A stretch of DNA of 64,000 nt. Source: Trichodesmium sp. MAG_R02 (GTDB lineage Bacteria > Cyanobacteriota > Cyanobacteriia > Cyanobacteriales > Microcoleaceae). Below the pieces are notes generated by a model. That model searched no databases. It saw only the letters and a list, made by a program, of their open reading frames with translations, and was not told the DNA's origin. The stretch lies in contig JAKQYE010000001.1 of NCBI GenBank assembly GCA_023356605.1, positions 1-64,000 of the forward strand, written 5' to 3'. How positions within the stretch are numbered: the first letter of the stretch is position 1; the number at the start of each line of letters is the position of its first letter. Of the stretch, positions 1-64,000 are shown in pieces. The translations under genes were made by a program, and so were the position numbers.

Positions 1-114
1 CCAAATTTAACACAATAATTACGAATAATTTCATCAAGAGATGTGTTAATAGGTGAGTACATTCTAGCTCTTTTTAATGCACTAAAATTATGTTCTATGT
101 CATTTAAATCAGCA

Positions 115-174
115 GAGTATTCTAGAAAGTCGCCCGCTTATGGGCGAGGCTTTAAACCAAATTTTTCGGTAAAG
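115..174. repeat. Solo left-end hairpin of the IS605-like relic family C
   Basis: A GTCGCCCGC/GCGGGCGA-type hairpin is followed by the signature TTTAAACCAAATTTTTCGGTA. The same block ends every C copy in the window (near 770, 1640, 2620, 11850 and 56960). Only this end is present here. Confidence 0.6.
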
Positions 175-238
175 ATATTCAGATTTATGGCCAAACGGAT
201 GGCGATCGCCAAGTACCTAATATGACTCTCGTTTATAA

Positions 239-332
239 TCATAGTTTTTTAAATAAGAATGAAACGTTTTTCAGACTGAAATAGTTTCATAGCAAAAAAC
301 ACTTGTCTCAATTCTATTGTGAAACGACTATA
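239..332. repeat. Repeat family B, diverged copy
   Basis: It matches the 94-bp B consensus loosely: CATAGT at the left, ACTTGTCTCAATTCTATT inside, and GACTATA at the right end. It is more diverged than the copies at 15.3, 51.4, 60.8 and 63.5 kb. Confidence 0.5.
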
Positions 333-467
333 AACATCCATAGCCCGAGGCCACCAATGGAAACAAGTTAGTCCTTGTATTAAATCGTGGTGTTTCATTA
401 ATTGTTGACACCGAAAAACTAATAGTTCTTCAAGTTCATCTAAATAAAGGGGATAACTATTGACCAT
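249..467 (-). pseudogene. Possible transposase C-terminal remnant
   Basis: This 72-codon reading frame has a motif DLIQGLTCFHWWP after a short helical stretch (LDELEELLVFRCQQL). From memory this looks like the C-terminal tail of cyanobacterial DDE transposases, but I cannot confirm it. The last third overlaps repeat B, so the C-terminus is repeat-derived. No other part of a transposase is visible nearby. It could equally be a chance frame. Confidence 0.3.
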
Positions 468-510
468 AACTTCATTAGTTAAAGGCCATAAACGTTATGC
501 TGATTTGGCA

Positions 511-775
511 GTTGACATCCTCCCCGGCCTAAAGGCACGGGAATTCCTAGCGAGCCGTAGCTCCTCAGCGGGTTGACGTTTCACAACAGGCTGCGGCTAC
601 TTTGGCAGTAGTCTTACACTTGCCGACCCGTCCGTTTTTTGTCTCGGCATGCCCACTCGCGACTAATATATTTCTTGTGAACTAAAAAGCAAGAAGGACA
701 TAACCTGTGAAAAAAAAATCAACTAAAAAGTCGCCCGCTTATGGGCGAGACTTTAAACTCAATAACGTAATCGCT
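511..775 (-). mobile_element. IS200/IS605-like non-autonomous relic (family C, copy 1)
   Basis: On the minus strand the block ends in a hairpin and the sequence GGAGGATGTCAA, the usual right end of IS200/IS605 elements whose 3' region encodes the TnpB omega RNA. The other end carries the GTCGCCCGC hairpin and a TTTAAAC boundary. There is no tnpA or tnpB reading frame. This copy is uninterrupted and so gives the empty-site sequence for the insertions seen in copies 2 and 3. Confidence 0.65.
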
Positions 776-1600
776 CTCCCAAACCTCTTGTAGCTGATTG
801 GTTGTAGGCATTTGACTAACTGATCAATCCAAATTCTACTGCTACCCTTGACTTGGGCTACTTCTAATGGTATTTATTCCGTAACCAATAACCAAATTAT
901 GTCGCCTGGTGATAATGAACGAGTAATTTTCGAGCACTTAGGTAGTTAGGGATCACAACTGGAGTTTTAGACTAAATTTTGGGGTCTTCAAATAATCTAC
1001 TAAGAAGGAAGGAAAACTTGAAACTTTGAACCAAAGGACAATATAAGCTTTGGCCATAAAATAAGTGATAGATATTATTTGTTTTTTTTGGTGAGTTTGG
1101 GTTGGGGTTGCATTATTCAAACTCCTCCCAAAATCTTGCGATCGCTTAAATTTTGCCATAGCATAGACTCAGGACAACTAACTTACAAGTGATTACAATG
1201 ATTATGAGTGAAGGGTTTTAGGGCCTTTAGCTAAAGCTCCTATTCTCCCTCGGCCAGTTTCAGGCAAACTATAATTAGTCTAAACTCCAATCACAATTCG
1301 TTTGGCCATAAATTTGAATAACTCTACTGTAATAATTTTAGCTTCATTATAAGGGATCATCCAAACATGATATAAACTGTTTTTGTAGTTCAGAATTAGT
1401 CGGTTATTTCTTTCCTAGTTTCTACTTTTTCTGACAGCAAGCTAAACTATCATTCTAGACAATACGGACGCAACCTTCAGAGCTTTGCTAATCCCTATTT
1501 TTGCCCAATGTTGGATATATACGGTACTTAAATCTGGCTTTTATAAAATGACTTTTGAACTAAAGAGCATGATCACATAACCTGTAGAAAAAAATTAACT
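776..1600. other. Intergenic stretch without a recognised gene
   Basis: No convincing coding region, RNA or complete repeat is visible. Short frames on both strands are AT-rich and lack recognisable motifs. Some segments, such as 800-920, look like eroded coding sequence but could not be assigned. Confidence 0.5.
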
Positions 1601-1650
1601 AAAAAGTCGCCCCAGTAGGGCGAGACTTTAAACCCAATTTTTCGGATAAA
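1601..1650. repeat. Solo left-end hairpin of family C
   Basis: AAAAAGTCGCCCC, a short loop and GGGCGAGACTTTAAACCC are followed by AATTTTTCGG, the terminal module of the C family without the rest of the element. Confidence 0.6.
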
Positions 1651-1681
1651 AAAACTCCAGCAGAGGCTAAAAAATAATCAA

Positions 1682-1773
1682 CAGGACTTACCCACCAAGC
1701 GCTAGATCTATTAGGGTGGGTCATCCTTAATCCCTATAGATAGTGTATATTTTCATATTTTGTGTAAGTCCTG
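1682..1773. repeat. Repeat family E copy
   Basis: It starts CAGGACTTACCCACC and ends GTGTAAGTCCTG, an imperfect terminal inverted repeat shared by more than ten E copies in the window. It lies 37 bp downstream of the ctaE stop codon. Confidence 0.7.
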
Positions 1774-1809
1774 ATCATTTGTTTGATGTTCAAAATAAAA
1801 TTTTCAGGA

Positions 1810-2445
1810 TTAAAATAGAGTCAAAATATACAGTAAACTGAATAAAACAATCCAGATAATATCAACAAAGTGCCAATATATTTCTGCCATCTCAATACCA
1901 ACGTGCTTTTCTTCATTGTAATGACCAGAACGACGAGAACGCCACAACACTCCAAGAATTAGCAATACACCAACAAAAACGTGGAGACCATGGAAACCAG
2001 TCATTACATAAAAACAGTTGGAAAACACATTAGTAGTCAGACCATAACCTAAAGTCATATACTCGTAAACCTGACCACCTAAGAAAATGATACCCATGAT
2101 TGCTGTAACTAGATACCATAAGCGCATTCCTGAGACATCATTCTTTTTAATTGCAGTATCGCCCTTGTGAATCACAAAACTACTAGAAACTAGAATAATA
2201 GTGTTAATTGTTGGCAATAATAACTCTACCTCTGTTTCTTCAGGAGGCCAAACTCCCGCATTTGCTCGATAAATTAAATAAGCAGCAAATAGTCCTCCAA
2301 ACATTAAAGACTCAGAAGCGAGAAATGTTAATAATCCGAAAACTCTTAAATCCTGATGTTCTTCGTGATGTCCTGCTTCTACTGATGCCGAATGAACTGA
2401 AGTATCAACTAAATTATTAGTTGTGTCAATGGTTGAACCTTGCAT
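1810..2445 (-). CDS. ctaE: Cytochrome c oxidase subunit III
   Basis: This is subunit III (COX3) of the aa3-type terminal oxidase, a membrane subunit that stabilises the oxygen-reducing complex. The 211 residues form the five-helix version usual in bacteria, which lacks the first two helices of mitochondrial COX3. Family-typical segments are FLASESLMFGGLFAAYL (about 38-54), VMTGFHGLHVFVGVLLIL (about 147-164) and the C-terminal EIYWHFVDIIWIVLFSLLY. It follows ctaC and ctaD in the same direction but is separated from ctaD by 1.3 kb of repeats, so it probably needs its own promoter or long read-through. The start at MQGSTID is the only reasonable one. Identification is firm. Confidence 0.96.
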   Translation of the reverse strand: MQGSTIDTTNNLVDTSVHSASVEAGHHEEHQDLRVFGLLTFLASESLMFGGLFAAYLIYRANAGVWPPEETEVELLLPTINTIILVSSSFVIHKGDTAIKKNDVSGMRLWYLVTAIMGIIFLGGQVYEYMTLGYGLTTNVFSNCFYVMTGFHGLHVFVGVLLILGVLWRSRRSGHYNEEKHVGIEMAEIYWHFVDIIWIVLFSLLYILTLF

Positions 2446-2557
2446 AATCTTCTATACCTACAATTAACGACACTAATTTATGAGGTTGGATAGTTGAGTA
2501 GTTGTACCAATTTTTTCAACTATTGCTACACATTATACTGAATAATAAAGTCATTTT

Positions 2558-2627
2558 ACATCTTCCCCGGCCTAAAAGTCGCCCAAGAAGAGCGAGGATT
2601 TAAACCCAATTTTTCGGTAATTTTATA
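2558..2627. repeat. Minimal family C element: both ends joined
   Basis: An ACATCTTCCCCGGCCTAAA end runs straight into the AAGTCGCCC hairpin and CCCAATTTTTCGGTAA. The whole interior of the C element is missing, leaving about 70 bp. Confidence 0.6.
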
Positions 2628-2742
2628 TTAATACGAGCAGTGTAGCCTAAGTTCATTAAATTGGTGTTAGCAGATTTTTATTAGGTTGGGTTTAGTTGTC
2701 TTAACCGAATATACTAGCAGTTAGGAAAGTTAATAAATGGGT

Positions 2743-2941
2743 TAGGACTTACGCGCATACTCCCCCGGTTTATGAGATAAATCCTTGGTTTTAACAATAT
2801 CAGGACTTACGTAAAGGTACTACTTGTAGTGTAAATATCTGAATTTATTGTCAAAAATGCACTATATATGGCGGCACTGCGTAAGTCCTGAATATAAATC
2901 AATGAAAAAACCGATTTTTTGGGTTTGCCCGCGTAAGTCCG
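2743..2941. repeat. Repeat family E, nested pair
   Basis: The outer copy begins TTAGGACTTACGCGC and ends GCGTAAGTCCGG. An inner copy, 2801-2890 (CAGGACTTACGT to GTAAGTCCTG), sits inside it, so one E element appears to have inserted into another. Confidence 0.7.
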
Positions 2942-2954
2942 GTGAGTAGAACAA

Positions 2955-3143
2955 CTAACTGGACTTTTAGATTTTTCACGCCCAAAATGGCTCTAAAGCC
3001 AGTATTAGCAAGGGAGATACCTAAAAAGGCTAAAAATAGCTAAAACCTAGGTATATCAAGAAAACGGTTAATTAAATGTAAAATCATTGCTGTATAAGCT
3101 TTTGGCTTAGTTTTTAACCTATTTTTGACCTAAGTCCAGCTAG
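2955..3143. repeat. Repeat family F, copy 1 (189 bp)
   Basis: The ends CTAACTGGACTT and AAGTCCAGCTAG are inverted repeats. The interior matches a second 189-bp copy at 51737-51925, including CCTAGGTATATCAAGAAAA and ATTGCTGTATAA. Confidence 0.75.
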
Positions 3144-3587
3144 TTTTCCCCACCTACCTGATACATAATTGATTTGACTGGAGCTACTAAACCTTTATGG
3201 AGGTGATAACACGATTCTTGCACTTCCTACTCTTTGATACAAGCTGCTAATCCACAATTATAAGTATCCAGGAGCTACAGCCTTTCTACTAAACTTACCT
3301 AAATTTACCCGTGAAATTCCATAAGCTTTGGAGCTAGCTTCGGTGTTTCACAAAATACCATTGACCGTAGTCTTTAACTCATCTACGACCCAGACTTCAA
3401 ATCCTAAGGAAGCTCAAGCTGTTACATAGTTTTCGCTCATTACTCATATTGCTACAATATTCCTTAGTATTGTGTCAGTTTAAATGAGTAAAGTTAGTTT
3501 TTATTTAACTGTCAAGTCTCCCGTGGTCGTAATAGTATTGTTTTTTACTACTTGTTAATTTTATAGGCCAGTTTTTAGTGAGTATGA

Positions 3588-3671
3588 CTGACGCAGTACC
3601 CCTATATGTAGTGTATTTTTGGTGATTTATTTAAATATTTACACTATAATTAGAGCCTTTGCCTAAGTCCT
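3588..3671. repeat. Repeat family E, diverged copy
   Basis: The left end TGACGCAGTACCCCTATATG and right end GCCTAAGTCCTG match other E copies imperfectly. Confidence 0.5.
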
Positions 3672-3784
3672 GTTGATTTCATTGATAGGGATTAGTTACC
3701 TCCTCTAAATAAATTAGACATAATCTTGATGATATCACAATAAATATTTAATTATGTCTAATTATATTAAGCCTTTTAAGCTTT

Positions 3785-5557
3785 TTAGTTACCTTTAGTA
3801 GGATTCTGAGAATCACTAATAGATTCAGAACCACTATATAAGGATGAAGAATCAGCTTCAGATACAGGGATACCTGTTTCTTTAGCTTTCGAGCTTGGTG
3901 TAGAAATCAGCTTGAAGCGCTCTCGAATACCAAGAGTTTTCTTAGAGCCAAAATCATAAGGACCCTCAGTAACTACTGGCAATACTTCCCAGTTTTCGAT
4001 AATGGGAGGTGAGCTAGTAGTCCACTCTAAAGATAGACCACCCCAAGGATTATCACCAGCTTTTGGCCCATAGATCCAACTCCAAACCATGTTGATTAAG
4101 AATGGAAGTACGGATAAACCTAGAAGAATTGACCCATAAGTACAAATATGATTCAGAGATTCAAATCTAGGGTCATACATGGCAATTCGACGAGGCATTC
4201 CTTGTAAACCCAATTGGTGCATGGGTAGGAAGGTGAGGTTAGTACCAATTAAGGTGAGAACAAAATGAACTCGACCCCAGGTTTCGTTGTACATCCGACC
4301 TGTAATTTTGGGGAACCAGTGATAGATACCTGCATACAGACCAAATACTGAACCCCCAAAGAGAACATAATGGAAGTGAGCTACTACATAGTAACTATCA
4401 TGGACGTGGACATCAAAGGGAACTGTTCCCAGAGTTACTCCACTTAGTCCTCCCATAACGAACATTGCTAATAGGCCAATTGCAAAAAGCATTCCGCTGG
4501 TGAAACGAATTTTTCCACCCCAGAGGGTAGCTACCCAACTAAAGATTTTTACTCCTGTGGGAACTGCAACAATTAAAGTGGAGATGGTGAAGAACATTCG
4601 CATCCAAGGTGGAGTTCCACTGGTGAACATATGGTGTACCCATACGAACAAGCCTACTAAGCAAATAGCAAGACTAGAGTAGGCGATCGCTTTATAACCA
4701 AATATTGGTTTACGAGCGTGAATAGGAATAACTTCTGAGAGAATGCCAAATATTGGCAGAATCATCAGATAAACTGCCGGGTGAGAATAGAACCAAAATA
4801 AGTGCTGGTAGACAACCACATCTCCGCCCATCTCTGGTCTAAAGAAGCCGGTGCCAAAGTTAATATCGAATAATAGCATTATCAACCCTGCTGCTAAAAC
4901 AGGAGTGGAGCATAAAGCTAAAACTGAGGTGGCCAGAATTGCCCAGCAAAATAGGGGAAGTTGTCCCCATTTCATGCTAGGAACTTTCATTTTGAGAATA
5001 GTGGCGATAAAATTTAGGGCCCCCAGAATGGAGGAAGTTCCCACTAAGACGATACTAATAATCCATAAGGATTGTCCCCCGTTATTGGTAATAATGCTGA
5101 GGGGTGGATATGCTGTCCAACCACTTTGCGCTCCTCCCAGAGCTAAACTAGCAATTAATAATGCTCCAGCAGGAGGGTTGAGCCAAAAGGCGATCGCATT
5201 TAAGTTGGGAAATGCCATATCTCTTGCTCCTACCATCAGGGGAACAAGATAGTTCCCAAGACCACCAATGGCAGCAGGAATTATCCATAGGAAAATCATA
5301 ATTGTGCCATGATTTGTCAGGAAAGCATTATATATCTCTGGTTCGAGAACGTCTGGATCTGGTGTATAAAGTTCTGCTCTTAGACCCATTGCCATTAGAC
5401 CACCAAGCAGATAAAAGAAAAAGGCGGTAACAAGATATTGAATACCAATTACCTTGTGGTCTATGTTATAGCCGAAGTAGTGATACCATTTCCATGCTTT
5501 CGGATGTGATTTTGCTGGTTGTGGTTCAGTATCTAAAGGAATTTGTACTTGTGTCAT
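3785..5557 (-). CDS. ctaD: Cytochrome c oxidase subunit I
   Basis: This is the catalytic heme-copper subunit that reduces O2 and pumps protons in the membrane. It has 590 residues with about 12 transmembrane helices. Visible landmarks are the heme-ligand region LTNHGTIMIFLWIIP (about 80-95), the CuB ligand helix WFYSHPAVYLMILP (about 255-268), the two histidines VHHMFTSG and the heme a/a3 ligands HDSYYVVAHFHYVLFGG (about 383-399). The helix VI motif is YSHP rather than GHPEVY, so the proton-loading glutamate is absent and the subunit is of the A2 type. The Ser-rich C-terminal tail (about 555-590) is not conserved core. It lies 84 bp downstream of ctaC on the same strand, probably as one transcript. 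Confidence 0.98.
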   Translation of the reverse strand: MTQVQIPLDTEPQPAKSHPKAWKWYHYFGYNIDHKVIGIQYLVTAFFFYLLGGLMAMGLRAELYTPDPDVLEPEIYNAFLTNHGTIMIFLWIIPAAIGGLGNYLVPLMVGARDMAFPNLNAIAFWLNPPAGALLIASLALGGAQSGWTAYPPLSIITNNGGQSLWIISIVLVGTSSILGALNFIATILKMKVPSMKWGQLPLFCWAILATSVLALCSTPVLAAGLIMLLFDINFGTGFFRPEMGGDVVVYQHLFWFYSHPAVYLMILPIFGILSEVIPIHARKPIFGYKAIAYSSLAICLVGLFVWVHHMFTSGTPPWMRMFFTISTLIVAVPTGVKIFSWVATLWGGKIRFTSGMLFAIGLLAMFVMGGLSGVTLGTVPFDVHVHDSYYVVAHFHYVLFGGSVFGLYAGIYHWFPKITGRMYNETWGRVHFVLTLIGTNLTFLPMHQLGLQGMPRRIAMYDPRFESLNHICTYGSILLGLSVLPFLINMVWSWIYGPKAGDNPWGGLSLEWTTSSPPIIENWEVLPVVTEGPYDFGSKKTLGIRERFKLISTPSSKAKETGIPVSEADSSSLYSGSESISDSQNPTKGN

Positions 5558-5641
5558 CTGTAATTATTTTGACAATTACGAATTAGTTTTTGTAGAATTT
5601 GGGATTTGATTGATTGTGCTCTCAAACCCCATATGGCTTTT

Positions 5642-6661
5642 TTAGTGGTAAGCTGAGTGAATTTGATTTAATATTTCAGAATCTATTCCCACCTCCTGAG
5701 AGTAGGGACTGAGATATTCCTCGTCTGATAAATCAGCAGTATTTACTGCTATAGCCTGATTTAATTCTTGTTTTTGAGCAAAAGTATTTTCTACTACCCA
5801 AGCTTCGTATTCTTCTTGGGTTTGAACAACTACAGTTGTTCTCATTGCTCCATGATAAGCACCACAAAGTTCAGAGCAATAAACTGGATATTCTCCTATT
5901 TTGGTGGCAACAAAGCGCAGTTGGGTGTCTTTACCGGGAATTGCGTCTTGCTTCAGACGGAAAGCAGGTATCCAGAAAGAGTGAATGACATCTTGAGAAG
6001 ATAGGTTAATTTGAATATCTTTATTTACAGGAATATGTAATTCTCCTGCGAAAACACCACTATCAGGATAGTTCATCAACCAACCATATTGAATACCGGT
6101 GATATCAACTGTCACATCTGCTGGTTTTCCTGCTTGTGTTGGATTTCCTCCGAAACCATATTTGCTAGCTACTCTTGTTGATTCCATTCCTTCAGTATCT
6201 GCAATTAGGGGAGCAGCGATAGCAGATCCTGATATCTGTGCTACTTGCTGGTGAGATGAACTATGATGATGAGCTACCATTGTACCATTTGGATCAAATC
6301 CACCCATCTGTCTATATATATCTACACTATAAATGCCAAGACAAATTACAATTATAGATGGGATTGCTGTCCAAAATATTTCTAATGGTAAATTTTCTCT
6401 AAAGTTAGCACCATCGCTATCGTCTCCTTCACGCCGACGAAATTTAATTACGCAAAAGACGATTGTGCCTTCTACTACTATGAATAAACCTATTGCTATA
6501 GTAAACATTATGTCAAAAAAATTATCAACCAGAGGCGCTTGTTCAGATGCTGCTTCTGGTAACAGATTATGATTTTGACCTGCCCATAAACTAATTATGG
6601 TTACTACTATACCAACTACTAAAGTTATTATTGAGACTGGTACTTTTTCTTTTTCTTCCAT
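5642..6661 (-). CDS. ctaC: Cytochrome c oxidase subunit II (CuA)
   Basis: Subunit II accepts electrons from the soluble donor at its binuclear CuA centre. The 339 residues contain two N-terminal membrane helices (about 8-25 and 47-70) and a C-terminal cupredoxin domain. The CuA ligands are visible in YCSELCGAYHGAMRT (about 259-273), and the upstream ligand region is QDVIHSFWIPAF. Between helix 2 and the cupredoxin fold is a longer linker with a His/Ser-rich patch (HHHSSSHQQ, about 131-139). It is the first gene of the leftward ctaC-ctaD set. The heme A genes ctaA and ctaB lie 2.7 kb away, pointing the other way. Identification is firm. Confidence 0.97.
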   Translation of the reverse strand: MEEKEKVPVSIITLVVGIVVTIISLWAGQNHNLLPEAASEQAPLVDNFFDIMFTIAIGLFIVVEGTIVFCVIKFRRREGDDSDGANFRENLPLEIFWTAIPSIIVICLGIYSVDIYRQMGGFDPNGTMVAHHHSSSHQQVAQISGSAIAAPLIADTEGMESTRVASKYGFGGNPTQAGKPADVTVDITGIQYGWLMNYPDSGVFAGELHIPVNKDIQINLSSQDVIHSFWIPAFRLKQDAIPGKDTQLRFVATKIGEYPVYCSELCGAYHGAMRTTVVVQTQEEYEAWVVENTFAQKQELNQAIAVNTADLSDEEYLSPYSQEVGIDSEILNQIHSAYH

Positions 6662-9319
6662 TTTACTTAGGTTGCTTTGTTATTCTGGTGAATTTCACCA
6701 AACTTACCCAAATCTCAGGTTTTAGTTTTGGATACTACTTTGATAATTCTTACGAAAATCAAGTTTTCACAGGCCACGAGCTTCCTTTTCCACAAGCTTA
6801 AAGTCTGTGGAAACTTTATGTACTTTACTTTATTTGGTTTGATTTTAGGTTAAAAACTTCCCTATTTTATAGTTTCGGTTGTTAACCATAGCCTAGTTGA
6901 AGTACCTGTGACTTTTTGTCATTTCATGGTCAACTACTTAGCTGAAAGTAACCATCCATTTATAAATAGATAGATTTGTTACTCTTTATAAATATTTTAA
7001 GTTCTTTCTACTTTGATCTACAATTTCTCTAAACAAAGTTTATTTTATTTTAACTATTGTATTGCTAAATTGTCCCCCATGGGTCAATAAGGTTAAGATT
7101 AAATATATACTTTTAAGTTTTATATCTTTTTAGTAATCTGAAATATAAATTTGGGAAAAATAAATAATTTAAACAATTTGTGGTATGATGAGGGGGGATA
7201 TTATTTTAGATTATTGATTAAGTTTTGTGCATTTAAACGACTTATTATTGTATGCTTCCTTTGAGAAAATACCCTTCTAAATTCTGAATTCTAAGTTCTA
7301 AGTTCTAGCTTAATAATACGGGTTTTAAATAAGTATTAGCTGATCAGTACTACATTAGAAAATATCTAAAGTTATACTCAATTGGCAACAAGGTTTATGG
7401 GTGATTAAATATAAATAAATAAATAAATTATTAACACATAAGAAATTCTTAAGGAAAGTTTAATGGAATAGTAGTTAATCTATAGATCTGGCAATCCTAT
7501 CTATTTTATTTGTACCCAAAATCTTAGGATCTCTTCTTGTGAGGGTTTAGAAGCAATGGGCAATGGACAATGGGCAAGAGTTTTGGAGTTGATTTCTGGT
7601 TTTTGAATTGTTATGACCATGATTCAGAATGCTATAGTTATCAGCAGAGGACAAAAAAGCTAAAAGAATGTGAAAAACTAAAAGAATATAACTCGGGAAC
7701 GAAAAAAAGTAATACAATAAAAAGTATGGTAATTGTGTTATATTTGGTTAAGGATATTATTTATGTAGAAGCTGGAAAATCAGAAGGGAATGGTAACATA
7801 AATCTTTTTTAATTTAACACAACAAAAATTCCTTCAAAAACAAAAATTAACTGGAGATAAAGCTGACATTGGATGACCAGCCAATAAAAATACCTAAAAA
7901 AATTCCAAAAATCAAGAATAACTAATAAATAAGACTCTCACAATAAATATCTGGCATTTGAAATAATTTTGAACTAACATATAATTGGATAACTAAAAGT
8001 ATTTCAAGTAGCCCAAAAGAGATTTAGGTTAAAACCTGATAAATATGGGTCTATTTTGTAGTAGCAGTTCCTGTTTAGCATCGGGATAAATTAGTTAAGT
8101 TTTAGGGTGACTTACTTGGGTAGTTTGAATAGTCATTAGGGTCTACTAAATAGATTTATAAACTTATCATGATTTTCAGAGTTTTAAGTACTGAATCTCT
8201 TTGTAAGAGGTCACAGAAAATTGTGCTCGCATCCAGATATTCCTATTGTCCCATCTTACTATCAATTTTTGGTGGCAAACATTAACATATTTAATATAAG
8301 CAGGACTTACCCCAATTGACTTTGAAAAACTTATATGTATCGGGGCGAATGGCATTTGCCATTAAGCTCAGGACAGGAAAGTGGGTAAGTTGTGATAACT
8401 ATCTCAGAAAGGTCGGGTTTTGCTGTACGACATGAAAGACAGAGCAAGTGTGGCAGCTACATCGCCCAGCAAAAGGATAGTTATAGTAAGTATTAGACTA
8501 TGTTCGGAGAAATTGGGGTTTACTCTTTAAGTCTTTTTAAGAAGTAAGAGAACTACCCCTAACAAGGACCGTGGAGGAGGGACTTTCCATGGTATGTCCG
8601 TAGAGATTAACGAGGAATTTATAGAGGAGGTAGTCAGATATATTGTCCCTTATTACCTTCCAATAGGGTAAACCCAAAATGCTAATTTTTGAGCTATGTG
8701 AACTAGAAACTAAATACTTTTTAAATAAAACAAAAGGCTAAAGCCTTTATTATTGAGTCCTTTTATATTTAATGAGTAAACCCTAATTACCCAAAATAAT
8801 GCTACACTTATATCAAACTTCAATTATTAAGTAATTTATATGGGCTTAACCACCTTTTTGATGATTAGTGCCCTAGTGGGGTTTTGATTATTTTTGGGTT
8901 GTATGGAGGTTGCATGAAACTTTCCTACCTACTCCTCCCCCTAGAGATAGGAGGATTATTCCGAGCTCCATAAAATGTAAAAAGTTTTTGAGAAATAGTA
9001 CAATGTAATAGGAAGTTTATAACAGGAATTACATACCCACAGAGAAGAAAGGGGGCTTGTTTCCCTAATTATTTTTCAAATCACGAAATATGGTTTGATA
9101 ACCCTCTTTCTGTGTAATGCCTGAAAAAATAAAGTTTTTTGAAAATTGGTAACAGATATAACAATAGATTATAAAAAAAAAAAATTAAAATAGGAAGACT
9201 TTGTAAAGCTCAATAACTATGCAAATACTATCCTTTATAGTGACAAAAATGATTCACCTTTATTACCTTGTCAATAGTTAATGTTTAGTTAAATTAGTAA
9301 CAATAATAATCTAAAACTT
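6662..9319. other. 2.66-kb divergent intergenic region between ctaC and ctaA
   Basis: It must contain the promoters of both the ctaCDE and ctaA units. It is AT-rich with no convincing coding region: an 80-codon frame at 7570-7812 has no recognisable motif and low-complexity composition. An E-type end (CAGGACTTACC) lies at 8302. I see no tRNA or other RNA gene. Confidence 0.5.
8302..8400. repeat. Partial repeat family E end and a GGGGCGAATGGCATTTGCC hairpin half
   Basis: The CAGGACTTACCCC end is recognisable. It is followed by a sequence related to the GGGGCGAAT/ATTCGCCCC palindrome that is complete at 16433-16456. Confidence 0.4.
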
Positions 9320-10234
9320 ATGGCAAATTCTGTTTTAAAGAACAATGGAGTTATTTGCTCCCAGTCTCAAGCACAGGAACGTATACGTGGGTTAGTATGG
9401 AAACTATGTGTAGCGACCCTAGCATTGATGGCTATTGGTAGTGCAACCAGAGTGATGAATGCTGGTTTGGCTTGTCCTGACTGGCCTTTGTGTTATGGTA
9501 AGTTAGTACCAATGGCACAAATGAACCTACAGGTGTTTTTAGAATGGTTTCATCGCTTAGATGCAAGTTTAATTGGCTTTGGCGCGATCGCTCTGATGGG
9601 TTTATCATGGTGGAATAGACAGGAACTCCCTAGTTGGCTGCCATGGGCATCTACCTTTGCTTTGGGTCTAATAGTTTTTCAAGGTGTACTTGGCGGATTA
9701 ACAGTTACAGAATTATTACGTTTTGATATTGTTACTGCTCATCTAGGTACAGCCTTACTTTACTTTACGACTTTGTTAGTAATAGGTATGTCAATGGTCC
9801 AATACAAAGGTACTGGGAATGTTGGTAAATTACCTTGGGTGGGATTAACTGCTGCTGTTCTGGTATATCTACAAAGTTTATTGGGTGGGTTAGTGGCTTC
9901 TCGATGGGCATTGCATCAATGTTTTGGTATTGCAGAACTTTGCACGGTAATGAATAGTCACCTGGCTGGGGTTGTCCCTCCAACTGTAGCAGTAATAACA
10001 TTAGTGGTAATGGTGTGGCGGACCTCTGCTTTACATCCGCTGCTGCGAAATTTAGCAAACTTGTCTTGTTTATTAGTATTGATCCAGATAGGTTTGGGGG
10101 TTATGACTTTCCGGTTACGCCTACAAATTGAGCTATTAACAGTATCTCACCAAGCTGTAGGAGCAGCATTACTAGGAACTTTAGTGGCTTTTACTGTTAT
10201 TGCTTTACGGGATCGACAAGTTATAAATGTCTAA
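9320..10234 (+). CDS. ctaA: Heme A synthase (COX15/CtaA family)
   Basis: It oxidises the C8 methyl of heme O to the formyl group of heme A, the last step in making the cofactor of the ctaCDE oxidase. The 304 residues show eight hydrophobic segments and the paired family motifs: GLACPDWPLCYGKLVP (about 50-65) with LEWFHRLDASLIGF (about 74-87), then a C-terminal half with HQAVGAALLGTLVAF. The conserved His in WFHRL and HQAVGA are the expected heme ligands. ctaB follows 535 bp downstream in the same direction, as is usual in cyanobacteria. The hydrophilic N-terminus (first 22 residues) precedes helix 1. Identification is firm; the exact start is slightly less so. Confidence 0.96.
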   Translation: MANSVLKNNGVICSQSQAQERIRGLVWKLCVATLALMAIGSATRVMNAGLACPDWPLCYGKLVPMAQMNLQVFLEWFHRLDASLIGFGAIALMGLSWWNRQELPSWLPWASTFALGLIVFQGVLGGLTVTELLRFDIVTAHLGTALLYFTTLLVIGMSMVQYKGTGNVGKLPWVGLTAAVLVYLQSLLGGLVASRWALHQCFGIAELCTVMNSHLAGVVPPTVAVITLVVMVWRTSALHPLLRNLANLSCLLVLIQIGLGVMTFRLRLQIELLTVSHQAVGAALLGTLVAFTVIALRDRQVINV

Positions 10235-10769
10235 TTGTTAATACAGATACAGTAATTTACCCCTCTTTTGTGAGTTATTAGATTAGAAATGTTAGCTATA
10301 GCTATTAGCTAACCTTCTACGGAGGAACTGTCTTAACAGCTAAAATAAAAACTGTTAGATTCTAAAGGATTTTGCTTTTATCAATCTCCTAATATCAAGT
10401 TGCATTGATTAACCACAATATGATAAAGATAGCATACCGATGGGAGGGTCATCTTTGAAAAGTTTAGGGATTTTGAGTCCTTGGCTTTCCGGTTCGGTAG
10501 GTTTGAAGTTCTGTAGCTTTTTGATTAGCTCGGAAACAGATTTCTGGGCTGTAAGAGAGAGGTTATCTAAAGATGAAATAGCTGATTTATTTGGCTAATT
10601 AATGGAACTTGATATAATCTAGATGTGTAGTGCTATGCAAATAACTAAATTTTTAAAATTTGCTAACATCAAAAATGAACTGGCACTAAATATCTATTTC
10701 TATATTGCTGATCAAGTTTAGATGATAGAAATCATAACCAGTTTAACAGAAAATTAATAAATAAAATCC
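10235..10769. other. Gap between ctaA and ctaB with a possible minus-strand gene remnant
   Basis: On the minus strand around 10421-10590 an open frame reads SSLDNLSLTAQKSVSELIKKL and later KIPKLFKDDPPIGML, a pattern that vaguely resembles small antitoxin-type proteins. It has no ATG start and a stop immediately upstream, so at best it is a fragment. The rest is unassigned AT-rich DNA that should include the ctaB promoter. Confidence 0.25.
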
Positions 10770-11750
10770 ATGCAAGAAGTTATTTCTCATAGTCTTCCAC
10801 GACGCCATGACAATATTCTACAGGTTCTCAAAAGCTATTATCAACTTACAAAACCTCGCATTATTCTGCTGCTATTGATTACAACGGCAGCAGGAATGTG
10901 GCTGGGGGCAAAAGGAGAAGTGTCTCCCCTTCTTTTGTTCGTGACATTAGTGGGTGGTACATTGGCTTCTGGTGCCGCTAATGCTATTAACTGTATATAC
11001 GATAGCGATATTGACTATATTATGGAGCGTACTCGCTGGCGACCTATTCCATCTGGGAGGGTTAAACCTCGTGATGCTCTGATTTTTGCATTGACTTTGG
11101 CGGGGATATCATTTACTTTGCTGACAGTTTTTGCTAATTTACTAGCTGCACTGTTGGCAATGTCGGGAATAGTTTTTTATGTTGGCATTTACACTCACTG
11201 GCTAAAACGTCACAGTGTTCAAAATATTGTAGTTGGTGGGGCTGCTGGTGCTATTCCTCCGTTAGTGGGTTGGGCGGCAGTTACAGGAGAATTGAGTTGG
11301 GCCGCTTGGTTACTGTTTGCAATTATTTTTGTCTGGACTCCTCCTCATTTTTGGGCATTGGCAATTTATATTCGTGATGAATATCATGAAGTTGGGGTGC
11401 CTATGTTACCGGTGATTGAGGGAAATGAGGAAACTGCTAAACAGATTTGGGTCTACACTCTGATTTTGATTCCTATGACGCTATTGCTGGTTTATCCGTT
11501 ACATGCAAGTGGAGCACTTTATGCAGTATTAGCGACTTACCTTGGTGCTATTTTTATTAAAAGAGCTTGGCAGTTGTTGAAGGACCCTTCTAATAAGGAT
11601 GTGGCGCGATCGCTATTTAAGTATTCTATCTACTATATGATGTTGTTATGTTTGGTAATGGTGATTGATAGTTTACCTTTTACTCATGAAGTTACTACTG
11701 CTGTAGCTGATGGTTGGCAAACTTTCGTTGGTGGTGCCATCGCAATTTGA
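10770..11750 (+). CDS. ctaB: Protoheme IX farnesyltransferase (heme O synthase)
   Basis: It adds a farnesyl group to heme B, giving heme O, the substrate of CtaA. This UbiA-superfamily membrane enzyme has 326 residues. The first Asp-rich motif is [24 protein letters not shown] (about 73-96, split here: NCIYDSDID and [10 protein letters not shown]). The second conserved loop is [16 protein letters not shown] (about 200-215). Several hydrophobic helices lie in between. It is downstream of ctaA on the same strand and would work with it to supply heme A. Identification is firm. Confidence 0.97.
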
Positions 11751-11845
11751 TCTTAGGAGTTTATGTACAAGTAATTTGTACAAATTTCATTTGAGATTAA
11801 TTTTGAAATTTAGCTTCTATAAAAAAACTGTTTGGGTGATTTTTA

Positions 11846-12207
11846 CCGAAAAATTGGGTTTAAAGCTTCCCCCATAAGTGGGCGACTTTTTAGTTGATTT
11901 TTTTCCACAGGTTATGTCCTTCTTACTTTTTAGTTCACAAGAAGAAATATATTAGTCGCGGGTGGGCATGCCGAGACTTTACGGCGCTTTTCAAGTTGAT
12001 GAACTACATCGCCATAACCAAAATCTTGTAGGGACGTTGCATAAGAGCGTCCCTACTGTGGTCGACCAACATAAAAAATGCTGTAAACGGACGGGTCGGC
12101 CAGTATAAGAGTACTGCCAAAGTAGCAGCGGCCCGTGAGATGTCAACCCGACGAGGGACTAAGGTTCGGTTTTTTCCCCGTGCCTAATGACCGTGGAGGA
12201 TGTCAAA
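11846..12207 (+). mobile_element. IS200/IS605-like relic (family C, copy 2) carrying a nested A element
   Basis: It runs from TTACCGAAAAATTGGGTTTAAAG through a GGGCGACTTTTTAG hairpin to GTGGAGGATGTCAA. Relative to copy 1 (511-775) it is interrupted by a complete 108-bp A element at 11979-12086, inserted in the A/T tract between GCCGAGAC and CGGACGGG. It has no transposase frame. Confidence 0.65.
11979..12086 (+). repeat. Repeat family A, 108 bp, inside C copy 2
   Basis: The ends are TTACGGC and GCTGTAA. The interior contains the palindromic core GTAGGGACGTTGCATAAGAGCGTCCCTAC (given here as GTAGGGACG and CGTCCCTAC arms). Confidence 0.85.
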
Positions 12208-12950
12208 CAAGTCTTTAGTTTCAATTAGAGAATATAATTTTGTTTAAGGTAGGTATTTTGCCTACCTTTTTCTTAGCTTTAGATTATCTAAAATCATTTT
12301 TCAAAACAATAGGATTTACCTACCCTCCTATCCTGAGTGTGAAGGCCAATGCCAGAAAGCCCGGATATATGGTGTCCTTATATGAAGCGTGGGTAGGTCC
12401 TGAACAAAGGAATAAACAAATAAGCTTTTGTGTATTGGGATGCTGTTTGCAGAACCTATTAGAAAAATCAGGCGATCGCTTTCTGGGAGATGAAATAGCG
12501 ATCGTCTATTTGTAGTTAAAGCTTTGGTTATTTGTAGTTAAAGCTTTGGTGGTATAAAGTGAGTAATGAGTTATGATGGTTTGGTTATGAATGGTTTGTT
12601 GATGGGGATATCACTCTTGGTTTGAGAAAGAATAGTCACCTTTGTTCCTCTGGGAAGTTGGAGAAGTTGTTTGGTGGTTGCGGATGAAACCAAAACCCGA
12701 TTTTGTGGTCTGTCTGTTTGAAGTCGATATATGTTTATAGCGGTTTTCAAATGGATGAACTACATTACCATAACCAAAACCTTGTAGGGACGTTGTATAA
12801 GGGCGTCCCTACTGTGGTCTACCAAGATGAAAACTTCTGTAATAGGGCGATCGCTCTTCCCAAGTTGAGACAAGAGCAATGGTTCTCTATAATTAAAGTA
12901 TAAAATCTATAGCAAGTTTAATTCAAATAAGCGACAGATGGAACCAGATA
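12208..12950. other. Accessory-island spacer with no recognised gene
   Basis: Open frames at 12240-12515 and 12703-12903 have no domain I recognise. The second runs through repeat A and is an artefact of it. A short duplicated motif (TATTTGTAGTTAAAGCTTTGG, adjacent copies near 12508 and 12530) is related to sequence at about 14025. Confidence 0.4.
12735..12842 (+). repeat. Repeat family A copy, 108 bp
   Basis: The left end TTATAGC and right end TCTGTAA are diverged. The core GTAGGGACG/CGTCCCTAC is intact. Confidence 0.8.
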
Positions 12951-13341
12951 AGAAATCCCCAGACTTCTAGCAAGGCAACTGGTAGCAAGGACAGCAATTC
13001 CCCAAATAAGACCCAGAAAAGGTTTCAGGAGATTTAGCGAATTCAAAAGGGTTATGGGTAAGGCAGGTCCCGGACTAGCCTGGCATCATCTTGTTGCACA
13101 AACTACTTCAAATTTACAGATTTTTGGTGCAGAAGCGATTCATAATACAGGGAATTTACTTCCCTTAGAATATGGTTCTGGGTCTATTCACCAAGAAATA
13201 ACCAATTTTTATAACTCTATTCAACCAGAGCTAACTGGTTCTGAAAGGATCACGGTGAGAGAATGGATCGGCAGACAATCTGTTGGAGAAAAATAAGACT
13301 TTGGTGTTAGAGTAGTTAGAGCTTTTGGAGGTAGAATTTAA
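12946..13341 (+). pseudogene. Polymorphic-toxin C-terminal tip (WHH-type nuclease-like), broken
   Basis: An open frame without its own clear start begins after a stop near 12945 and reads RRFSEFKRVMGKAGPG, AWHHLVAQ, FGAEAIHNTGNLLPL, GSIHQEI and REWIGRQSV. I know this pattern from the C-terminal nuclease modules of bacterial polymorphic toxins (conserved AWHH and HNTGN). In this copy a TAA at 13294-13296 cuts the protein, where the downstream duplicate has CAA and continues with DFGVRVVRAFGGRI. The N-terminal delivery part is missing. The toxin stop at 13339-13341 shares its last base with an ATG for the following immunity-like gene. Activity is unlikely. Confidence 0.6.
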
Positions 13342-13367
13342 TGCTGACTTTAGATGTAGAAAAAATT

Positions 13368-13475
13368 TTACAGCATTTTTCATATCGGTCGACCACAGTA
13401 GGGACGCCCTTATGCAACGTCCCTACAAGGTTTTGGTTATGGCGATGTAGTTCATCAATTTAAAAAGCGCTGTAA
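13368..13475 (-). repeat. Repeat family A copy, 108 bp, in duplication unit 1
   Basis: It is bounded by TTACAGC and GCTGTAA and lies in reverse orientation. It interrupts the immunity-like gene after codon 9 or 10. Confidence 0.9.
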
Positions 13476-13618
13476 ATTCGATTCCCAATGAGGTTGCTTG
13501 GGAAGATTCTGAAAGGATGACGTTGAGAGAATGGATCGGCAGACAATCTGTTGAAGAACAACAAGACTTTGGTGTTAGAGTAGTTAGAGCTTTTGGAGGT
13601 AGAATTTAATGCTGACTT

Positions 13619-14011
13619 TAGATGTAGAAAAAATTTTACAGCATTTTTCATGTCGGTCGACCACAGTAGGGACGTTGCATGCAATGTCCCTACAAGATTT
13701 TGGTTATGGCGATGTAGTTCATCAATTTAAAAAGCGCTGTAAATTCGATTCCCAATGAGGTTGCTTGGGAAGATGTGGTGCAGTTGGAGCAACTTGACGA
13801 TCGCGTTGCCATAGCTAATGACTTTTGTCCTAATATCGTTGGTGTGAATGATGGTTGTATTGAGTGGTGTCCGAAGGAGGAACCGCTAAGTGATTTGGAA
13901 AAATTGGTTTGGTGGTGGGTCGTTCGTCCAGAACTGGGGGCAGCAGTAGCTCTTGAAGCTCCACTGGAACTAAAAAGGATTATTGGTAACTATATTTTGG
14001 TGAGTTATTGA
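13619..14011 (+). pseudogene. Immunity-like gene interrupted by repeat A
   Basis: The gene starts at the ATG that overlaps the toxin stop (MLTLDVEKI). It is cut by a 107-bp A element at 13636-13742 and resumes out of frame as NSIPNEVAWEDVVQLEQLDDR, ending at 14011. Past the insertion about 90 codons remain open, with an acidic, Trp-rich C-terminal part (EWCPKEEP, KLVWWWVVRPEL). Position directly after a polymorphic-toxin tip, the one-base overlap and acidic composition suggest an immunity protein; I do not recognise the family. It is not expected to make a full product. Confidence 0.5.
13636..13742 (-). repeat. Repeat family A copy, in duplication unit 2
   Basis: Its ends match the unit 1 copy. 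The core differs: GGGACGTTGCATGCAATGTCCC replaces the usual arm, a sign of local sequence change after duplication. Confidence 0.9.
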
Positions 14012-14284
14012 GGGCGATCGTCTGTTTGTAGTCAAGACTTTAGTCGTATCAAGTTGGTGGTTGGTCCGGTGGGTTTGGTTAGTAATGGATGGGTTGTTGG
14101 TGGGGTAAATAACAGCTATTGCTTTTCTAATGTTCAGAGGGAAAAAAGCGATCGCTCCTTCAGCATGATTAGTTTTGGCAGGAGCGATCCGTCTTTATGC
14201 GAAATTGGGTTGAGTACAAGGAATATTAAATTCCTATGCCTGTTTGAACTAGCATACTTAACAAGCCAAACATACAAGCCGAGT

Positions 14285-14803
14285 TTACAGTTTTAAACGT
14301 AACCATCCCATGACTCTTCCCGGATGTGTATTACTCAAATTGTTGATACGACGACGTTTAACCTGGGTATTTGGAGCTTCCCCATCCAAATTAGACTCTT
14401 GAATTTCTATACTGCCGTTGTCGAAAACCGAGGAAACGACTCCAACGTGTCCCCATTTATTGGTAGGAGTAGAGTCAAAGAAAATAATATCACCTATCTT
14501 AGGTTGCTCGCTACCACTGAACCTAATCTTATCAGCTTGTTCTGCTGAAAGTGAGGAACCAGGTTTATTAAAGTTGATGAAACCATACTTAGCTCCACCA
14601 TTACCCCCCATCGGATTCATTTTAACGCCTAGCTCTTCAGTAAATCGTTTAACAAAGCTTACGCATTCTCCGTTATACAAATTGGGATCACGGGGAGGCC
14701 TTGGCCTTGCATACCAGGGAGGCCGAATTGCAAGTTTATGATTTAGATCATCAAGAGCGGTAGTGATTTTTGGGTTCAGGTCATCTTTCTCCTTCCCATT
14801 CAA
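14285..14803 (-). CDS. CHAP-domain cysteine amidase/peptidase, probably 5'-truncated
   Basis: CHAP enzymes cut peptidoglycan amide or peptide bonds. Catalytic features are visible: the Cys in GECVSFVKRF (about residues 45-54), the His in KWGHVGVVSSV and a later polar residue in IEIQESNL. The C-terminal GRVMGWLRLKL ends the fold. The frame begins at a TTG with no clear ribosome site. In-frame codons upstream (NIEPNDQEAYFG) continue to a TAA, and another frame further upstream is also open, so the true N-terminus appears lost by a frameshift. There is no signal peptide, so its delivery is unclear. It lies tail-to-tail with the toxin/immunity wreck. Confidence 0.65.
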   Translation of the reverse strand: MNGKEKDDLNPKITTALDDLNHKLAIRPPWYARPRPPRDPNLYNGECVSFVKRFTEELGVKMNPMGGNGGAKYGFINFNKPGSSLSAEQADKIRFSGSEQPKIGDIIFFDSTPTNKWGHVGVVSSVFDNGSIEIQESNLDGEAPNTQVKRRRINNLSNTHPGRVMGWLRLKL

Positions 14804-14950
14804 ACCAAAATAAGCTTCTTGATCATTCGGTTCAATATTGGTCCGGAACCTTTAGTAATCACACCCTCAGAATTGGTAGTCCAGATATAAGCTTGACCAT
14901 TCCTGGCATTCTGACCTTGGAGTTTGATACATTTTTGTTACAAATGAGTA
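14804..14950 (-). pseudogene. Frameshifted upstream part of the CHAP gene
   Basis: On the minus strand the frame KLQGQNARNGQAYIWTTNSE continues to GVITKGSGP, then shifts into IEPNDQEAYFGLNGKEKDD, which is in frame with the CHAP gene. Two different frames therefore carry one apparent protein, separated by a single indel near 14850. Confidence 0.45.
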
Positions 14951-15130
14951 GACTATTTATTAGGATTCAGCAGTCAGAATAAATGGCTTCAATACCATTT
15001 TTTAGCTCAGAAATCATCTTTTTCATGAAATAGACTTCTCCTGTCAAGTCTTTTTATCCCTCTGACTATTCATAACATTCTTTTTTTTAATCTGGTATGA
15101 CAGCTGTTAGCTCCTACTAGATATACTGGT

Positions 15131-15240
15131 TCTGCGTAAGTCCTATAAAAGTAATATTCATCTGAAAAAAAACTAATGATAGTACTGACAATTTCATTTT
15201 GATAGTACGCTATATATAGCGTACCTGTGTAAGTCCTGAG
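15131..15240. repeat. Repeat family E copy
   Basis: It holds TGCGTAAGTCCTAT at the left, and a GTACGCTATATATAGCGTAC palindrome followed by GTGTAAGTCCTG at the right. Confidence 0.5.
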
Positions 15241-15291
15241 CATTTATATTTTTTTTTACCCTATGCTTGTTATACTATAACTTATAATTGT

Positions 15292-15386
15292 TATAGTCAT
15301 TTCAAATAAAAATAGAAAACTTTTTCTGCACCAAACGCGAGTTATAGCAAGAAATACTTGTCTCAATATAAATTAAAATGACTATA
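15292..15386 (+). repeat. Repeat family B copy, 95 bp
   Basis: It begins TATAGTCATTTCAAATAAA, contains GCGAGTTATAGCAAGAAATA, and ends AAAATGACTATA. It lies just upstream of the RNase D-like gene. Confidence 0.8.
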
Positions 15387-15431
15387 AATGTGAAAAATAT
15401 TAGTAATTGTTTAGTAATTATCAGGTGAGTA

Positions 15432-16055
15432 ATGAGTAATTTTCAAGTATGCGATCGCGATTTAACCGAGGCCATATTATCTAATTATTTGCAAGGTGAT
15501 AGTATGGCAGTGGATACAGAAACAATGGGGTTGTTGCCAGGGCGCGATCGCTTATGTTTAGTCCAGTTATCCGACCCTCTTGGCCAAGTCACAGCAATTC
15601 GTATTCATAAGGGGCAACAAGAAGCACCAAATTTAAAACAATTAATGGAGGCCAATAATATAGTTAAAGTATTTCATTTTGCTAGATTTGATGTAGCAAT
15701 GTTGCAGCATTATTTAGATATTAAAGTTTCCCCAATTTTTTGTACCAAAATTGCTAGTAAATTAGCACGAACTTATACAAGTAAACATGGTTTAAAAGAT
15801 TTAGTAATGGAGTTAGAAAAAGTAGAGTTAGATAAATCTGCCCAAAGTTCTGACTGGGGAAATGCAGAGAATTTAACAGAGGAACAATTAAATTATGCTG
15901 CTAACGATGTGCGGTATTTATTGAGTGCCAGGGAGAAGTTAATTAAAATGTTGAAACGAGAAGAAAGGTGGGAGTTAGCACAGCAGTGTTTTGAATGTTT
16001 ACCCGTATTTGTAGGATTAGATTTGTTGCAATATAAGGATATTTTTGAGCATTAA
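15432..16055 (+). CDS. RNase D-like 3'-5' exonuclease
   Basis: This DEDD-family exonuclease probably trims RNA 3' ends. The 207 residues cover only the catalytic domain; the HRDC domains of E. coli RNase D are absent, which is common in cyanobacteria. Metal-binding residues are seen as Asp28 and Glu30 in MAVDTETMG, Asp in VFHFARFDVAML (about 82-93) and the YAANDVRYLL motif (about 155-164) with Tyr and Asp spaced as in DEDDy enzymes. It starts at the ATG in GTGAGTAATG. It stands alone, with repeats on both sides. Confidence 0.9.
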   Translation: MSNFQVCDRDLTEAILSNYLQGDSMAVDTETMGLLPGRDRLCLVQLSDPLGQVTAIRIHKGQQEAPNLKQLMEANNIVKVFHFARFDVAMLQHYLDIKVSPIFCTKIASKLARTYTSKHGLKDLVMELEKVELDKSAQSSDWGNAENLTEEQLNYAANDVRYLLSAREKLIKMLKREERWELAQQCFECLPVFVGLDLLQYKDIFEH

Positions 16056-16113
16056 TTAACTTGGGTTTTGTGGGGCGATATTTGTCTTTTTTCTGCTATT
16101 TTTAGCAGCTCAA

Positions 16114-16217
16114 AACAGATTTTAAATTGATGAACTACATCGCCATAACCAAAACCTTGTAGGGACGTTGCATAAGGGCGTCCCTACTGTGGTCGAACGA
16201 CATGAAAAATGCTGTAA
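16114..16217 (+). repeat. Repeat family A copy, left end eroded
   Basis: The core and right end (GAAAAATGCTGTAA) are intact. The left terminal TTACAGCGC is replaced by diverged sequence. Confidence 0.75.
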
Positions 16218-16262
16218 TTTGAGCAATTTTTTCCATCTATTTAGCGAGAACTCTAATATATA

Positions 16263-16366
16263 CAGGACTTACGCAAAGAAACCCGGTTAAGACAGTAAAT
16301 CATTATTTTTAACACATAGATATCTACGAGAAACCCGGTTTCTCAGTTTGCCTGCGTAAAGTCCTG
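16263..16366. repeat. Repeat family E copy with AGAAACCCGGTTTCT arms
   Basis: The ends CAGGACTTACGCAAAG and CTGCGTAAAGTCCTG are inverted. The interior repeats GAAACCCGGTT on both arms, so the transcript could fold into a long hairpin. Confidence 0.75.
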
Positions 16367-16432
16367 ATTTATTTATAACCCAGATAAAGAGGTAATTACA
16401 GCATAGAAAAACTAGGAAGATATCCTCTTGTC

Positions 16433-16456
16433 GGGGCGAATAGCATTCGCCCCTAA
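16433..16456. repeat. GGGGCGAAT/ATTCGCCCC palindrome
   Basis: CGGGGCGAATAGCATTCGCCCC is a near-perfect palindrome (arms GGGGCGAAT and ATTCGCCCC) about 40 bp beyond the mnhB-like stop codon. It could act as a terminator for the antiporter operon, but it lacks a U-run. Confidence 0.45.
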
Positions 16457-16493
16457 CCATTCTATGACGGCGATACCCATCACCCAATCATCC

Positions 16494-17156
16494 TCACAAC
16501 AACCCTCGATAACGAATAAACAATAAAATAACCGCCCACGAACCAAATGCAACTTTTATTGCCACCAAAATATTCAGTATGGGGATAATTCCTCCACTAA
16601 AGAACTCTCCTAATGTTCCTGGGGGTAATTCCCATCCCATCAGAGTTATCCCTGCCAATACAATGAATACTAAGACAGAAATCTTTTCCCAGGTAGCAGC
16701 ATTCCATCTCTTATATATCTTTTCCATCTCCTCCGATGATGAAGTTATAGCAATTAAACCAATAGCGGTTCCTCCTGCTACCCCAGCAGCAAAACCACCC
16801 CCCGGACTCAGATGCCCCCGAATTGCTAACTCAATACTTACCAAGGCAGAAATAGTCGCTCCCAAACGTGCCAAAACTATTGAAGGGCGATCGCTAAATT
16901 GATAAACCTTTTCCGTAGGTTGTTCATTCGCCAATAAAAAACGGACACCCAAAATAGCGATCGTAAACACTACCACTTCAAAAATTGTATCATAGAGTCG
17001 ATTTCTAAAAATAATACCAGAAACCGCATTAGCTACTCCACTGTCGCGCACTATTAACTCAACAACAGAAACTTCATCCCCTAGTGGCGTTCCCTCCGAC
17101 ATAATTAACACTTTGACAAACAAAGCTATTCCCGCTAAAAAATAAACCCATTTCAT
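16494..17156 (-). CDS. mnhB: Na+/H+ antiporter subunit MnhB/MrpB
   Basis: This is a membrane subunit of the multi-subunit Mrp cation/proton antiporter. The 220 residues have about six hydrophobic segments. The core GHLSPGGGFAAGVAGGTAIGL (split: GHLSPGGGFAAG at about 109-120) is the MnhB signature. The N-terminal about 85 residues (VVFTIAILGVRFLL) resemble the MbhE-like extension often fused to MnhB. Its start codon shares one base with the stop of the upstream gene, so translation is probably coupled. It is the last gene of the leftward mrp cluster. Confidence 0.9.
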   Translation of the reverse strand: MKWVYFLAGIALFVKVLIMSEGTPLGDEVSVVELIVRDSGVANAVSGIIFRNRLYDTIFEVVVFTIAILGVRFLLANEQPTEKVYQFSDRPSIVLARLGATISALVSIELAIRGHLSPGGGFAAGVAGGTAIGLIAITSSSEEMEKIYKRWNAATWEKISVLVFIVLAGITLMGWELPPGTLGEFFSGGIIPILNILVAIKVAFGSWAVILLFIRYRGLL

Positions 17157-17719
17157 TAATATGTTTCCTCCAACTCCAAATTAGGTATATTTATATATCT
17201 CACAGTTACTTCTGGTGAAGTTAGTTCCTTTTCTATAATTTCAAATAGACGATGCACTCTAATAGCAGTGTGATAAATTGGTTTGCCCTCCAGTTCTAAC
17301 TCCCCTGGTTTGCTACAAATAGCATGAACTTCTTTTGTCAGTAACCCCCATTCTAAAGCTTGTTGATTTGGATATTCCACTAATTCCAAACGCAAATGGT
17401 ATTGATCAACAATTTTTCTAATATTAGGGATGAGTTCCCCAAAAGATCCCTCAGTTTCTGCCTCAACTTCCTTAATTATTCCCAAACGCATTACTAAAGA
17501 AGAACGAACTGCTATCACATAAAGGGTAACAGCTAACATTGTTCCGACTAAAGCTTCAGTTAAAGCTACATCAGCAGCGCCTAAAACTACATAAACTAAT
17601 GCTGCTACTGCTCCTAAAATAGCTCGGGTAATAAGACCATTATAGGGATTAACTTGAAATACCAGTATCAAAGCCGTCAACGGTAACAGCGCGATTATAA
17701 TATAAACATAAATATCCAT
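17156..17719 (-). CDS. Antiporter MbhD/DUF4040-type subunit
   Basis: In cyanobacterial mrp clusters this position holds a short subunit related to the C-terminal part of MrpA. The 187 residues begin with three hydrophobic helices, including AALVYVVLGAADVALTEALVG (split: GAADVALTEALVG at about 47-59), the MbhD/DUF4040 signature. A hydrophilic C-terminal half follows (about 90-187) that I do not recognise and that probably faces the cytoplasm. It sits between mrpG (7-bp gap) and mnhB (one-base overlap). Confidence 0.8.
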   Translation of the reverse strand: MDIYVYIIIALLPLTALILVFQVNPYNGLITRAILGAVAALVYVVLGAADVALTEALVGTMLAVTLYVIAVRSSLVMRLGIIKEVEAETEGSFGELIPNIRKIVDQYHLRLELVEYPNQQALEWGLLTKEVHAICSKPGELELEGKPIYHTAIRVHRLFEIIEKELTSPEVTVRYINIPNLELEETY

Positions 17720-17726
17720 TATTTTT

Positions 17727-18017
17727 TTAACTTTTACCTTTTAACTTCTGTGTATCGGAACTCGAACAATATGCCAAAACATACCCCAAAACCGTATTCC
17801 AAATTGCCAAAGTAATAATTGCTAGTAGCAACAACGGCCATTCACTAGGTATTTTCAGGAGTAAACCAACAACAATACTCATTGAACCCAGAGTATCAGC
17901 TACCGAGAGACTATGGAGCTTAAATAACACCGATCTGTTACCAATTAAAGGAAATGTTCCCCAAAACCAGAAGATAACCCCGATAACCATTAAACCATAA
18001 CTGAAAATGTCAATCAT
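17727..18017 (-). CDS. mnhG: Na+/H+ antiporter subunit MnhG/MrpG
   Basis: This small membrane subunit of the Mrp antiporter has 96 residues and three predicted helices. The pattern LHSLSVADTLGSMSIVVGLLL (split: HSLSVADTLG) and WNTVLGYVLAYC match the PhaG/MnhG family. Its start overlaps the end of mrpF by 4 bp (ATGA arrangement). Confidence 0.9.
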   Translation of the reverse strand: MIDIFSYGLMVIGVIFWFWGTFPLIGNRSVLFKLHSLSVADTLGSMSIVVGLLLKIPSEWPLLLLAIITLAIWNTVLGYVLAYCSSSDTQKLKGKS

Positions 18018-18265
18018 ATTTCGTTTAACCTTTTGATTAAATGCGCCAGTAGCATTAATCCCGCATTACCCACACTCAGGATAATTACTGCAACTAGCCC
18101 AATAGACCAGTCATCCCGCAAAACCGACACAACTAACATCATAATTGAGGTTTTAGTAGCAATACTAGCAAAAGCCAGCATTTTTTGCCAAATATCATCA
18201 TCCTGCCAAGCTTCATAAATGGGTATGAGCAAAGCCAAAATCATAGTAATTAAAATATAGTTCAT
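18014..18265 (-). CDS. mnhF: Na+/H+ antiporter subunit MnhF/MrpF-like
   Basis: It has 83 residues, largely hydrophobic, with three helices and the loop AWQDDDIWQKMLAFASIATK (about 19-38). Sequence identity to MrpF is weak by eye, but size, helices and position between mrpE and mrpG support the call. It overlaps both neighbours by 4 bp. Confidence 0.8.
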   Translation of the reverse strand: MNYILITMILALLIPIYEAWQDDDIWQKMLAFASIATKTSIMMLVVSVLRDDWSIGLVAVIILSVGNAGLMLLAHLIKRLNEI

Positions 18266-18669
18266 CTTTTTCTGCTCCTTTGAACTTGGTGTACTTCATA
18301 CCACCCCTCTTCGTGATATTTCAAGACAATAGTTTTAGGGGTAAAAGTAATCAAAAATATATCCAGAAATATTAATCCTGGTGTTCGTCGAGGTTTAACA
18401 CTTTCTGGGACCACAACTTCATCATTATGGGGATGAACCATAATTTCTATTGCTTCAATATAAGCTTGGGGAATAGCGACAATAATTTCCCACAATACTC
18501 GCAACCAATCATTTAATGCTCCCAAAGATGTTTTATTACGAGGTAATAACAAAGCAATACTAACACCAATAATAATATTTGCCAGACCTAAGTCAGCAGT
18601 TAATAAAAACCAAATTGCCAGTCGTAGTATTATATTAAGAAGAGAGGGTGCATCCATGCTATTTATCAA
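18262..18669 (-). CDS. mnhE: Na+/H+ antiporter subunit MnhE/MrpE
   Basis: This membrane-anchored subunit has 135 residues: two N-terminal helices (LRLAIWFLLTADLGLANIII) and a C-terminal cytoplasmic part with TPGLIFLDIFLITFTPKTIV and VHQVQRSRKR. The pattern of a conserved hydrophobic LTPxTI-like segment after the helices is typical of MrpE. It is the first gene of the EFG-MbhD-B block. The C-D part of the operon is 1.4 kb upstream across repeats. Confidence 0.87.
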   Translation of the reverse strand: MINSMDAPSLLNIILRLAIWFLLTADLGLANIIIGVSIALLLPRNKTSLGALNDWLRVLWEIIVAIPQAYIEAIEIMVHPHNDEVVVPESVKPRRTPGLIFLDIFLITFTPKTIVLKYHEEGWYEVHQVQRSRKR

Positions 18670-18741
18670 TTAAAAATTAATTAATTATATCATGTTTGTA
18701 TAATTAGTTCTAGTAAAGTTTTTATTTGTAGTTTTGCTTAA

Positions 18742-18835
18742 TCAGGATTTACCCACCCATATGAAATTATGCAGTATTTGCAAGGGTTAAGGCTCTTCTC
18801 CCCTACTATATATGGTATTTTCTGAGTCAGAGCGT
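18742..18835. repeat. Repeat family E, diverged copy (left end)
   Basis: CAGGATTTACCCACCC is followed by GGGTTAAGGCTCTTCTCCCC and CTACTATATATGG, shared with the E copy at 63187. The right end is lost. Confidence 0.4.
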
Positions 18836-18842
18836 GTTTATT

Positions 18843-18941
18843 TTATAGCGCTTTTCAAATTGATGTCATAACCAAAATCTTATAGGGATCTTGCATAAGG
18901 ACGTCCCTACTGTAATCTATCGTGCAAGAAAACTGCTGTAA
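18843..18941 (+). repeat. Repeat family A copy with a 9-bp internal deletion
   Basis: It runs from TTATAGCGCTTTTCAAA to AACTGCTGTAA. The stretch between GATG and TCATAACC lacks the usual AACTACATCGCC. Confidence 0.8.
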
Positions 18942-19068
18942 AATATCAAAAAGGAATAGTTGAAATACTTTCAATAAATTGAATACTTTCAAAATAATAA
19001 TGAAAACAAGAAGTATATTTGGCAGATAAAAAGACATTATCCCTTCCCTACAAAGCAGGCAAAAAGTA

Positions 19069-19205
19069 TATAGCAATCCTATTTTATTCATGGCAAAAAT
19101 CTCACTGCTTTTTAGGTAACAGGGAACAGGGAAAAGAGAATAGGTAAGAGTTTTAAAAGTTTTATTTACTTATTGAAGTGTCGCAACTTATGCGCGGACT
19201 ACTAT
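19069..19205 (+). repeat. Repeat family D copy, 137 bp
   Basis: It starts TATAGCAATCCTATTTTATT and ends GCGCGGACTACTATA, with the internal GGTAAGAGTTTTAAAAGTTT shared with the copies at 45.5 and 56.7 kb. Confidence 0.8.
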
Positions 19206-19615
19206 AGTCTTACAGTAGTTAACCTAAATTATATTCTTGAGCTTTACTTCCGATAAACCCGGAGTCTTATTACACTTAATTTCATATCATGTTGATAAAT
19301 GTAATTGCGCCCATGCTATCCAGAAGAGTAGAAATGTTGAATATCGCAATAAAACTTTATAGATAAAATTAAACTAACCCTATCCCAGCCAATTGCTACC
19401 TCAAGCAGATGAGTTTTCTAAACCAATGAACATAACTTATCTGTTGACACATATAAGTTTTAATATACGAAGTTTATATAATATCGTTTTTCCAAATTAT
19501 TGAGGTATTTATATTAGCTGTAAAATCAAATAAGCAATTAGGCAACTATAGCAATCTCATATTGGTCGCAACAGATATAATAGTAAGAATAACAAATATA
19601 AGAAAAATACAAAAA

Positions 19616-19801
19616 ATGAATATTGTAGATGAACTAGATGATTTTATTAATCAAAAATGCATAGTCCAAATAAATGAAAAGCGCCTTGGCAGTAAAATTA
19701 TCTTGTTAGGAACATTCTACCATGAAGTCAAAGAATTATTAAATGTTTCTCACGGTTTTATTAGTGAATGTAAAAACCAAGCATTATTTCATGGTGTATA
19801 A
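19616..19801 (+). pseudogene. Transposase N-terminal (helix-turn-helix) fragment
   Basis: MNIVDELDDFINQ and ELLNVSHGFISECKNQALF (62 codons) resemble the N-terminal helix-turn-helix of cyanobacterial IS630-type transposases, where an SSGFISKWK-like motif is typical. A stop follows at once and nothing further is open. Confidence 0.5.
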
Positions 19802-19839
19802 AGTTTAATACTTCAGCTATATTTAGAGATAAGGCTACT

Positions 19840-19881
19840 TAAAGGCGGTCAAAAAAAAGGAAAAAATTGACCGCTTTAGGG
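19840..19881. terminator. Hairpin GCGGTCAA/TTGACCGC
   Basis: AAGGCGGTCAA and TTGACCGCTTT form an 8-bp stem around an A-rich loop. It lies after the transposase fragment. Without a clear U-run the terminator call is tentative. Confidence 0.35.
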
Positions 19882-19929
19882 CGCAAAACTATCTTAAGTT
19901 ATCAGATTTAAAAACTATTTATAGAAGCA

Positions 19930-20101
19930 ATGTTCTGTGGTTTTTGATATCTTATTCTCTCATACAATAGCAACATGGAGATAGGGGCTCCTAGTAAACC
20001 ATTGAATAATTTTGGCATCTAGTCCATTATCTCAAAAAGCAATCACATCACCTGGACTAATATCGGAAAATATTCTATTGATTTTGCTACTCGTATTTAC
20101 T
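19930..20101 (-). pseudogene. Decayed NlpC/YiiX-like cysteine peptidase fragment
   Basis: A minus-strand frame reads SDISPGDVIAF-stop-DNGLDAKIIQWFTRSPY, then LHVAIV-stop-ENKIS. The ISPGDVIAF and SPYxHVAIV motifs belong to permuted papain-like (YiiX/DUF830) enzymes, with the His in HVAIV. Two in-frame TGA codons and no start show it is dead. It ends within a few bases of the mrpD stop. Confidence 0.5.
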
Positions 20102-20105
20102 TGAG

Positions 20106-21566
20106 TTATGGTATAATAGCCCTCGGTAATTGTGTCCATGCTATCCAGAATAGTAATATTAATATCAAGCTCATAAACCCAATTAGATGATCAAGTTCTT
20201 CGATCGCTCTTGGTAACTTAATCGCCAATTTTTTAAAAATATATAGATATGCTAGCCAACCAATAGCTATCGTTATCAATGGTTTGATAATATTTTTGAT
20301 GCTATAAGCTTCATAATAAACAGCATTTGCTACTATCAAACCGCCGAGCAATAGTGCCATTGCCCACCAAAAACCAAAGTTGACTTTGATTTTTTCCTGG
20401 TTTTTCTGGTGAGGCAAAAAAATGAATTTAGCAAAAGAAATTGCTGTTCCTACTGCTGCAATATTCATCGCAATATCCTGCCAGGGGAACAGATTTTTCG
20501 AGGTTAACACTTTGGCTCCAAAACCAGAAAGTAAGGGAAAACCAGAAATAGAAAAACTAGCGATCGCTAAAGCCACCCAAATTTGGTTGTCAATAGGGTG
20601 CTGCTGTAATTCCTTAAAATTACGACTAGGCAAAACTCCTGTAATTAAAAACAAAGCAGATTTAACCAAACCGTGAGTCAAAGCATAGAAACCTCCTACT
20701 ACTGGGGCAGCAAGTACAAAACCTAACTGAGAAATGGTGTGAAATGCTAGCATCCGCTTAGTATCTTTTTCAAATACTGCAAAACAAACTCCTAAAAGTG
20801 CCGTACTAACCCCAAAAAATCTAACTATCGGATCAATTTCTTCTAAAATTAGGGCACAACGTACCAATGGAAAAACCCCTGCCTTAACTACCACTCCCGA
20901 CAAGATTGCCGATACTGGACTTTCTGATTCGGAGTGAGTTAGGGGCAACCATAACCCCGACACAAATATACCACCTTTTACCAATAATCCCAAAAATATC
21001 AGGGCGATCGCTTCTGAAGGTGCACCTTGCAGACCAATAAAATTAAAGGAATGATGTGTTTGATATACTAAAACTGCCCCCACTAGATAAAACAGCATTG
21101 CCGTATTACTGACAAACAAATAGCGTAACCCTACCCAAATAGACCTATCGCTACGAGGATAAGCTATCAGTAGGAAAGAAGCAATACTAATTACCTCCAA
21201 AGCTACATACAAACTAATAAAATCTGCACAAATAAAACTAGCATTAACACTACCATGCAGAATAGTTACTTGCATATAGAAAAAAGCTGTTTTCTGCCTA
21301 TCCCAACAGTAAAAAATTACCGCTGCTGTTACTATAGCATTAGTAATAATAAAAAAACCACTCAATTGATCGATAGTTAAACTAACACCAAAACTATCTA
21401 ATAACTGTATATTTACAGGGAATGGATCTGAGAATATATATAAGGCATAGTCAGCCGAAATAAATACTACTCCTAATACTAAAAAGCGGTCTAGTTTCGG
21501 TAGTAAATAAATAATAAATCCTATAAAAAATGGTAATGCCATCCAGGCGATCGTAATATTGGTCAT
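20106..21566 (-). CDS. mnhD: Na+/H+ antiporter subunit MnhD/MrpD (NuoL/M/N family)
   Basis: This is an ion-translocating subunit homologous to complex I NuoL/M/N. It has 486 residues and about 14 helices. Family features are FISLYVALEVISIASFLLIA (about 111-130, with the conserved Glu), LLVKGGIFVSGLWLPLTHSE (about 198-217, conserved Lys) and VVVKAGVFPLVRCALILEE (about 226-244), followed by TKRMLAFHTISQLGFV. Only one such subunit is present here, while many cyanobacterial clusters have two. It is on the same strand as mnhC, which lies 556 bp upstream behind an E repeat. Confidence 0.92.
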   Translation of the reverse strand: MTNITIAWMALPFFIGFIIYLLPKLDRFLVLGVVFISADYALYIFSDPFPVNIQLLDSFGVSLTIDQLSGFFIITNAIVTAAVIFYCWDRQKTAFFYMQVTILHGSVNASFICADFISLYVALEVISIASFLLIAYPRSDRSIWVGLRYLFVSNTAMLFYLVGAVLVYQTHHSFNFIGLQGAPSEAIALIFLGLLVKGGIFVSGLWLPLTHSESESPVSAILSGVVVKAGVFPLVRCALILEEIDPIVRFFGVSTALLGVCFAVFEKDTKRMLAFHTISQLGFVLAAPVVGGFYALTHGLVKSALFLITGVLPSRNFKELQQHPIDNQIWVALAIASFSISGFPLLSGFGAKVLTSKNLFPWQDIAMNIAAVGTAISFAKFIFLPHQKNQEKIKVNFGFWWAMALLLGGLIVANAVYYEAYSIKNIIKPLITIAIGWLAYLYIFKKLAIKLPRAIEELDHLIGFMSLILILLFWIAWTQLPRAIIP

Positions 21567-21736
21567 AAAAGTAAAAAGTCAAAATTCACCCATTCAAAAG
21601 CAATAAAAAAGGAAGAATTTGGGAAGTAGTAAATGCGATAACTGTATAACCAGATTTAATGTCATCTATAGCACCTAGCGCAGATAGTGAGGTACAGTTA
21701 AAAACTAATCTCTGTTCACTATTTACTAAAGTTATT

Positions 21737-21824
21737 AGGACTTACGCAACGGCACTATGTATAGTGGCAATATCTTAAAAATAATAATTTTTGGCACCAC
21801 ATATAGCGGTACTGCGTAAGTCCT
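21737..21824. repeat. Repeat family E copy, 88 bp
   Basis: AGGACTTACGCAACGGCACT pairs with AGCGGTACTGCGTAAGTCCT, a long, nearly perfect inverted repeat. It lies in the 556-bp gap between mnhC and mnhD, where nothing else was recognised. Confidence 0.85.
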
Positions 21825-22122
21825 GAGTTATAAAACTTTCTACCTCACGCGCCTCTGAAGCTGCTGTAAGTTTTGGGGTTGTTTATATGTGGCTATGATT
21901 TTTCTTTAATGGCGATAGCACTTCCCATCTCTACCCTTTTCGATGTTCTGTAGCATTTCATCTGTGCGACAGCCGAAAACTCCTAATTATGTAACATGGA
22001 GCATTTTAGATGTGGCCAAATAATAGTTTCATAGCTTAATTTAGCAATGCCTAAGTTTTCTGCTTCTTTCCTCCTCCTTCCTATCGAGATAATTGTAATA
22101 TTGTTCACCTCGTTATCAATTC

Positions 22123-22458
22123 TCATCGTATATTATTTTCTTCGATCGCTTTAGTTTCCAGAGTAGGATTATCTTTTGCTAATTTCATCACACCCACCAA
22201 CATTAAAGCTTGAATTGAAAAGCCAATGACAATAGCAGTTAAAATAACCGCTTGGGGAACAGGATCCGAATAATTAACAATTTTGTCTGTAGCTACAATA
22301 GGGGTAAATACACCATCTCGCGATGCTACCAACACGTAGCAAGCAATAACTCCTGTACTCATAATATCCATTGAGATAATTTTCATCACCAAATTTTTCT
22401 TAGAGACGATGCCGAAAAATCCACATAATACGGTGGAAAATATACAAGCTTCTAACAT
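22123..22458 (-). CDS. mnhC: Na+/H+ antiporter subunit MnhC/MrpC (NuoK-like)
   Basis: This small NuoK-like membrane subunit has 111 residues and three helices. Helix 3 shows PQAVILTAIVIGFSIQALML (about 67-86), the characteristic MrpC/NuoK stretch. A charged C-terminal tail follows. It is the first gene of the leftward mrp cluster. Confidence 0.9.
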   Translation of the reverse strand: MLEACIFSTVLCGFFGIVSKKNLVMKIISMDIMSTGVIACYVLVASRDGVFTPIVATDKIVNYSDPVPQAVILTAIVIGFSIQALMLVGVMKLAKDNPTLETKAIEENNIR

Positions 22459-23412
22459 ATAATTTCACTATTTAGTAGTCAATAATTGGTTTAAATATTC
22501 AGATTTTACAAGGCAATATGACAAAATAATCTACTTAATGGAATTTTAGCAAATTTTCAGCCCAAACAAATCCTAAGCTCTCTTTATAAGAGATAAATAC
22601 ATCGATTTTTTCATCTACAGTACTTCAAACAATTTCATAAATATTTGCTACAAATGAATAGGGAATTTTTTATAAGCCAGGAGGACAGAGTCAGCAGTCA
22701 GAGTAAATTACTTTAATCCCACATTCCGCACTTCTTAACATTAAATTGATAAGTTTTATTTATCTATCACCCCGAATTATTTCCCTGAAAGCTTTATCGA
22801 TATGGGTATCAATTTTCACTTTCATAAAGAATTGTAACTAATTTTCTCATAAAAAATTGGTTATTGATAAGATGTATTGATATTAAGTTCTATAATGAAG
22901 GTTTTTCCTATAAGTCTATTTGAAAATGTAGATATATATAAAGATATATGAAGCTCTGCGGAATGTCGGTTTAATACAATTTTTTAGTTTGGAAATTCTC
23001 TTTTTGGTCAAAGGGATATATCCTGTAAAATCCTTTTATTGGTCTTCTCATTTATAATATTCTTTTTTTTAAATTGGTATTATAACCAACATATACAGTA
23101 AGGGTTAACCATTGTTAACCCCCTAAAAATGCTTTATAACTTCATCTGCATGGGTAAGTCCTGAGCTAATCACTTGACAAAACTTAACAAAACGGTAAGA
23201 TATTAATATCTTAAGCTTGTGCAAAATGTCTCTAAGGTATCATCAAATATATCTAAAGTTCGTATTCTTGATGGCCCTAGTTAACTGATACCAAATGATC
23301 AATGTACAAGCACAAAATACCAAAATAAAATGCCTTTTTTCCCTAAATTGCCATGCTCTAAATTTTTATTTTGGAAAGATATCTTAAAGATTATAGACAA
23401 CAGCTACAAACT
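22459..23412. other. Intergenic, no gene seen
   Basis: This AT-rich stretch has an eroded E end (GGGTAAGTCCTGAG at about 23150) and no coding frame with recognisable features. Confidence 0.5.
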
Positions 23413-24243
23413 CTAATTAGTTACTAAAGTAATTACTGTCACTTCTGGTGGACAAAATAATCTCCCTGGAAAATAAGTTCCTAAACCACGATTCACATAT
23501 AAAAAATTATTTCCAATTCTATGCAGTCCCTGAGACCATTCCCAATACTCAACTATTTTGTGACATTCTCCCACAAATGGTACAAAAGGTCGTAGAAATT
23601 TGGGGATGAGTTTGCGAATAGGTTCTGCGAATTGGGGGAGAGGTCCAATAAAAGGTAGTCTAATCTGACCCCCGTGAGTATGACCTGAAAGTTGTAGATC
23701 AATACGCCATTTTTGTAATACTTTTGCTGTATCAGGATTGTGGGATAAAACAATCCGAGGAACTATTTCATTTATGGAGTCCATAACTGTAAGTGGTTGG
23801 AAGTTACCAGACCAATAATCTTCTAATCCCACTAAAGCTAAACCTGAACCCAGAGGATAGACAACTTGGTTAAGTAAGATGGAAATACCAATGCTAGTAA
23901 AAGCTTCTATAATTTTATGCTTGGCCCCAGGATGTTCTACATCGTGGTTACCAAGTACAGCATAAACTCCAGCACGACTTTCAAGATTTTTCAACCGTAA
24001 CACCAGATCATCTACAGGAGTGGGTTCATCCGTGATAAAGTCTCCTGTAAGTAGAATCAAATCTGGTTCGACCTCATTGGTAATGGCGATCGCTTCAGAT
24101 AGTAGCCTTTCAGATAGTCGTTTCCTATCATAGTGGAAGTCTGAGAGGTGTACAAGTGTTGTGTTCTGTAAATTTTTAGGCAACCCAGTAATTTTCAGGG
24201 TTAAGCGATCTACCTGCAATTGGCCTGTTAATATCCTATGCAT
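23413..24243 (-). CDS. Metallophosphoesterase (calcineurin-like)
   Basis: This is a two-metal phosphohydrolase of the YkuE/YaeI type, which in relatives acts on phospholipid-like or lipid A-type substrates; the substrate here is unknown. The 276 residues show all five motif blocks: HLSDFHYDRK (about 32-41), LLTGDFITD (about 64-72), AVLGNHDVEH (about 95-104), VLSHNPDTA (about 161-169) and SGHTHGGQIRLP (about 182-193). There is no obvious signal peptide or long membrane helix. It is flanked by non-coding DNA, so an operon partner is not evident. Confidence 0.92.
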   Translation of the reverse strand: MHRILTGQLQVDRLTLKITGLPKNLQNTTLVHLSDFHYDRKRLSERLLSEAIAITNEVEPDLILLTGDFITDEPTPVDDLVLRLKNLESRAGVYAVLGNHDVEHPGAKHKIIEAFTSIGISILLNQVVYPLGSGLALVGLEDYWSGNFQPLTVMDSINEIVPRIVLSHNPDTAKVLQKWRIDLQLSGHTHGGQIRLPFIGPLPQFAEPIRKLIPKFLRPFVPFVGECHKIVEYWEWSQGLHRIGNNFLYVNRGLGTYFPGRLFCPPEVTVITLVTN

Positions 24244-24452
24244 AGTATATAGACTCTTACTATACCCGGGCCTTTATAGCATAGCAAAATAGAATATTAG
24301 TTGTGGAGTTTGGGACAGAAAACAAGATAAACTTACCCAAAATTGGCAAGGTAAAGTTTATTTACCCATGGACTATTACCAAATAGTTTTCAATCCTATT
24401 ATCGTTATGATTAGTCGTAAAGCTGATGTGGTTATTATATAACTTTATTCTT

Positions 24453-24555
24453 AGCAGTTTTCTCATGGTAGATAAATGTAGGCAGGTTCCTAGGAATGTC
24501 CCTACAAGAGTTTTTGTTTAAAGAAGTCTGTTCCAACTTTCATGAAAACCGCTAT
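24453..24555 (-). repeat. Repeat family A, strongly diverged
   Basis: AGCAGTTTTCTCATGGTAG, GTCCCTACAAGAGTTTT and GAAAACCGCTATA keep the A layout, but most of the sequence has drifted. Confidence 0.45.
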
Positions 24556-24615
24556 ATTTAATACCAAATGAAAAAAATAACCCCATAGTACCTTAACTCT
24601 TAAATCCTGACTTAA

Positions 24616-26085
24616 TCATTCTATTAAAGAACGTCGCCAATGAAATAAATTTTCTAACCAATCTTTAACTATTTGATTATTCTCTCGTTTTTGTCTTAAC
24701 CATGCTGTTGCTGTTTGAGCATTAATTTCTGATATGGTCGGCCAAATATGAGGTAGTTCGGCGATCGCTTCTATTTTTATTCCTTGACGAATAGCTAATG
24801 CCATAACATGAATGATCTCGCTTGCTTGATTTCCTACCACTGAAACACCTAAAATTTTGCCATTATTATGACCTACAATTTTACAATATCCTGTTGTTTT
24901 GCTTGAAATTTGTGCCGAATCTAGATTTTTGAGATATTGCCTATTTACCAATACTTTTTCTCCATAACGTTGTCTAGCTTGTTGTTCAGTTAAACCAACT
25001 CTTGCTAATTGTGGGTCTGATAATATTGCCCAAGGAATACCACTATAATCAACTGAAAAAATAGGTAAATAGAGAATATTTTTTATTGCTATTTTAGCTT
25101 CATAATTAGCAACATGAGGAAATGAATATCCACCTATTAAATCTCCACAACCATAAATTCGATAATTACTAGTTTGTAGCTTTTTATTTAATAACAATCT
25201 ATGGTTATTAAATCTTACTCCTACTGCTTCTAGGTTTAATATTTGTAAATTTGGTTTATTACCCAATGCCAAGATAATTTCATCTACTTCTATAGCTTCG
25301 TTTCTTACTAAAATCCATTTTTTCTCTTCTATTTTTCTGACTTGAGATATTTCTGTTTGAGTTAATATTCTAATACCTTCTGCTTCTAACTGAGCTTGAA
25401 CTAAAAATGCTGCTTCTGAATCTTCTTTACCTAAAATATGAGAATTTTTTACTACTATAGTTACTTGAGTCCCTAACCTAGAAAAACTTTGTGCTATTTC
25501 TATTGCACTGAGGTCTCCACCAATAATAGCTAAAGTATTAGGAATTTTTGATAGTTGTTGAATTTGTCTGGAAGTAATAAATCCGATGCTTGTTAATCCT
25601 GGAATTGCTGGTACTATAGGTTGAGATGGAGTAGCTAATAAATATCTGCGTGAGCGTAGATGTCTTCCTTTTACCACAAAAGCTAGATGAGGGCGATCGA
25701 CAAATTTTCCCTCACCAAAAATCACGTCTATTCCTAAACTTGCTAGAACTGCTGGTTCATATTTTGCTAATTGATTATCAACTACATAATTAGCATACTT
25801 TTTTGCTTTTTCAAAGTTGACCGAAATCTCTCCAAAATCATCACTGCCTTGATAAATACCAAACTGTTGTTTGTGTTGTATTTGTTCGACAAAATTTGCT
25901 ATTTGACTGATAATTTTGTTGTGATTAAATCCTTGAGTATTACCAAAAATGGGGGAGCTAACTGTATTTATTTCTGTAGGAGTAGGTTCTATTAGAGCCA
26001 CACGACCTTGAAGTTTTGTTGCAGTTATAGCTGCATAAATACCTGTTATTGTTCCACCTATAATTACTACATCGTAGTCAAGCAT
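24616..26085 (-). CDS. FAD/NAD(P)-dependent oxidoreductase lacking the redox disulfide
   Basis: It has the pyridine nucleotide-disulfide reductase fold: an FAD site at the N-terminus (DYDVVIIGGTITGIYAAI), an NAD(P) site (TLAIIGGDLSAIEIAQSF at about 184-201), the second FAD motif (YRIYGCGDLIGGYSF at about 307-321) and a dimerisation domain to 489. The usual CxxxxC active disulfide after the first FAD motif is replaced by a Ser/Pro stretch (TVSSPIFGNTQG, about 41-52), so it is not a classic dihydrolipoamide or mercuric reductase. Cyanobacteria carry such Cys-less homologues; the substrate is unknown. It stands alone on the minus strand. Confidence 0.88.
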   Translation of the reverse strand: MLDYDVVIIGGTITGIYAAITATKLQGRVALIEPTPTEINTVSSPIFGNTQGFNHNKIISQIANFVEQIQHKQQFGIYQGSDDFGEISVNFEKAKKYANYVVDNQLAKYEPAVLASLGIDVIFGEGKFVDRPHLAFVVKGRHLRSRRYLLATPSQPIVPAIPGLTSIGFITSRQIQQLSKIPNTLAIIGGDLSAIEIAQSFSRLGTQVTIVVKNSHILGKEDSEAAFLVQAQLEAEGIRILTQTEISQVRKIEEKKWILVRNEAIEVDEIILALGNKPNLQILNLEAVGVRFNNHRLLLNKKLQTSNYRIYGCGDLIGGYSFPHVANYEAKIAIKNILYLPIFSVDYSGIPWAILSDPQLARVGLTEQQARQRYGEKVLVNRQYLKNLDSAQISSKTTGYCKIVGHNNGKILGVSVVGNQASEIIHVMALAIRQGIKIEAIAELPHIWPTISEINAQTATAWLRQKRENNQIVKDWLENLFHWRRSLIE

Positions 26086-26212
26086 AGTCTATAAAAATTT
26101 TTCTTTTTCCCTATTGACCTTTAAGTCATTTTCCCTCTCAAAAATCTCAAAGTATCTCTAGGTAATTATCCTAAGAGTTAACATCTATATAGGTAGAGGG
26201 GTTTAATTATCC

Positions 26213-26281
26213 CAGGACTTACCCACCCAGATTAAACTAAAGGCCCTTACTAAATAGGATAGTTCTACATAAGTCCTGTAT
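26213..26281. repeat. Repeat family E, short copy
   Basis: CAGGACTTACCCACCC and TACATAAGTCCTGTA bound about 68 bp in the 303-bp gap between cobD and the flavoprotein gene. Confidence 0.6.
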
Positions 26282-26388
26282 CCATCAAATAGTAATGGAT
26301 ATTCAAAATCGTGAGAAGAAATTGAGAGGTTATTTCTGGGTTCTTTTTGAGATTTTTTTGTTTTAAGTTTTACTTATGCTTATCTACG

Positions 26389-27459
26389 TTAATTGAAAAT
26401 TTGGCCTAAAGCATCAACTAATTTTTGATTATCTTCTTGGGTACGGACAGCAACTCGAAAATAGCGATCGCCCAATTCTGGAAAACTTGAACAATCTCTA
26501 ATTAAAATTCTATGTTGTTTAAGTAGTGTAGTCTGTAGCCAGTCAACAGACTTTTGTGAGTGGACTAATAAGAAGTTAGCCGCACCAGGATATGGTTGTA
26601 AACCAGGTAACTCTGCCAAATCTTGGAATAGTTGGGGACGAGTATCTGCTAACCAATTCCAAGTTTGCTGTTGAAAAACTTGGTCTTCCAGAACTGCTTG
26701 GGCTGCAGCTATGGCTAAACTATTAACTGGCCAAGGGTCTCGCCACTTTTGCCATTTCCGAAGGCGTTCAGGATGAGAAATGGCATAGCCTAGTCTTAGT
26801 CCGGGTAAACTGTAGAATTTAGTTAGAGAGCGTAAAATAACTAAATTTGAGAATTTTGTTACTAGTGGAACTAGGCTTTGGGGTTGGGGTAGTGGTAAAA
26901 AATCCATAAATGCTTCATCTACCACTACTAAACTAAACTGTTCTAAATAAGGGACTATTGTTTCTAGATCCATCAACATTCCCGTGGGATTATGAGGATT
27001 ATTGAGCAGTAGTCCTTTATTTGTCTGAGCTTCTACGTGTAATTCTTGTAATTGAGTTAATTTTGATCCCCCAATTGTTAGGGGACATTCAACTACATTA
27101 GCTGTAAAAGTTTTGAGGGCGCGTTTATAGTCACTAAAGGCTGGGGTTAGCAAATAAATGGTTTCCAGCTTTGATAAATCTAGTGCGGCCCAAGTTAATA
27201 ATTCTGCGGCACCATTGCCTGGCAAAACCCATTCTGAAGTCAGAGGAGGATGAGTCAGACTCAAGGCTTTCTTTAGCTCCTGATAACTAGGGTCTGGGTA
27301 AGCTCTAAGTCTGCTGATATTAGTTTGAATAGCTTGGATAGCAGAATCAGGGGGGCCCAGAGGATTAATACTGGCTGAAAAATCAAGAACAGCAGATACT
27401 GGACAACCCGCTACTGTGGCTGCCCAAGCTAAGTTTCCTCCGTGAGCTGGTTTAGTCAA
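26389..27459 (-). CDS. cobD: Threonine-phosphate decarboxylase (CobD/CobC, class I aminotransferase fold)
   Basis: This PLP enzyme of the cobalamin pathway makes (R)-1-amino-2-propanol phosphate from threonine phosphate. The 356 residues begin PAHGGNLAWAA and DFSASINPLGPP, a start typical of CobD rather than histidinol-phosphate aminotransferase. PLP-site features are LNNPHNPTGML (about 151-161), VVDEAFMDF (about 179-187) and the Schiff-base lysine in LRSLTKFYSLPGLRLGYA (about 209-226). It begins 13 bp after the HU gene, so they are probably cotranscribed. HisC is the main alternative, but the N-terminus argues against it. Confidence 0.87.
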   Translation of the reverse strand: MTKPAHGGNLAWAATVAGCPVSAVLDFSASINPLGPPDSAIQAIQTNISRLRAYPDPSYQELKKALSLTHPPLTSEWVLPGNGAAELLTWAALDLSKLETIYLLTPAFSDYKRALKTFTANVVECPLTIGGSKLTQLQELHVEAQTNKGLLLNNPHNPTGMLMDLETIVPYLEQFSLVVVDEAFMDFLPLPQPQSLVPLVTKFSNLVILRSLTKFYSLPGLRLGYAISHPERLRKWQKWRDPWPVNSLAIAAAQAVLEDQVFQQQTWNWLADTRPQLFQDLAELPGLQPYPGAANFLLVHSQKSVDWLQTTLLKQHRILIRDCSSFPELGDRYFRVAVRTQEDNQKLVDALGQIFN

Positions 27460-27472
27460 AGCTGGATGACGA

Positions 27473-27760
27473 TTATTTACCGTTTCTTTCGGCGACTAAC
27501 TCTTTGAAAGATTTACCTGCAGAAAAAGCTGGTACTGTAGTTTCAGGTATTTCCATTTTATCTCCTGTTTTGGGATTACGACCCTCCCTGGCTTTACGTT
27601 CTCTAGCTTCAAATGAGCCAAAGCCAACCAGGGTTACTTTGTCCCCGCTGGCCACAGCTTCCATTATAGCTTCTAGGGCTGCACTTAATACAGCATCGGC
27701 TTGTTTTTTCGTTACTTCAGCTTTTTTTGAAATTTCATCAACTAATTCGCCTTTGTTCAT
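27473..27760 (-). CDS. hup: HU-family DNA-binding protein
   Basis: This nucleoid protein bends and compacts DNA as a dimer. The 95 residues start at MNKGELVDEI; a GGAG ribosome site 8 bp before this ATG (27768-27772 complement) decides against the upstream in-frame ATG. The HU signature GFGSFEARERKAREGRNPKT (about 46-65) and the DNA-contacting arm IPETTVPAFSAGK are present. It is followed closely by cobD. Upstream lies 0.6 kb of plain DNA and then a large tandem-repeat array. Confidence 0.97.
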   Translation of the reverse strand: MNKGELVDEISKKAEVTKKQADAVLSAALEAIMEAVASGDKVTLVGFGSFEARERKAREGRNPKTGDKMEIPETTVPAFSAGKSFKELVAERNGK

Positions 27761-28374
27761 TGAGATACTCCTTTTTCTTTTGGACAAGATATTCTAGCAG
27801 GATTTAGTTATTAGTAAATCCACAATTTAAGCAATAGTGGTCTTCAGATACTATTGATAGGTTGTTAACCATTAGGCTTTTTGTGATTAACTTCAACCTT
27901 TTCTTTTTCCTACAAAAACCTCAGACCCCTTGATTGATAATGCTTTCCCTTATCCTTTTGCTTATCATAAGCTTGAGTTTTAAGGATAGCATCAGGATTT
28001 TTTTTGCTGAAAACCCCATACAATCTAGCTTTCACTGGTTTATTCTAATCTGTGCTTGGGTAATATGGAGCGTTTGAATCTCTAATTTATCTAGATTTCT
28101 AGACTTCTTTAGTTTTTAATTATATTTTGGGCCTCAAAATACGATTGTAGATTCATTAAAGGACTTTTTTTGACTAGATTAGACTAGATTATCTGATCTT
28201 TATGGGGCGTCAAATCTCATTGTGTGAAACACTATAACCCACATTTAATGTCACAGCTTGTAATACATAAAGTAGCATATTTTTTTTAGCTGCCTAAGTA
28301 TTTATACTTTCTAAATCAAGTTAACTAGTTTTCGCGATCGCGCTCATTACCAGAAAACTCCTAATATTAAGTCT
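27761..28374. other. Upstream region of hup, no gene seen
   Basis: This AT-rich, non-coding stretch is expected to hold the hup promoter. There is a single HIP1-like CGCGATCGCG at about 28335. I see no RNA gene. Confidence 0.5.
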
Positions 28375-29660
28375 CAGATCACTCTGTGAAGCACTCCTAA
28401 TATAATGGTTTTTTGATTCTGAGATTGTTATGCTTATATATAAATCAAGATTCAAATAGTTTAATTAGCTGAGTCTGGTTCCCGGAAGTAGCTAGTTTAA
28501 CTAAAATGTCTGAGTTTTTGTGGTTAGTCATTCTCATTTTGTGAAGCACTCTAATGTAATGGTTTTTGATTCTGAGATTGTTATGCTTATCTATAAATCA
28601 AAATTCAAATAGTTTAATTAGCTGAGTCTGCTTCCTGGAGGTAGCTAGTTTTACTTAGTGGTCTGAGTTTTTGTTGCAATACAATTTCATTTTATGAAGC
28701 ACTCCAATGTAATGGTTTTTGATTCTGAGATTGTTATGCTTATGTATAAATCAAGATTCAAATAGTTTAATTAGCTGAGTCTGGTTCCCGGAAGTAGCTA
28801 GTTTAACTAAAATGTCTGAGTTTTTGTGGTCAGTCATTCTCATTTTGTGAAACACTCTAATGTAATGGTTTTTGATTGTGAGATTGTTATGCTTATGTAT
28901 AAATCAAAATTCAAATAGTTTAATTAGCTGAGTCTGCTTCCCGGAGGTAGCTAGTATTAATTAGTGGTCTGAGTTTTTGTGGTGAGGCAGTCTCATTTCG
29001 TGAAGCACTCCAATGTAATGGTTTTTGATTGTGAGATTGTTATGCTTATGTATAAATCAAAATTCAAATAGTTTAATTAGCTGAGTCTGCTTCCTGGAGG
29101 TAGATAGTTTTACTTAGTGGTCTGAGTTTTTGTTGCAATACAATTTCATTCTGTGAAGCACTCCAATGTAATGGTTTTTGATTGTGAGATTGTTATGCTT
29201 ATGTATAAATCAAAATTCAAATAGTTTAATTAGTTTAGCCTGGTTCGCGGAGGTAGTTAGTTATACTTATAGGCCTGGGTTTTTCTTGTGTGACAATTTC
29301 ATTTTGTGAAGCACTCTAATATGATGGTTTTTGATTCTGAGATTGTTATGCTTATGTATAAATCAAAATTCAAATAGTTTAATTAGTTGAGCCTATTTCC
29401 TGGAGGTAGGAAGTTTTACAAAGTTTTCTGAGTTTTTCTTGTGAGACAATTTTATTTTGCGAAGCATTCTAATGTAATGGTTTTTGATGCTGAAATTTAG
29501 TTATAGCAAGAAATACTTGTCTCAATCTCAACTAAAACAACTATAGAAATCAAAATTCAAATAGTTTAATTAGTTGAGTCTGGTTCCCACAGGTAGGTAG
29601 TTTAACTAGGTGATCTGAGTTTTTGTGGTGAGACAATTTCATTGTGTGAAGCATGATGCT
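28375..29660. repeat. Tandem array of about eight 153-bp units
   Basis: The marker TAATGGTTTTTGATT recurs at about 28402, 28558, 28711, 28864, 29017, 29170, 29323 and 29476, a spacing of 153 bp after the first unit (156 bp). Each unit carries GAGATTGTTATGCTTATGTA, TCAAATAGTTTAATTAG and a purine-rich CGGAGGTAG or close variant. All frames contain stops. The last unit is interrupted by a partial B element. The first and last units are the most diverged. Confidence 0.95.
29498..29545 (+). repeat. Partial repeat family B inside the last 153-bp unit
   Basis: TTATAGCAAGAAATACTTGT through ACAACTATA is the right half of B. It replaces the part of the unit between TTTTTGAT and AAATCAAAATTC. Confidence 0.75.
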
Positions 29661-29790
29661 ATGGAATTTATCTGGCGTCAAAGGTCCTAAAAGTTATGGC
29701 GGTTGCTATCTAAGTAAAACAAAGGTTTTTTAATCAACAAAAGTGGGATGGTTCAAACTGAGAAATATAGACCATCCCTTACATTTAATT

Positions 29791-32196
29791 TTAACGTGGT
29801 CTGGGCTGCCCTCTTTCCATCATTTGCAAAGCATCTGGACTTGGGTTATATCGGTAGCCCCAAGAGGAGCGATCGCCATCATCCAGTATTTGAGGTGTAA
29901 GTAGTACTATTGTCTCTGCTCGTTCATTTTGATTTTGACTACTGCGGAAGAGAGTTCCAATGATTGGCAAATCCCCCAAAAGCGGTACCTTGCTTACTGT
30001 TGTTCTTTCTTGCTCTTGAATAATGCCAGAAATAATTAGAGTTTGTCCATCCCGTAGACGAATTCTACCAGATTCTACTTTACGGCTGGCAATTTCTGTA
30101 CCAAATTCACTTGGATTGCTAGCATCTGTTGGTACCCTCTCCGAAATAAAACTTACTTCTGGATTTACTGTTACAGTTACGAAGCCATTATCGTCTATTC
30201 TCTCCACCTGTATAGCGAGGGTCAGACCTACATCTTCAAATCGAACATTTCTAGTTTCTCGACTGGTACCCCCATCATCTGTAAAATTACTGTCAATACT
30301 TCTGACGATATTATTTACAAGTCTGACACTAGCTATTTCCCCTTCTTGAACCACTAAAGTTGGATCGGTGAGAATTTTAGCATTACCACTTATAACAGTG
30401 GCCCGCAACCGGGAGAGAAATCTTTTAGGATACAAAATTTGGGGAAACAAACCAAATGTGGCCTCTCCTAGTGTTACTTCTAATATTCCATCATCATCAA
30501 CTTCTGACTCTGATACTTCATACTCTTTAATACCAACTCTTGTAGGTTCTCCTGTTGTAGGAGCTATTGGTCTTAGGAAAGTACCTCTACCCTGATTGAC
30601 ATTAGGAATACCCGTAAATGGAACATCAAATCTACGTTGGGTATCATAGAAAGGGTCTGTATTAATAGGGTTAGGAGCAACAGGACGAGCCAGAGGAAAA
30701 CTAGAATTCTGCTGTGCTTGAGTAGGAGGTTGGAGACTACCAAAATTTAGAGATGCTGCCCCACTATCGTTAATAAAGAAAGTGTCATTCACCCCAAAAG
30801 AAAAACTACTATTAAACTGTTCTTCTGATGATAAATTAATATCTATAACTTTGACATTCACAGCTACTTGCCGTTGTCTTAAATCTAATTGAATTAATTG
30901 GGCAGCTGCTATTTCTACCTTTTGTGGCGAACCAACTAAAGTAATACTATTGAGTCGGTTATCAACTGCTATTTGTAAACCATCCAATATTGGGGGAGCA
31001 TCCTGGGGATCGTAGCGCAGTGGTTGAACAACTGTTCTTGTAATTGTTTCAGTATTTGTGATTGCCTGATTAGTTCCAGGAATATTAACTGTGTTAACCT
31101 GAGTTACAGGTTGGCTTGTGACTATAGCACTTTCAGCTCCTAGACTAACTAAGAAACCTGCAGCCTCTTGGGCACCAACTTGGTTTAATCGGAAGGAACG
31201 AACCACAACATTTCTAGCTTGTGCTGGTAACTCTTGGCCCACAAATATTGTGTTACCTACTCGGTTTGCTTGTAACCCACTTAGACGTAAAACGTAATTA
31301 AAAACATCTTGAACTGGCTCATTTTCAATATCTAGAGAAATTGTCTGTTCCCCTTCTGTTTCTTCACCTGAACTGTAGGCAATGTTTAATCCTGCGGCCC
31401 TAGCTAGTAAAGCTAAAACATCTCGAACTGGAGCGTCTCGCAATACTAAACGAGGTATTTTCTCTTGAGTCCTTAAATCTATAACTTCTACTGAAGGGTT
31501 GATATTGGATATGGCGATATCTCCTACTGGTGGTGCTACTGCTCGTGGTAAAAAGGGTGGTACTTGACTGGGGGATGGTTGTCCTGGCAGAGTAGGAAAG
31601 CCATCTCCCGTTAGTCCCGAATCTGGTAATAGTACTTCTTCTTGGGTTGTAGTTGTTTCTCTTGGCGGTGCTAAATTTCTTTCAGGTTGTACAGGTGAGG
31701 TTGGGGGTTCTAAGGGAGGAGGTGCTACTTTATCGGGAGGGGGAAAGCTATTAGGTTGAGGTATTTGAGCTATTTCTCCTGAGCTGACAGCGGCACTAAG
31801 AATAATTCCTTGGCCTGCTCCTTGGATAATCCTACCTCTGGGAGGACTGTCTTTACCTCCGATGACTACCCGCACGCTATTAGCATCGACCTGTATTACT
31901 TCTACATATTCTATACCAGGAGCTGGATTATCTTTCCGAAACTTATTGCCTTGGGGTAAGGTTAGTTGGGCATTTATTATGTCTGCGATAAAAGAGTTAT
32001 CTCTGTTGACTGAGAAGACTTCGGGGCGATCGCGATTATTAGTAACTAAGACGATATTCATTCCCCCGTCTACTAAATTTAACTGAACTTGGGTGATTTG
32101 AGTTACTGCAAAAGCCGGGACCTGGGCTATAATTATGGCCGCGACTCCAGTTAACAGTCCACCACTAAATTGAATTTGCTGTTGCACTTTCTTCAC
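29791..32196 (-). CDS. pilQ: Type IV pilus secretin
   Basis: PilQ forms the outer-membrane pore through which type IV pili pass; in cyanobacteria they serve motility and DNA uptake. The 801 residues are ordered as: signal peptide (1-30, ending PAFA), AMIN domain (about 33-135), Pro-rich linker (about 145-235), STN-like domain (IPRLVLRDAPVRDVLALLAR, about 247-266, to about 320), secretin N domain (about 330-450) and the C-terminal secretin domain (about 570-780) with LRDGQTLIISGIIQEQERT and VPLLGDLPIIGTLFRS. It is on the strand of pilMNO but 1.1 kb away across repeats. Confidence 0.96.
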   Translation of the reverse strand: MKKVQQQIQFSGGLLTGVAAIIIAQVPAFAVTQITQVQLNLVDGGMNIVLVTNNRDRPEVFSVNRDNSFIADIINAQLTLPQGNKFRKDNPAPGIEYVEVIQVDANSVRVVIGGKDSPPRGRIIQGAGQGIILSAAVSSGEIAQIPQPNSFPPPDKVAPPPLEPPTSPVQPERNLAPPRETTTTQEEVLLPDSGLTGDGFPTLPGQPSPSQVPPFLPRAVAPPVGDIAISNINPSVEVIDLRTQEKIPRLVLRDAPVRDVLALLARAAGLNIAYSSGEETEGEQTISLDIENEPVQDVFNYVLRLSGLQANRVGNTIFVGQELPAQARNVVVRSFRLNQVGAQEAAGFLVSLGAESAIVTSQPVTQVNTVNIPGTNQAITNTETITRTVVQPLRYDPQDAPPILDGLQIAVDNRLNSITLVGSPQKVEIAAAQLIQLDLRQRQVAVNVKVIDINLSSEEQFNSSFSFGVNDTFFINDSGAASLNFGSLQPPTQAQQNSSFPLARPVAPNPINTDPFYDTQRRFDVPFTGIPNVNQGRGTFLRPIAPTTGEPTRVGIKEYEVSESEVDDDGILEVTLGEATFGLFPQILYPKRFLSRLRATVISGNAKILTDPTLVVQEGEIASVRLVNNIVRSIDSNFTDDGGTSRETRNVRFEDVGLTLAIQVERIDDNGFVTVTVNPEVSFISERVPTDASNPSEFGTEIASRKVESGRIRLRDGQTLIISGIIQEQERTTVSKVPLLGDLPIIGTLFRSSQNQNERAETIVLLTPQILDDGDRSSWGYRYNPSPDALQMMERGQPRPR

Positions 32197-32337
32197 TCCA
32201 CAGTGAGCTTTTTTATTGATTCAGATGTTTGTCTTGGGACTGAGTATAGGGTTTTTCCACAGCCTTGGATATATGATCTTTTAAGTTTTTCTTTTTCAGG
32301 ACTTACATAGAATATTAAATCATATACCATAGGTGTC

Positions 32338-32524
32338 AGGCGTTAGGTGTTAGGTGTCAGGTGTCAGGTGTCAGGTGTTAGGTGTCAGGTGTTAGGTGTC
32401 AGGTGTTAGGTGTCAGGTGTTAGGTCTTAGGTGTTAGGTGTTAGGTCTTAGGTCTTAGATGTTAGGTCTTAGATGTTAGGTCTTAGATGTTAGGTCTTAG
32501 GTGTTAGATGTTAGGTCTTAGGTT
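32338..32524. repeat. Heptanucleotide tandem array (GGTGTTA/GGTGTCA)
   Basis: About 26 heptamers, mostly TTAGGTG, TCAGGTG, TTAGGTC and TTAGATG variants, run head to tail. This fits the short tandemly repeated repetitive (STRR) class known from filamentous cyanobacteria. It lies about 140 bp upstream of the pilQ start. Confidence 0.9.
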
Positions 32525-32757
32525 GAAAAATATACAAAATTCACTCTTTTTTCTTTTGACTTAGTTTTTCCATTAGACTATGTAGTATTCTGGCGATTTA
32601 TTCATATTTATTGAAGATGACTTTTAAAACTTCGAGTTGAACTGATGTTACGCCAAGCCAAAATAAAATTAGTTGTTGATTTAAGGTCTCAGGTTTCAGG
32701 CGTCAGGCTAAAACTTAATATTTTGAAATGACTATAATGCTAGACTCAGGCGGTACT

Positions 32758-32787
32758 TTACAGCGCTTTTCAGATTGATAAACCACT
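32758..32787 (+). repeat. Truncated repeat family A end
   Basis: TTACAGCGCTTTTCAGATTG matches the A left end. After 30 bp it breaks off at a heptamer array. Confidence 0.6.
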
Positions 32788-32842
32788 AAGTTAGAATTTA
32801 GAATTTAGAATTTAGAATTTAGAATTTAGAATTTAGAATTCA
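32788..32842. repeat. Heptanucleotide array (TTAGAAT)
   Basis: Seven TTAGAAT units in a row begin where the truncated A element stops. Confidence 0.85.
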
Positions 32843-32916
32843 GAAGAATTTTTCTCTGAACAAGGGATACAAAAATAAGTCGTTTAAATGTAGAAAAGTA
32901 GATTATATCCCTACTA

Positions 32917-33065
32917 TACAGAGCTTTTCAGAGTGATAAACCACATCGTCACAACCAAGATCTTGTAGGGACCTGACATGTAGGAACGTTGCATAACAAA
33001 AATGCGTTTTATCTCGGGTAGCAAAACATCCCTACTGTGGCCTACTAAAATGAAAACTGCTGTAA
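32917..33065 (+). repeat. Repeat family A with enlarged core
   Basis: The left (ACAGAGCTTTTCAGA) and right (GAAAACTGCTGTAA) parts are normal. About 40 bp of extra sequence expands the central GTAGGGACG hairpin. Confidence 0.7.
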
Positions 33066-33332
33066 TTATTAAGTAATTAATACAGATCGAATAACCTTTT
33101 TGGACAGTCCTGTAGATGTACTGATATTTATTAAGTAGGGCTTGCTGAAAAAGTTAAAGAGTGAGGAAAGGGAACAGGGAACAGGCAATAGGCAATGGGC
33201 AATGGGTAATAGCAGGTGTTAATTTTTCGGAATGTTTTTCTCTTCAGGTGAGGGAAAATAACTTGGAGCGGATATTGGGGAAATTCTATTGTCAACAAGC
33301 ACAATAAATCCTGGTTTATTTAGCAGATTGTA

Positions 33333-34121
33333 TTATTTTTTCTCCTCTTCTTTTGTAGAACTTTCTTTTGCCAATGACTCTTGTTCAGTTAAGGCCAATA
33401 GAGCGGAAACATCAAAGGATGTTATTAGTAAGCTTTCTGGCTTGTTGACTGTTACAAATCTATTTTGTCTCCACTCAACTTCTAAAACTTGATTTCCTTG
33501 TTTGATTTGAGTTTTTAAATTTTTTACTACTAATAATGTTTGCATCCTCTCAAGAGCAATCATAAATGCTCTTGTTTGAGGATAACTTCCTTCAAATTCT
33601 ACCTTGAATTCTCGTCGCTTTAATTTGCCATTTACCAGTGATCCTAATGAATTATCATTAACTATATAGTTACCATCTTTCTGATCCAATGGCAGAAATT
33701 TTGTCATTTTGGCTTTTTTGTCTTCATTTGTGATTCCGCCATTAATTTGATCAATAAGTTTGTCAATATCATATAGCAGAGTTTTGATGGTTTTATCGCT
33801 GGCAAATAAGCTAGTTACATCTTCTCTTTGTTTTTCAGCTTTTTTCTTTTCTAATTCTGCTTTTGGTCGTTCTGTTATTTGTTTCTTCTTCTGTGCAATT
33901 TTGACTTCGGCCGTTTTTATCTCTGCTTTTAATTCGGCACTTTTTTCGATAGCTGGCTTAAGCTGATTATATCCTAAGAACCCTGCTATTCCTAAGCCTA
34001 TCATACCAATAGCTCCTCCCACAAATCTAGGGTCTTTGAGGGAGACACCTAGAATTTTTTGGCCTCCTTGTTCTTCTTCTCTTTCTTCTAGTTCTGGATT
34101 CCATTCATTTGCTGCTACCAT
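33333..34121 (-). CDS. pilO: Type IV pilus assembly protein PilO
   Basis: This inner-membrane alignment protein pairs with PilN and links PilM to the secretin. The 262 residues contain a cytoplasmic N-terminus, one membrane helix (GGAIGMIGLGIAGFLGY, about 34-50), a long charged coiled coil (about 55-105, Lys/Glu rich) and a C-terminal ferredoxin-like part (EFKVEFEGSYPQTRAFMIALE). It ends in an acidic Glu/Lys tail. It starts 2 bp after pilN stops, so the two are surely cotranscribed. Confidence 0.9.
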   Translation of the reverse strand: MVAANEWNPELEEREEEQGGQKILGVSLKDPRFVGGAIGMIGLGIAGFLGYNQLKPAIEKSAELKAEIKTAEVKIAQKKKQITERPKAELEKKKAEKQREDVTSLFASDKTIKTLLYDIDKLIDQINGGITNEDKKAKMTKFLPLDQKDGNYIVNDNSLGSLVNGKLKRREFKVEFEGSYPQTRAFMIALERMQTLLVVKNLKTQIKQGNQVLEVEWRQNRFVTVNKPESLLITSFDVSALLALTEQESLAKESSTKEEEKK

Positions 34122-34123
34122 TA

Positions 34124-34936
34124 TTAAAGTATTCCTTTTTCTTTTAGTGTTTCTATTCTATCTACTAATCCAATTGCTCCTTTACTTTTTAACTGAGGCA
34201 GTAATTCTGATGCACCTAAAGGGCTAAGGTTTGTTTCTATTTTATATTCAATTATTGGGGGTAATTCTGGTATTTCTGGTGCTAAAGTTGATTTGGATTC
34301 TCGTAATTCTAATCTAGTTGGATTAGATTTTATCACAGTACTAATCAGTTTAGTTTTTTCTTGGAAAAAAGGGGAGTTTTCCAAAAGTAATTGAAAGTCA
34401 TTGATTTTCCCGTAAGACTCTGAAGTTCCAGATAATAATATAGTTGCAGTTGGTTTTACAGTTTCTGGTGTCTCTTTTTTTTCATCCTTTTTAGCAGATT
34501 TTTTGGCAGGAGACGGGGCCGAGACTTTTGCTTCTTTTTGTTCTATTCTGGTTATTATTACCCCACTAGGCATTAAAGCTCCCAACTCTCCTAACAATGC
34601 TGACCATGGTTTGATTTGATCGAAAACTGTTGCTAAAGCTTTTGCTTCTGCTTTAAATTTATTAGCTTTTTTTCTGATTGCTTCCAGGTCTTTAATTTGA
34701 GGATCTAATGTACTTAATTCCGCATTTAATTGGCCTAAGTCTGCCTGGAGTCTGTTGTTCTCCTCATTTATGTATAACCACCCCCCTGCAACTAGACTAT
34801 TAACTGCTACTGCTGCTGCTGCCCCAATTATAATTGCTCTTGGATCTGCTAGTGATGGTCCAGGAATAATAAGTTTGGGAATATCTTTTTTATATTCTGG
34901 GCGATCATTAAGAAAATTTATATCTAGGCCATACAT
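34124..34936 (-). CDS. pilN: Type IV pilus assembly protein PilN
   Basis: The N-terminus MYGLDINFLNDRPEY is the PilN segment that docks into PilM. The 270 residues continue with one membrane helix (AIIIGAAAAVAVNSLVAGGW, about 34-53), a coiled coil (about 57-95) and a periplasmic domain with a Lys/Pro-rich insertion (PSPAKKSAKKDEKKETPET, about 141-159). It lies between pilM (6-bp gap) and pilO (2-bp gap). Confidence 0.9.
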   Translation of the reverse strand: MYGLDINFLNDRPEYKKDIPKLIIPGPSLADPRAIIIGAAAAVAVNSLVAGGWLYINEENNRLQADLGQLNAELSTLDPQIKDLEAIRKKANKFKAEAKALATVFDQIKPWSALLGELGALMPSGVIITRIEQKEAKVSAPSPAKKSAKKDEKKETPETVKPTATILLSGTSESYGKINDFQLLLENSPFFQEKTKLISTVIKSNPTRLELRESKSTLAPEIPELPPIIEYKIETNLSPLGASELLPQLKSKGAIGLVDRIETLKEKGIL

Positions 34937-34942
34937 ATTAAT

Positions 34943-36040
34943 TTAAACCTCTCTTAGTCCTAAACCTAATACAATTCCTAAACCAGAACGTTGTTCTGGT
35001 GGAATTTCTATTTCTGTTTCTAAGGCTAAAATTTCAATTGGATCCACCTTAGACGCTGGTAAACTTAAACGTTGCATGAAAAAGTCATCTATTTGTCCTA
35101 TTGCTGCTCCTGATCCTGTCAATAATAATTGTGCCACCTCTAAATCTTCAAATTGATTGAGATAGAAATCTATGGAGCGTCGCACTTCATCTGCTAATTC
35201 TGCTAATACTTTTTGTAAAACATTCGTTCCGAAACTTGCTCCACTTTCTGTAACTCCCATTGTTTCCATTACTGGAACAGTCATCCCTAGTAACTCAGCA
35301 GTATCTCTGCTTGGAGGTAAGTTCATCGCTTCATTTAAGGCAGATTGTATTTGATAGGTACCAATAGGAATTGTCCGGTTAAATTGGGGTATTCCATCTA
35401 CTACGATAGCAAGTTCGGTGCTATCAAATCCTAAATCTGCCATTACTGTCGCTTCTTGAGGTCCATATTGTTGAAGTATATCTTTAACTGTGCGGATGAG
35501 GGCAAAGTTACTCACTTCCAAAACATTTATTGCTAATCCTGCTTGTGAAAAAACTTGTATATAGGCATCTGTTATTTCTTTTCTTGTTGCAACTAAAGCT
35601 ACTTGTACTTTTTCTATGTCATCATTTGGATCCAATATATTTCCCAATTTTTGATAGTCTACATCTGCTTCTTCTCTGGGAAATGGTAAGTATAAACCTG
35701 CTTCTTGATTCATGTAATCCTCTAATTCTTGGTCATTTAATTCTGCTGGAACAGGAATTACACGGGTAACTGCTTCTCTGCCTAAAATTGCTGTTGCTAC
35801 TCTGCGAGATTTTATGTTATTGTCTGCGACAATCGACTCTACTAATTCTGACATTGTAGGGATATCTTTTATTTGACCTTCGATAAATACTTCTTCTGGT
35901 ACTTCTGCTGTAGCAAAGTTTACTAGTTTTAATTTATCTCCTTTTTGGCGGATTTCAGCAACATTAATTCTTTCTGGGCCAAGTTCTATTCCTATACCTG
36001 GCTGATTTCTTTGAAATAAGTTTTTTAAGTAATTAACCAT
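34943..36040 (-). CDS. pilM: Type IV pilus assembly ATPase-like protein PilM
   Basis: PilM is a cytoplasmic actin-fold protein that binds the PilN tail. The 365 residues show GIGIELGPERINVAEIRQKG (about 15-34), the middle TVMADLGFDSTELAIVVDG (about 197-215) and the late LLLTGSGAAIGQIDDFF (about 306-322), matching the phosphate and adenosine sites of the family. It is the first gene of the leftward pilMNO set. The rightward sugar-binding gene starts 130 bp away, so the two share a divergent promoter region. Confidence 0.93.
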   Translation of the reverse strand: MVNYLKNLFQRNQPGIGIELGPERINVAEIRQKGDKLKLVNFATAEVPEEVFIEGQIKDIPTMSELVESIVADNNIKSRRVATAILGREAVTRVIPVPAELNDQELEDYMNQEAGLYLPFPREEADVDYQKLGNILDPNDDIEKVQVALVATRKEITDAYIQVFSQAGLAINVLEVSNFALIRTVKDILQQYGPQEATVMADLGFDSTELAIVVDGIPQFNRTIPIGTYQIQSALNEAMNLPPSRDTAELLGMTVPVMETMGVTESGASFGTNVLQKVLAELADEVRRSIDFYLNQFEDLEVAQLLLTGSGAAIGQIDDFFMQRLSLPASKVDPIEILALETEIEIPPEQRSGLGIVLGLGLREV

Positions 36041-36169
36041 TTTTTTCCTGATTTTAATTGGAATTAAAATTTATTTTTAATAAATTAAAAGTTTTTTTTG
36101 CTTGCATAATTGCTTGCATAATTAGTTTTATATAAATCACAAGTAAGGTATTTTTATAAATTTTATCAA
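36041..36169. promoter_or_regulatory. Divergent promoter region between pilM and the solute-binding protein gene
   Basis: This 129-bp AT-rich segment separates two divergent starts and must hold both promoters. GCTTGCATAATTGCTTGCATAATTAG contains a directly repeated TTGCTTGCATAAT (12-bp overlap) that could be an operator. Exact promoter elements cannot be assigned by eye. Confidence 0.4.
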
Positions 36170-37447
36170 ATGTTTGTCATTGTTAAATGGAAAAAGTTTC
36201 AAGTATTTACTATTGTGGGACTAATACTAGCACTTTTGATTGGTTGCAGTTCTCCCTATTCTAATTTAAATACTAAAGAAATTGAATTCTGGACAATACA
36301 GCTTCAACCTCAGTTTACTAATTATTTTAATCAGTTGATTGTTGATTTTGAAGCAGATAATCCTGGGTTATCGGTGCGATGGGTTGATTTGCCTTGGTCA
36401 CAGATGGAAAGCAAAATTGAGAGTGCTATTTTAAGAGAAAGTCTTCCAGATATTGTTAATCTTAACTCAAGTTTTGCACATTTATTGACTAGACCTGATG
36501 CCTGGTTAGATTTGGATACTATTCTATCAGATTCGTTTAGAAATGAATATTTACCTAATCTTTGGCAAGCAAGTCAGATTGATGGTAAAAGTTTTGCCAT
36601 TCCATGGTATTGTACGACAAGTATAACAATTTATAATTCAGAGCTATTTAAACGGGCAAAAGTTGATGAGCCTCCAACAAATTACACAGAGTTGGCTAAG
36701 GTAGCTAGACAAATTAAGGAAAAAACTGATAAATATGCATTTTTTGTTTCTTTTTTACCACAAGGAGGAAATGAGGTATTAGAGTCTTTTGGCAAGATGG
36801 GAGTTGACTTAATAGATGTTGATGGAAAAGCTGCTTTTAATACTCCGGTGGGTGAGGCAGTATTTAAGTATTGGGTTGATTTATATAGGGAAGGTTTATT
36901 ACCGAAGGAAGTATTGACCGAAGGCATTCAAGCAGGTGAAGATTTGTATCAAGCTGGAGAAACTGCTATGGTGTTTTCTGGGCCAGAATTTATTGAGGCT
37001 ATATCTGAAAATACACCTGAAATTGGAAGGGTATCATTCCCAATATCTCAAATTACAGGTAAGACTGATAAGAAGGGTATAATGTTGATGAATTTTGCTA
37101 TTTCTAGAAATACTAAGTTACCAGATGGAGCCCTGAAGTTTGTTTTGTTTATTACTAATTATCATAATCAAATGGTTTTTGCTCAGGAGACTAATGTTTT
37201 ACCTTCTACAACTAAGACCTTAGAGAATAGTTATTTTCAAAATATTTCTTCTGATGCTTCTACTCAAGAACGGGGGCGAGTTATTAGTGCTGGTCAAATT
37301 TTTGCAGCAGAAGTTCTACTGCCACCTATCAAAAATTTGGATAAGTTGAAACAAATTATTTATAAAAATTTGCAGGGGGCTATGTTGGCAGAAAAAACTA
37401 TTGAACAAGCGATCGCTGATGCAGCATCTGAATGGAACAAGCTTTGA
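36170..37447 (+). CDS. ABC transporter solute-binding lipoprotein (sugar type)
   Basis: This extracellular family-1 binding protein captures a solute, most likely a sugar, for an ABC importer. The 425 residues have a lipoprotein signal with lipobox LLIGC (Cys26). Family features are IEFWTIQLQPQF, the region LVRWVDLPW-like (GLSVRWVDLPWSQMESKI), LPDIVNLNSSFAHLL and AIPWYCTTSITIYNSELFKRA (split: IPWYCTTSITIYN). The C-terminal NYHNQMVFAQETNVLPST is typical. No permease or ATPase genes are adjacent, so partners must be elsewhere. Confidence 0.9.
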   Translation: MFVIVKWKKFQVFTIVGLILALLIGCSSPYSNLNTKEIEFWTIQLQPQFTNYFNQLIVDFEADNPGLSVRWVDLPWSQMESKIESAILRESLPDIVNLNSSFAHLLTRPDAWLDLDTILSDSFRNEYLPNLWQASQIDGKSFAIPWYCTTSITIYNSELFKRAKVDEPPTNYTELAKVARQIKEKTDKYAFFVSFLPQGGNEVLESFGKMGVDLIDVDGKAAFNTPVGEAVFKYWVDLYREGLLPKEVLTEGIQAGEDLYQAGETAMVFSGPEFIEAISENTPEIGRVSFPISQITGKTDKKGIMLMNFAISRNTKLPDGALKFVLFITNYHNQMVFAQETNVLPSTTKTLENSYFQNISSDASTQERGRVISAGQIFAAEVLLPPIKNLDKLKQIIYKNLQGAMLAEKTIEQAIADAASEWNKL

Positions 37448-37663
37448 CTATTTCTTAGGTTGGGTAGAAGGAAGTGAAACCCAATACAAATATTATCTAG
37501 GCTTTTCTGAAGGACTCCTTTGAGGGAGGAAGAAGGGAGCAGGGACTTAGAAGTCTAGAAGAATGGCAATAATAAAGGAGTTACTAGCAAGAATTGTCCC
37601 TTAATTTTTCTGTCATTATCCGCCCAAAATCCTAACTTTTTGAGCGGTTTGCCAGAAGAACTC

Positions 37664-37763
37664 CCCGAAAAATTTCCGAATGTTTCTTAGTAGAAAGAAT
37701 ACCCATAACCCAACTTATAAAAGGATAATTCAGTGTCCTAACATAACCTCCCAATACTTAGGG
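37664..37763 (-). pseudogene. Duplicated internal fragment of folC
   Basis: About 100 bp match folC 38046-38147 closely (shared blocks CCGAAAAATTTCCGAATGTT, ATACCCATAACCCAACTTAT and GGATAATTCAGTGTCCT) in the same orientation. There is no start or reading frame of its own. It lies 47 bp beyond the folC stop, inside a 363-bp gap with no other recognised feature. Confidence 0.85.
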
Positions 37764-37810
37764 AGTACCAACACAAACAACACCCAAGAAAAATTCCTAA
37801 CAATAGCAAT

Positions 37811-39073
37811 TTAGTTACTGTTAATTCTTAGAAAATGACCTAATAAATATAGAGAACCACATAAAACAATTAAATTTTTACTATCAGTAATAGATGCCTC
37901 TAAAGCCAGTGTTAAATGAGAATAAACTTGACAAAAGTCTAATTTTGTGCATATGTCCCGAGCTATGACCCTAAGTTGATTCACATCAGCCGAACTATGG
38001 TCAGGTACATGAACTAGATACAAGCGATCGCCTGGCTTAAGAAGTGCCCGAAAAATTTCCGAATGTTCCTTAGTAGACAGCATACCCATAACCCAACTTA
38101 TAGAGGGATAATTCAGTGTCCTGACATACCGTCCCAATGCTTGGGCCGCAGCAGCATTATGGGCACCATCAATTAATAACTGGCGATTTTGCCATGTAGT
38201 CCATTGCAAACGTCCAGGCCATTTGGTTTGAGCTATTCCTTGTTTAACCGCTGCGGTCGGAACCTCCCAACCTTGTGTTTCTAGCACTCTAACTGTGGCA
38301 ATGGCGATCGCTGAATTTATCAACTGCACATCTCCAAACAATGGCACTTTATATTCAATACCTTGATAAACAGCCACTGGCAATGAGTTATATTCCTGAC
38401 TTTCTTCCAATAATTCAGCAGGCTCTGCCCAAACAACAGGACATTCTAGTTCAGTGATACGTTTTTCTACTACTGTTTTTGCTTCTGGGGGTAAAACTCC
38501 AACTATAGCAGGACATCTTGGTTTAAGAATACCGGCCTTTTCCCCAGCAATATGACTTAAAGTAGGACCTAATCTTTGCCAATGTTCCCAACTAATAGAA
38601 GTAATAACAGTTACTATTGGTTGGTGACAAACATTTGTAGCATCTAGTCTACCTCCCAAACCAACTTCTACAACTGCCACATCTACTTCTTGTTGGGCAA
38701 AATATAACCAAGCTGCGGCAGTAATAACTTCAAACTGAGTAGGTGAAGGTTGTTCTGGTAGAATAGCTGCTTCTACTTCTTGTAATAATTGTTCCAAGAT
38801 ACTGGAGGAAATTTCTTGTTCGTTGAGGCAAATACGTTCTGTCCAGTCAACTAGATGAGGTGAAGTGTAACGTCCAACTTTATATCCTGCTGCTTTGAGA
38901 ATGGATAATAGGTAAGCACAGACGGAGCCCTTGCCATTTGTTCCGGCGATATGAATGATGGGTACTTGGAGATGAGGGTTGCCCAAATTATCTAGAAGTT
39001 GGTAGATACGTTCGAGGCCAAGCTCAATGCCGAAATGTTCAAAGCGTTTTAAAAAAGAGTCTATGGAATTCAC
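37811..39073 (-). CDS. folC: Folylpolyglutamate synthase / dihydrofolate synthase
   Basis: It adds glutamates to folates and, in bifunctional forms, makes dihydrofolate. The 420 residues follow the Mur-ligase fold: P-loop IHIAGTNGKGSVCAYLLSIL (about 41-60), VEVGLGGRLDATNV (about 136-149), the SWEHWQRLGPTLSHIAGEKA (about 160-179) carrying the carbamylated-lysine region, and LIDGAHNAAAAQALGRYVR (about 302-320). The motif DSFLKRFEHFGIELGLERI at the N-terminus is the usual folC start. Identification is firm. Confidence 0.96.
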   Translation of the reverse strand: MNSIDSFLKRFEHFGIELGLERIYQLLDNLGNPHLQVPIIHIAGTNGKGSVCAYLLSILKAAGYKVGRYTSPHLVDWTERICLNEQEISSSILEQLLQEVEAAILPEQPSPTQFEVITAAAWLYFAQQEVDVAVVEVGLGGRLDATNVCHQPIVTVITSISWEHWQRLGPTLSHIAGEKAGILKPRCPAIVGVLPPEAKTVVEKRITELECPVVWAEPAELLEESQEYNSLPVAVYQGIEYKVPLFGDVQLINSAIAIATVRVLETQGWEVPTAAVKQGIAQTKWPGRLQWTTWQNRQLLIDGAHNAAAAQALGRYVRTLNYPSISWVMGMLSTKEHSEIFRALLKPGDRLYLVHVPDHSSADVNQLRVIARDICTKLDFCQVYSHLTLALEASITDSKNLIVLCGSLYLLGHFLRINSN

Positions 39074-39765
39074 AGTTTTTTATGGCCATTAGTTATCAGC
39101 CACTAGCTTTCAGCTTTTCTTATTTACTTAAATCTTACCTTGTTTTCGATCTCTAGACTATTTCCAATACTTACTGTGCAACTTTAGGGGATCATGCTTT
39201 GTATCACGGAGTCCGTTTCATCAGAGAAACATCTCAGATAATAACTATAAGCATAAATGACACTTTGAGGAATTATCATATCCTTCCCACTGCTATGAAG
39301 TACATATAGCGGGTAAGATGCCGGGGCCACAAAAGTCTTACTATTTAGCCCCCAGATCTTGTCTATTCTATCCAAAATATGGGGATTGCAAAGTCATAAC
39401 TGATTAGAAGAATTGAAGAATGTGCGGATATTTCCAATAAAAGACAATTCATATCTAAAGTTTTAATACATCATCTTGTATTATGCAACACCGAAATATG
39501 TAGCTCCACTAATAGCAATACTTTTTGGGATTACCAAACTTATACTAAATCTGGTAATCATAAAGTATAATTTTAAAATTCCTCTTTAACCCTTTTGACT
39601 TCTGTCTTCAGCATAAGTACCTTACCTTCACGAGGTAAACTTTCTGTTTAAACCGGACTTGCTATAACTCATCTATAATTCCGTCCCAAATTGGTATCTG
39701 GGGATGGAAAACGCGGGTCTTCTGCCAAACTTTGATAAATTCGAGAACAAGCTGAATACTAATAA
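39074..39765. other. Intergenic between rsmI and folC, no gene seen
   Basis: A 63-codon minus frame at 39184-39375 has no recognised motif. No repeat copies were identified in this stretch. Confidence 0.5.
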
Positions 39766-40605
39766 CTATATTTTTAAAGCTATTTGATAAATTTTGCGAC
39801 GGGATAGGTTAATTTTTTGGGACAGTTGGCGACTAGCTTGGGAACGGGAAATTCCTTGGGCAAAAAGTTCTTGTAACTCCTGTTTAATAGTATCTTCTGA
39901 TAACACTGGTAGTTCTGGTTCAGCACCTGCAATGACAAGAGTAAATTCTCCTTTTGGTTGATTATTTTGATAATAAATAATTGCTTGTCCAACGGTACCA
40001 CGCCAAAATTCTTCATGGAGTTTTGTTAGTTCTCTTGCCAAAACTATTTTTCTATTTCCACCTAGTATTTTTGCTAAATCTTCTAGAGTTTGTAGTAGTT
40101 TATAAGGAGACTCATATAAAACTACGGTTTCTAATGAGTTAGATAATTTTTCTAGCTGCTCTTCCCGTAGTTTAATTTTGGTAGGTAAAAAACCGATAAA
40201 TATAAATTTGTTGGTGGGCAGGCCAGAGGCGCATAATGCTGTAATACTAGCAGTAACTCCTGGTATTGGTACTACAGAAATATTTGCTTCGACACAAACT
40301 TTTACTAATTCATATCCAGGATCAGATATTGCTGGCATTCCAGCATCGGTTACCAGAGCTATGGCTTTTCCTTGATTTAGTTTTTCTATTAATTCGGGTA
40401 TGCGACTTTGTTCATTATGTTGATGGTAACTTAATTGTGGGGTTAAGATTTGGAAATGTTGTAATAACTTGCTGGTGTGACGGGTATCCTCTGCAGCTAT
40501 TAAGTCAACTTCTTGTAATGTTTTAATTGCTCTAAATGTTGTGTCTTCTAGATTTCCTATCGGTGTACCAACAATGTAAAGGGTTCCTGAATTTACTTCA
40601 CTCAT
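39766..40605 (-). CDS. rsmI: 16S rRNA (cytidine-1402-2'-O)-methyltransferase
   Basis: RsmI methylates the ribose of C1402 in 16S rRNA using SAM. The 279 residues show the tetrapyrrole-methylase fold: GTLYIVGTPIGNLEDTTFRA (about 7-26), VDLIAAEDTRHTSKLL (about 33-48), ALVTDAGMPAISDPGYELV (about 78-96), VVPIPGVTASITALCASGLP (about 110-129) and FIGFLP. The C-terminal ISRSQASRQLSQKINLSRRKI is the helix-turn-helix-like tail of the family. Identification is firm. Confidence 0.97.
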   Translation of the reverse strand: MSEVNSGTLYIVGTPIGNLEDTTFRAIKTLQEVDLIAAEDTRHTSKLLQHFQILTPQLSYHQHNEQSRIPELIEKLNQGKAIALVTDAGMPAISDPGYELVKVCVEANISVVPIPGVTASITALCASGLPTNKFIFIGFLPTKIKLREEQLEKLSNSLETVVLYESPYKLLQTLEDLAKILGGNRKIVLARELTKLHEEFWRGTVGQAIIYYQNNQPKGEFTLVIAGAEPELPVLSEDTIKQELQELFAQGISRSQASRQLSQKINLSRRKIYQIALKI

Positions 40606-40823
40606 AATTTAACTATCCTACTACTTATTCCCTTGACCCCTTGTCAAGGAAAAAGTCATTCCAGCTTCTTATTGTTCAGAGTATTAATCATATGCTCAAA
40701 AAAATCTACTTAAAACTTATTAGTACAAATTAATAATGAAGTTTTCACCCTGATTGATAACTTTAATTATTTCTGATGCCAAACAATATCTGTATATTGA
40801 TTAAACTAATCTTATTTTTTGGT

Positions 40824-41252
40824 TTAGTTTAAGCTACTATTATTAGATTCCCAGTCTGGGCAACTTTCGTCCTCTACACCATAAGGGTGCATTCCACAAA
40901 CTAATACATTTCCTCCATAAACTTGACCATGATAGTGAATACATCCTCTACAGGCTGGATATTCTTCTGATGTAGGTTCTATATGATCAATAAAATAGTA
41001 GTCCATCTCTTCTTCCTGTGTATCAGGAGTGAAATCTGAGTAGACCTCAATTATTGGAGTAACTAAATCATTTAGATAGTCGTCTATTTCTGTAGTAACA
41101 CTAGCACTTATTTCTTCAGCAATTTCCTCAGAGAACTTTCCCCACTCATCAAAAACTTCTGAAATTTCTTCGGCCATTTCATCGAAGAAACTCTCTACCT
41201 CTAAAATGGCAGTTCCCATTACTTTAAAGAAGTTCTTTGACCAATATTCCAT
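40824..41252 (-). CDS. Conserved cyanobacterial protein with a Cys-rich C-terminus
   Basis: The 142-residue protein has an acidic helical first half (FFDEMAEEISEVFDEW, EEIAEEISASV) and a C-terminal cluster YPACRGCIHYHGQVYGGN, VCGMHPYGVED and CPDWE with four cysteines (CxxC, then C and C) that could bind a metal. From memory, similar small proteins are common in cyanobacteria, but I know of no function. It lies between rsmI and the phasin-like gene on the same strand. Confidence 0.75.
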   Translation of the reverse strand: MEYWSKNFFKVMGTAILEVESFFDEMAEEISEVFDEWGKFSEEIAEEISASVTTEIDDYLNDLVTPIIEVYSDFTPDTQEEEMDYYFIDHIEPTSEEYPACRGCIHYHGQVYGGNVLVCGMHPYGVEDESCPDWESNNSSLN

Positions 41253-41330
41253 TATATTATATTTCAGCTTTACTTGAAAATTTAGACTACCTATGTTCCT
41301 TATATCTGGCTATAATTCTTGGGTATAAAT

Positions 41331-41708
41331 TTATTCTTTTTGTAGGCGACGTAATTCTTCTTGTAACTTATGTACTTCTTGACGCATTTTATCTACTTCT
41401 GCAGGATGTTCCGAATCAGACAAATTCTCATCTTCCGAAAGAATCTCTATACGACGTGGTTCACTAGATCTCGTTTCTGGGGATGAATCTACAGGTACTT
41501 CCTGCATCATTGCTTTATTCATCATATCTTCCACAAATCTACGAGCCTCATCCGTGGTCATTTCACCACGCTTGACCATTTCATCTGCAAGTTTTTGAGC
41601 TTCTGTCCTTAGTTCTGTAAATTTCTGACCTGCTTTTTCCCCTGCATAGGAAGCTAATCCTACTCCTAGATAAACGGCCCTTTGAATAATTCCTCCAAAA
41701 TTATTCAT
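41331..41708 (-). CDS. Phasin-like helical protein
   Basis: The 125 residues are almost fully helical: a hydrophobic N-terminal turn (GIIQRAVYLGVGLASYAGEK, about 5-24), then amphipathic helix to about 70 (EAQKLADEMVKRGEMTTDEARR) and a C-terminal coiled coil (VDKMRQEVHKLQEELRRLQ). This matches small phasin-family or polyhydroxyalkanoate granule-associated proteins. The cyanobacterial versions are usually uncharacterised. It lies about 40 bp downstream of the SRP RNA on the same strand. Confidence 0.7.
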   Translation of the reverse strand: MNNFGGIIQRAVYLGVGLASYAGEKAGQKFTELRTEAQKLADEMVKRGEMTTDEARRFVEDMMNKAMMQEVPVDSSPETRSSEPRRIEILSEDENLSDSEHPAEVDKMRQEVHKLQEELRRLQKE

Positions 41709-41745
41709 ATAGTATATTTATCCTACAACTGTGTCTTTTAGGTTG

Positions 41746-41843
41746 GGTGACCCGGAGTCAACGCCTACCACAAGCATCCCGTGTTGCTGCTACCTTCCGG
41801 TCCTGACAAGGTTTGGGGGTTGTAGTCGCGCTGGTCCGAATCA
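41746..41843 (-). ncRNA. ffs: Signal recognition particle RNA (4.5S type)
   Basis: The minus strand contains TCAGGACCGGAAGGTAGCAG, which is the universal Ffh-binding domain IV (consensus GTCAGGTCCGGAAGGAAGCAG) closed by complementary flanks (GGACCAGCGCGACTAC with GTAGGCGTTGACTCCGGGTC). The size of about 98 nt fits the short bacterial SRP RNA. The ends are approximate. Confidence 0.92.
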
Positions 41844-41865
41844 ATTACTACTATAACACAATTTT

Positions 41866-42132
41866 TTATTCTGCAACTATGCACCATTGATAAATTTCAT
41901 AAGTTACGCAATTATTTTTAATGAGAGGGTCCTCGGCCACTATTTTTTCAGCTTCTGCCATAGATGAAGCCTCGAATAGTAACATTCCTCCTCCTCGTTT
42001 TCCCCAATAACCACTTTTGGCTTTATGTCCTTTAGCAATTAAATTTTGGACATAAGCTATGTGTTCCGATACATACTTGTCAAATATGGCTTTTTCGACT
42101 GTACCTTTTTCTATTTTGGCAAACCAAGGCAT
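41866..42132 (-). CDS. YciI-like small protein
   Basis: The 88 residues have the YciI (dimeric ferredoxin-like) pattern: MPWFAKIEKGTVEKAIFDKY, a central EHIAYVQNLIAKGHKAKSGY and the strand GMLLFEASSMAEAEKIVAED followed by PLIKNNCVTYEIYQW. The function of the family is not settled; some members have catalytic His/Asp, and a His is present in EHIAY. It begins 18 bp from the divergent start of the RNA-ligase-like gene. Confidence 0.85.
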   Translation of the reverse strand: MPWFAKIEKGTVEKAIFDKYVSEHIAYVQNLIAKGHKAKSGYWGKRGGGMLLFEASSMAEAEKIVAEDPLIKNNCVTYEIYQWCIVAE

Positions 42133-42149
42133 TTTAATTGAGGGATTTT

Positions 42150-42707
42150 ATGGGTCTATCAAAACGTCTACTATTTGTGGCTCTTGTGCCACCTGAAAAT
42201 ATTCAAAACCAAGTTACCGGAATTAAGGAACATTTCGCCCAACAGTATAATAGCAGTCATGCTTTAAAATCTGTGCCTCATATTACTTTACAGCCTCCTT
42301 TTAAATGGCCAACTACGGATTTAACTCTTTTGCAGGACTCTTTAGAGAATTTTGCTCAAAATTGTTCTACTTTTTCCATTACTTTATCTGGGTTTGCTGC
42401 TTTTGTGCCTCGTGTTATCTATATTAATGTTGTCAAGACTCCAGAACTATTAAAAATTCAACAGGACTTAATTGGATTTACAGAAACTACTCTAGGAATT
42501 GTACATCCCCCTTCTAAAATTCGCCCTTTTTCTCCTCATGTTACTGTGGCTTTTCGAGATTTAACTAAACAGAATTTTCGAGCAGCTTGGGTAGAGTTTC
42601 GGGAGAAAACCCTAGATTTGGAATTTAGGGCTTCTCAGTTAACTTTATTAATCCATAATGGTAAGCGGTGGGATCTTTGTAATGAGTTTCCTTTTCTCAG
42701 AATTTAA
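42150..42707 (+). CDS. 2'-5' RNA ligase / cyclic phosphodiesterase-like (2H family)
   Basis: The 2H enzymes act on 2',3'-cyclic or 2'-5' RNA ends. Both HxT motifs are seen: HITLQPPFKW (about 44-53) and HVTVAFRDL (about 129-137). The 185 residues end LRI. I start at the ATG at 42150, with GAGGG about 6 bp before it, rather than the TTG at 42138. The substrate is not predictable. It is divergent from the YciI-like gene. Confidence 0.85.
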   Translation: MGLSKRLLFVALVPPENIQNQVTGIKEHFAQQYNSSHALKSVPHITLQPPFKWPTTDLTLLQDSLENFAQNCSTFSITLSGFAAFVPRVIYINVVKTPELLKIQQDLIGFTETTLGIVHPPSKIRPFSPHVTVAFRDLTKQNFRAAWVEFREKTLDLEFRASQLTLLIHNGKRWDLCNEFPFLRI

Positions 42708-43612
42708 GGAGGGTGAATTAATAATTTTACTGAATGTCCAAGCATAATTTCCGACTTGTTACTCCAAGATTTCTTGCGGAGCTCCACAAAATAAAGATTA
42801 GGGTGTTTTTTTTACTGTTGAAGCTCTCCAACTTTTCCTAGACTCGAAATTATGGTTCTGTTAGGTTTCACTAGGTTAACTCTACTTACAATTATCTGAT
42901 TTTTTTAGCTGATCAGGACTTACGCAAAAGTTGAATTTTCCCACACTAAATGACTCTAGTGTAAAATCAGGGCGATCGCTTCCGGAAGATTTAGCGATCG
43001 CTACTACATCATATTTATTTTGAATTCAATAAATGTTTGCTACAAATTTAGAGAATTTTTTTGAGAACTCAGACCTCAGGAGTAAGGAATCACAATGAAT
43101 CACTTAAATATTATTTTTTAGGTCGGAAATTACTTGTTTGTTACTCGTTTAATTTGAGAGTAAACATAACCCCCAAAATTAGCTATAATTTTCTGATAAA
43201 TAAATGGCTGACCATAGGAAATTATATCTTTTCCCACTGGAGATAAATCTAAGTAAAAATCTACGTCTAACCAGAATGTTTTTAATATATTGGAATTATT
43301 ATTATAAATCAGTTTTAGAAATTTTATTAATTCATAAATTACACAAAGGGTTGGGTCTCAAAATTATATTTTTGCCCGAACCCCGTTAAATACAATATTA
43401 TACCAAGAGTAGAAAAAGGATGCTTTACTTAGGTAAAATCTCAATTATTAAGTAATCAACTTATCCCGAATAATATTTTAATAATCATGAGTCAATTAGT
43501 GTTAATTATTCTTATGTTTACCTCTTCCTAATTCCCCCAATGCTAGGATCAAAAAAAATGAAGCAAACATTCATGAAAATTGGTATAATACTCTATCTTT
43601 AGCCAATAGCAA
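42708..43612. other. Intergenic, no gene seen
   Basis: A single E end (CAGGACTTACGCAAAAG at about 42915) and HIP1 sites (near 42975 and 42995) are visible. Two overlapping 61-codon frames (43061-43389) lack any recognisable feature. Confidence 0.5.
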
Positions 43613-45076
43613 ATGCTTAAAAAATTCCTGAAACAAATTACAATTACTTTCTTGATTCTATTTATAAATCCATTAATAGCACTTAGCCAAGAAACGACCA
43701 CAAAAATTTGTCCGACAGAATTACCTAATGCTATTAATGCTGTAATAAATCCCCCAACTTTTAATCGCTCTCGGTGGGGTATTTTAGTGGAAACTTTATC
43801 TAGAAAAAGGAAAATTTATAGCCGAGATGCCGAATATTATTTCATCCCTGCTTCTACAGCCAAACTATTAACAACTGCAGCAGTATTACAACAACTAAAA
43901 CCTGATTTTAGAATTAGAACCTCTATTTATGGTGATGGGAAAGGTAATATATATATTATTGGAAGAGGAGACCCTAGTTTAACGAAAACTCAACTAAAAA
44001 GTTTGGCTGAACAACTAAAAGAGAAAGGTATAGAAAATATTAATCAACTAATTGCCGATGATACTTACTTTCAAGGAATCCCAGTTAATCCTAATTGGGA
44101 ATGGGAAGATGTTCAAGCAGGTTATGGGGCACCAATTAATAGTTTAATATTTAATCAAAATGCTATAGATTTAGTTCTATCACCTCAAGGTAATGGTGAA
44201 CCTTTAAAAGTTACTTTTGTTAATCCGGTGGAAAGCAAAAAATGGCAAATTGAAAATAATTCGGTGACTGTAGCCACAAATGAAAAAGAATTTGTTGAAG
44301 TAGGGCGAGATTTTATTCAACCAATAATTCGTATATCTGGACAACTCCGAATTGGCTCGGCATCGGAACCTGTTTATGTGGCAGTTGTAGAACCAGTGGA
44401 TAATTTTTTAAATAATTTTCGTCAGGTTTTAGAATTAGAAGGAATTAGGGTTTCTCGAATAGTCAAAAATTCACAAATAACTTCTAATTTAAACTTGACT
44501 GAATTAGCTTTTGTCGAGTCTCCCACAGTGGGGGAATTAATAGAGGAAGTGAATAAAAAAAGTAATAATATTTATGCAGAAGCTTTATTACGTCAACTGG
44601 GAGTTAAAAGTAGATTAGTTCCTAAGAAAAAATCTGATAATCAGACTTTGGCAAAAAGTTTGGAAGAGGTAAAAGTAATTTTAACTAGGTTAGGAGTTAC
44701 TCCCAATAGCTTTAGATTAAATGATGGTTCTGGTTTGTCTCGTCATAATTTAATTAGTCCGGAGGCTTTGGTACAAACTCTCAGAATAATGGCTAATTCT
44801 CCCTGGGCAAATATTTATAGAAATTCTTTGGCTGTGGGTGGTGTTAGTGGTACATTAAGTCGGCGTTTTAGAAATAGTTTTGCAGAAGGAAATGTACAAG
44901 CAAAAACAGGAACAATGAGTGGAATTTCTGGTTTATCAGGATATGTTGAACCTATTGATTTTGAACCTTTAGTTTTTAGTATTATTGTTAATCAATCTGA
45001 TTTAGAAACTAAAGATTTGAGAACTGCTATTGATAAAATTGTTTTGCTCTTGACTCAGTTAAAGTTTTGTGGTTAG
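43613..45076 (+). CDS. dacB: D-Ala-D-Ala carboxypeptidase/endopeptidase (PBP4, class C)
   Basis: PBP4-type enzymes trim and open peptidoglycan cross-links in the periplasm. The 487 residues have a signal peptide (1-26, hydrophobic FLILFINPLIALSQ) and the penicillin-binding motifs STAK in IPASTAKLLTTAAVL (about 78-92), SNN in EEVNKKSNNIYAEALLRQLG (about 310-329) and KTGT in VQAKTGTMSGISGLSGY (about 433-449). The stretch between motif 1 and 2 is the long insertion of the class C family. It has no cotranscribed neighbour. Confidence 0.92.
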   Translation: MLKKFLKQITITFLILFINPLIALSQETTTKICPTELPNAINAVINPPTFNRSRWGILVETLSRKRKIYSRDAEYYFIPASTAKLLTTAAVLQQLKPDFRIRTSIYGDGKGNIYIIGRGDPSLTKTQLKSLAEQLKEKGIENINQLIADDTYFQGIPVNPNWEWEDVQAGYGAPINSLIFNQNAIDLVLSPQGNGEPLKVTFVNPVESKKWQIENNSVTVATNEKEFVEVGRDFIQPIIRISGQLRIGSASEPVYVAVVEPVDNFLNNFRQVLELEGIRVSRIVKNSQITSNLNLTELAFVESPTVGELIEEVNKKSNNIYAEALLRQLGVKSRLVPKKKSDNQTLAKSLEEVKVILTRLGVTPNSFRLNDGSGLSRHNLISPEALVQTLRIMANSPWANIYRNSLAVGGVSGTLSRRFRNSFAEGNVQAKTGTMSGISGLSGYVEPIDFEPLVFSIIVNQSDLETKDLRTAIDKIVLLLTQLKFCG

Positions 45077-45180
45077 AAATTACATTTCCACCGCTCGTGA
45101 GGCAGAACCACTATATCTAGTAAAAGTTAACGGTTGTTCACCCCTAGAGATGGTGTATATTTTCATCTGTGTGGGTAAGC

Positions 45181-45424
45181 CAACTAGATGTGAACTGGTT
45201 GTGAACTGGTTCTGGCTCATCGCGAACTAGATGTGAACTGGTTGTGAACTGGTTCTGGCTCATCGCGAACTAGATGTGAACTGGTTGTGAACTAGTTCTG
45301 GCTCATCGTGAACTAGATGTGAACTGGTTGTGAACTGGTTCTGGCTCATCGTGAACTAGATGTGAACTGGTTGTGAGCTGGTTCTGGCTCATCGTGAACT
45401 AGATGTGAACTGGTTGTGAACTAA
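45181..45424. repeat. 43-bp tandem array, about 5.7 copies
   Basis: AACTAGATGTGAACTGGTTG starts at about 45182, 45225, 45268, 45311, 45354 and 45397, a strict 43-bp period. Each unit ends TCTGGCTCATCG. Copies differ at one or two bases. Confidence 0.95.
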
Positions 45425-45534
45425 TATTCCTGATTCTTCAGCAAATACAGTCATTCTGGTTAAGATTGAGACCAGGTCTTCTTGGCTTTAAAGGGTTTTA
45501 GCTGAAAAACTGTCCCATTCTTATTTGGAATGAC

Positions 45535-45679
45535 TATAGTAGTCCGCGCATAAGTTGCGACAAATCAAAAAGTAAATAAAACTTTTAAAACTCTTACCTA
45601 TTCTCTATTCTCTATTCCCTGTTTCCTGTTCCCTAAAAAACAGTGGGATTTTTGCCACGAATAAAATAGGATTGCTATA
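45535..45679 (-). repeat. Repeat family D copy, 145 bp, reverse orientation
   Basis: TATAGTAGTCCGCGC and AATAGGATTGCTATA bound the element. The interior ACTTTTAAAACTCTTACC matches the other two copies in reverse. Confidence 0.8.
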
Positions 45680-45891
45680 TATACTTAAATAATATAGCAA
45701 GATAGAAATTTAGACTTTTCAATTCAAGTATTTTTGGCCATAGTTCTAGATTGTAATTAAAGCCAATACTAATAAGTTAATAATTACCCCACTTTAAGAA
45801 TGCTTAGAATAGATATATGTGAGAATTGTAGAGAATAGATAGCTTAAATCTTATATAATTTATCTGCATGATTTTATAACTAAGAATTGAA

Positions 45892-47703
45892 ATGACTCTA
45901 AGAATTGAAATGACTCAATGTTTAAATCCTGACTGTTTACAAGTTAACCAACCACAAACAAAATTCTGTACTAGCTGTGGTGAAAGATTACTACTAAAAG
46001 AACGTTATCGCCCTCTAAAAATTATCGGACAAGGAGGTTTTGGCAGGACTTTTCAAGCTGTAGACGAAGATAAACCTTCAAAGCCTTTTTGTGTAATTAA
46101 ACAATTTTTTCCTCAAGCACAAGGAACTAAAACTTTGGAAAAAGCTGCGGAATTATTTGCTCAAGAAGCTGAACGTTTAGATGGTTTAGGTAGGCATCCA
46201 CAAATTCCAGAACTTTTCGCATATTTTACTCAAAATAATCGGCAATATTTAGTACAAGAATTTATTGATGGGCAAAACTTAAAACAGGAACTAGAAAAGT
46301 CAGTTGCTTTTAATGAAAATCAAATATTGGAATTATTAAAAAGTTTATTGCCAGTTTTAGAATTTATTCATTCCCAACAAATTATTCACAGAGATATTAA
46401 ACCAGAAAATATTATTAGGAGAAGGGAAGATAATCAATTAGTATTAGTAGATTTTGGAGCAGCTAAATATGCCACAATGACCGCTTTGGCAAGAACGGGA
46501 ACGGTTATTGGTTCTGCCGGATATGTGGCACCAGAACAATCAGTAGGAAGAGCAAGTTTTGCAAGTGATATTTATAGTCTAGGTGTGAGTTGTATTTATT
46601 TATTGACTCAAGTAGAACCTTTTGATTTGTTTGATGTAAGTGAAAATGATTGGGTATGGCGAGACTATTTGCCCTCAAGTGTAAGTAATGAATTAGGAGA
46701 AATCTTAGATAAAATGATTATTGGTGCAACGAAGAAAAGATTTAAAAATGCAGTAGAGATTTTATCTATTCTTCAGCCAACTCTTCAAAGACAAAAACCT
46801 ACTTTTCAGTCACCCATATCTTTAGTATCAAAATATAAAGGGGATAAACCAATATCTCAATCATCAACAAAAGAATCAGAGAAAGGGGAATTATTTACTT
46901 TTGAAGTTATAAAAGTAAATGATTTTTGTTTTATTATCAATCGGACTCAGGGGAGTGCTAGACAAATAATAGAAAATTTAGGTAATGAAATTAGATTAGA
47001 AATGGTTTATATTCCTGGAGGAAGTTTTGTTATGGGTTCTCCAGAAACAGAAGTAGGAAGAAATGATAGAGAAGGTCCACAACAGAAAGTAACTCTCAAC
47101 CATTTTTATATGAGTAAATATCCAATAACTCAACAACAATACCAAGCAATGATGGGTAAAAATCCTTCACATTTTAAAGGAAAAAATCGCCCTGTAGAAA
47201 ATGTAAGTTGGAATGATGCGGTAGAATTCTGTAAAAGACTATCTAAGAAAATAGGTATAAGATGTAGTTTGCCAAGTGAGAGTCAGTGGGAATATGCTTG
47301 TCGCGCCGGGACAACTACTCCTTTCTATTTTGGAGAAACCATAGGAACTGATTTAGTGAACCACAATGGTAGCTGTCCTTATGCTGATGCTCCAACAGAA
47401 GAAAGTAGAGGAGAAACGACAGATGTAGGAATTTTTCCACCAAATGCTTTTGGTTTATATGATATGCATGGAAATGTGCGGGAGTGGTGTGCGGATGAAT
47501 GGCATCAGAACTATGATGGTGCCCCTACAGATGGCAGTGTTTGGCTAGATGGGAATAAAGAACGTTCACCGCTGCGGGGCGGTTCTTGGGCCAACGGTCC
47601 TATTGATTGCCGCTCTGCGATTCGCTTCAGCTATTTTGGGCGCGACGACCTCTACAACTCTTCTGGTTTTCGTGTTGTCTGCGATGGCGGGAGAACTCTT
47701 TGA
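45892..47703 (+). CDS. Ser/Thr kinase with C-terminal FGE/C-type-lectin-like domain, putative DGR variable protein
   Basis: Domains in order are an N-terminal zinc ribbon (CLNPDC, FCTSCG), a protein kinase (IIGQGGFGRTF, IHRDIKPENII, DFGAAKY, APEQ; about 40-300), a Ser/Lys-rich linker, and a formylglycine-generating-enzyme-like domain (VYIPGGSFVMGSPETE, about 376-391, and GLYDMHGNVREW). The final 40 residues, RGGSW to GFRVV, are the variable region of a DGR-type target. Two ATGs open the gene within an 18-bp direct repeat (AAGAATTGAAATGACTC twice). Homologues start MTQCLNPDC, so 45910 is the likelier start. It was probably never an FGE enzyme, because these kinase-fused versions act as ligand-binding displays. 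Confidence 0.9.
   Translation: MTLRIEMTQCLNPDCLQVNQPQTKFCTSCGERLLLKERYRPLKIIGQGGFGRTFQAVDEDKPSKPFCVIKQFFPQAQGTKTLEKAAELFAQEAERLDGLGRHPQIPELFAYFTQNNRQYLVQEFIDGQNLKQELEKSVAFNENQILELLKSLLPVLEFIHSQQIIHRDIKPENIIRRREDNQLVLVDFGAAKYATMTALARTGTVIGSAGYVAPEQSVGRASFASDIYSLGVSCIYLLTQVEPFDLFDVSENDWVWRDYLPSSVSNELGEILDKMIIGATKKRFKNAVEILSILQPTLQRQKPTFQSPISLVSKYKGDKPISQSSTKESEKGELFTFEVIKVNDFCFIINRTQGSARQIIENLGNEIRLEMVYIPGGSFVMGSPETEVGRNDREGPQQKVTLNHFYMSKYPITQQQYQAMMGKNPSHFKGKNRPVENVSWNDAVEFCKRLSKKIGIRCSLPSESQWEYACRAGTTTPFYFGETIGTDLVNHNGSCPYADAPTEESRGETTDVGIFPPNAFGLYDMHGNVREWCADEWHQNYDGAPTDGSVWLDGNKERSPLRGGSWANGPIDCRSAIRFSYFGRDDLYNSSGFRVVCDGGRTL
47575..47697 (+). other. Putative DGR variable repeat (VR)
   Basis: The 3' end of the kinase/FGE gene is sharply adenine-poor: in 47581-47690 I count 13 A in 110 bases, while upstream codons are A-rich. 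Between TGG (47587-47589) and GGT (47665-47667), codons such as GCC, GGT, ATT, GAT, TTC, AGC, TAT, TTT, GAC, CTC and TAC all fit derivation from AAC or AAT by changes at adenines only. The flanking RGGSW and GFRVV are the conserved frame of DGR lectin-like targets. Confidence 0.7.
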
Positions 47704-47790
47704 CCCTTTTCTCTTTTCCCCTTTTACCCTTTACCCTGTGTTTCTTTTTCCTCTTTTGAGTCCCGCTTTAGCGGGTCGAATTTTTTTTTC
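47703..47790 (+). terminator. C/T-rich tract and CCCGC/GCGGG hairpin after the VR
   Basis: After the stop codon a pyrimidine-rich tract (CCCTTTTCTCTTTTCCCC and similar) leads to CCCGCTTTAGCGGG at about 47762-47775, then TCGAA and a run of nine T. This is a plausible intrinsic terminator. Hairpins downstream of a VR are also known in DGRs to aid retargeting; which role applies here is open. Confidence 0.6.
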
Positions 47791-48170
47791 ATAACTATGT
47801 AGTATGTTTGTAATACGTAATTTGGCTAATCGAATTAGACACAATTTATGAGCTAAAATCCAGATTGAATATTATTTCTTTTTGTGATTTTATTATTCCT
47901 AAATTGATCAAATATTATTCCTTATCATTGACTAATAACCTTTGCTTATTGAACAATAATTTTTTCTATAAAAAACTCAAATATAAGAGGTCTTATCAAA
48001 TAAAAAAAACTACTTTATAATGGTGATAAATCTGAATAATTATTATTTTATTTAGTTAAGCTATATCTTGGCTTTTATGCTTTGAATATGGCTATATTTG
48101 TTAGCCAATCAACTATCAGAACTTTGCTGATAAATTATTAGTTATTAATTATTGACAGGAGATATCTAAT
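47791..48170. other. Intergenic upstream of the CYP120-like gene
   Basis: AT-rich stretch with no gene or repeat recognised. A GACAGGAG just before the ATG at 48171 (48156-48163) is a plausible ribosome site. Confidence 0.5.
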
Positions 48171-49517
48171 ATGTTTTTTTTTGCTGGACTTGAAAAAGAA
48201 AATACTCATCCTTTACCCCCTGGTAGTTTTGGACTACCATTAATTGGTGAGACGATTGATTTTCTGAGAGATCGTAATTTTTCTCAGCGACGAGAACAAA
48301 AATACGGTAATATTTTCAAAACTAATATATTAGGTCGCCCTACAGTGGTAATGACAGGCCCTGAAGCGAACCGCTTTATTCTTGACACTCATTTTGACCA
48401 TTTTTCCTGGCATGACGGTTGGCCGAAAAATTTTAAAGAACTTTTAGGCAAATCTCTTTTCTTGCAAGAAGGAGAAGAACATCAAAGAAACCGTCGATTA
48501 TTAATGCCTGCTTTTCATGGACAAGCTTTGAGGAGTTATTTTGCCATTATGGTTGATACGATCAATCGTTATTTGGTGAAATGGTCTCAGATGAAATATC
48601 TGACTTTACTACCAGAAATGAAACAGATGACCTTTGAACTTGCAAGTATATTGCTTTTAGGTAGTAAACCAGGAACAAAAACTACGCTTTTGTCTCAAAA
48701 ATTTAGCAAACTCACTGCAGGTTTATTTAGTCTACCCATTAGGCTACCTTTTACTACTTATACTTTAGCGTTAAAAGCTAGGGATTTTTTATTGAATTAT
48801 ATAGAAGAAGAAATCAGAGAAAGAGAAAAAAATCCGGCTCAAGATGCACTCAGTTTATTAATCAAAACTAAAGATAAAGAAGGGGATAGTCTAAGTCTGG
48901 AAGAAATAAAAGTACAAGCATTATTAATGCTATTTGCTGGACATGAAACTACAACATCAATGCTTACCTCTTTATGTATGGCATTGGCACAAAATCCTGA
49001 TATTTTGGCACAAACAAAAGCCGAGCAAGAAAAATTAAAACAGCAGGGAAAGCTAAGTAATGAGCAACTCAAACAAATACCTTATTTAGAGCAAGTCCTC
49101 AAAGAAGTAGAAAGATTATATCCTCCTATTGGTGGAGGTTTTCGAGGTGTGGTCAAACCTTTTACCTACAACGGTTACTATGTGCCCCAAGGTTGGCAAG
49201 CATTATATCGCATTGAAAGAACTCACCAAGATCAAAGAGTTTATACTAATCCTTTAAAGTTCGACCCAGAACGTTTTCATCCAAAAAGAGCTGAAGATAA
49301 GAAGATGGATTATAGTTTAGTTGGTTTTGGCGGAGGTTCCAGATTTTGTTTGGGTTATGCTTTTGCCCAAATGGAAATGAAGATTTTTGCTTCTCTACTA
49401 TTACGTAATTATCAGTGGAAATTAGAACCAAATCAAGATTTATCCCTTGATGCTCTTCCCTCTTTACATCCTCGTTCCGGTTTAAAAATACTGATGATAA
49501 AAAATTCAGATGGGTGA
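48171..49517 (+). CDS. Cytochrome P450, CYP120-like
   Basis: This is a heme-thiolate monooxygenase. CYP120 of Synechocystis hydroxylates retinoids, which makes a retinoid or carotenoid fragment a possible substrate; this is inference. The 448 residues show LPPGSFGLPLIGETIDFL (about 14-31), the I-helix AGHETTTSM (about 259-267, acid-alcohol pair intact), the K-helix EVLKEVERLYPP and the heme loop FGGGSRFCLGYAFAQ (about 384-398) with the Cys ligand. It has no transmembrane anchor. The next genes, 430 bp downstream, are the XDH-like pair. Confidence 0.93.
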   Translation: MFFFAGLEKENTHPLPPGSFGLPLIGETIDFLRDRNFSQRREQKYGNIFKTNILGRPTVVMTGPEANRFILDTHFDHFSWHDGWPKNFKELLGKSLFLQEGEEHQRNRRLLMPAFHGQALRSYFAIMVDTINRYLVKWSQMKYLTLLPEMKQMTFELASILLLGSKPGTKTTLLSQKFSKLTAGLFSLPIRLPFTTYTLALKARDFLLNYIEEEIREREKNPAQDALSLLIKTKDKEGDSLSLEEIKVQALLMLFAGHETTTSMLTSLCMALAQNPDILAQTKAEQEKLKQQGKLSNEQLKQIPYLEQVLKEVERLYPPIGGGFRGVVKPFTYNGYYVPQGWQALYRIERTHQDQRVYTNPLKFDPERFHPKRAEDKKMDYSLVGFGGGSRFCLGYAFAQMEMKIFASLLLRNYQWKLEPNQDLSLDALPSLHPRSGLKILMIKNSDG

Positions 49518-49953
49518 TCAAAGAGAGTTAGTCAGTCTTAATTTGATAGTTTTAAAGATATTAGGACTTACCCAAATTCATTTATGGACGCCATATGTAG
49601 GGAATTTCTGGCATTTGCCCTCACTGTGTATAGGCTTATTGGTATAATTGAGCAGTCAAATTCAGGAATTATTGTCAATGATAATTTTTTGCTCAAATGA
49701 AAGATATTGCACAGTCCTGGTATTATCTACTACAGCAGTTTTTTATCTCGATAGACTACAGTAGGGACCTTGCATTCAGCCTCCCTACAAGGTTTTGGTT
49801 ATGGCGATGTAGTTCATCAATTTGAAAAGCACTGTAATAGAAATCTCCAGAAAAGAGGGAGTAGGGAGTAGAGAATAGGGGAAGAAAGAATTGATTATTT
49901 CTGTGTAATAATTGATTTGATTTTTTATTATTGATTATCTGATTTTAAAGATT
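49518..49953. other. Gap between the P450 and XDH-like genes
   Basis: It contains the start of an E element (AGGACTTACCCAAATTC at about 49563) and an A copy. No gene is seen. Confidence 0.5.
49731..49837 (-). repeat. Repeat family A copy, 107 bp
   Basis: The ends are TACAGCAGTTTTTTATC and TTTGAAAAGCACTGTAA. The core is GTAGGGACCTTGCATTCAGCC, diverged in one arm. Confidence 0.85.
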
Positions 49954-50451
49954 ATGCAAATGTTAGAAAAAGAAAAAATAGGACTAATATTAAAAATTAA
50001 TGGAGTACAACATCAGCTAAATATAGAACCTCGCGTGACATTGTTAGATGCACTACGAGAATATTTAGGTTTAACAGGTACAAAAAAAGGATGCGATCGC
50101 GGTGAATGTGGAGCCTGCACCGTATTAGTAGATGGTAAACGGATAAATTCTTGCTTGACCTTGGCAGTGATGCAGATGGGCAAATCAATTATTACTATTG
50201 AAGGTTTAGCAGAAAACGAGCAACTTCACCCAATACAAAAAGCTTTCATTGAACATGATGCTTTTCAATGTGGTTATTGTACTTCTGGTCAAATAGTTTC
50301 TGCTGTTGGTTTGTTAGCAGAAATGCAGCCAAAGTCAGATACAGAAATTCGGGAAGGTATGAGTGGCAACCTCTGTCGTTGTGGTGCTTATAATCATATT
50401 GTTGCAGCAGTTCGTGAAGTAGTGGAGAACACAGAAAATGCACCCATTTAG
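49954..50451 (+). CDS. XDH/aldehyde-oxidoreductase family iron-sulfur subunit
   Basis: This small subunit carries two [2Fe-2S] clusters of a molybdenum hydroxylase (xanthine dehydrogenase/PaoABC type). The first cluster uses CDRGECGACTVLVDG (about 47-61, with a later Cys in SCL) and the second CGYCTSGQIVS (about 107-117) with NLCRCGAY (about 140-147). The 165 residues are the usual length. It overlaps the next gene by 14 bp. The catalytic molybdopterin subunit that should follow is not in this window. Confidence 0.95.
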   Translation: MQMLEKEKIGLILKINGVQHQLNIEPRVTLLDALREYLGLTGTKKGCDRGECGACTVLVDGKRINSCLTLAVMQMGKSIITIEGLAENEQLHPIQKAFIEHDAFQCGYCTSGQIVSAVGLLAEMQPKSDTEIREGMSGNLCRCGAYNHIVAAVREVVENTENAPI

Positions 50452-51499
50452 TTATACAAGAGTTAAGGAAGCAAACACAGCTATAACAACAGTTGCCCAA
50501 GATGCAGCCATATCTTTTATTGCTGGGGGGACTGACTTAATAGGTTTAATCAAAGATGGCGTACAAACACCTAAGCAACTTGTAGATATCAACTCTCTAC
50601 CCTTGGCAGAAGTAGAGGTCGATACTGAAAAAAACATCCGTATAGGTGCTTTGGCAAAATTGAGCGATGTCGCTAGCTATCCCACTGTTCAAAAATACTA
50701 TCCTGTCATCTCAGAGGCAATATTAGAAAGCGCTTCTCCCCAACTACGAAATATGGCAACAGTGGGTGGAAATTTATTGCAACGGGTACGTTGTAATTAT
50801 TTTCGTGATCCAGTTTTCCCCTGTAACCTCCGTAACCCAAATACAGGCTGCCCCGCTGTTGAAGGCTATAACCGAATGCACGCTATTTTGGGTACGAGTG
50901 AACATTGTATTGCTACTCATCCTTCAGATTTAGCGGTGGCTTTGATGGCCTTGGATGCGGTAGTTTGTATTCGGGGCAAAACTGTACAACGCCGAGTGCC
51001 TCTCAATAACTTTTATCTGTTGCCGGAAGATACGCCCCACCGAAAAAATGTTTTAGAGCATGGGGAGTTAATAGTTGCTGTGGAAGTACCTTATTTTTCC
51101 TGGTTTAACAACTCTCATTATTTAAAAATTCGCGATCGCGCCAATTATGAATTTGCCCTAGTCTCTGTGGCTATTGCTCTAGAAGTTGAGAAAGACATAA
51201 TTAAATCTGCGCGACTAGCATTAGGGGGAGTAGGTACAAAGCCTTGGCGTTGCCAGGAAGCAGAAATGGTTTTGCAAGGACAACCGATCAATGAGGCGAC
51301 TTTTACTACTGCAGCAGAAGCAGCTTTAGTAGGAGCAAAACCTTTAAAATATAATCAATTTGGCCGCGTGAGTGTACCTAATAACAAGGTCAAGGGCTGT
51401 ATCTACTTTAGAGCCCTTGCTTTACTACAAGCTTTAATTATAACTATACTCATTTCAAATAAGAATGGAAAACTTTTTCTGCTGAAACGCGAGTTATAG
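50438..51499 (+). CDS. XDH-family FAD subunit (PaoB/YagS-like), C-terminus replaced by repeat B
   Basis: This FAD-binding subunit of the molybdenum hydroxylase has FIAGGTDLIGLIKDG (about 28-42), NMATVGGNLLQRVRC (about 102-116) and a Cys-rich insertion (CNYFRDPVFPC, NTGC, and HC) that in PaoB holds a [4Fe-4S] cluster. Homology is normal to about LVGAKPLKYNQFG (about residue 310). After that the protein reads unrelated residues, and the last 19 codons (to 51499) are translated from repeat B. The gene therefore lost its C-terminal helix region and gained a foreign tail. Function is doubtful. Confidence 0.85.
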   Translation: MHPFSYTRVKEANTAITTVAQDAAISFIAGGTDLIGLIKDGVQTPKQLVDINSLPLAEVEVDTEKNIRIGALAKLSDVASYPTVQKYYPVISEAILESASPQLRNMATVGGNLLQRVRCNYFRDPVFPCNLRNPNTGCPAVEGYNRMHAILGTSEHCIATHPSDLAVALMALDAVVCIRGKTVQRRVPLNNFYLLPEDTPHRKNVLEHGELIVAVEVPYFSWFNNSHYLKIRDRANYEFALVSVAIALEVEKDIIKSARLALGGVGTKPWRCQEAEMVLQGQPINEATFTTAAEAALVGAKPLKYNQFGRVSVPNNKVKGCIYFRALALLQALIITILISNKNGKLFLLKREL

Positions 51500-51538
51500 C
51501 AAGAAATACTTATCTCAATCTAAATTAAAATAACTATA
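51445..51538 (+). repeat. Repeat family B copy, 94 bp, overlapping the FAD-subunit gene end
   Basis: TATACTCATTTCAAATAAGA to AAAATAACTATA. The first 55 bases are read as the tail of the upstream gene and supply its stop codon. Confidence 0.85.
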
Positions 51539-51620
51539 TATATTAATACCAATGATCAAAAACTTCTACAAAACATCAAGCTGAGGATTTATTTTGAGAA
51601 GAAGTTCTATTTGGTATAGT

Positions 51621-51728
51621 TTACAGCGCTTTTCAAATTGATGAACTACATCGCCATAACCAAAACCTTGTAGGGACGTTGCATAAGGGCGTCCCTACTG
51701 TGGTTGACCGACATGAAAAATGCTGTAA
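51621..51728 (+). repeat. Repeat family A, best-preserved copy, 108 bp
   Basis: TTACAGCGCTTTTCAAATTG at the left and GACATGAAAAATGCTGTAA at the right are inverted over 7 bp (TTACAGC/GCTGTAA). The core arms GTAGGGACG and CGTCCCTAC are perfect inverted repeats around TTGCATAAGGG. Confidence 0.95.
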
Positions 51729-51736
51729 AATTTTTC

Positions 51737-51925
51737 CTAGCGGGACTTTTAGATTTTTTATACTGAAAATGGCTTCAAGCCTACTATTAGCAAAGTAAAT
51801 ACCTTAAATGGCTTAAAATGGCTGGAACCTAGATATATCAAGAAAAAGTTTAATTTTAGGCAAAAGTATTGCTGTATAAAGGTTTTACCTTATTTTCAAC
51901 CTGTTTTTTCCTGAAGTCCAGCTAG
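51737..51925 (+). repeat. Repeat family F, copy 2, 189 bp
   Basis: CTAGCGGGACTT and AAGTCCAGCTAG are the ends. The interior aligns over its length with the copy at 2955-3143. Confidence 0.8.
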
Positions 51926-51965
51926 TAAGAAATATTGAAAATACCTAATTATCTTTGCTCCTATT

Positions 51966-52552
51966 ATGTTACCAATTATTCCACCTCCGAAAGGATTTAA
52001 AATATTCTACTCTCCTAACAGTGAACTGCTATTAGTTTACCGTCCAAATGGTATGAGATACTTACTTATATTCGCAATTATTTGCCTTTTAGCTTGGATA
52101 CTATTCTGTATTTTTATTGCCACATTGTTAATAACTTCATTTATCCTGATTCAAGATTATTTAATCAGTATTTTAACTTTTATATTTTTCTTTATTCCTT
52201 TAGTTATGCATTTTTTTGCTGCTCAAGTTTTTAATCAAGCCTATATAATCCTATATTTTTTTCTAGCAAAAGCTAGCTTTGACTTAAGATTTGACTGTCT
52301 AGTCTTTAATGAAAAATTAGGTAATTTTAAAGAAAAAAACAAGAAATTAGGCGCTCAAAAATTCAATATATACAACAAGTTAAAACTAGCGGTTTTAAAG
52401 GAAATAGATTCTCATCATGGGGTTTATTAATCAGAAGTAACCATCAAGATTATCATCTTCTTGCCTATCAGTCTTATGACAAAATTAAATGGTTAGGTAA
52501 TATTATTGCGGCATGGGCTAAAGTTAACTACTTACCATCATTAAAAAAGTAA
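51966..52552 (+). pseudogene. Membrane protein gene with a frameshift
   Basis: The first 140 or so codons (51966-52405) give a protein with two to three helices (LLIFAIICLLAWILFCIFIA, ILTFIFFFIPLVMHFFAAQVF in pieces). Near GGAAATAGATTCTCATC the annotated frame reads HHGVY-stop, but a one-base shift opens SSWGLLIRSNHQDYHLLAYQ and continues to KINYLPSLKK-like ending at 52552. The combined product of about 195 residues is a conserved-looking membrane protein of unknown function. A single indel at about 52405 breaks it. Confidence 0.6.
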
Positions 52553-52563
52553 GCTTTTGTGCG

Positions 52564-52647
52564 TTTACAGTTGTTTTCATTTTAGTAGACCACAGTAGGG
52601 ACGTTCCATGGAACGTCCCTACAAGGTTTTGGTTATAATAATGTAAT
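52564..52647 (-). repeat. Repeat family A, truncated at its left end
   Basis: TTTACAGTTGTTTTCATTTTAG leads into CCACAGTAGGGACGTTCC and GGTTTTGGTTATAAT. The copy then ends, about 20 bp from the tRNA-Cys gene. Confidence 0.75.
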
Positions 52648-52666
52648 TAGTTGTAACTAAAGTCAA

Positions 52667-52738
52667 AGGCGGCACCCAGATTCGAACTGGGGGATGAGGA
52701 TTTTGCAGACCCTTGCCTTACCACTTGGCCATGCCGCC
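52667..52738 (-). tRNA. tRNA-Cys (GCA)
   Basis: The 72-nt minus-strand sequence has a 7-bp acceptor stem (GGCGGCA/TGCCGCC), a T-arm with TTCGAATC, a D-arm with AGTGGTAAGGC and an anticodon loop CTGCAAA carrying GCA. U is at position 73; CCA is not encoded. It is the only tRNA gene I found. Confidence 0.95.
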
Positions 52739-53048
52739 ATCTTCACTTATATTAAGTATACATCATTCAAGGAAATATAGCAAGCCTCAAACATGTAGGG
52801 TTGAAATTACTGATGGCCTGATTTTCCATAGTTGTTAGGTGTTAGGTTGAGAAATTAACAAATTGATAACATTCTACTACCAAATCCGTTGATTTTGGCC
52901 ACACCGTTACATTTTCTATCTTTGCTGTTAACCTAAAACCCACTAAAACTTAACATATGAAAATGATGTACAGGATAAATAGTGGAAATCATGTATTGCC
53001 GACATCTTGCCCCCGGAATGACCTAATAAGAAGGTCAAGGGCTGTAGA

Positions 53049-54749
53049 TCAAAACTTACGTTCAATTCTCAAAGGTTCACCGGGAGAAAGTTGTTTAATT
53101 TTTGTTGTTAAATCATGCCAAGGCTGTAGTTGACCAATTTGAAAAGTGCGACTCATTACAACATAAATAGAAGTTTGGTCACAACCAATACCTGCACTAA
53201 TTACATTTAACCAAGAATTAGCAAAAATTTCATCTGTAATATACCAACTTTCATCTTCATATTTAAAATGACGTTTGAAAGAGAAAGGTGCATCTTGTTT
53301 ATTAGTAATCAGAATTTTTTGTAATATTTTTCTAATTAAATTTGGGAAAAAACGCCCAAAAGTCAACATTACTAATCTCAGAATTATTAACTTAAGAGGT
53401 GACATTTGAGTTTGTTTTGCCCAGCCCATATCACCGGAAATAACTATTTCATCCTGAAAGATTTTCACATCATAATTGCCACTTAAGTGACTAACTGCAT
53501 TGAGAATTTTTTTTCCTTTGCTAACTTGCAAAGATGAATGAGTATCAGAAGCCACTAATTTTTGATTACGAAATAACTTAAAAACACCACCTTTATTCAG
53601 ACTCACATATAATTCTACACCCGGTCGTCGTTTAATCAAGATTTGAGCTTCTTTTAACCAAACACTAGCAACATCACGACTCATATCAATAGGTCTTTCA
53701 GTAACAAAATCTCGCCATGCCAACAAATAATTCCAGGTATGATGACCAATAATATGATCATCGGCATAACAAGGAGCTAAACCATTTTTTAAGCCTATTA
53801 AGAATTGGTCATTAATCCACAAAGTAGTAGGTAACCATTTACCGACTAATTCAAATCCATGAGGAAAAAAGTTATAGGTATTGCGACTAGCGTATTCTCC
53901 ACCAAAAGAACCATCGGGATGAATAAATTGTGCAGCTAGCTCCACTGCTTTAGTAATAATATACTTTAATTTTTCACTAGGATTTAATTCATAAATTCTA
54001 GCTAAACAAGATATAGTGAGAGTATGATAACCAGGGTCAAAACCGGAATATTCTGCAAACCATCCTTCTTGACTCTGCCAACTTAATAATCTTGATAAAC
54101 GATTTGCTTTTGCGCTATCCCACTTTGAGGTTTCTAATAATTTACTTAGTAATTCCAAACACAAGACAATTAATGCTTCATGGTTAGCTAACTTGCCAGT
54201 TTCATAATGATTAACTAACCAATCAGCTTTTTTTTCAAAAAAACTGAGAATTTCGTAGTTATTTAATCCTAATATTTGATAACTTTCAATACTAGCTAAT
54301 AGAGAAAAAGCTGTTGCTCCACTGGCTCGCTCGAAGGGAAAATAATCATCACAAGAACCGTCAGAATGAGCACTATGGGAAGCATATAAAATTCCTGCTT
54401 CTACCCATTTACGTATCATTTCCTGAAGATAATATGGATTATTAGGAATTTCTAAACTATAAGCTAGGGCTAAAGGTAAGACAAATTCTTGAGCCATACC
54501 ACTGGGAAAGTCTATAATTTTATAATGCCAAAAATTGCGGTCAAAACAGCCATAGGTAGGACTATGTAAATTGCGGTCTAGCAATGTCAAAATTTTTGGT
54601 ATTTGAGCTAATGCTTCCTGAGCAAATAAGTCTCTCATCTCAACTTTTTCGGTATTAGTTATATCATGTTCATTTTTATTGGCCAATAAATCAGATTCTA
54701 TCTCTGATGAGTAATTTTTATTTTTTATGGATATCTGAGGATTTTGCAT
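53049..54749 (-). CDS. Uncharacterised protein, probably an alpha/alpha toroid
   Basis: I do not recognise the family. The 566 residues contain repeated helix pairs with WLVNHY, GWFAEYSGFDPGYHTLTISC and HPDGSFGGEY/NTYNFFPHGFE motifs typical of (alpha/alpha)6 barrels in sugar- or terpene-active enzymes. Acidic and aromatic residues cluster in DGSCDDYFPFERASGATAF (about 119-137). The last 190 residues look beta-rich. There is no signal peptide. It stands alone between tRNA-Cys and a TPR relic. Function is unknown; polysaccharide modification is one guess only. Confidence 0.85.
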   Translation of the reverse strand: MQNPQISIKNKNYSSEIESDLLANKNEHDITNTEKVEMRDLFAQEALAQIPKILTLLDRNLHSPTYGCFDRNFWHYKIIDFPSGMAQEFVLPLALAYSLEIPNNPYYLQEMIRKWVEAGILYASHSAHSDGSCDDYFPFERASGATAFSLLASIESYQILGLNNYEILSFFEKKADWLVNHYETGKLANHEALIVLCLELLSKLLETSKWDSAKANRLSRLLSWQSQEGWFAEYSGFDPGYHTLTISCLARIYELNPSEKLKYIITKAVELAAQFIHPDGSFGGEYASRNTYNFFPHGFELVGKWLPTTLWINDQFLIGLKNGLAPCYADDHIIGHHTWNYLLAWRDFVTERPIDMSRDVASVWLKEAQILIKRRPGVELYVSLNKGGVFKLFRNQKLVASDTHSSLQVSKGKKILNAVSHLSGNYDVKIFQDEIVISGDMGWAKQTQMSPLKLIILRLVMLTFGRFFPNLIRKILQKILITNKQDAPFSFKRHFKYEDESWYITDEIFANSWLNVISAGIGCDQTSIYVVMSRTFQIGQLQPWHDLTTKIKQLSPGEPLRIERKF

Positions 54750-54952
54750 ATCTATAACTTGCTTAGTTTTATTAATTTTATTGTTAATTGTTTTTTATAG
54801 TACTGATTTTTGAATGAGTCAGTTCCAGGTTTAGTCTGCAAAAAATATGACATATTTATCCCGAGTTTTTGATAACTATGAAAAGTTTATACAGCAATCC
54901 TATTAGTGTTCAAGGCTTGACACCTTACTACAAGGGCTTCAGATTTCTTTTA

Positions 54953-55043
54953 CAGGACTTAGGCAGTAGCGCCATATCTAGTAGGGTTTAATGGTCTTTA
55001 ACCCCTACAGATAGGGTATTATCTATCAGTTTGCGTAAGTCCT
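54953..55043. repeat. Repeat family E copy
   Basis: CAGGACTTAGGCAGTAGCGC and TTTGCGTAAGTCCTA bound it, in the 580-bp gap before the TPR relic. Confidence 0.7.
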
Positions 55044-55204
55044 ATTTTATCAATGGTCTCTAAGCACTTAGCTTGTGAAAAAAATCCAGCAAGGACTCAG
55101 ATTAGTTGATGACTTTTTATTCATGTTTTTTCATATTTCTTTATGATTTTTAACTTTCCTTGGAGACTAATTCCTTCTCCTGTGTGATGATGAGTTAATA
55201 GTTG

Positions 55205-56405
55205 ACAGCTAAATGCTTACCTAGCAATTAAATCTTATGATTTTGAAATAGAGTATCACTTTCAATCTTTATTAGTTTCCCCTTCTGGTAATGAAAATAA
55301 AATTTTACAAGCTAATCAAGACTTACTAGATATGGGATTAGTTCAAGTAATGAAAAATATCGCGAAAATTAATACAAAAATAGGTGATTTGAATGCTCAA
55401 TGGTTGGAAAATTTGGCAGCAATGTTAGAGACAAATTTAGAAAAGACTAACCTGTCTGTGGATGAAGAAAAATATCTAACTTTCCTGATGCAGGTATTAC
55501 GAGTAATCTCGGATAATGACGGAAAACCAGAGGCTGCCTATTCATTATTAGAATATAATCAGGAACGGCTCAATCAAAATTTACTGACAATTATACAAAA
55601 TTGGGCAGGGAAAAATCTGCCAAAAATGGAACCAAAATTAGCACAAAATATTGCTCTAGATATTGTTAATTTCAGTAACCTAATTCTACTGTTTCCTTTG
55701 GGTAATCAAATTAATAATGTAGAAATAGCAATAGCAGGTTATGAAGTTGCTTTAACAGTTTTACACAGTCAACAATTTTCGCAGATCTGGATAACTATTC
55801 AAAATAATTTGGGCAGTAGTTACCAAAAACGTACTATTGGAAACTTAGAAGAAAATATAGAAGTAGCGATCGCTTGTTACAATAAAGCTCTTGAAGTTGG
55901 GACTAGTTCTGGGTTGCTTCAAGGATGGGCAACTACTCAAAATAATTTGGGGAATACTTATCAACAACGTATTGCGGGAACAAGAAAGGAAAATTTGGAG
56001 AATGCTATTAGTTGTTACCAGAAAGCTTTAACTGTGAGGAGTTTAGAGAAATGGCCTCAAGAATGGGCGAGTACCCAAAATAATCTGGGTAGTGCTTACC
56101 ACGAACGTATTGCTGGAGAAAAAAAGAAAAATATTGAAGAGGCGATCGCTTGTTATAATTTAGCTCTCAAGGTACGGACTCAGGCAGAATTTCCCTTAGA
56201 CTGGGCAAGGACTCAAAATAATCTGGGAAATGCTTATCTAGATCGGATAGTGGGGGATAGACAAGATAATCTGGAACAGGCGATCGCCTGTTTTATTAGA
56301 GGACAAGAGGTCTATACTCAAGAAAGTTATCCTGCCTATTGGGAAATAATTTCTAATAATTTGGATCTTGTCTACAATGAACAGAGGTTAAGAAAGGTTA
56401 GTTAA
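55205..56405 (+). pseudogene. TPR protein related to CHAT-domain proteins, truncated both ends
   Basis: From 55332 a 357-codon frame encodes four TPR units of the type NNLGxxYxxR (TIQNNLGSSYQKRT, TTQNNLGNTYQQRI, STQNNLGSAYHERI, TQNNLGNAYLDRI). In-frame sequence upstream (SLLVSPSGNENKILQANQDL) matches the N-terminus of cyanobacterial TPR-CHAT proteins but lacks a start codon; a TGA ends the frame near 55202. The CHAT (caspase-like) domain expected after the TPRs is missing. If translated from 55332 it would make a TPR fragment only. Confidence 0.65.
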
Positions 56406-56570
56406 TTACGAACTATTAATTTTGTCGTTGTTGGGCTTTAGCTAAATCCTCAAGAAGCCTCGGGCCAAATCAAAGATTATGGCGTGAGATGAATCGATGG
56501 TCAATCAATGGGACTCAATGGGACATTGATTGACCATATTATTCTGGTTTTTTTGATTCTCAATTTCTGT

Positions 56571-56970
56571 TGACATCCTCCACGGTTATTAGGCACAGGG
56601 AAACAACTGAGCCGTAGCTCCGATGCAAGTTGACGTTTCACAGGCTGTCGCTACTTTGGCAGTAGTCTTACACTTGCCGACCCGTCCGTTTTTTGTCTCG
56701 GTAAAGCCACCCGGGACTAATATAGCAACCCTATGAGTGATCGGGCGCAAAAATCCTACTGCTTTTTAGGAAACAGGGAACAGGGAACAGATAATAGGTA
56801 AGAGTTTTAAAAGTTTTATTTACTTTTTGATTGGTCGCAACTGATTTAGGACTGCTATATATTTATTGTGAACTCAAAAACAACAAGGAGATGACCTATG
56901 AAAAAAAATCAACTGAAAAGTTGCCCTTCTAGGGCGAGGCTTTAAACCCAATTTTTCGGTAAAAAAGTCC
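56571..56970 (-). mobile_element. IS200/IS605-like relic (family C, copy 3) with a nested D element
   Basis: It has the same ends as copies 1 and 2 (TTGACATCCTCC at one side, CCCAATTTTTCGGTA at the other). It is broken by a complete D element at 56721-56859 placed in the TAATATATTT of the interior. No transposase is encoded. Confidence 0.65.
56721..56859 (+). repeat. Repeat family D copy, 139 bp, inside C copy 3
   Basis: TATAGCAACCCTATGAG and TTAGGACTGCTATA are the ends. The uninterrupted C copy 1 shows the target as CTAATATATTTC, so insertion was at a TATA with TA-type duplication. Confidence 0.85.
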
Positions 56971-57026
56971 CCAAAGAATTATCCAAAAGAACTCCTAAAT
57001 TGTGAGCACTGCGGTATAGTAATGGA

Positions 57027-60000
57027 GTGCTAGGCGACCATACAAAGATATCTGTTGATATGCAAATATTAATTCCAGTATTATTCCTAACTGCCTGTTT
57101 TTGTCTAGGCTCTCTTCCTCTAACTAATTTAATAGTTAAGAATCTGGGAAATATTAACCTAACAAAAGTTGGTACAGGTAACCCTAGTGTAGCAGCCGCA
57201 TTTGTTCACGCACCAAAGCCTGTGGCAATACTTGCAGTCTTGGCAGAAATTAGTAGAGGTATTGCTCCTGTTTTAGCTGCAAAATTATTATTTATAGAAA
57301 TTCCTACTTGGCAATTAGTGGGATTAATATTTCTAGTGGCAGGTAGATATTTCATTGCTCAAGGTGGCGGTGTTACTAATGCCAGTTGGGGAGTTTTGAT
57401 TTATTCTCCTGTTGTTGTATTGGCTTCGGGAATTACAGGTTTTTCGATATTAGTAATAGGTCAACAACTTTTTCCTCACAATAATCAAAATATTCGACAA
57501 TGGTCAGCTCGTTTGGGATGTCTGAGTAGTTTTTTCTGGATTTTATTCTTTCGCACCTCAGCATCTTTATTGGAATTATTCGCAGCAGCAGGATTAGCAA
57601 TTTTCTTAGTAATAATAAATTTTTGCCAGAGTGATGATATGGCTTTATACAAACAACTTATATTTTCTCTCAATAGTCGACTTGATCCTAAAATTTGTGG
57701 AGAAAAAGCAGCTAGATTAGCTCTACTAAAAAAATCCGGTTTTAATGTTCCTGAAGGTTTTGTTTTACCTGCAATTGAAAATGGAAATAGGGAATTGTTT
57801 GTGGGGAGTGAGGTGACAAAATCTATTCCTGATACTCGACTCTCAACTGGCTTTTTCTCAGTAGGTAAAATTTTAGATAAGTTAGATAAAATGTCTTGGA
57901 GTTTTCCCTTAATTGTTCGTTCTTCAGCAGTAGGGGAAGATAGTGATAATAGTTCTGCTGCCGGACAATATGCAACTATTTATCCTGTGACAAATGAAAC
58001 GGAATTATTAGAGGCAATTAATATTTGTCGTCAGTCTTATTGGTTGCCAGAAGCTATTGCTTATCGGCAACAAAGAGAAATTCCTGATGGGGAAATGGCG
58101 GTTTTGATTCAGCCTTATATTATGAGTCAAGTTGCTGGAGTAATGTTTACTCGAAATCCTCTGGATGGTAGTGCAAAAATAATTATTGAAGCTCTGGCTG
58201 GAGGTGCGGCAAAAGTTGTGGGTGGGCGGTTGACTCCCCTACATTTAGAAATTGATAAAAATAGATTTCACGAAATTAAAAATTCCACAGTCAAAGGTAA
58301 AAGTTATCCTTCTATTAATGAATATGCTGATTTTTTTAGTCAATTAGAAAATCAGGATATTTTACCTCCAGAAATTATTCAAGAATTGGTAAGTAAAGCA
58401 GAAGCTATTGAAGGATTTTTTCATGGTTTGCCTCAAGATATTGAATGGTGTTGGGATGGGGAAAAAATTTGGATTTTGCAAAGTCGCCCAATTACTAATC
58501 TGAGACCTATTTGGACTCGAACTATTGCAGCAGAAGTAATTCCAGGAGCTATTCATCCTTTGACTTGGTCGATAAATCGTCCTCTGACTTGTGGGGTTTG
58601 GGGAGAAATTTTTACTATTGTTTTAGGGGAAAAGGTAGCAAAGTTGGACTTTACTGAAACGGCAACTTTACTGGGTTCCCATGCTTATTTTAATGCTACT
58701 TTGTTAGGGGAAATTTTTAGAATGATGGGATTGCCGGAACAGGGTTTAGAGTTTTTATTACGAGGGCAAAAAATGGGAAAACCTCCTTTAGAAAAAGTCT
58801 GGTCTGCTTTGCCTGGTTTATGGCGTTTGATTCAAAAAGAAATGGCAATTGATGATGAGTTTGAGGGTGACTATCATCAAATTTTTGTTCCCGCACTACA
58901 AAGTTTGGAAAATAATTTTCAACATAATTTTCCCGAAAATTCGTCCCAGTTTTTATCAGAATTATTGGTCCAAGCAGAAAGAATTCAGGAATGGTTAAAA
59001 CCGATTACTTTTTATAATATTTTGGGTCCTATAGGTTTAGGGATTAGGCGCTCGCTCTTCGGTGTTTCTGAGGAATGGTTACCTACTGATACTGCTCCTG
59101 AAATTGTTTCGATTCGAGAATTACAAAGGTTGGCAGTTAAGTTGAAAATGGCAACTAAATCTGATGTAGAAATAGAGGTAGCATTTGAGGAAAATCAGGA
59201 ATTGCAATGGGAGTTTCAGGGATGGTTGGAAAGTTATGGTTATTTGAGTGAGGTTGGTACGGATATTGCTGTGGCTACTTGGGGAGAAAAGCAGGATAAT
59301 TTCCGGGATTTATTATTTACAATGGCTCGGAAAGGTGAGAGAGAAAAAGATAATTTTTCGGTAAGGTCTTTGAATTTTTGGCAGAGTTGGCGACTGGGAA
59401 AATGTACAAAACGTGCTAGAACTAAGGGTAGAATTGCTGAAGTTTATGGGAAACTTTTGGCTGATTTACGAAGGACGTTTTTGGCAATGGAAAATTATGG
59501 ATTAGAAGTAGGAATTTTTGAGCAAAAAGGAGATATTTTTTATTTGGAATTTACGGAAGTTAGGGAGTTGATTTTATCTACAGTGGGTTTGGTCTCAGAA
59601 GGAAATCTAACAAAGTTTAATACAGAACTTCCTGTAGGTTTGGTCTCAGAAGAAAAGACAACAAATAGTTTAGGAGTCTCAGAACAAAACACGAAAGAAT
59701 TTAATGTAAGAGAACTTATCCGTAAAAGACGGGAAAAGTTGGAAAAAGATGGCGATCGCCTAGTTCCCTCTGTAGTTTATGGGAATGTATTACCCCAGGA
59801 AAGTCAGGAAACTTTCTCTAATGAGGAAAATGTTTCTTTTTTACAGGGGATACCAGGGAGTGTTGGTTGTGTGGAAGGTTATGTCAAGATTTGTGGGAGT
59901 TTAGAGGTAAATCTTGCTGAGGAGGAAAATCTAATTATAGTTGTTCCTTATACTGATGCTGGTTGGGCACCTTTGTTATTGAAGGCAAAAGGTATTATTG

Positions 60001-60155
60001 CTGAGGTGGGGGGGCAGTTATCCCACGGAGCTATTATTGCCCGGGAGTATGGTATTCCGGCAGTAATGAATATTTCTGGAGCGATGACTCGTTTACAGAA
60101 TGGGCAAAAAGTCAGGGTAGATGGGTATCGGGGTACCGTGGAATTGTTATTTTAA
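57027..60155 (+). CDS. PlsY-like membrane domain fused to a PEP-synthase-like protein
   Basis: Residues about 12-190 form a membrane domain resembling PlsY acyltransferase (GSLPLTNLIVKNLG, KVGTGNPSVAAAF; about 30-62), but its second motif is RYFIAQGGGVTNAS, lacking the catalytic-type His and GGKG. Residues about 215-490 are a PEP-synthase/PPDK ATP-grasp (CGEKAARLALLKKSGFNVPEG, LIVRSSAVGEDSDNSSAAGQ, QPYIMSQVAGVMFTRNP, WILQSRPITNL). A long middle region follows, then the phosphohistidine domain with GGQLSHGAIIAREYGIPAV (about 991-1009; catalytic His in LSHG). The frame opens at GTG 57027; ATG 57060 is the likelier start. The fusion suggests phosphotransfer to a lipid-related or small-molecule acceptor; the role is unknown. 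Confidence 0.88.
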   Translation: MLGDHTKISVDMQILIPVLFLTACFCLGSLPLTNLIVKNLGNINLTKVGTGNPSVAAAFVHAPKPVAILAVLAEISRGIAPVLAAKLLFIEIPTWQLVGLIFLVAGRYFIAQGGGVTNASWGVLIYSPVVVLASGITGFSILVIGQQLFPHNNQNIRQWSARLGCLSSFFWILFFRTSASLLELFAAAGLAIFLVIINFCQSDDMALYKQLIFSLNSRLDPKICGEKAARLALLKKSGFNVPEGFVLPAIENGNRELFVGSEVTKSIPDTRLSTGFFSVGKILDKLDKMSWSFPLIVRSSAVGEDSDNSSAAGQYATIYPVTNETELLEAINICRQSYWLPEAIAYRQQREIPDGEMAVLIQPYIMSQVAGVMFTRNPLDGSAKIIIEALAGGAAKVVGGRLTPLHLEIDKNRFHEIKNSTVKGKSYPSINEYADFFSQLENQDILPPEIIQELVSKAEAIEGFFHGLPQDIEWCWDGEKIWILQSRPITNLRPIWTRTIAAEVIPGAIHPLTWSINRPLTCGVWGEIFTIVLGEKVAKLDFTETATLLGSHAYFNATLLGEIFRMMGLPEQGLEFLLRGQKMGKPPLEKVWSALPGLWRLIQKEMAIDDEFEGDYHQIFVPALQSLENNFQHNFPENSSQFLSELLVQAERIQEWLKPITFYNILGPIGLGIRRSLFGVSEEWLPTDTAPEIVSIRELQRLAVKLKMATKSDVEIEVAFEENQELQWEFQGWLESYGYLSEVGTDIAVATWGEKQDNFRDLLFTMARKGEREKDNFSVRSLNFWQSWRLGKCTKRARTKGRIAEVYGKLLADLRRTFLAMENYGLEVGIFEQKGDIFYLEFTEVRELILSTVGLVSEGNLTKFNTELPVGLVSEEKTTNSLGVSEQNTKEFNVRELIRKRREKLEKDGDRLVPSVVYGNVLPQESQETFSNEENVSFLQGIPGSVGCVEGYVKICGSLEVNLAEEENLIIVVPYTDAGWAPLLLKAKGIIAEVGGQLSHGAIIAREYGIPAVMNISGAMTRLQNGQKVRVDGYRGTVELLF

Positions 60156-60158
60156 GTA

Positions 60159-60270
60159 CAGGACTTACCCAAAGATACTATATCAGGACTTACCCAACGA
60201 AACTATGTATAGTGGTAATATCTTAAAAATGATAATTTTTGCACGATATATAGCGGTACTGCGTAAGTTC
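60159..60270. repeat. Repeat family E, nested or doubled left end
   Basis: CAGGACTTACCCAAAG is followed after about 25 bp by a second CAGGACTTACCCAACG and one right end GCGTAAGTTCT. This lies 4 bp after the fusion gene. Confidence 0.7.
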
Positions 60271-60394
60271 TATATATGTAGCTCATGACAATTTCGACAA
60301 TTGTTCAATTTGGGGATTAAAATATATACAATTAGCGATTCCTATACCACGAGTTTCGTAGCTGATAGAATCCAAATAACTTTATGTTCATTGT

Positions 60395-60530
60395 GCAATT
60401 TTAATTTTTAACCCATACTTTTTATTGATTACTGTGTCATCAAAGATTAAATATCCGGCTGCTCTATAAAACTGATACAAAGCCTCACATAACCTGATAA
60501 TTTGATGTTTATTTCCTGCTTCTACTGAGA
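60395..60530 (-). pseudogene. IS4/IS701-type transposase fragment
   Basis: The minus strand reads KHQIIRLCEALYQFYRAAGY then LIFDDTVINKKYGLK before a stop. LIFDDTVI with the leading Asp is typical of the first DDE block in IS4-like transposases. It has no start and no further blocks. Confidence 0.4.
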
Positions 60531-60692
60531 CCGTTGGCGGTTACTCATCCACAAGTATTTACTCTCGAGCCAACCGCATCTCTCGAATTTATACTGGGGT
60601 TTAAATCTCTATTCCTAATATCTCAGTAAAAACTCTAGGTTTGACAAATTTAACTACCTTACCTGTTACATTAACTGGCTCGTTGTATTGCA

Positions 60693-60799
60693 TACAGCAG
60701 TTTTCATGTCGGTAGACCACAGTAGGGACGCCCTTATGCAACGTCCCTACAAGGTTTTGATTATGGCGATGTAGTTCATCAATTTGAAAAGCGCTGTAA
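60693..60799 (-). repeat. Repeat family A copy, 107 bp
   Basis: TACAGCAGTTTTCATGTCGG and ATTTGAAAAGCGCTGTAA bound an intact GTAGGGACG core in reverse orientation. Confidence 0.9.
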
Positions 60800-60816
60800 T
60801 GAGGTAACTTGCTAAC

Positions 60817-60910
60817 TATAGTCATTTCAAATAAAAGTGGAATACTTTTTCTGCTGAAACTCAGTTATAGCAAGAAATACTTGTCTCAATTCTTTATTAA
60901 AATAACTATA
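60817..60910 (+). repeat. Repeat family B copy, 94 bp
   Basis: TATAGTCATTTCAAATAAAA to AAAATAACTATA. It lies 17 bp from an A copy. Confidence 0.8.
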
Positions 60911-61194
60911 ACTATACCTCTTGACTTTTCTGCTAAAGTATTCCCAGAGTTTTGATATAGGTGAGCTTGATAGATAGAAAAAAATACAAGTTTTTTAACC
61001 GCAAAAGCCTAATTTATTTATGTGTTAGTGCTTTGAGAGTTACAGCACTTCCGAGGATACTGAGGTACAACAACAGTAATGAATGGATCAATAAAATGAA
61101 TAATGTATCATAGGCGATCGCTAAAGTTTAAATAATAACTAAAAATTAATTGTTAAAATCTAATTTATCAAATAATATGAAAGCTTATATTTTG

Positions 61195-61741
61195 ACCTAA
61201 AAAAAAAGATTATTGAAACGTAATTTGAATCAAAAAAGTTCAATTAGTCCATTAGCCATTCGATTTCAAGTGGCGAATAGTTTTATGTAAAAACTCATCA
61301 ATAGATATATTGATAATGGTTATATAAAAGCATAATCTTATCGTCCTAGTTCGGTTCATAAATTAAAAGGTTTTGGAGAAAAAATTTAGAAAATTAGTTC
61401 AAGAAAAACCAGATGCCACTTTCAAAGAGTTATGTTCTCAAATAGAAAGTAAAACAGGAATAACTGTGAGTCATTCTACTCTGTGTGTTGAGCTTCAAAA
61501 ATTAAACTTGACAGTAAAAAAACTTTTCCAATAGCTCAAGCTGCGCCTACAAAAGATATAGAAAAAAGACTTGATTATTGGGAAAACATTAGAGATATGA
61601 AGCCAGACAACCTAGTCTTTTAGGGATGAAACTGCCATGAATTTACCCATGACGAGAATCTATGTTTTTCTATTCAAGGAGATAGAGTTTATGATACTCG
61701 TCCCTTGTACGGTTGTTTAATTAACCCTCCGTCATTATAAC
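61195..61741 (+). pseudogene. IS630-family transposase pseudogene, truncated
   Basis: In shifting plus-strand frames it reads SPLAIRFQVANSFM, KLINRYIDNGYIK, LKGFGEKI, KLVQEKPDATFKELCSQIES, SHSTLCVELQKLNLTVKK and later QGDRVYDTRPLYG, in the order of IS630 transposases (helix-turn-helix, then the first catalytic block region). There are several stops and at least two frameshifts. The 3' third, with the final DDE residues, is missing where the P450 gene begins. Confidence 0.7.
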
Positions 61742-61753
61742 CGAAATTCTGCT

Positions 61754-63166
61754 TTAATTTTTAGTTTTAGTTTGAATTTGAATTTGATAATCGTCTCTAA
61801 TTTTCTTAATGGGAAACTGAACAAACTTTGGATCTCCTATAATTTTCCAGTCAAACATCCGCAGCAGATGAGACGCAAAAACTTTACTAATCACCATTGC
61901 CATTTGTGCTCCTAAACAAGCGTGTACTCCACCCCCAAAAGGGATAAATTTGTACATCTGACCTTCATTACGTTCTGGCAAAAAACGCTCCGGCTCAAAT
62001 TTCTCTGGTCGCTCAAAATGTTCTGGCATAATGTGAGCTATCCTGGGTTCTGCAATTAAGGTCCAACCTTTTTTATAGAGGATATTATCAACCACAACAG
62101 ATTTAGTTAACCGACGACTAGCAGTAGAACTTGGCGGTAAGGTGCGAAGAGTTTCTTTAATTGTTGCCTCCAGAAAAATCATTTGCTTTAAATGCTCTGG
62201 TGAAAATTGATTAATGTTATTATTCTCACCCAATATCTGTTCTTGCTCCTGTTGTAACCTTTGCAATATCTGAGGATATTTTCCAAGTTGATATATTAGA
62301 GAAGATACAAGTCCTGAAACTTCGTAATGGGATGCCCACAATTGTAAAAGACATTGATTTTTAATCAGAATATCACTAAATATTCCATCTGGTTTTTTTT
62401 GCTGACCAACTAACATCATTGACAAGAAGTCTTGAGTCGGATTAATATTTCTACCTTTCTTCAGTCGTACTTTGATAACTTTACCCATAAAGTCAATCAA
62501 TTTTGCCCGTGCTTTTATTCCGCGACCATAGGCAGTTAAAGGAGATTCCCATTTCAGTAATCCATAAAAACCATCAAAGTAGGTTTTGTATAAAGCTTTT
62601 AGTTCTGCTTTTGAAGAAATTGGTAATCCTTCAAAGGTAGTAGGGTCGGAGTCGTTTAAACTAATTCCCAGTAGTAGGGGAGTAAGTGTATCAAAGTTAA
62701 TTTTCTCCACTGCTGGATATAGCTGAATTTTTTTGCTACTCCATGTTTTGATGCCTTGATAAATAATGTTATTAATGTGGGGAATATATCCTGCTAATGT
62801 TGCGCCAGTAAGACCAGGTGCTAATGCTGTTTTGCGCTGACTATGTAAATCAGGACGTTGAAGTAGACTGTACTCACCAAACATTTCCATTGTTGTTGCT
62901 GGCAGTGTAATTTCTGTATATTTATTGTCTCCATTGAATGCCATTTTATTTGTACTAGCGCTTCCTACAAATATTGTCGTTCCACCAAAAACACTAGTTT
63001 TGAATATAGGACCGTATTTTTTCAAGTTTTCACCACAGAAGCGCTCAGGATTAGCTATGTAATTAAATGTGTCATACCATTTTGGCTTTCGTGGTGGAAT
63101 TTTAGTCTCTCCTGGTGCTGTTTCTCCATCAGCCAGTAATAGTAAATCAGTTGTTTGTAAACTCAT
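61754..63166 (-). CDS. Cytochrome P450 with an altered I-helix
   Basis: This 470-residue P450 has ETLRTLPPS (ExxR, about 337-345), the PERF segment FEPERFLPERNEG and the heme loop FGGGVHACLGAQMAMVISK (about 418-436, Cys ligand). The I-helix reads LQLWASHYEVSGLVSS (about 278-293); the usual GxE/DT acid-alcohol pair appears as YEV, so the O2-activating Thr is replaced by Val. This is unusual and suggests a substrate-assisted or non-monooxygenase reaction. It is adjacent to the IS630 relic and not in an operon. Confidence 0.88.
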   Translation of the reverse strand: MSLQTTDLLLLADGETAPGETKIPPRKPKWYDTFNYIANPERFCGENLKKYGPIFKTSVFGGTTIFVGSASTNKMAFNGDNKYTEITLPATTMEMFGEYSLLQRPDLHSQRKTALAPGLTGATLAGYIPHINNIIYQGIKTWSSKKIQLYPAVEKINFDTLTPLLLGISLNDSDPTTFEGLPISSKAELKALYKTYFDGFYGLLKWESPLTAYGRGIKARAKLIDFMGKVIKVRLKKGRNINPTQDFLSMMLVGQQKKPDGIFSDILIKNQCLLQLWASHYEVSGLVSSLIYQLGKYPQILQRLQQEQEQILGENNNINQFSPEHLKQMIFLEATIKETLRTLPPSSTASRRLTKSVVVDNILYKKGWTLIAEPRIAHIMPEHFERPEKFEPERFLPERNEGQMYKFIPFGGGVHACLGAQMAMVISKVFASHLLRMFDWKIIGDPKFVQFPIKKIRDDYQIQIQTKTKN

Positions 63167-63186
63167 TATTTATATGTAAAACTAAT

Positions 63187-63277
63187 AGGACTTATCGATG
63201 CCGATGGGATTATACAACATTTATAGGTGTTAAGGTTGTTCCCCCTACTATATATGGTGGTTATAGGTAAGTCTTGA
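63187..63277. repeat. Repeat family E copy
   Basis: AGGACTTATCGATGCC and ATAGGTAAGTCTTG bound it. The interior CCCCCTACTATATATGG is shared with the copy at 18742. Confidence 0.6.
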
Positions 63278-63443
63278 CCAATTGAAAAAGATTCCTATGT
63301 ATTCTCAAAAAAGTTAGTGGGACTTAAATAAAACAGAGTCATAAAATAGTCTCAAATATATTATAGACAGAGGATTTAACCTCAAAAAGGTATAAATCTA
63401 ATATCCTCAAGGGTTGCGACAGCTATATTGCAACTTTCATCCC

Positions 63444-63505
63444 ACTGAGCTCCTATAGTGTATAAGGCAGGACCAACAATCCCACCTTTAACGCGAATGA
63501 TTTAT
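63444..63505 (-). pseudogene. Decayed copy of a hisA 3' fragment
   Basis: About 60 bp match hisA 63903-63970 (shared TATAAGGCA, GACCAACAATC and CACCTTTAACGC). The minus strand reads RVKGGIVGPALYT against [13 protein letters not shown] of hisA. It directly abuts a B element and has no open gene. Confidence 0.75.
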
Positions 63506-63507
63506 AA

Positions 63508-63601
63508 TATAGTCATTTCAAATTATATTGGAAAAATTTTTCTGCTGAAACGCGAGTTATAGTAAGAAAGACTTGTCTCAATCTAAATTAAAATAACTAT
63601 A
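63508..63601 (+). repeat. Repeat family B copy, 94 bp
   Basis: TATAGTCATTTCAAATTATA to AAAATAACTATA. It begins two bases after the hisA-like fragment ends. Confidence 0.85.
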
Positions 63602-63703
63602 CTAGTCAACTCAAGAAATTGGTAATTGAGTTAATACTACCAAAAGTAATCACTATAATAATGACCACAGTAGCCAACTACTTTAATACTTCTATTACAA
63701 ACA

Positions 63704-63795
63704 GCAGGATTTAGGGCAAGGCTCTAATTGTAGAGTAAATATTTAAATAAATTATCAAAGATAAACTATGTATAGCGGTACTACGTAAGTCTTGA
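63704..63795. repeat. Repeat family E, diverged copy
   Basis: CAGGATTTAGGGCAAGGC and AGCGGTACTACGTAAGTCTTG bound it, just beyond the hisA stop. Confidence 0.5.
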
Positions 63796-63826
63796 AAAAT
63801 GAGTAACACTAATTATCTGATTAGAG

Positions 63827-64000
63827 TTAGGCAAATGTAGAAAAACCAAAGTTTGGAGGGACATCTTGCCAACGCCCTTGACCTACTGCTTGATTTGCTT
63901 CTGTGAGACTAATATCTCCAGTATATAAGGCACGACCAACAATCGCACCTTTAACGCCAATGGTTTCTAATGCTAGTAAACTTAACAAATCAGTAATTGA
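63827..64000 (-). CDS. hisA: HisA C-terminus (phosphoribosylformimino-AICAR-phosphate isomerase), partial
   Basis: This is a histidine-biosynthesis isomerase; the gene runs off the right edge. The last 57 residues are visible: [20 protein letters not shown] then [16 protein letters not shown], ending [25 protein letters not shown] is the terminal phosphate-binding loop of HisA and GDI the family motif that follows. HisF is the alternative, but GRALYTGDI fits HisA. The stop is at 63827-63829. Confidence 0.9.

Follow-up and report, generated by a model that had tools for sequence, protein, structure and literature searches.

A probable remote variable repeat of a diversity-generating retroelement at the 3′ end of a Trichodesmium kinase gene

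The kinase gene and its 3′ end

The window analysed here is a stretch of 64,000 nucleotides from Trichodesmium sp. MAG_R02 (contig JAKQYE010000001.1, positions 1 to 64,000), and the gene, its domains and the elements at its 3′ end lie on the forward strand. The open reading frame at 45892..47703 encodes a protein of 603 amino acids, in which Pfam recognises a Ser/Thr protein kinase domain (46006..46746; PF00069, residues 39-285, E 2e-39) followed by an FGE-sulfatase domain of the C-type-lectin (CLec) fold (46999..47679; PF03781, residues 370-596, E 1e-55). Upstream of the gene, between 45180 and 45420, there is a tandem array with a unit of approximately 60 bp (GTGAACTGGTTCTGGCTCATCG..GAACTAGAT).

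The structure model of the FGE domain finds its fold matches in PvdO, TvpA (2y3c, TM 0.76) and FGEs; it is of moderate confidence, with the loop that carries the variable residues (residues 206-222) at a pLDDT below 50, and the variable residues were therefore not mapped from it. Together with the PF03781 assignment, the match to TvpA and to FGEs provides the C-type-lectin fold expected of a target of a diversity-generating retroelement (DGR). TvpA of Treponema denticola, which we take to be a DGR variable protein, is a solved structure of the same FGE/CLec fold, with just 25% identity to the window protein over the match. The entry 5nxl was considered as a further DGR protein and rejected, as it is an FGE.

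The C-terminal end of the FGE domain coincides with a variable repeat (VR) of 132 bp, including the stop codon (47575..47706), delimited by comparison of 11 full-length copies in the genome. Variation among these copies defines a hypervariable core at 47591..47662, comprising 27 adenine-site columns in 18 codons. The conserved 3′ part of the repeat, 47664..47706 (idx 88-131), shows a mean identity of 94% between copies with little variation at the A-sites, and its position suggests a role similar to that of an initiation-of-mutagenic-homing (IMH) segment. The preliminary description of this DNA, made from the letters alone, had drawn attention to the scarcity of adenine in this part of the gene, and its count of 13 A in the 110 bases at 47581-47690 is exact; the average of the open reading frame is 38 per 110 (34% A), and only 0.25% of the 110-mers across the window contain 13 or fewer. 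The motifs RGGSW (codons 562-566) and GFRVV (codons 592-596) frame the A-poor stretch, as had also been pointed out.

The pyrimidine tract and hairpin reported downstream are likewise present. The tract (Y-tract, 47704..47757) is common to all 11 VRs in the alignment; the hairpin, CCCGC-TTTA-GCGGG with a stem of 5 bp, spans 47762..47775 and is succeeded by a T-run at 47781-47789. The same order of conserved Y-tract, GC hairpin and T-run occurs 3′ of 11 out of 11 VRs. The letters of the stem change from locus to locus, while the pairing is mostly kept (e.g., CTCGCC/GGCGAG and CCGCC/GGCGG). This hairpin may act as a terminator, as a cruciform for DGR target recognition, or as both. The approximately 490 bp that follow the stop codon (47707-48198) are 83-85% identical, over most of their length, to several paralogous VR loci, and the shared stretch ends close to where the P450 gene downstream begins. 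This suggests that the duplicated unit includes 47707-48198.

Adenine-directed variation in the repeat family

The genome searched is a Trichodesmium draft of 6.77 Mb in 537 contigs, 92% complete. Besides the window VR, it contains 10 full-length copies at other loci, on separate contigs, with 82-91% identity to the window VR, and degenerate or shortened copies are present in addition. Positions 1-32 of contig C509 hold the last part of another VR, truncated at the contig edge and equipped with Y-tract and hairpin; since these two elements follow, C509:1-32 is probably not a template. A partial match at the edge of C468 lies within an unrelated gene and was set aside as a chance match.

Among the 11 copies, identity amounts to 97% at fixed sites and to 44% at the 27 variable core columns, while the coding DNA just upstream of the VRs is 64-88% identical. 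Codon positions 1 and 2 account for 27 of 30 variable columns in the VR, compared with 75 of 150 in the upstream coding DNA (p = 3e-5); all 27 strongly variable VR columns fall at these two positions. Each of the 27 has A in at least one copy, as against 79 of 109 strongly variable columns in the upstream coding region. The family thus shows what is expected of a DGR VR: it closes a coding gene, and nearly all of its variation sits at template adenines and at codon positions 1 and 2. On this variation pattern, as read from the sequence, the locus is filed as a putative DGR target and not as a complete DGR.

Part of the earlier codon-level description needs revision. It counted at least a dozen variable codons, all ending in C or T and reachable from AAC or AAT. 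The variable codons number 18; against the inferred template, approximately 10 of them derive from AAC or AAT, the others originating from GAC, CAC, TAT, ATT, ACT and AGG, and codon 583 (GGG) ends in G.

The window VR agrees with the inferred template at 17 of 17 A-sites, a figure that is partly circular, as this template was built partly from the VRs themselves. For this reason, templates from other cyanobacteria were used. Five of them (from Nostoc sp. UHCC 0926 plasmid pn2, Cyanomargarita, Calothrix, Desmonostoc and Okeania) were aligned to the inferred template. Each sits immediately 3′ of a DGR reverse transcriptase (RT) and has A at 25-28 out of 29 sites. With the Nostoc template as reference, the variable columns of the present genome occupy 26 of 32 A sites and 4 of 56 non-A sites (p = 1e-12), and the Cyanomargarita and Calothrix templates agree with this register.

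For orthologous loci, the genomes compared with that of the window (G000) were Trichodesmium erythraeum GBRTRLIN201 (G001), Trichodesmium MAG_R04 (G005) and Trichodesmium MAG_R03 (G006). The window locus has no clear orthologue in these relatives, and the comparison was made on other members of the family. In pairs with at least one flank 92-98% identical (in several of them just one flank is well conserved), 15-21 of 29 A-sites differ, against 1-6 of the 103 other VR sites. The flanks of C505 and T. erythraeum C216 are 95-97% identical, and between the two VRs the letters differ at 21/29 A-sites and at 3/103 of the remaining sites; the corresponding values are 17/29 and 6/103 for C401 and C187, 20/29 and 1/103 for C283 and G006.C57, and 16/29 and 3/103 for G005.C443 and G006.C459. 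Three further pairs give 17/29 and 5/103, 15/29 and 2/103, and 18/29 and 5/103. In a degenerate copy taken as control, differences are found at 0 of 19 A-sites and 2 of 80 other sites. Such A-site divergence, confined to the VR at loci with a near-identical flank, indicates that the VRs were still being rewritten once the species had separated.

The non-A sequence, in turn, is concerted within each genome. At idx 38, C is found in 10 out of 10 strict copies of the window genome and T in 6 out of 6 of T. erythraeum; at idx 15, all window-genome copies have G and those of T. erythraeum have A, T or C; at idx 45, the window genome has A or T, and G is fixed in the T. erythraeum copies compared. 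These genome-specific letters match the prediction of rewriting from a genome-specific template, with idx 15 and idx 45 variable in the genome whose template would have A there and fixed in the other. As a separate observation, G000:C283 (762-893) and G006:C310 (L165) carry the same VR allele over 86 bp between loci whose downstream flanks are just 96% identical, possibly as a result of transfer, conversion or mixed assembly.

Retroelement machinery in Trichodesmium

As the preliminary description had noted for its vicinity, the gene has no RT nearby: none is encoded on the 94-kb contig to which the window belongs. Elsewhere in the same genome, contig C282 holds a DGR cassette in the order VR, avd, RT, template, in which the VR belongs to an FGE target with a kinase ORF just upstream. 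Its Avd is a 114-aa ORF with 61% identity to the Nostoc Avd, as expected of a DGR accessory protein of this type. The RT (L047, 1711-2786) shares 63% identity with the DGR RT of Nostoc and has a YVDD motif; as assembled, it contains a frameshift near its beginning and a gap of Ns. These are the sole DGR RT and the sole DGR template found in this draft. Neither Y-tract nor hairpin is seen 3′ of the C282 template.

A template for the window VR family is predicted to contain CGGGGCGGTTCTTGG(G/A)ACAACAATCCTAATAATTGCCGCTCTGCGATTCGCAACAACTATAATAGGCGCGACGACCACAACAACAATACTGG. The template search proposed at the outset was answered in part: the draft, 92% complete and in 537 contigs, yielded the RT, Avd and template of another VR on C282, and no A-rich, near-identical template for the window VR family. 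The preliminary description had named the lack of such a template as a refutation, and taken literally this applies to the draft. Nor did the cognate template appear in six other genomes of the genus (seven searched in all), and a scan of viral sequences with the template pattern gave no match. We tentatively attribute this to fragmented short-read assembly. The simplest reading is that the cognate template shares most of its k-mers with a dozen VRs and for that reason drops out of such assemblies; contigs do break within VRs, as in C509 and G006:C310.

Origin of the variation and relation to known systems

Taken together, the dispersed copies, the register of the independent templates, the A-site divergence of orthologues and the C282 cassette support the earlier proposals that the gene ends in a DGR variable repeat and that it is diversified in trans by an RT and template located elsewhere. 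Very probably, then, a DGR of the cyanobacterial type has 47575-47706 as one of its remote VRs. By analogy with characterised DGRs, from which the adenine mutagenesis is taken, a DGR RT/Avd complex would reverse-transcribe a template-repeat RNA made elsewhere in the genome and introduce errors into the cDNA at template adenines. This cDNA would then take the place of the VR that ends the kinase gene and at least 10 other FGE/CLec-fold genes, so that amino acids change on the surface predicted to bind the ligand, beside the kinase domain. Both the cognate template and present-day rewriting are inferred; the C282 RT and Avd could act on another template in trans.

The sole template at hand is that of C282, which makes it a natural candidate for rewriting the window VR directly. 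This is highly improbable, since it shows 41 non-A differences to the window VR, compared with 6 (next to 14 A-site differences) to its own VR. Ordinary gene conversion among paralogues, combined with diversifying selection on the binding surface and no DGR, would be favoured by the many paralogous FGE-fold genes of the genome, yet it is scarcely tenable: the variation is restricted to the A positions of independent DGR templates (p about 1e-12), conversion would not keep adjacent non-A sites at 97% while saturating the A-sites, and each genome has its own non-A letters, shared by its dispersed loci.

A more serious alternative, though still quite unlikely, is that the repeats are fossil targets: a DGR once rewrote them, and they are now frozen alleles of a lineage whose template and RT are lost or decayed. 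It would account for the cognate template being found in none of the seven Trichodesmium genomes, for the disrupted frames of the recovered RTs, and for the allele that G000.C283 and G006.C310 share over 86 bp with flanks at 96% identity. What argues against it is that in several pairs of orthologues, with a flank 92-98% identical, the majority of the A-sites differ, so that the system was active after the species split, and that marine T. erythraeum VRs are hypervariable in Tara metagenomes (PMC8867640). Rather unlikely, too, is a variant in which this largest Trichodesmium VR family either depends on a stand-alone template without RT, served in trans by a cassette with a different template, or has outlived its cassette; if so, the stable unit would be the target set and not the retroelement.

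The preferred reading, diversification in trans by a remote DGR, is in line with published systems, as the preliminary description had anticipated for cyanobacteria such as Trichodesmium. Descriptions from cyanobacteria, T. erythraeum among them, cover multiple DGRs, remote targets and variable proteins of the kinase-CLec type (Vallota-Eastman et al. 2020, PMC7517822); like the window gene, these proteins combine an N-terminal Ser/Thr kinase with a C-terminal FGE/CLec domain, a VR at the 3′ end and paralogues far from the RT. Species and loci differ, and the window draft is without a template for its VR family. T. erythraeum IMS101 has the DGRs Tery_1035 and Tery_1728, with two RTs and 18 loci of TR/VR homology (Paul and Eren 2022, PMC8867640); the likeness is drawn here at the level of the genus. 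The Nostoc pn2 DGR (L045) comprises two FGE-fold targets, avd, RT and a template 3′ of the RT whose A-sites are in the register of the window VR; unlike the window system, it has its targets in cis to the RT, and no kinase domain was seen on them. Adenine mutation has been reported in cultures of Nostoc punctiforme (PMC12691664).

Such systems being already known in Trichodesmium, the window VR family is a well-supported addition: a remote DGR family with multiple targets, well resolved, from a nitrogen fixer of global importance. Its kinase-CLec protein would be a diversified, tunable sensor kinase or conflict sensor, as the cited authors also propose. With the clean orthologue pairs, ordinary metagenomes can be used to test how fast, and for what purpose, the kinase sensors diversify.

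RT genes were also compared across the genus. The DGR RT genes recovered from Trichodesmium assemblies (L047, L105, L106) contain frameshifts or an in-frame stop; in T. erythraeum GBRTRLIN201, neither of the two DGR RTs has an uninterrupted frame. Two RTs with 30% identity to the DGR RT, on G006:C103 (L271) and G004:C648 (L272), were rejected as DGR RTs. The latter overlaps a Cas1-like gene (recognised as Cas1 by eye) and is probably a CRISPR-associated RT; the former is a close relative, cut by the contig edge. The T. erythraeum DGR on G001:C237 (L105) adjoins AAA ATPase and FGE-domain genes, a neighbourhood similar to that of the ternary conflict systems described in PMC10907252.
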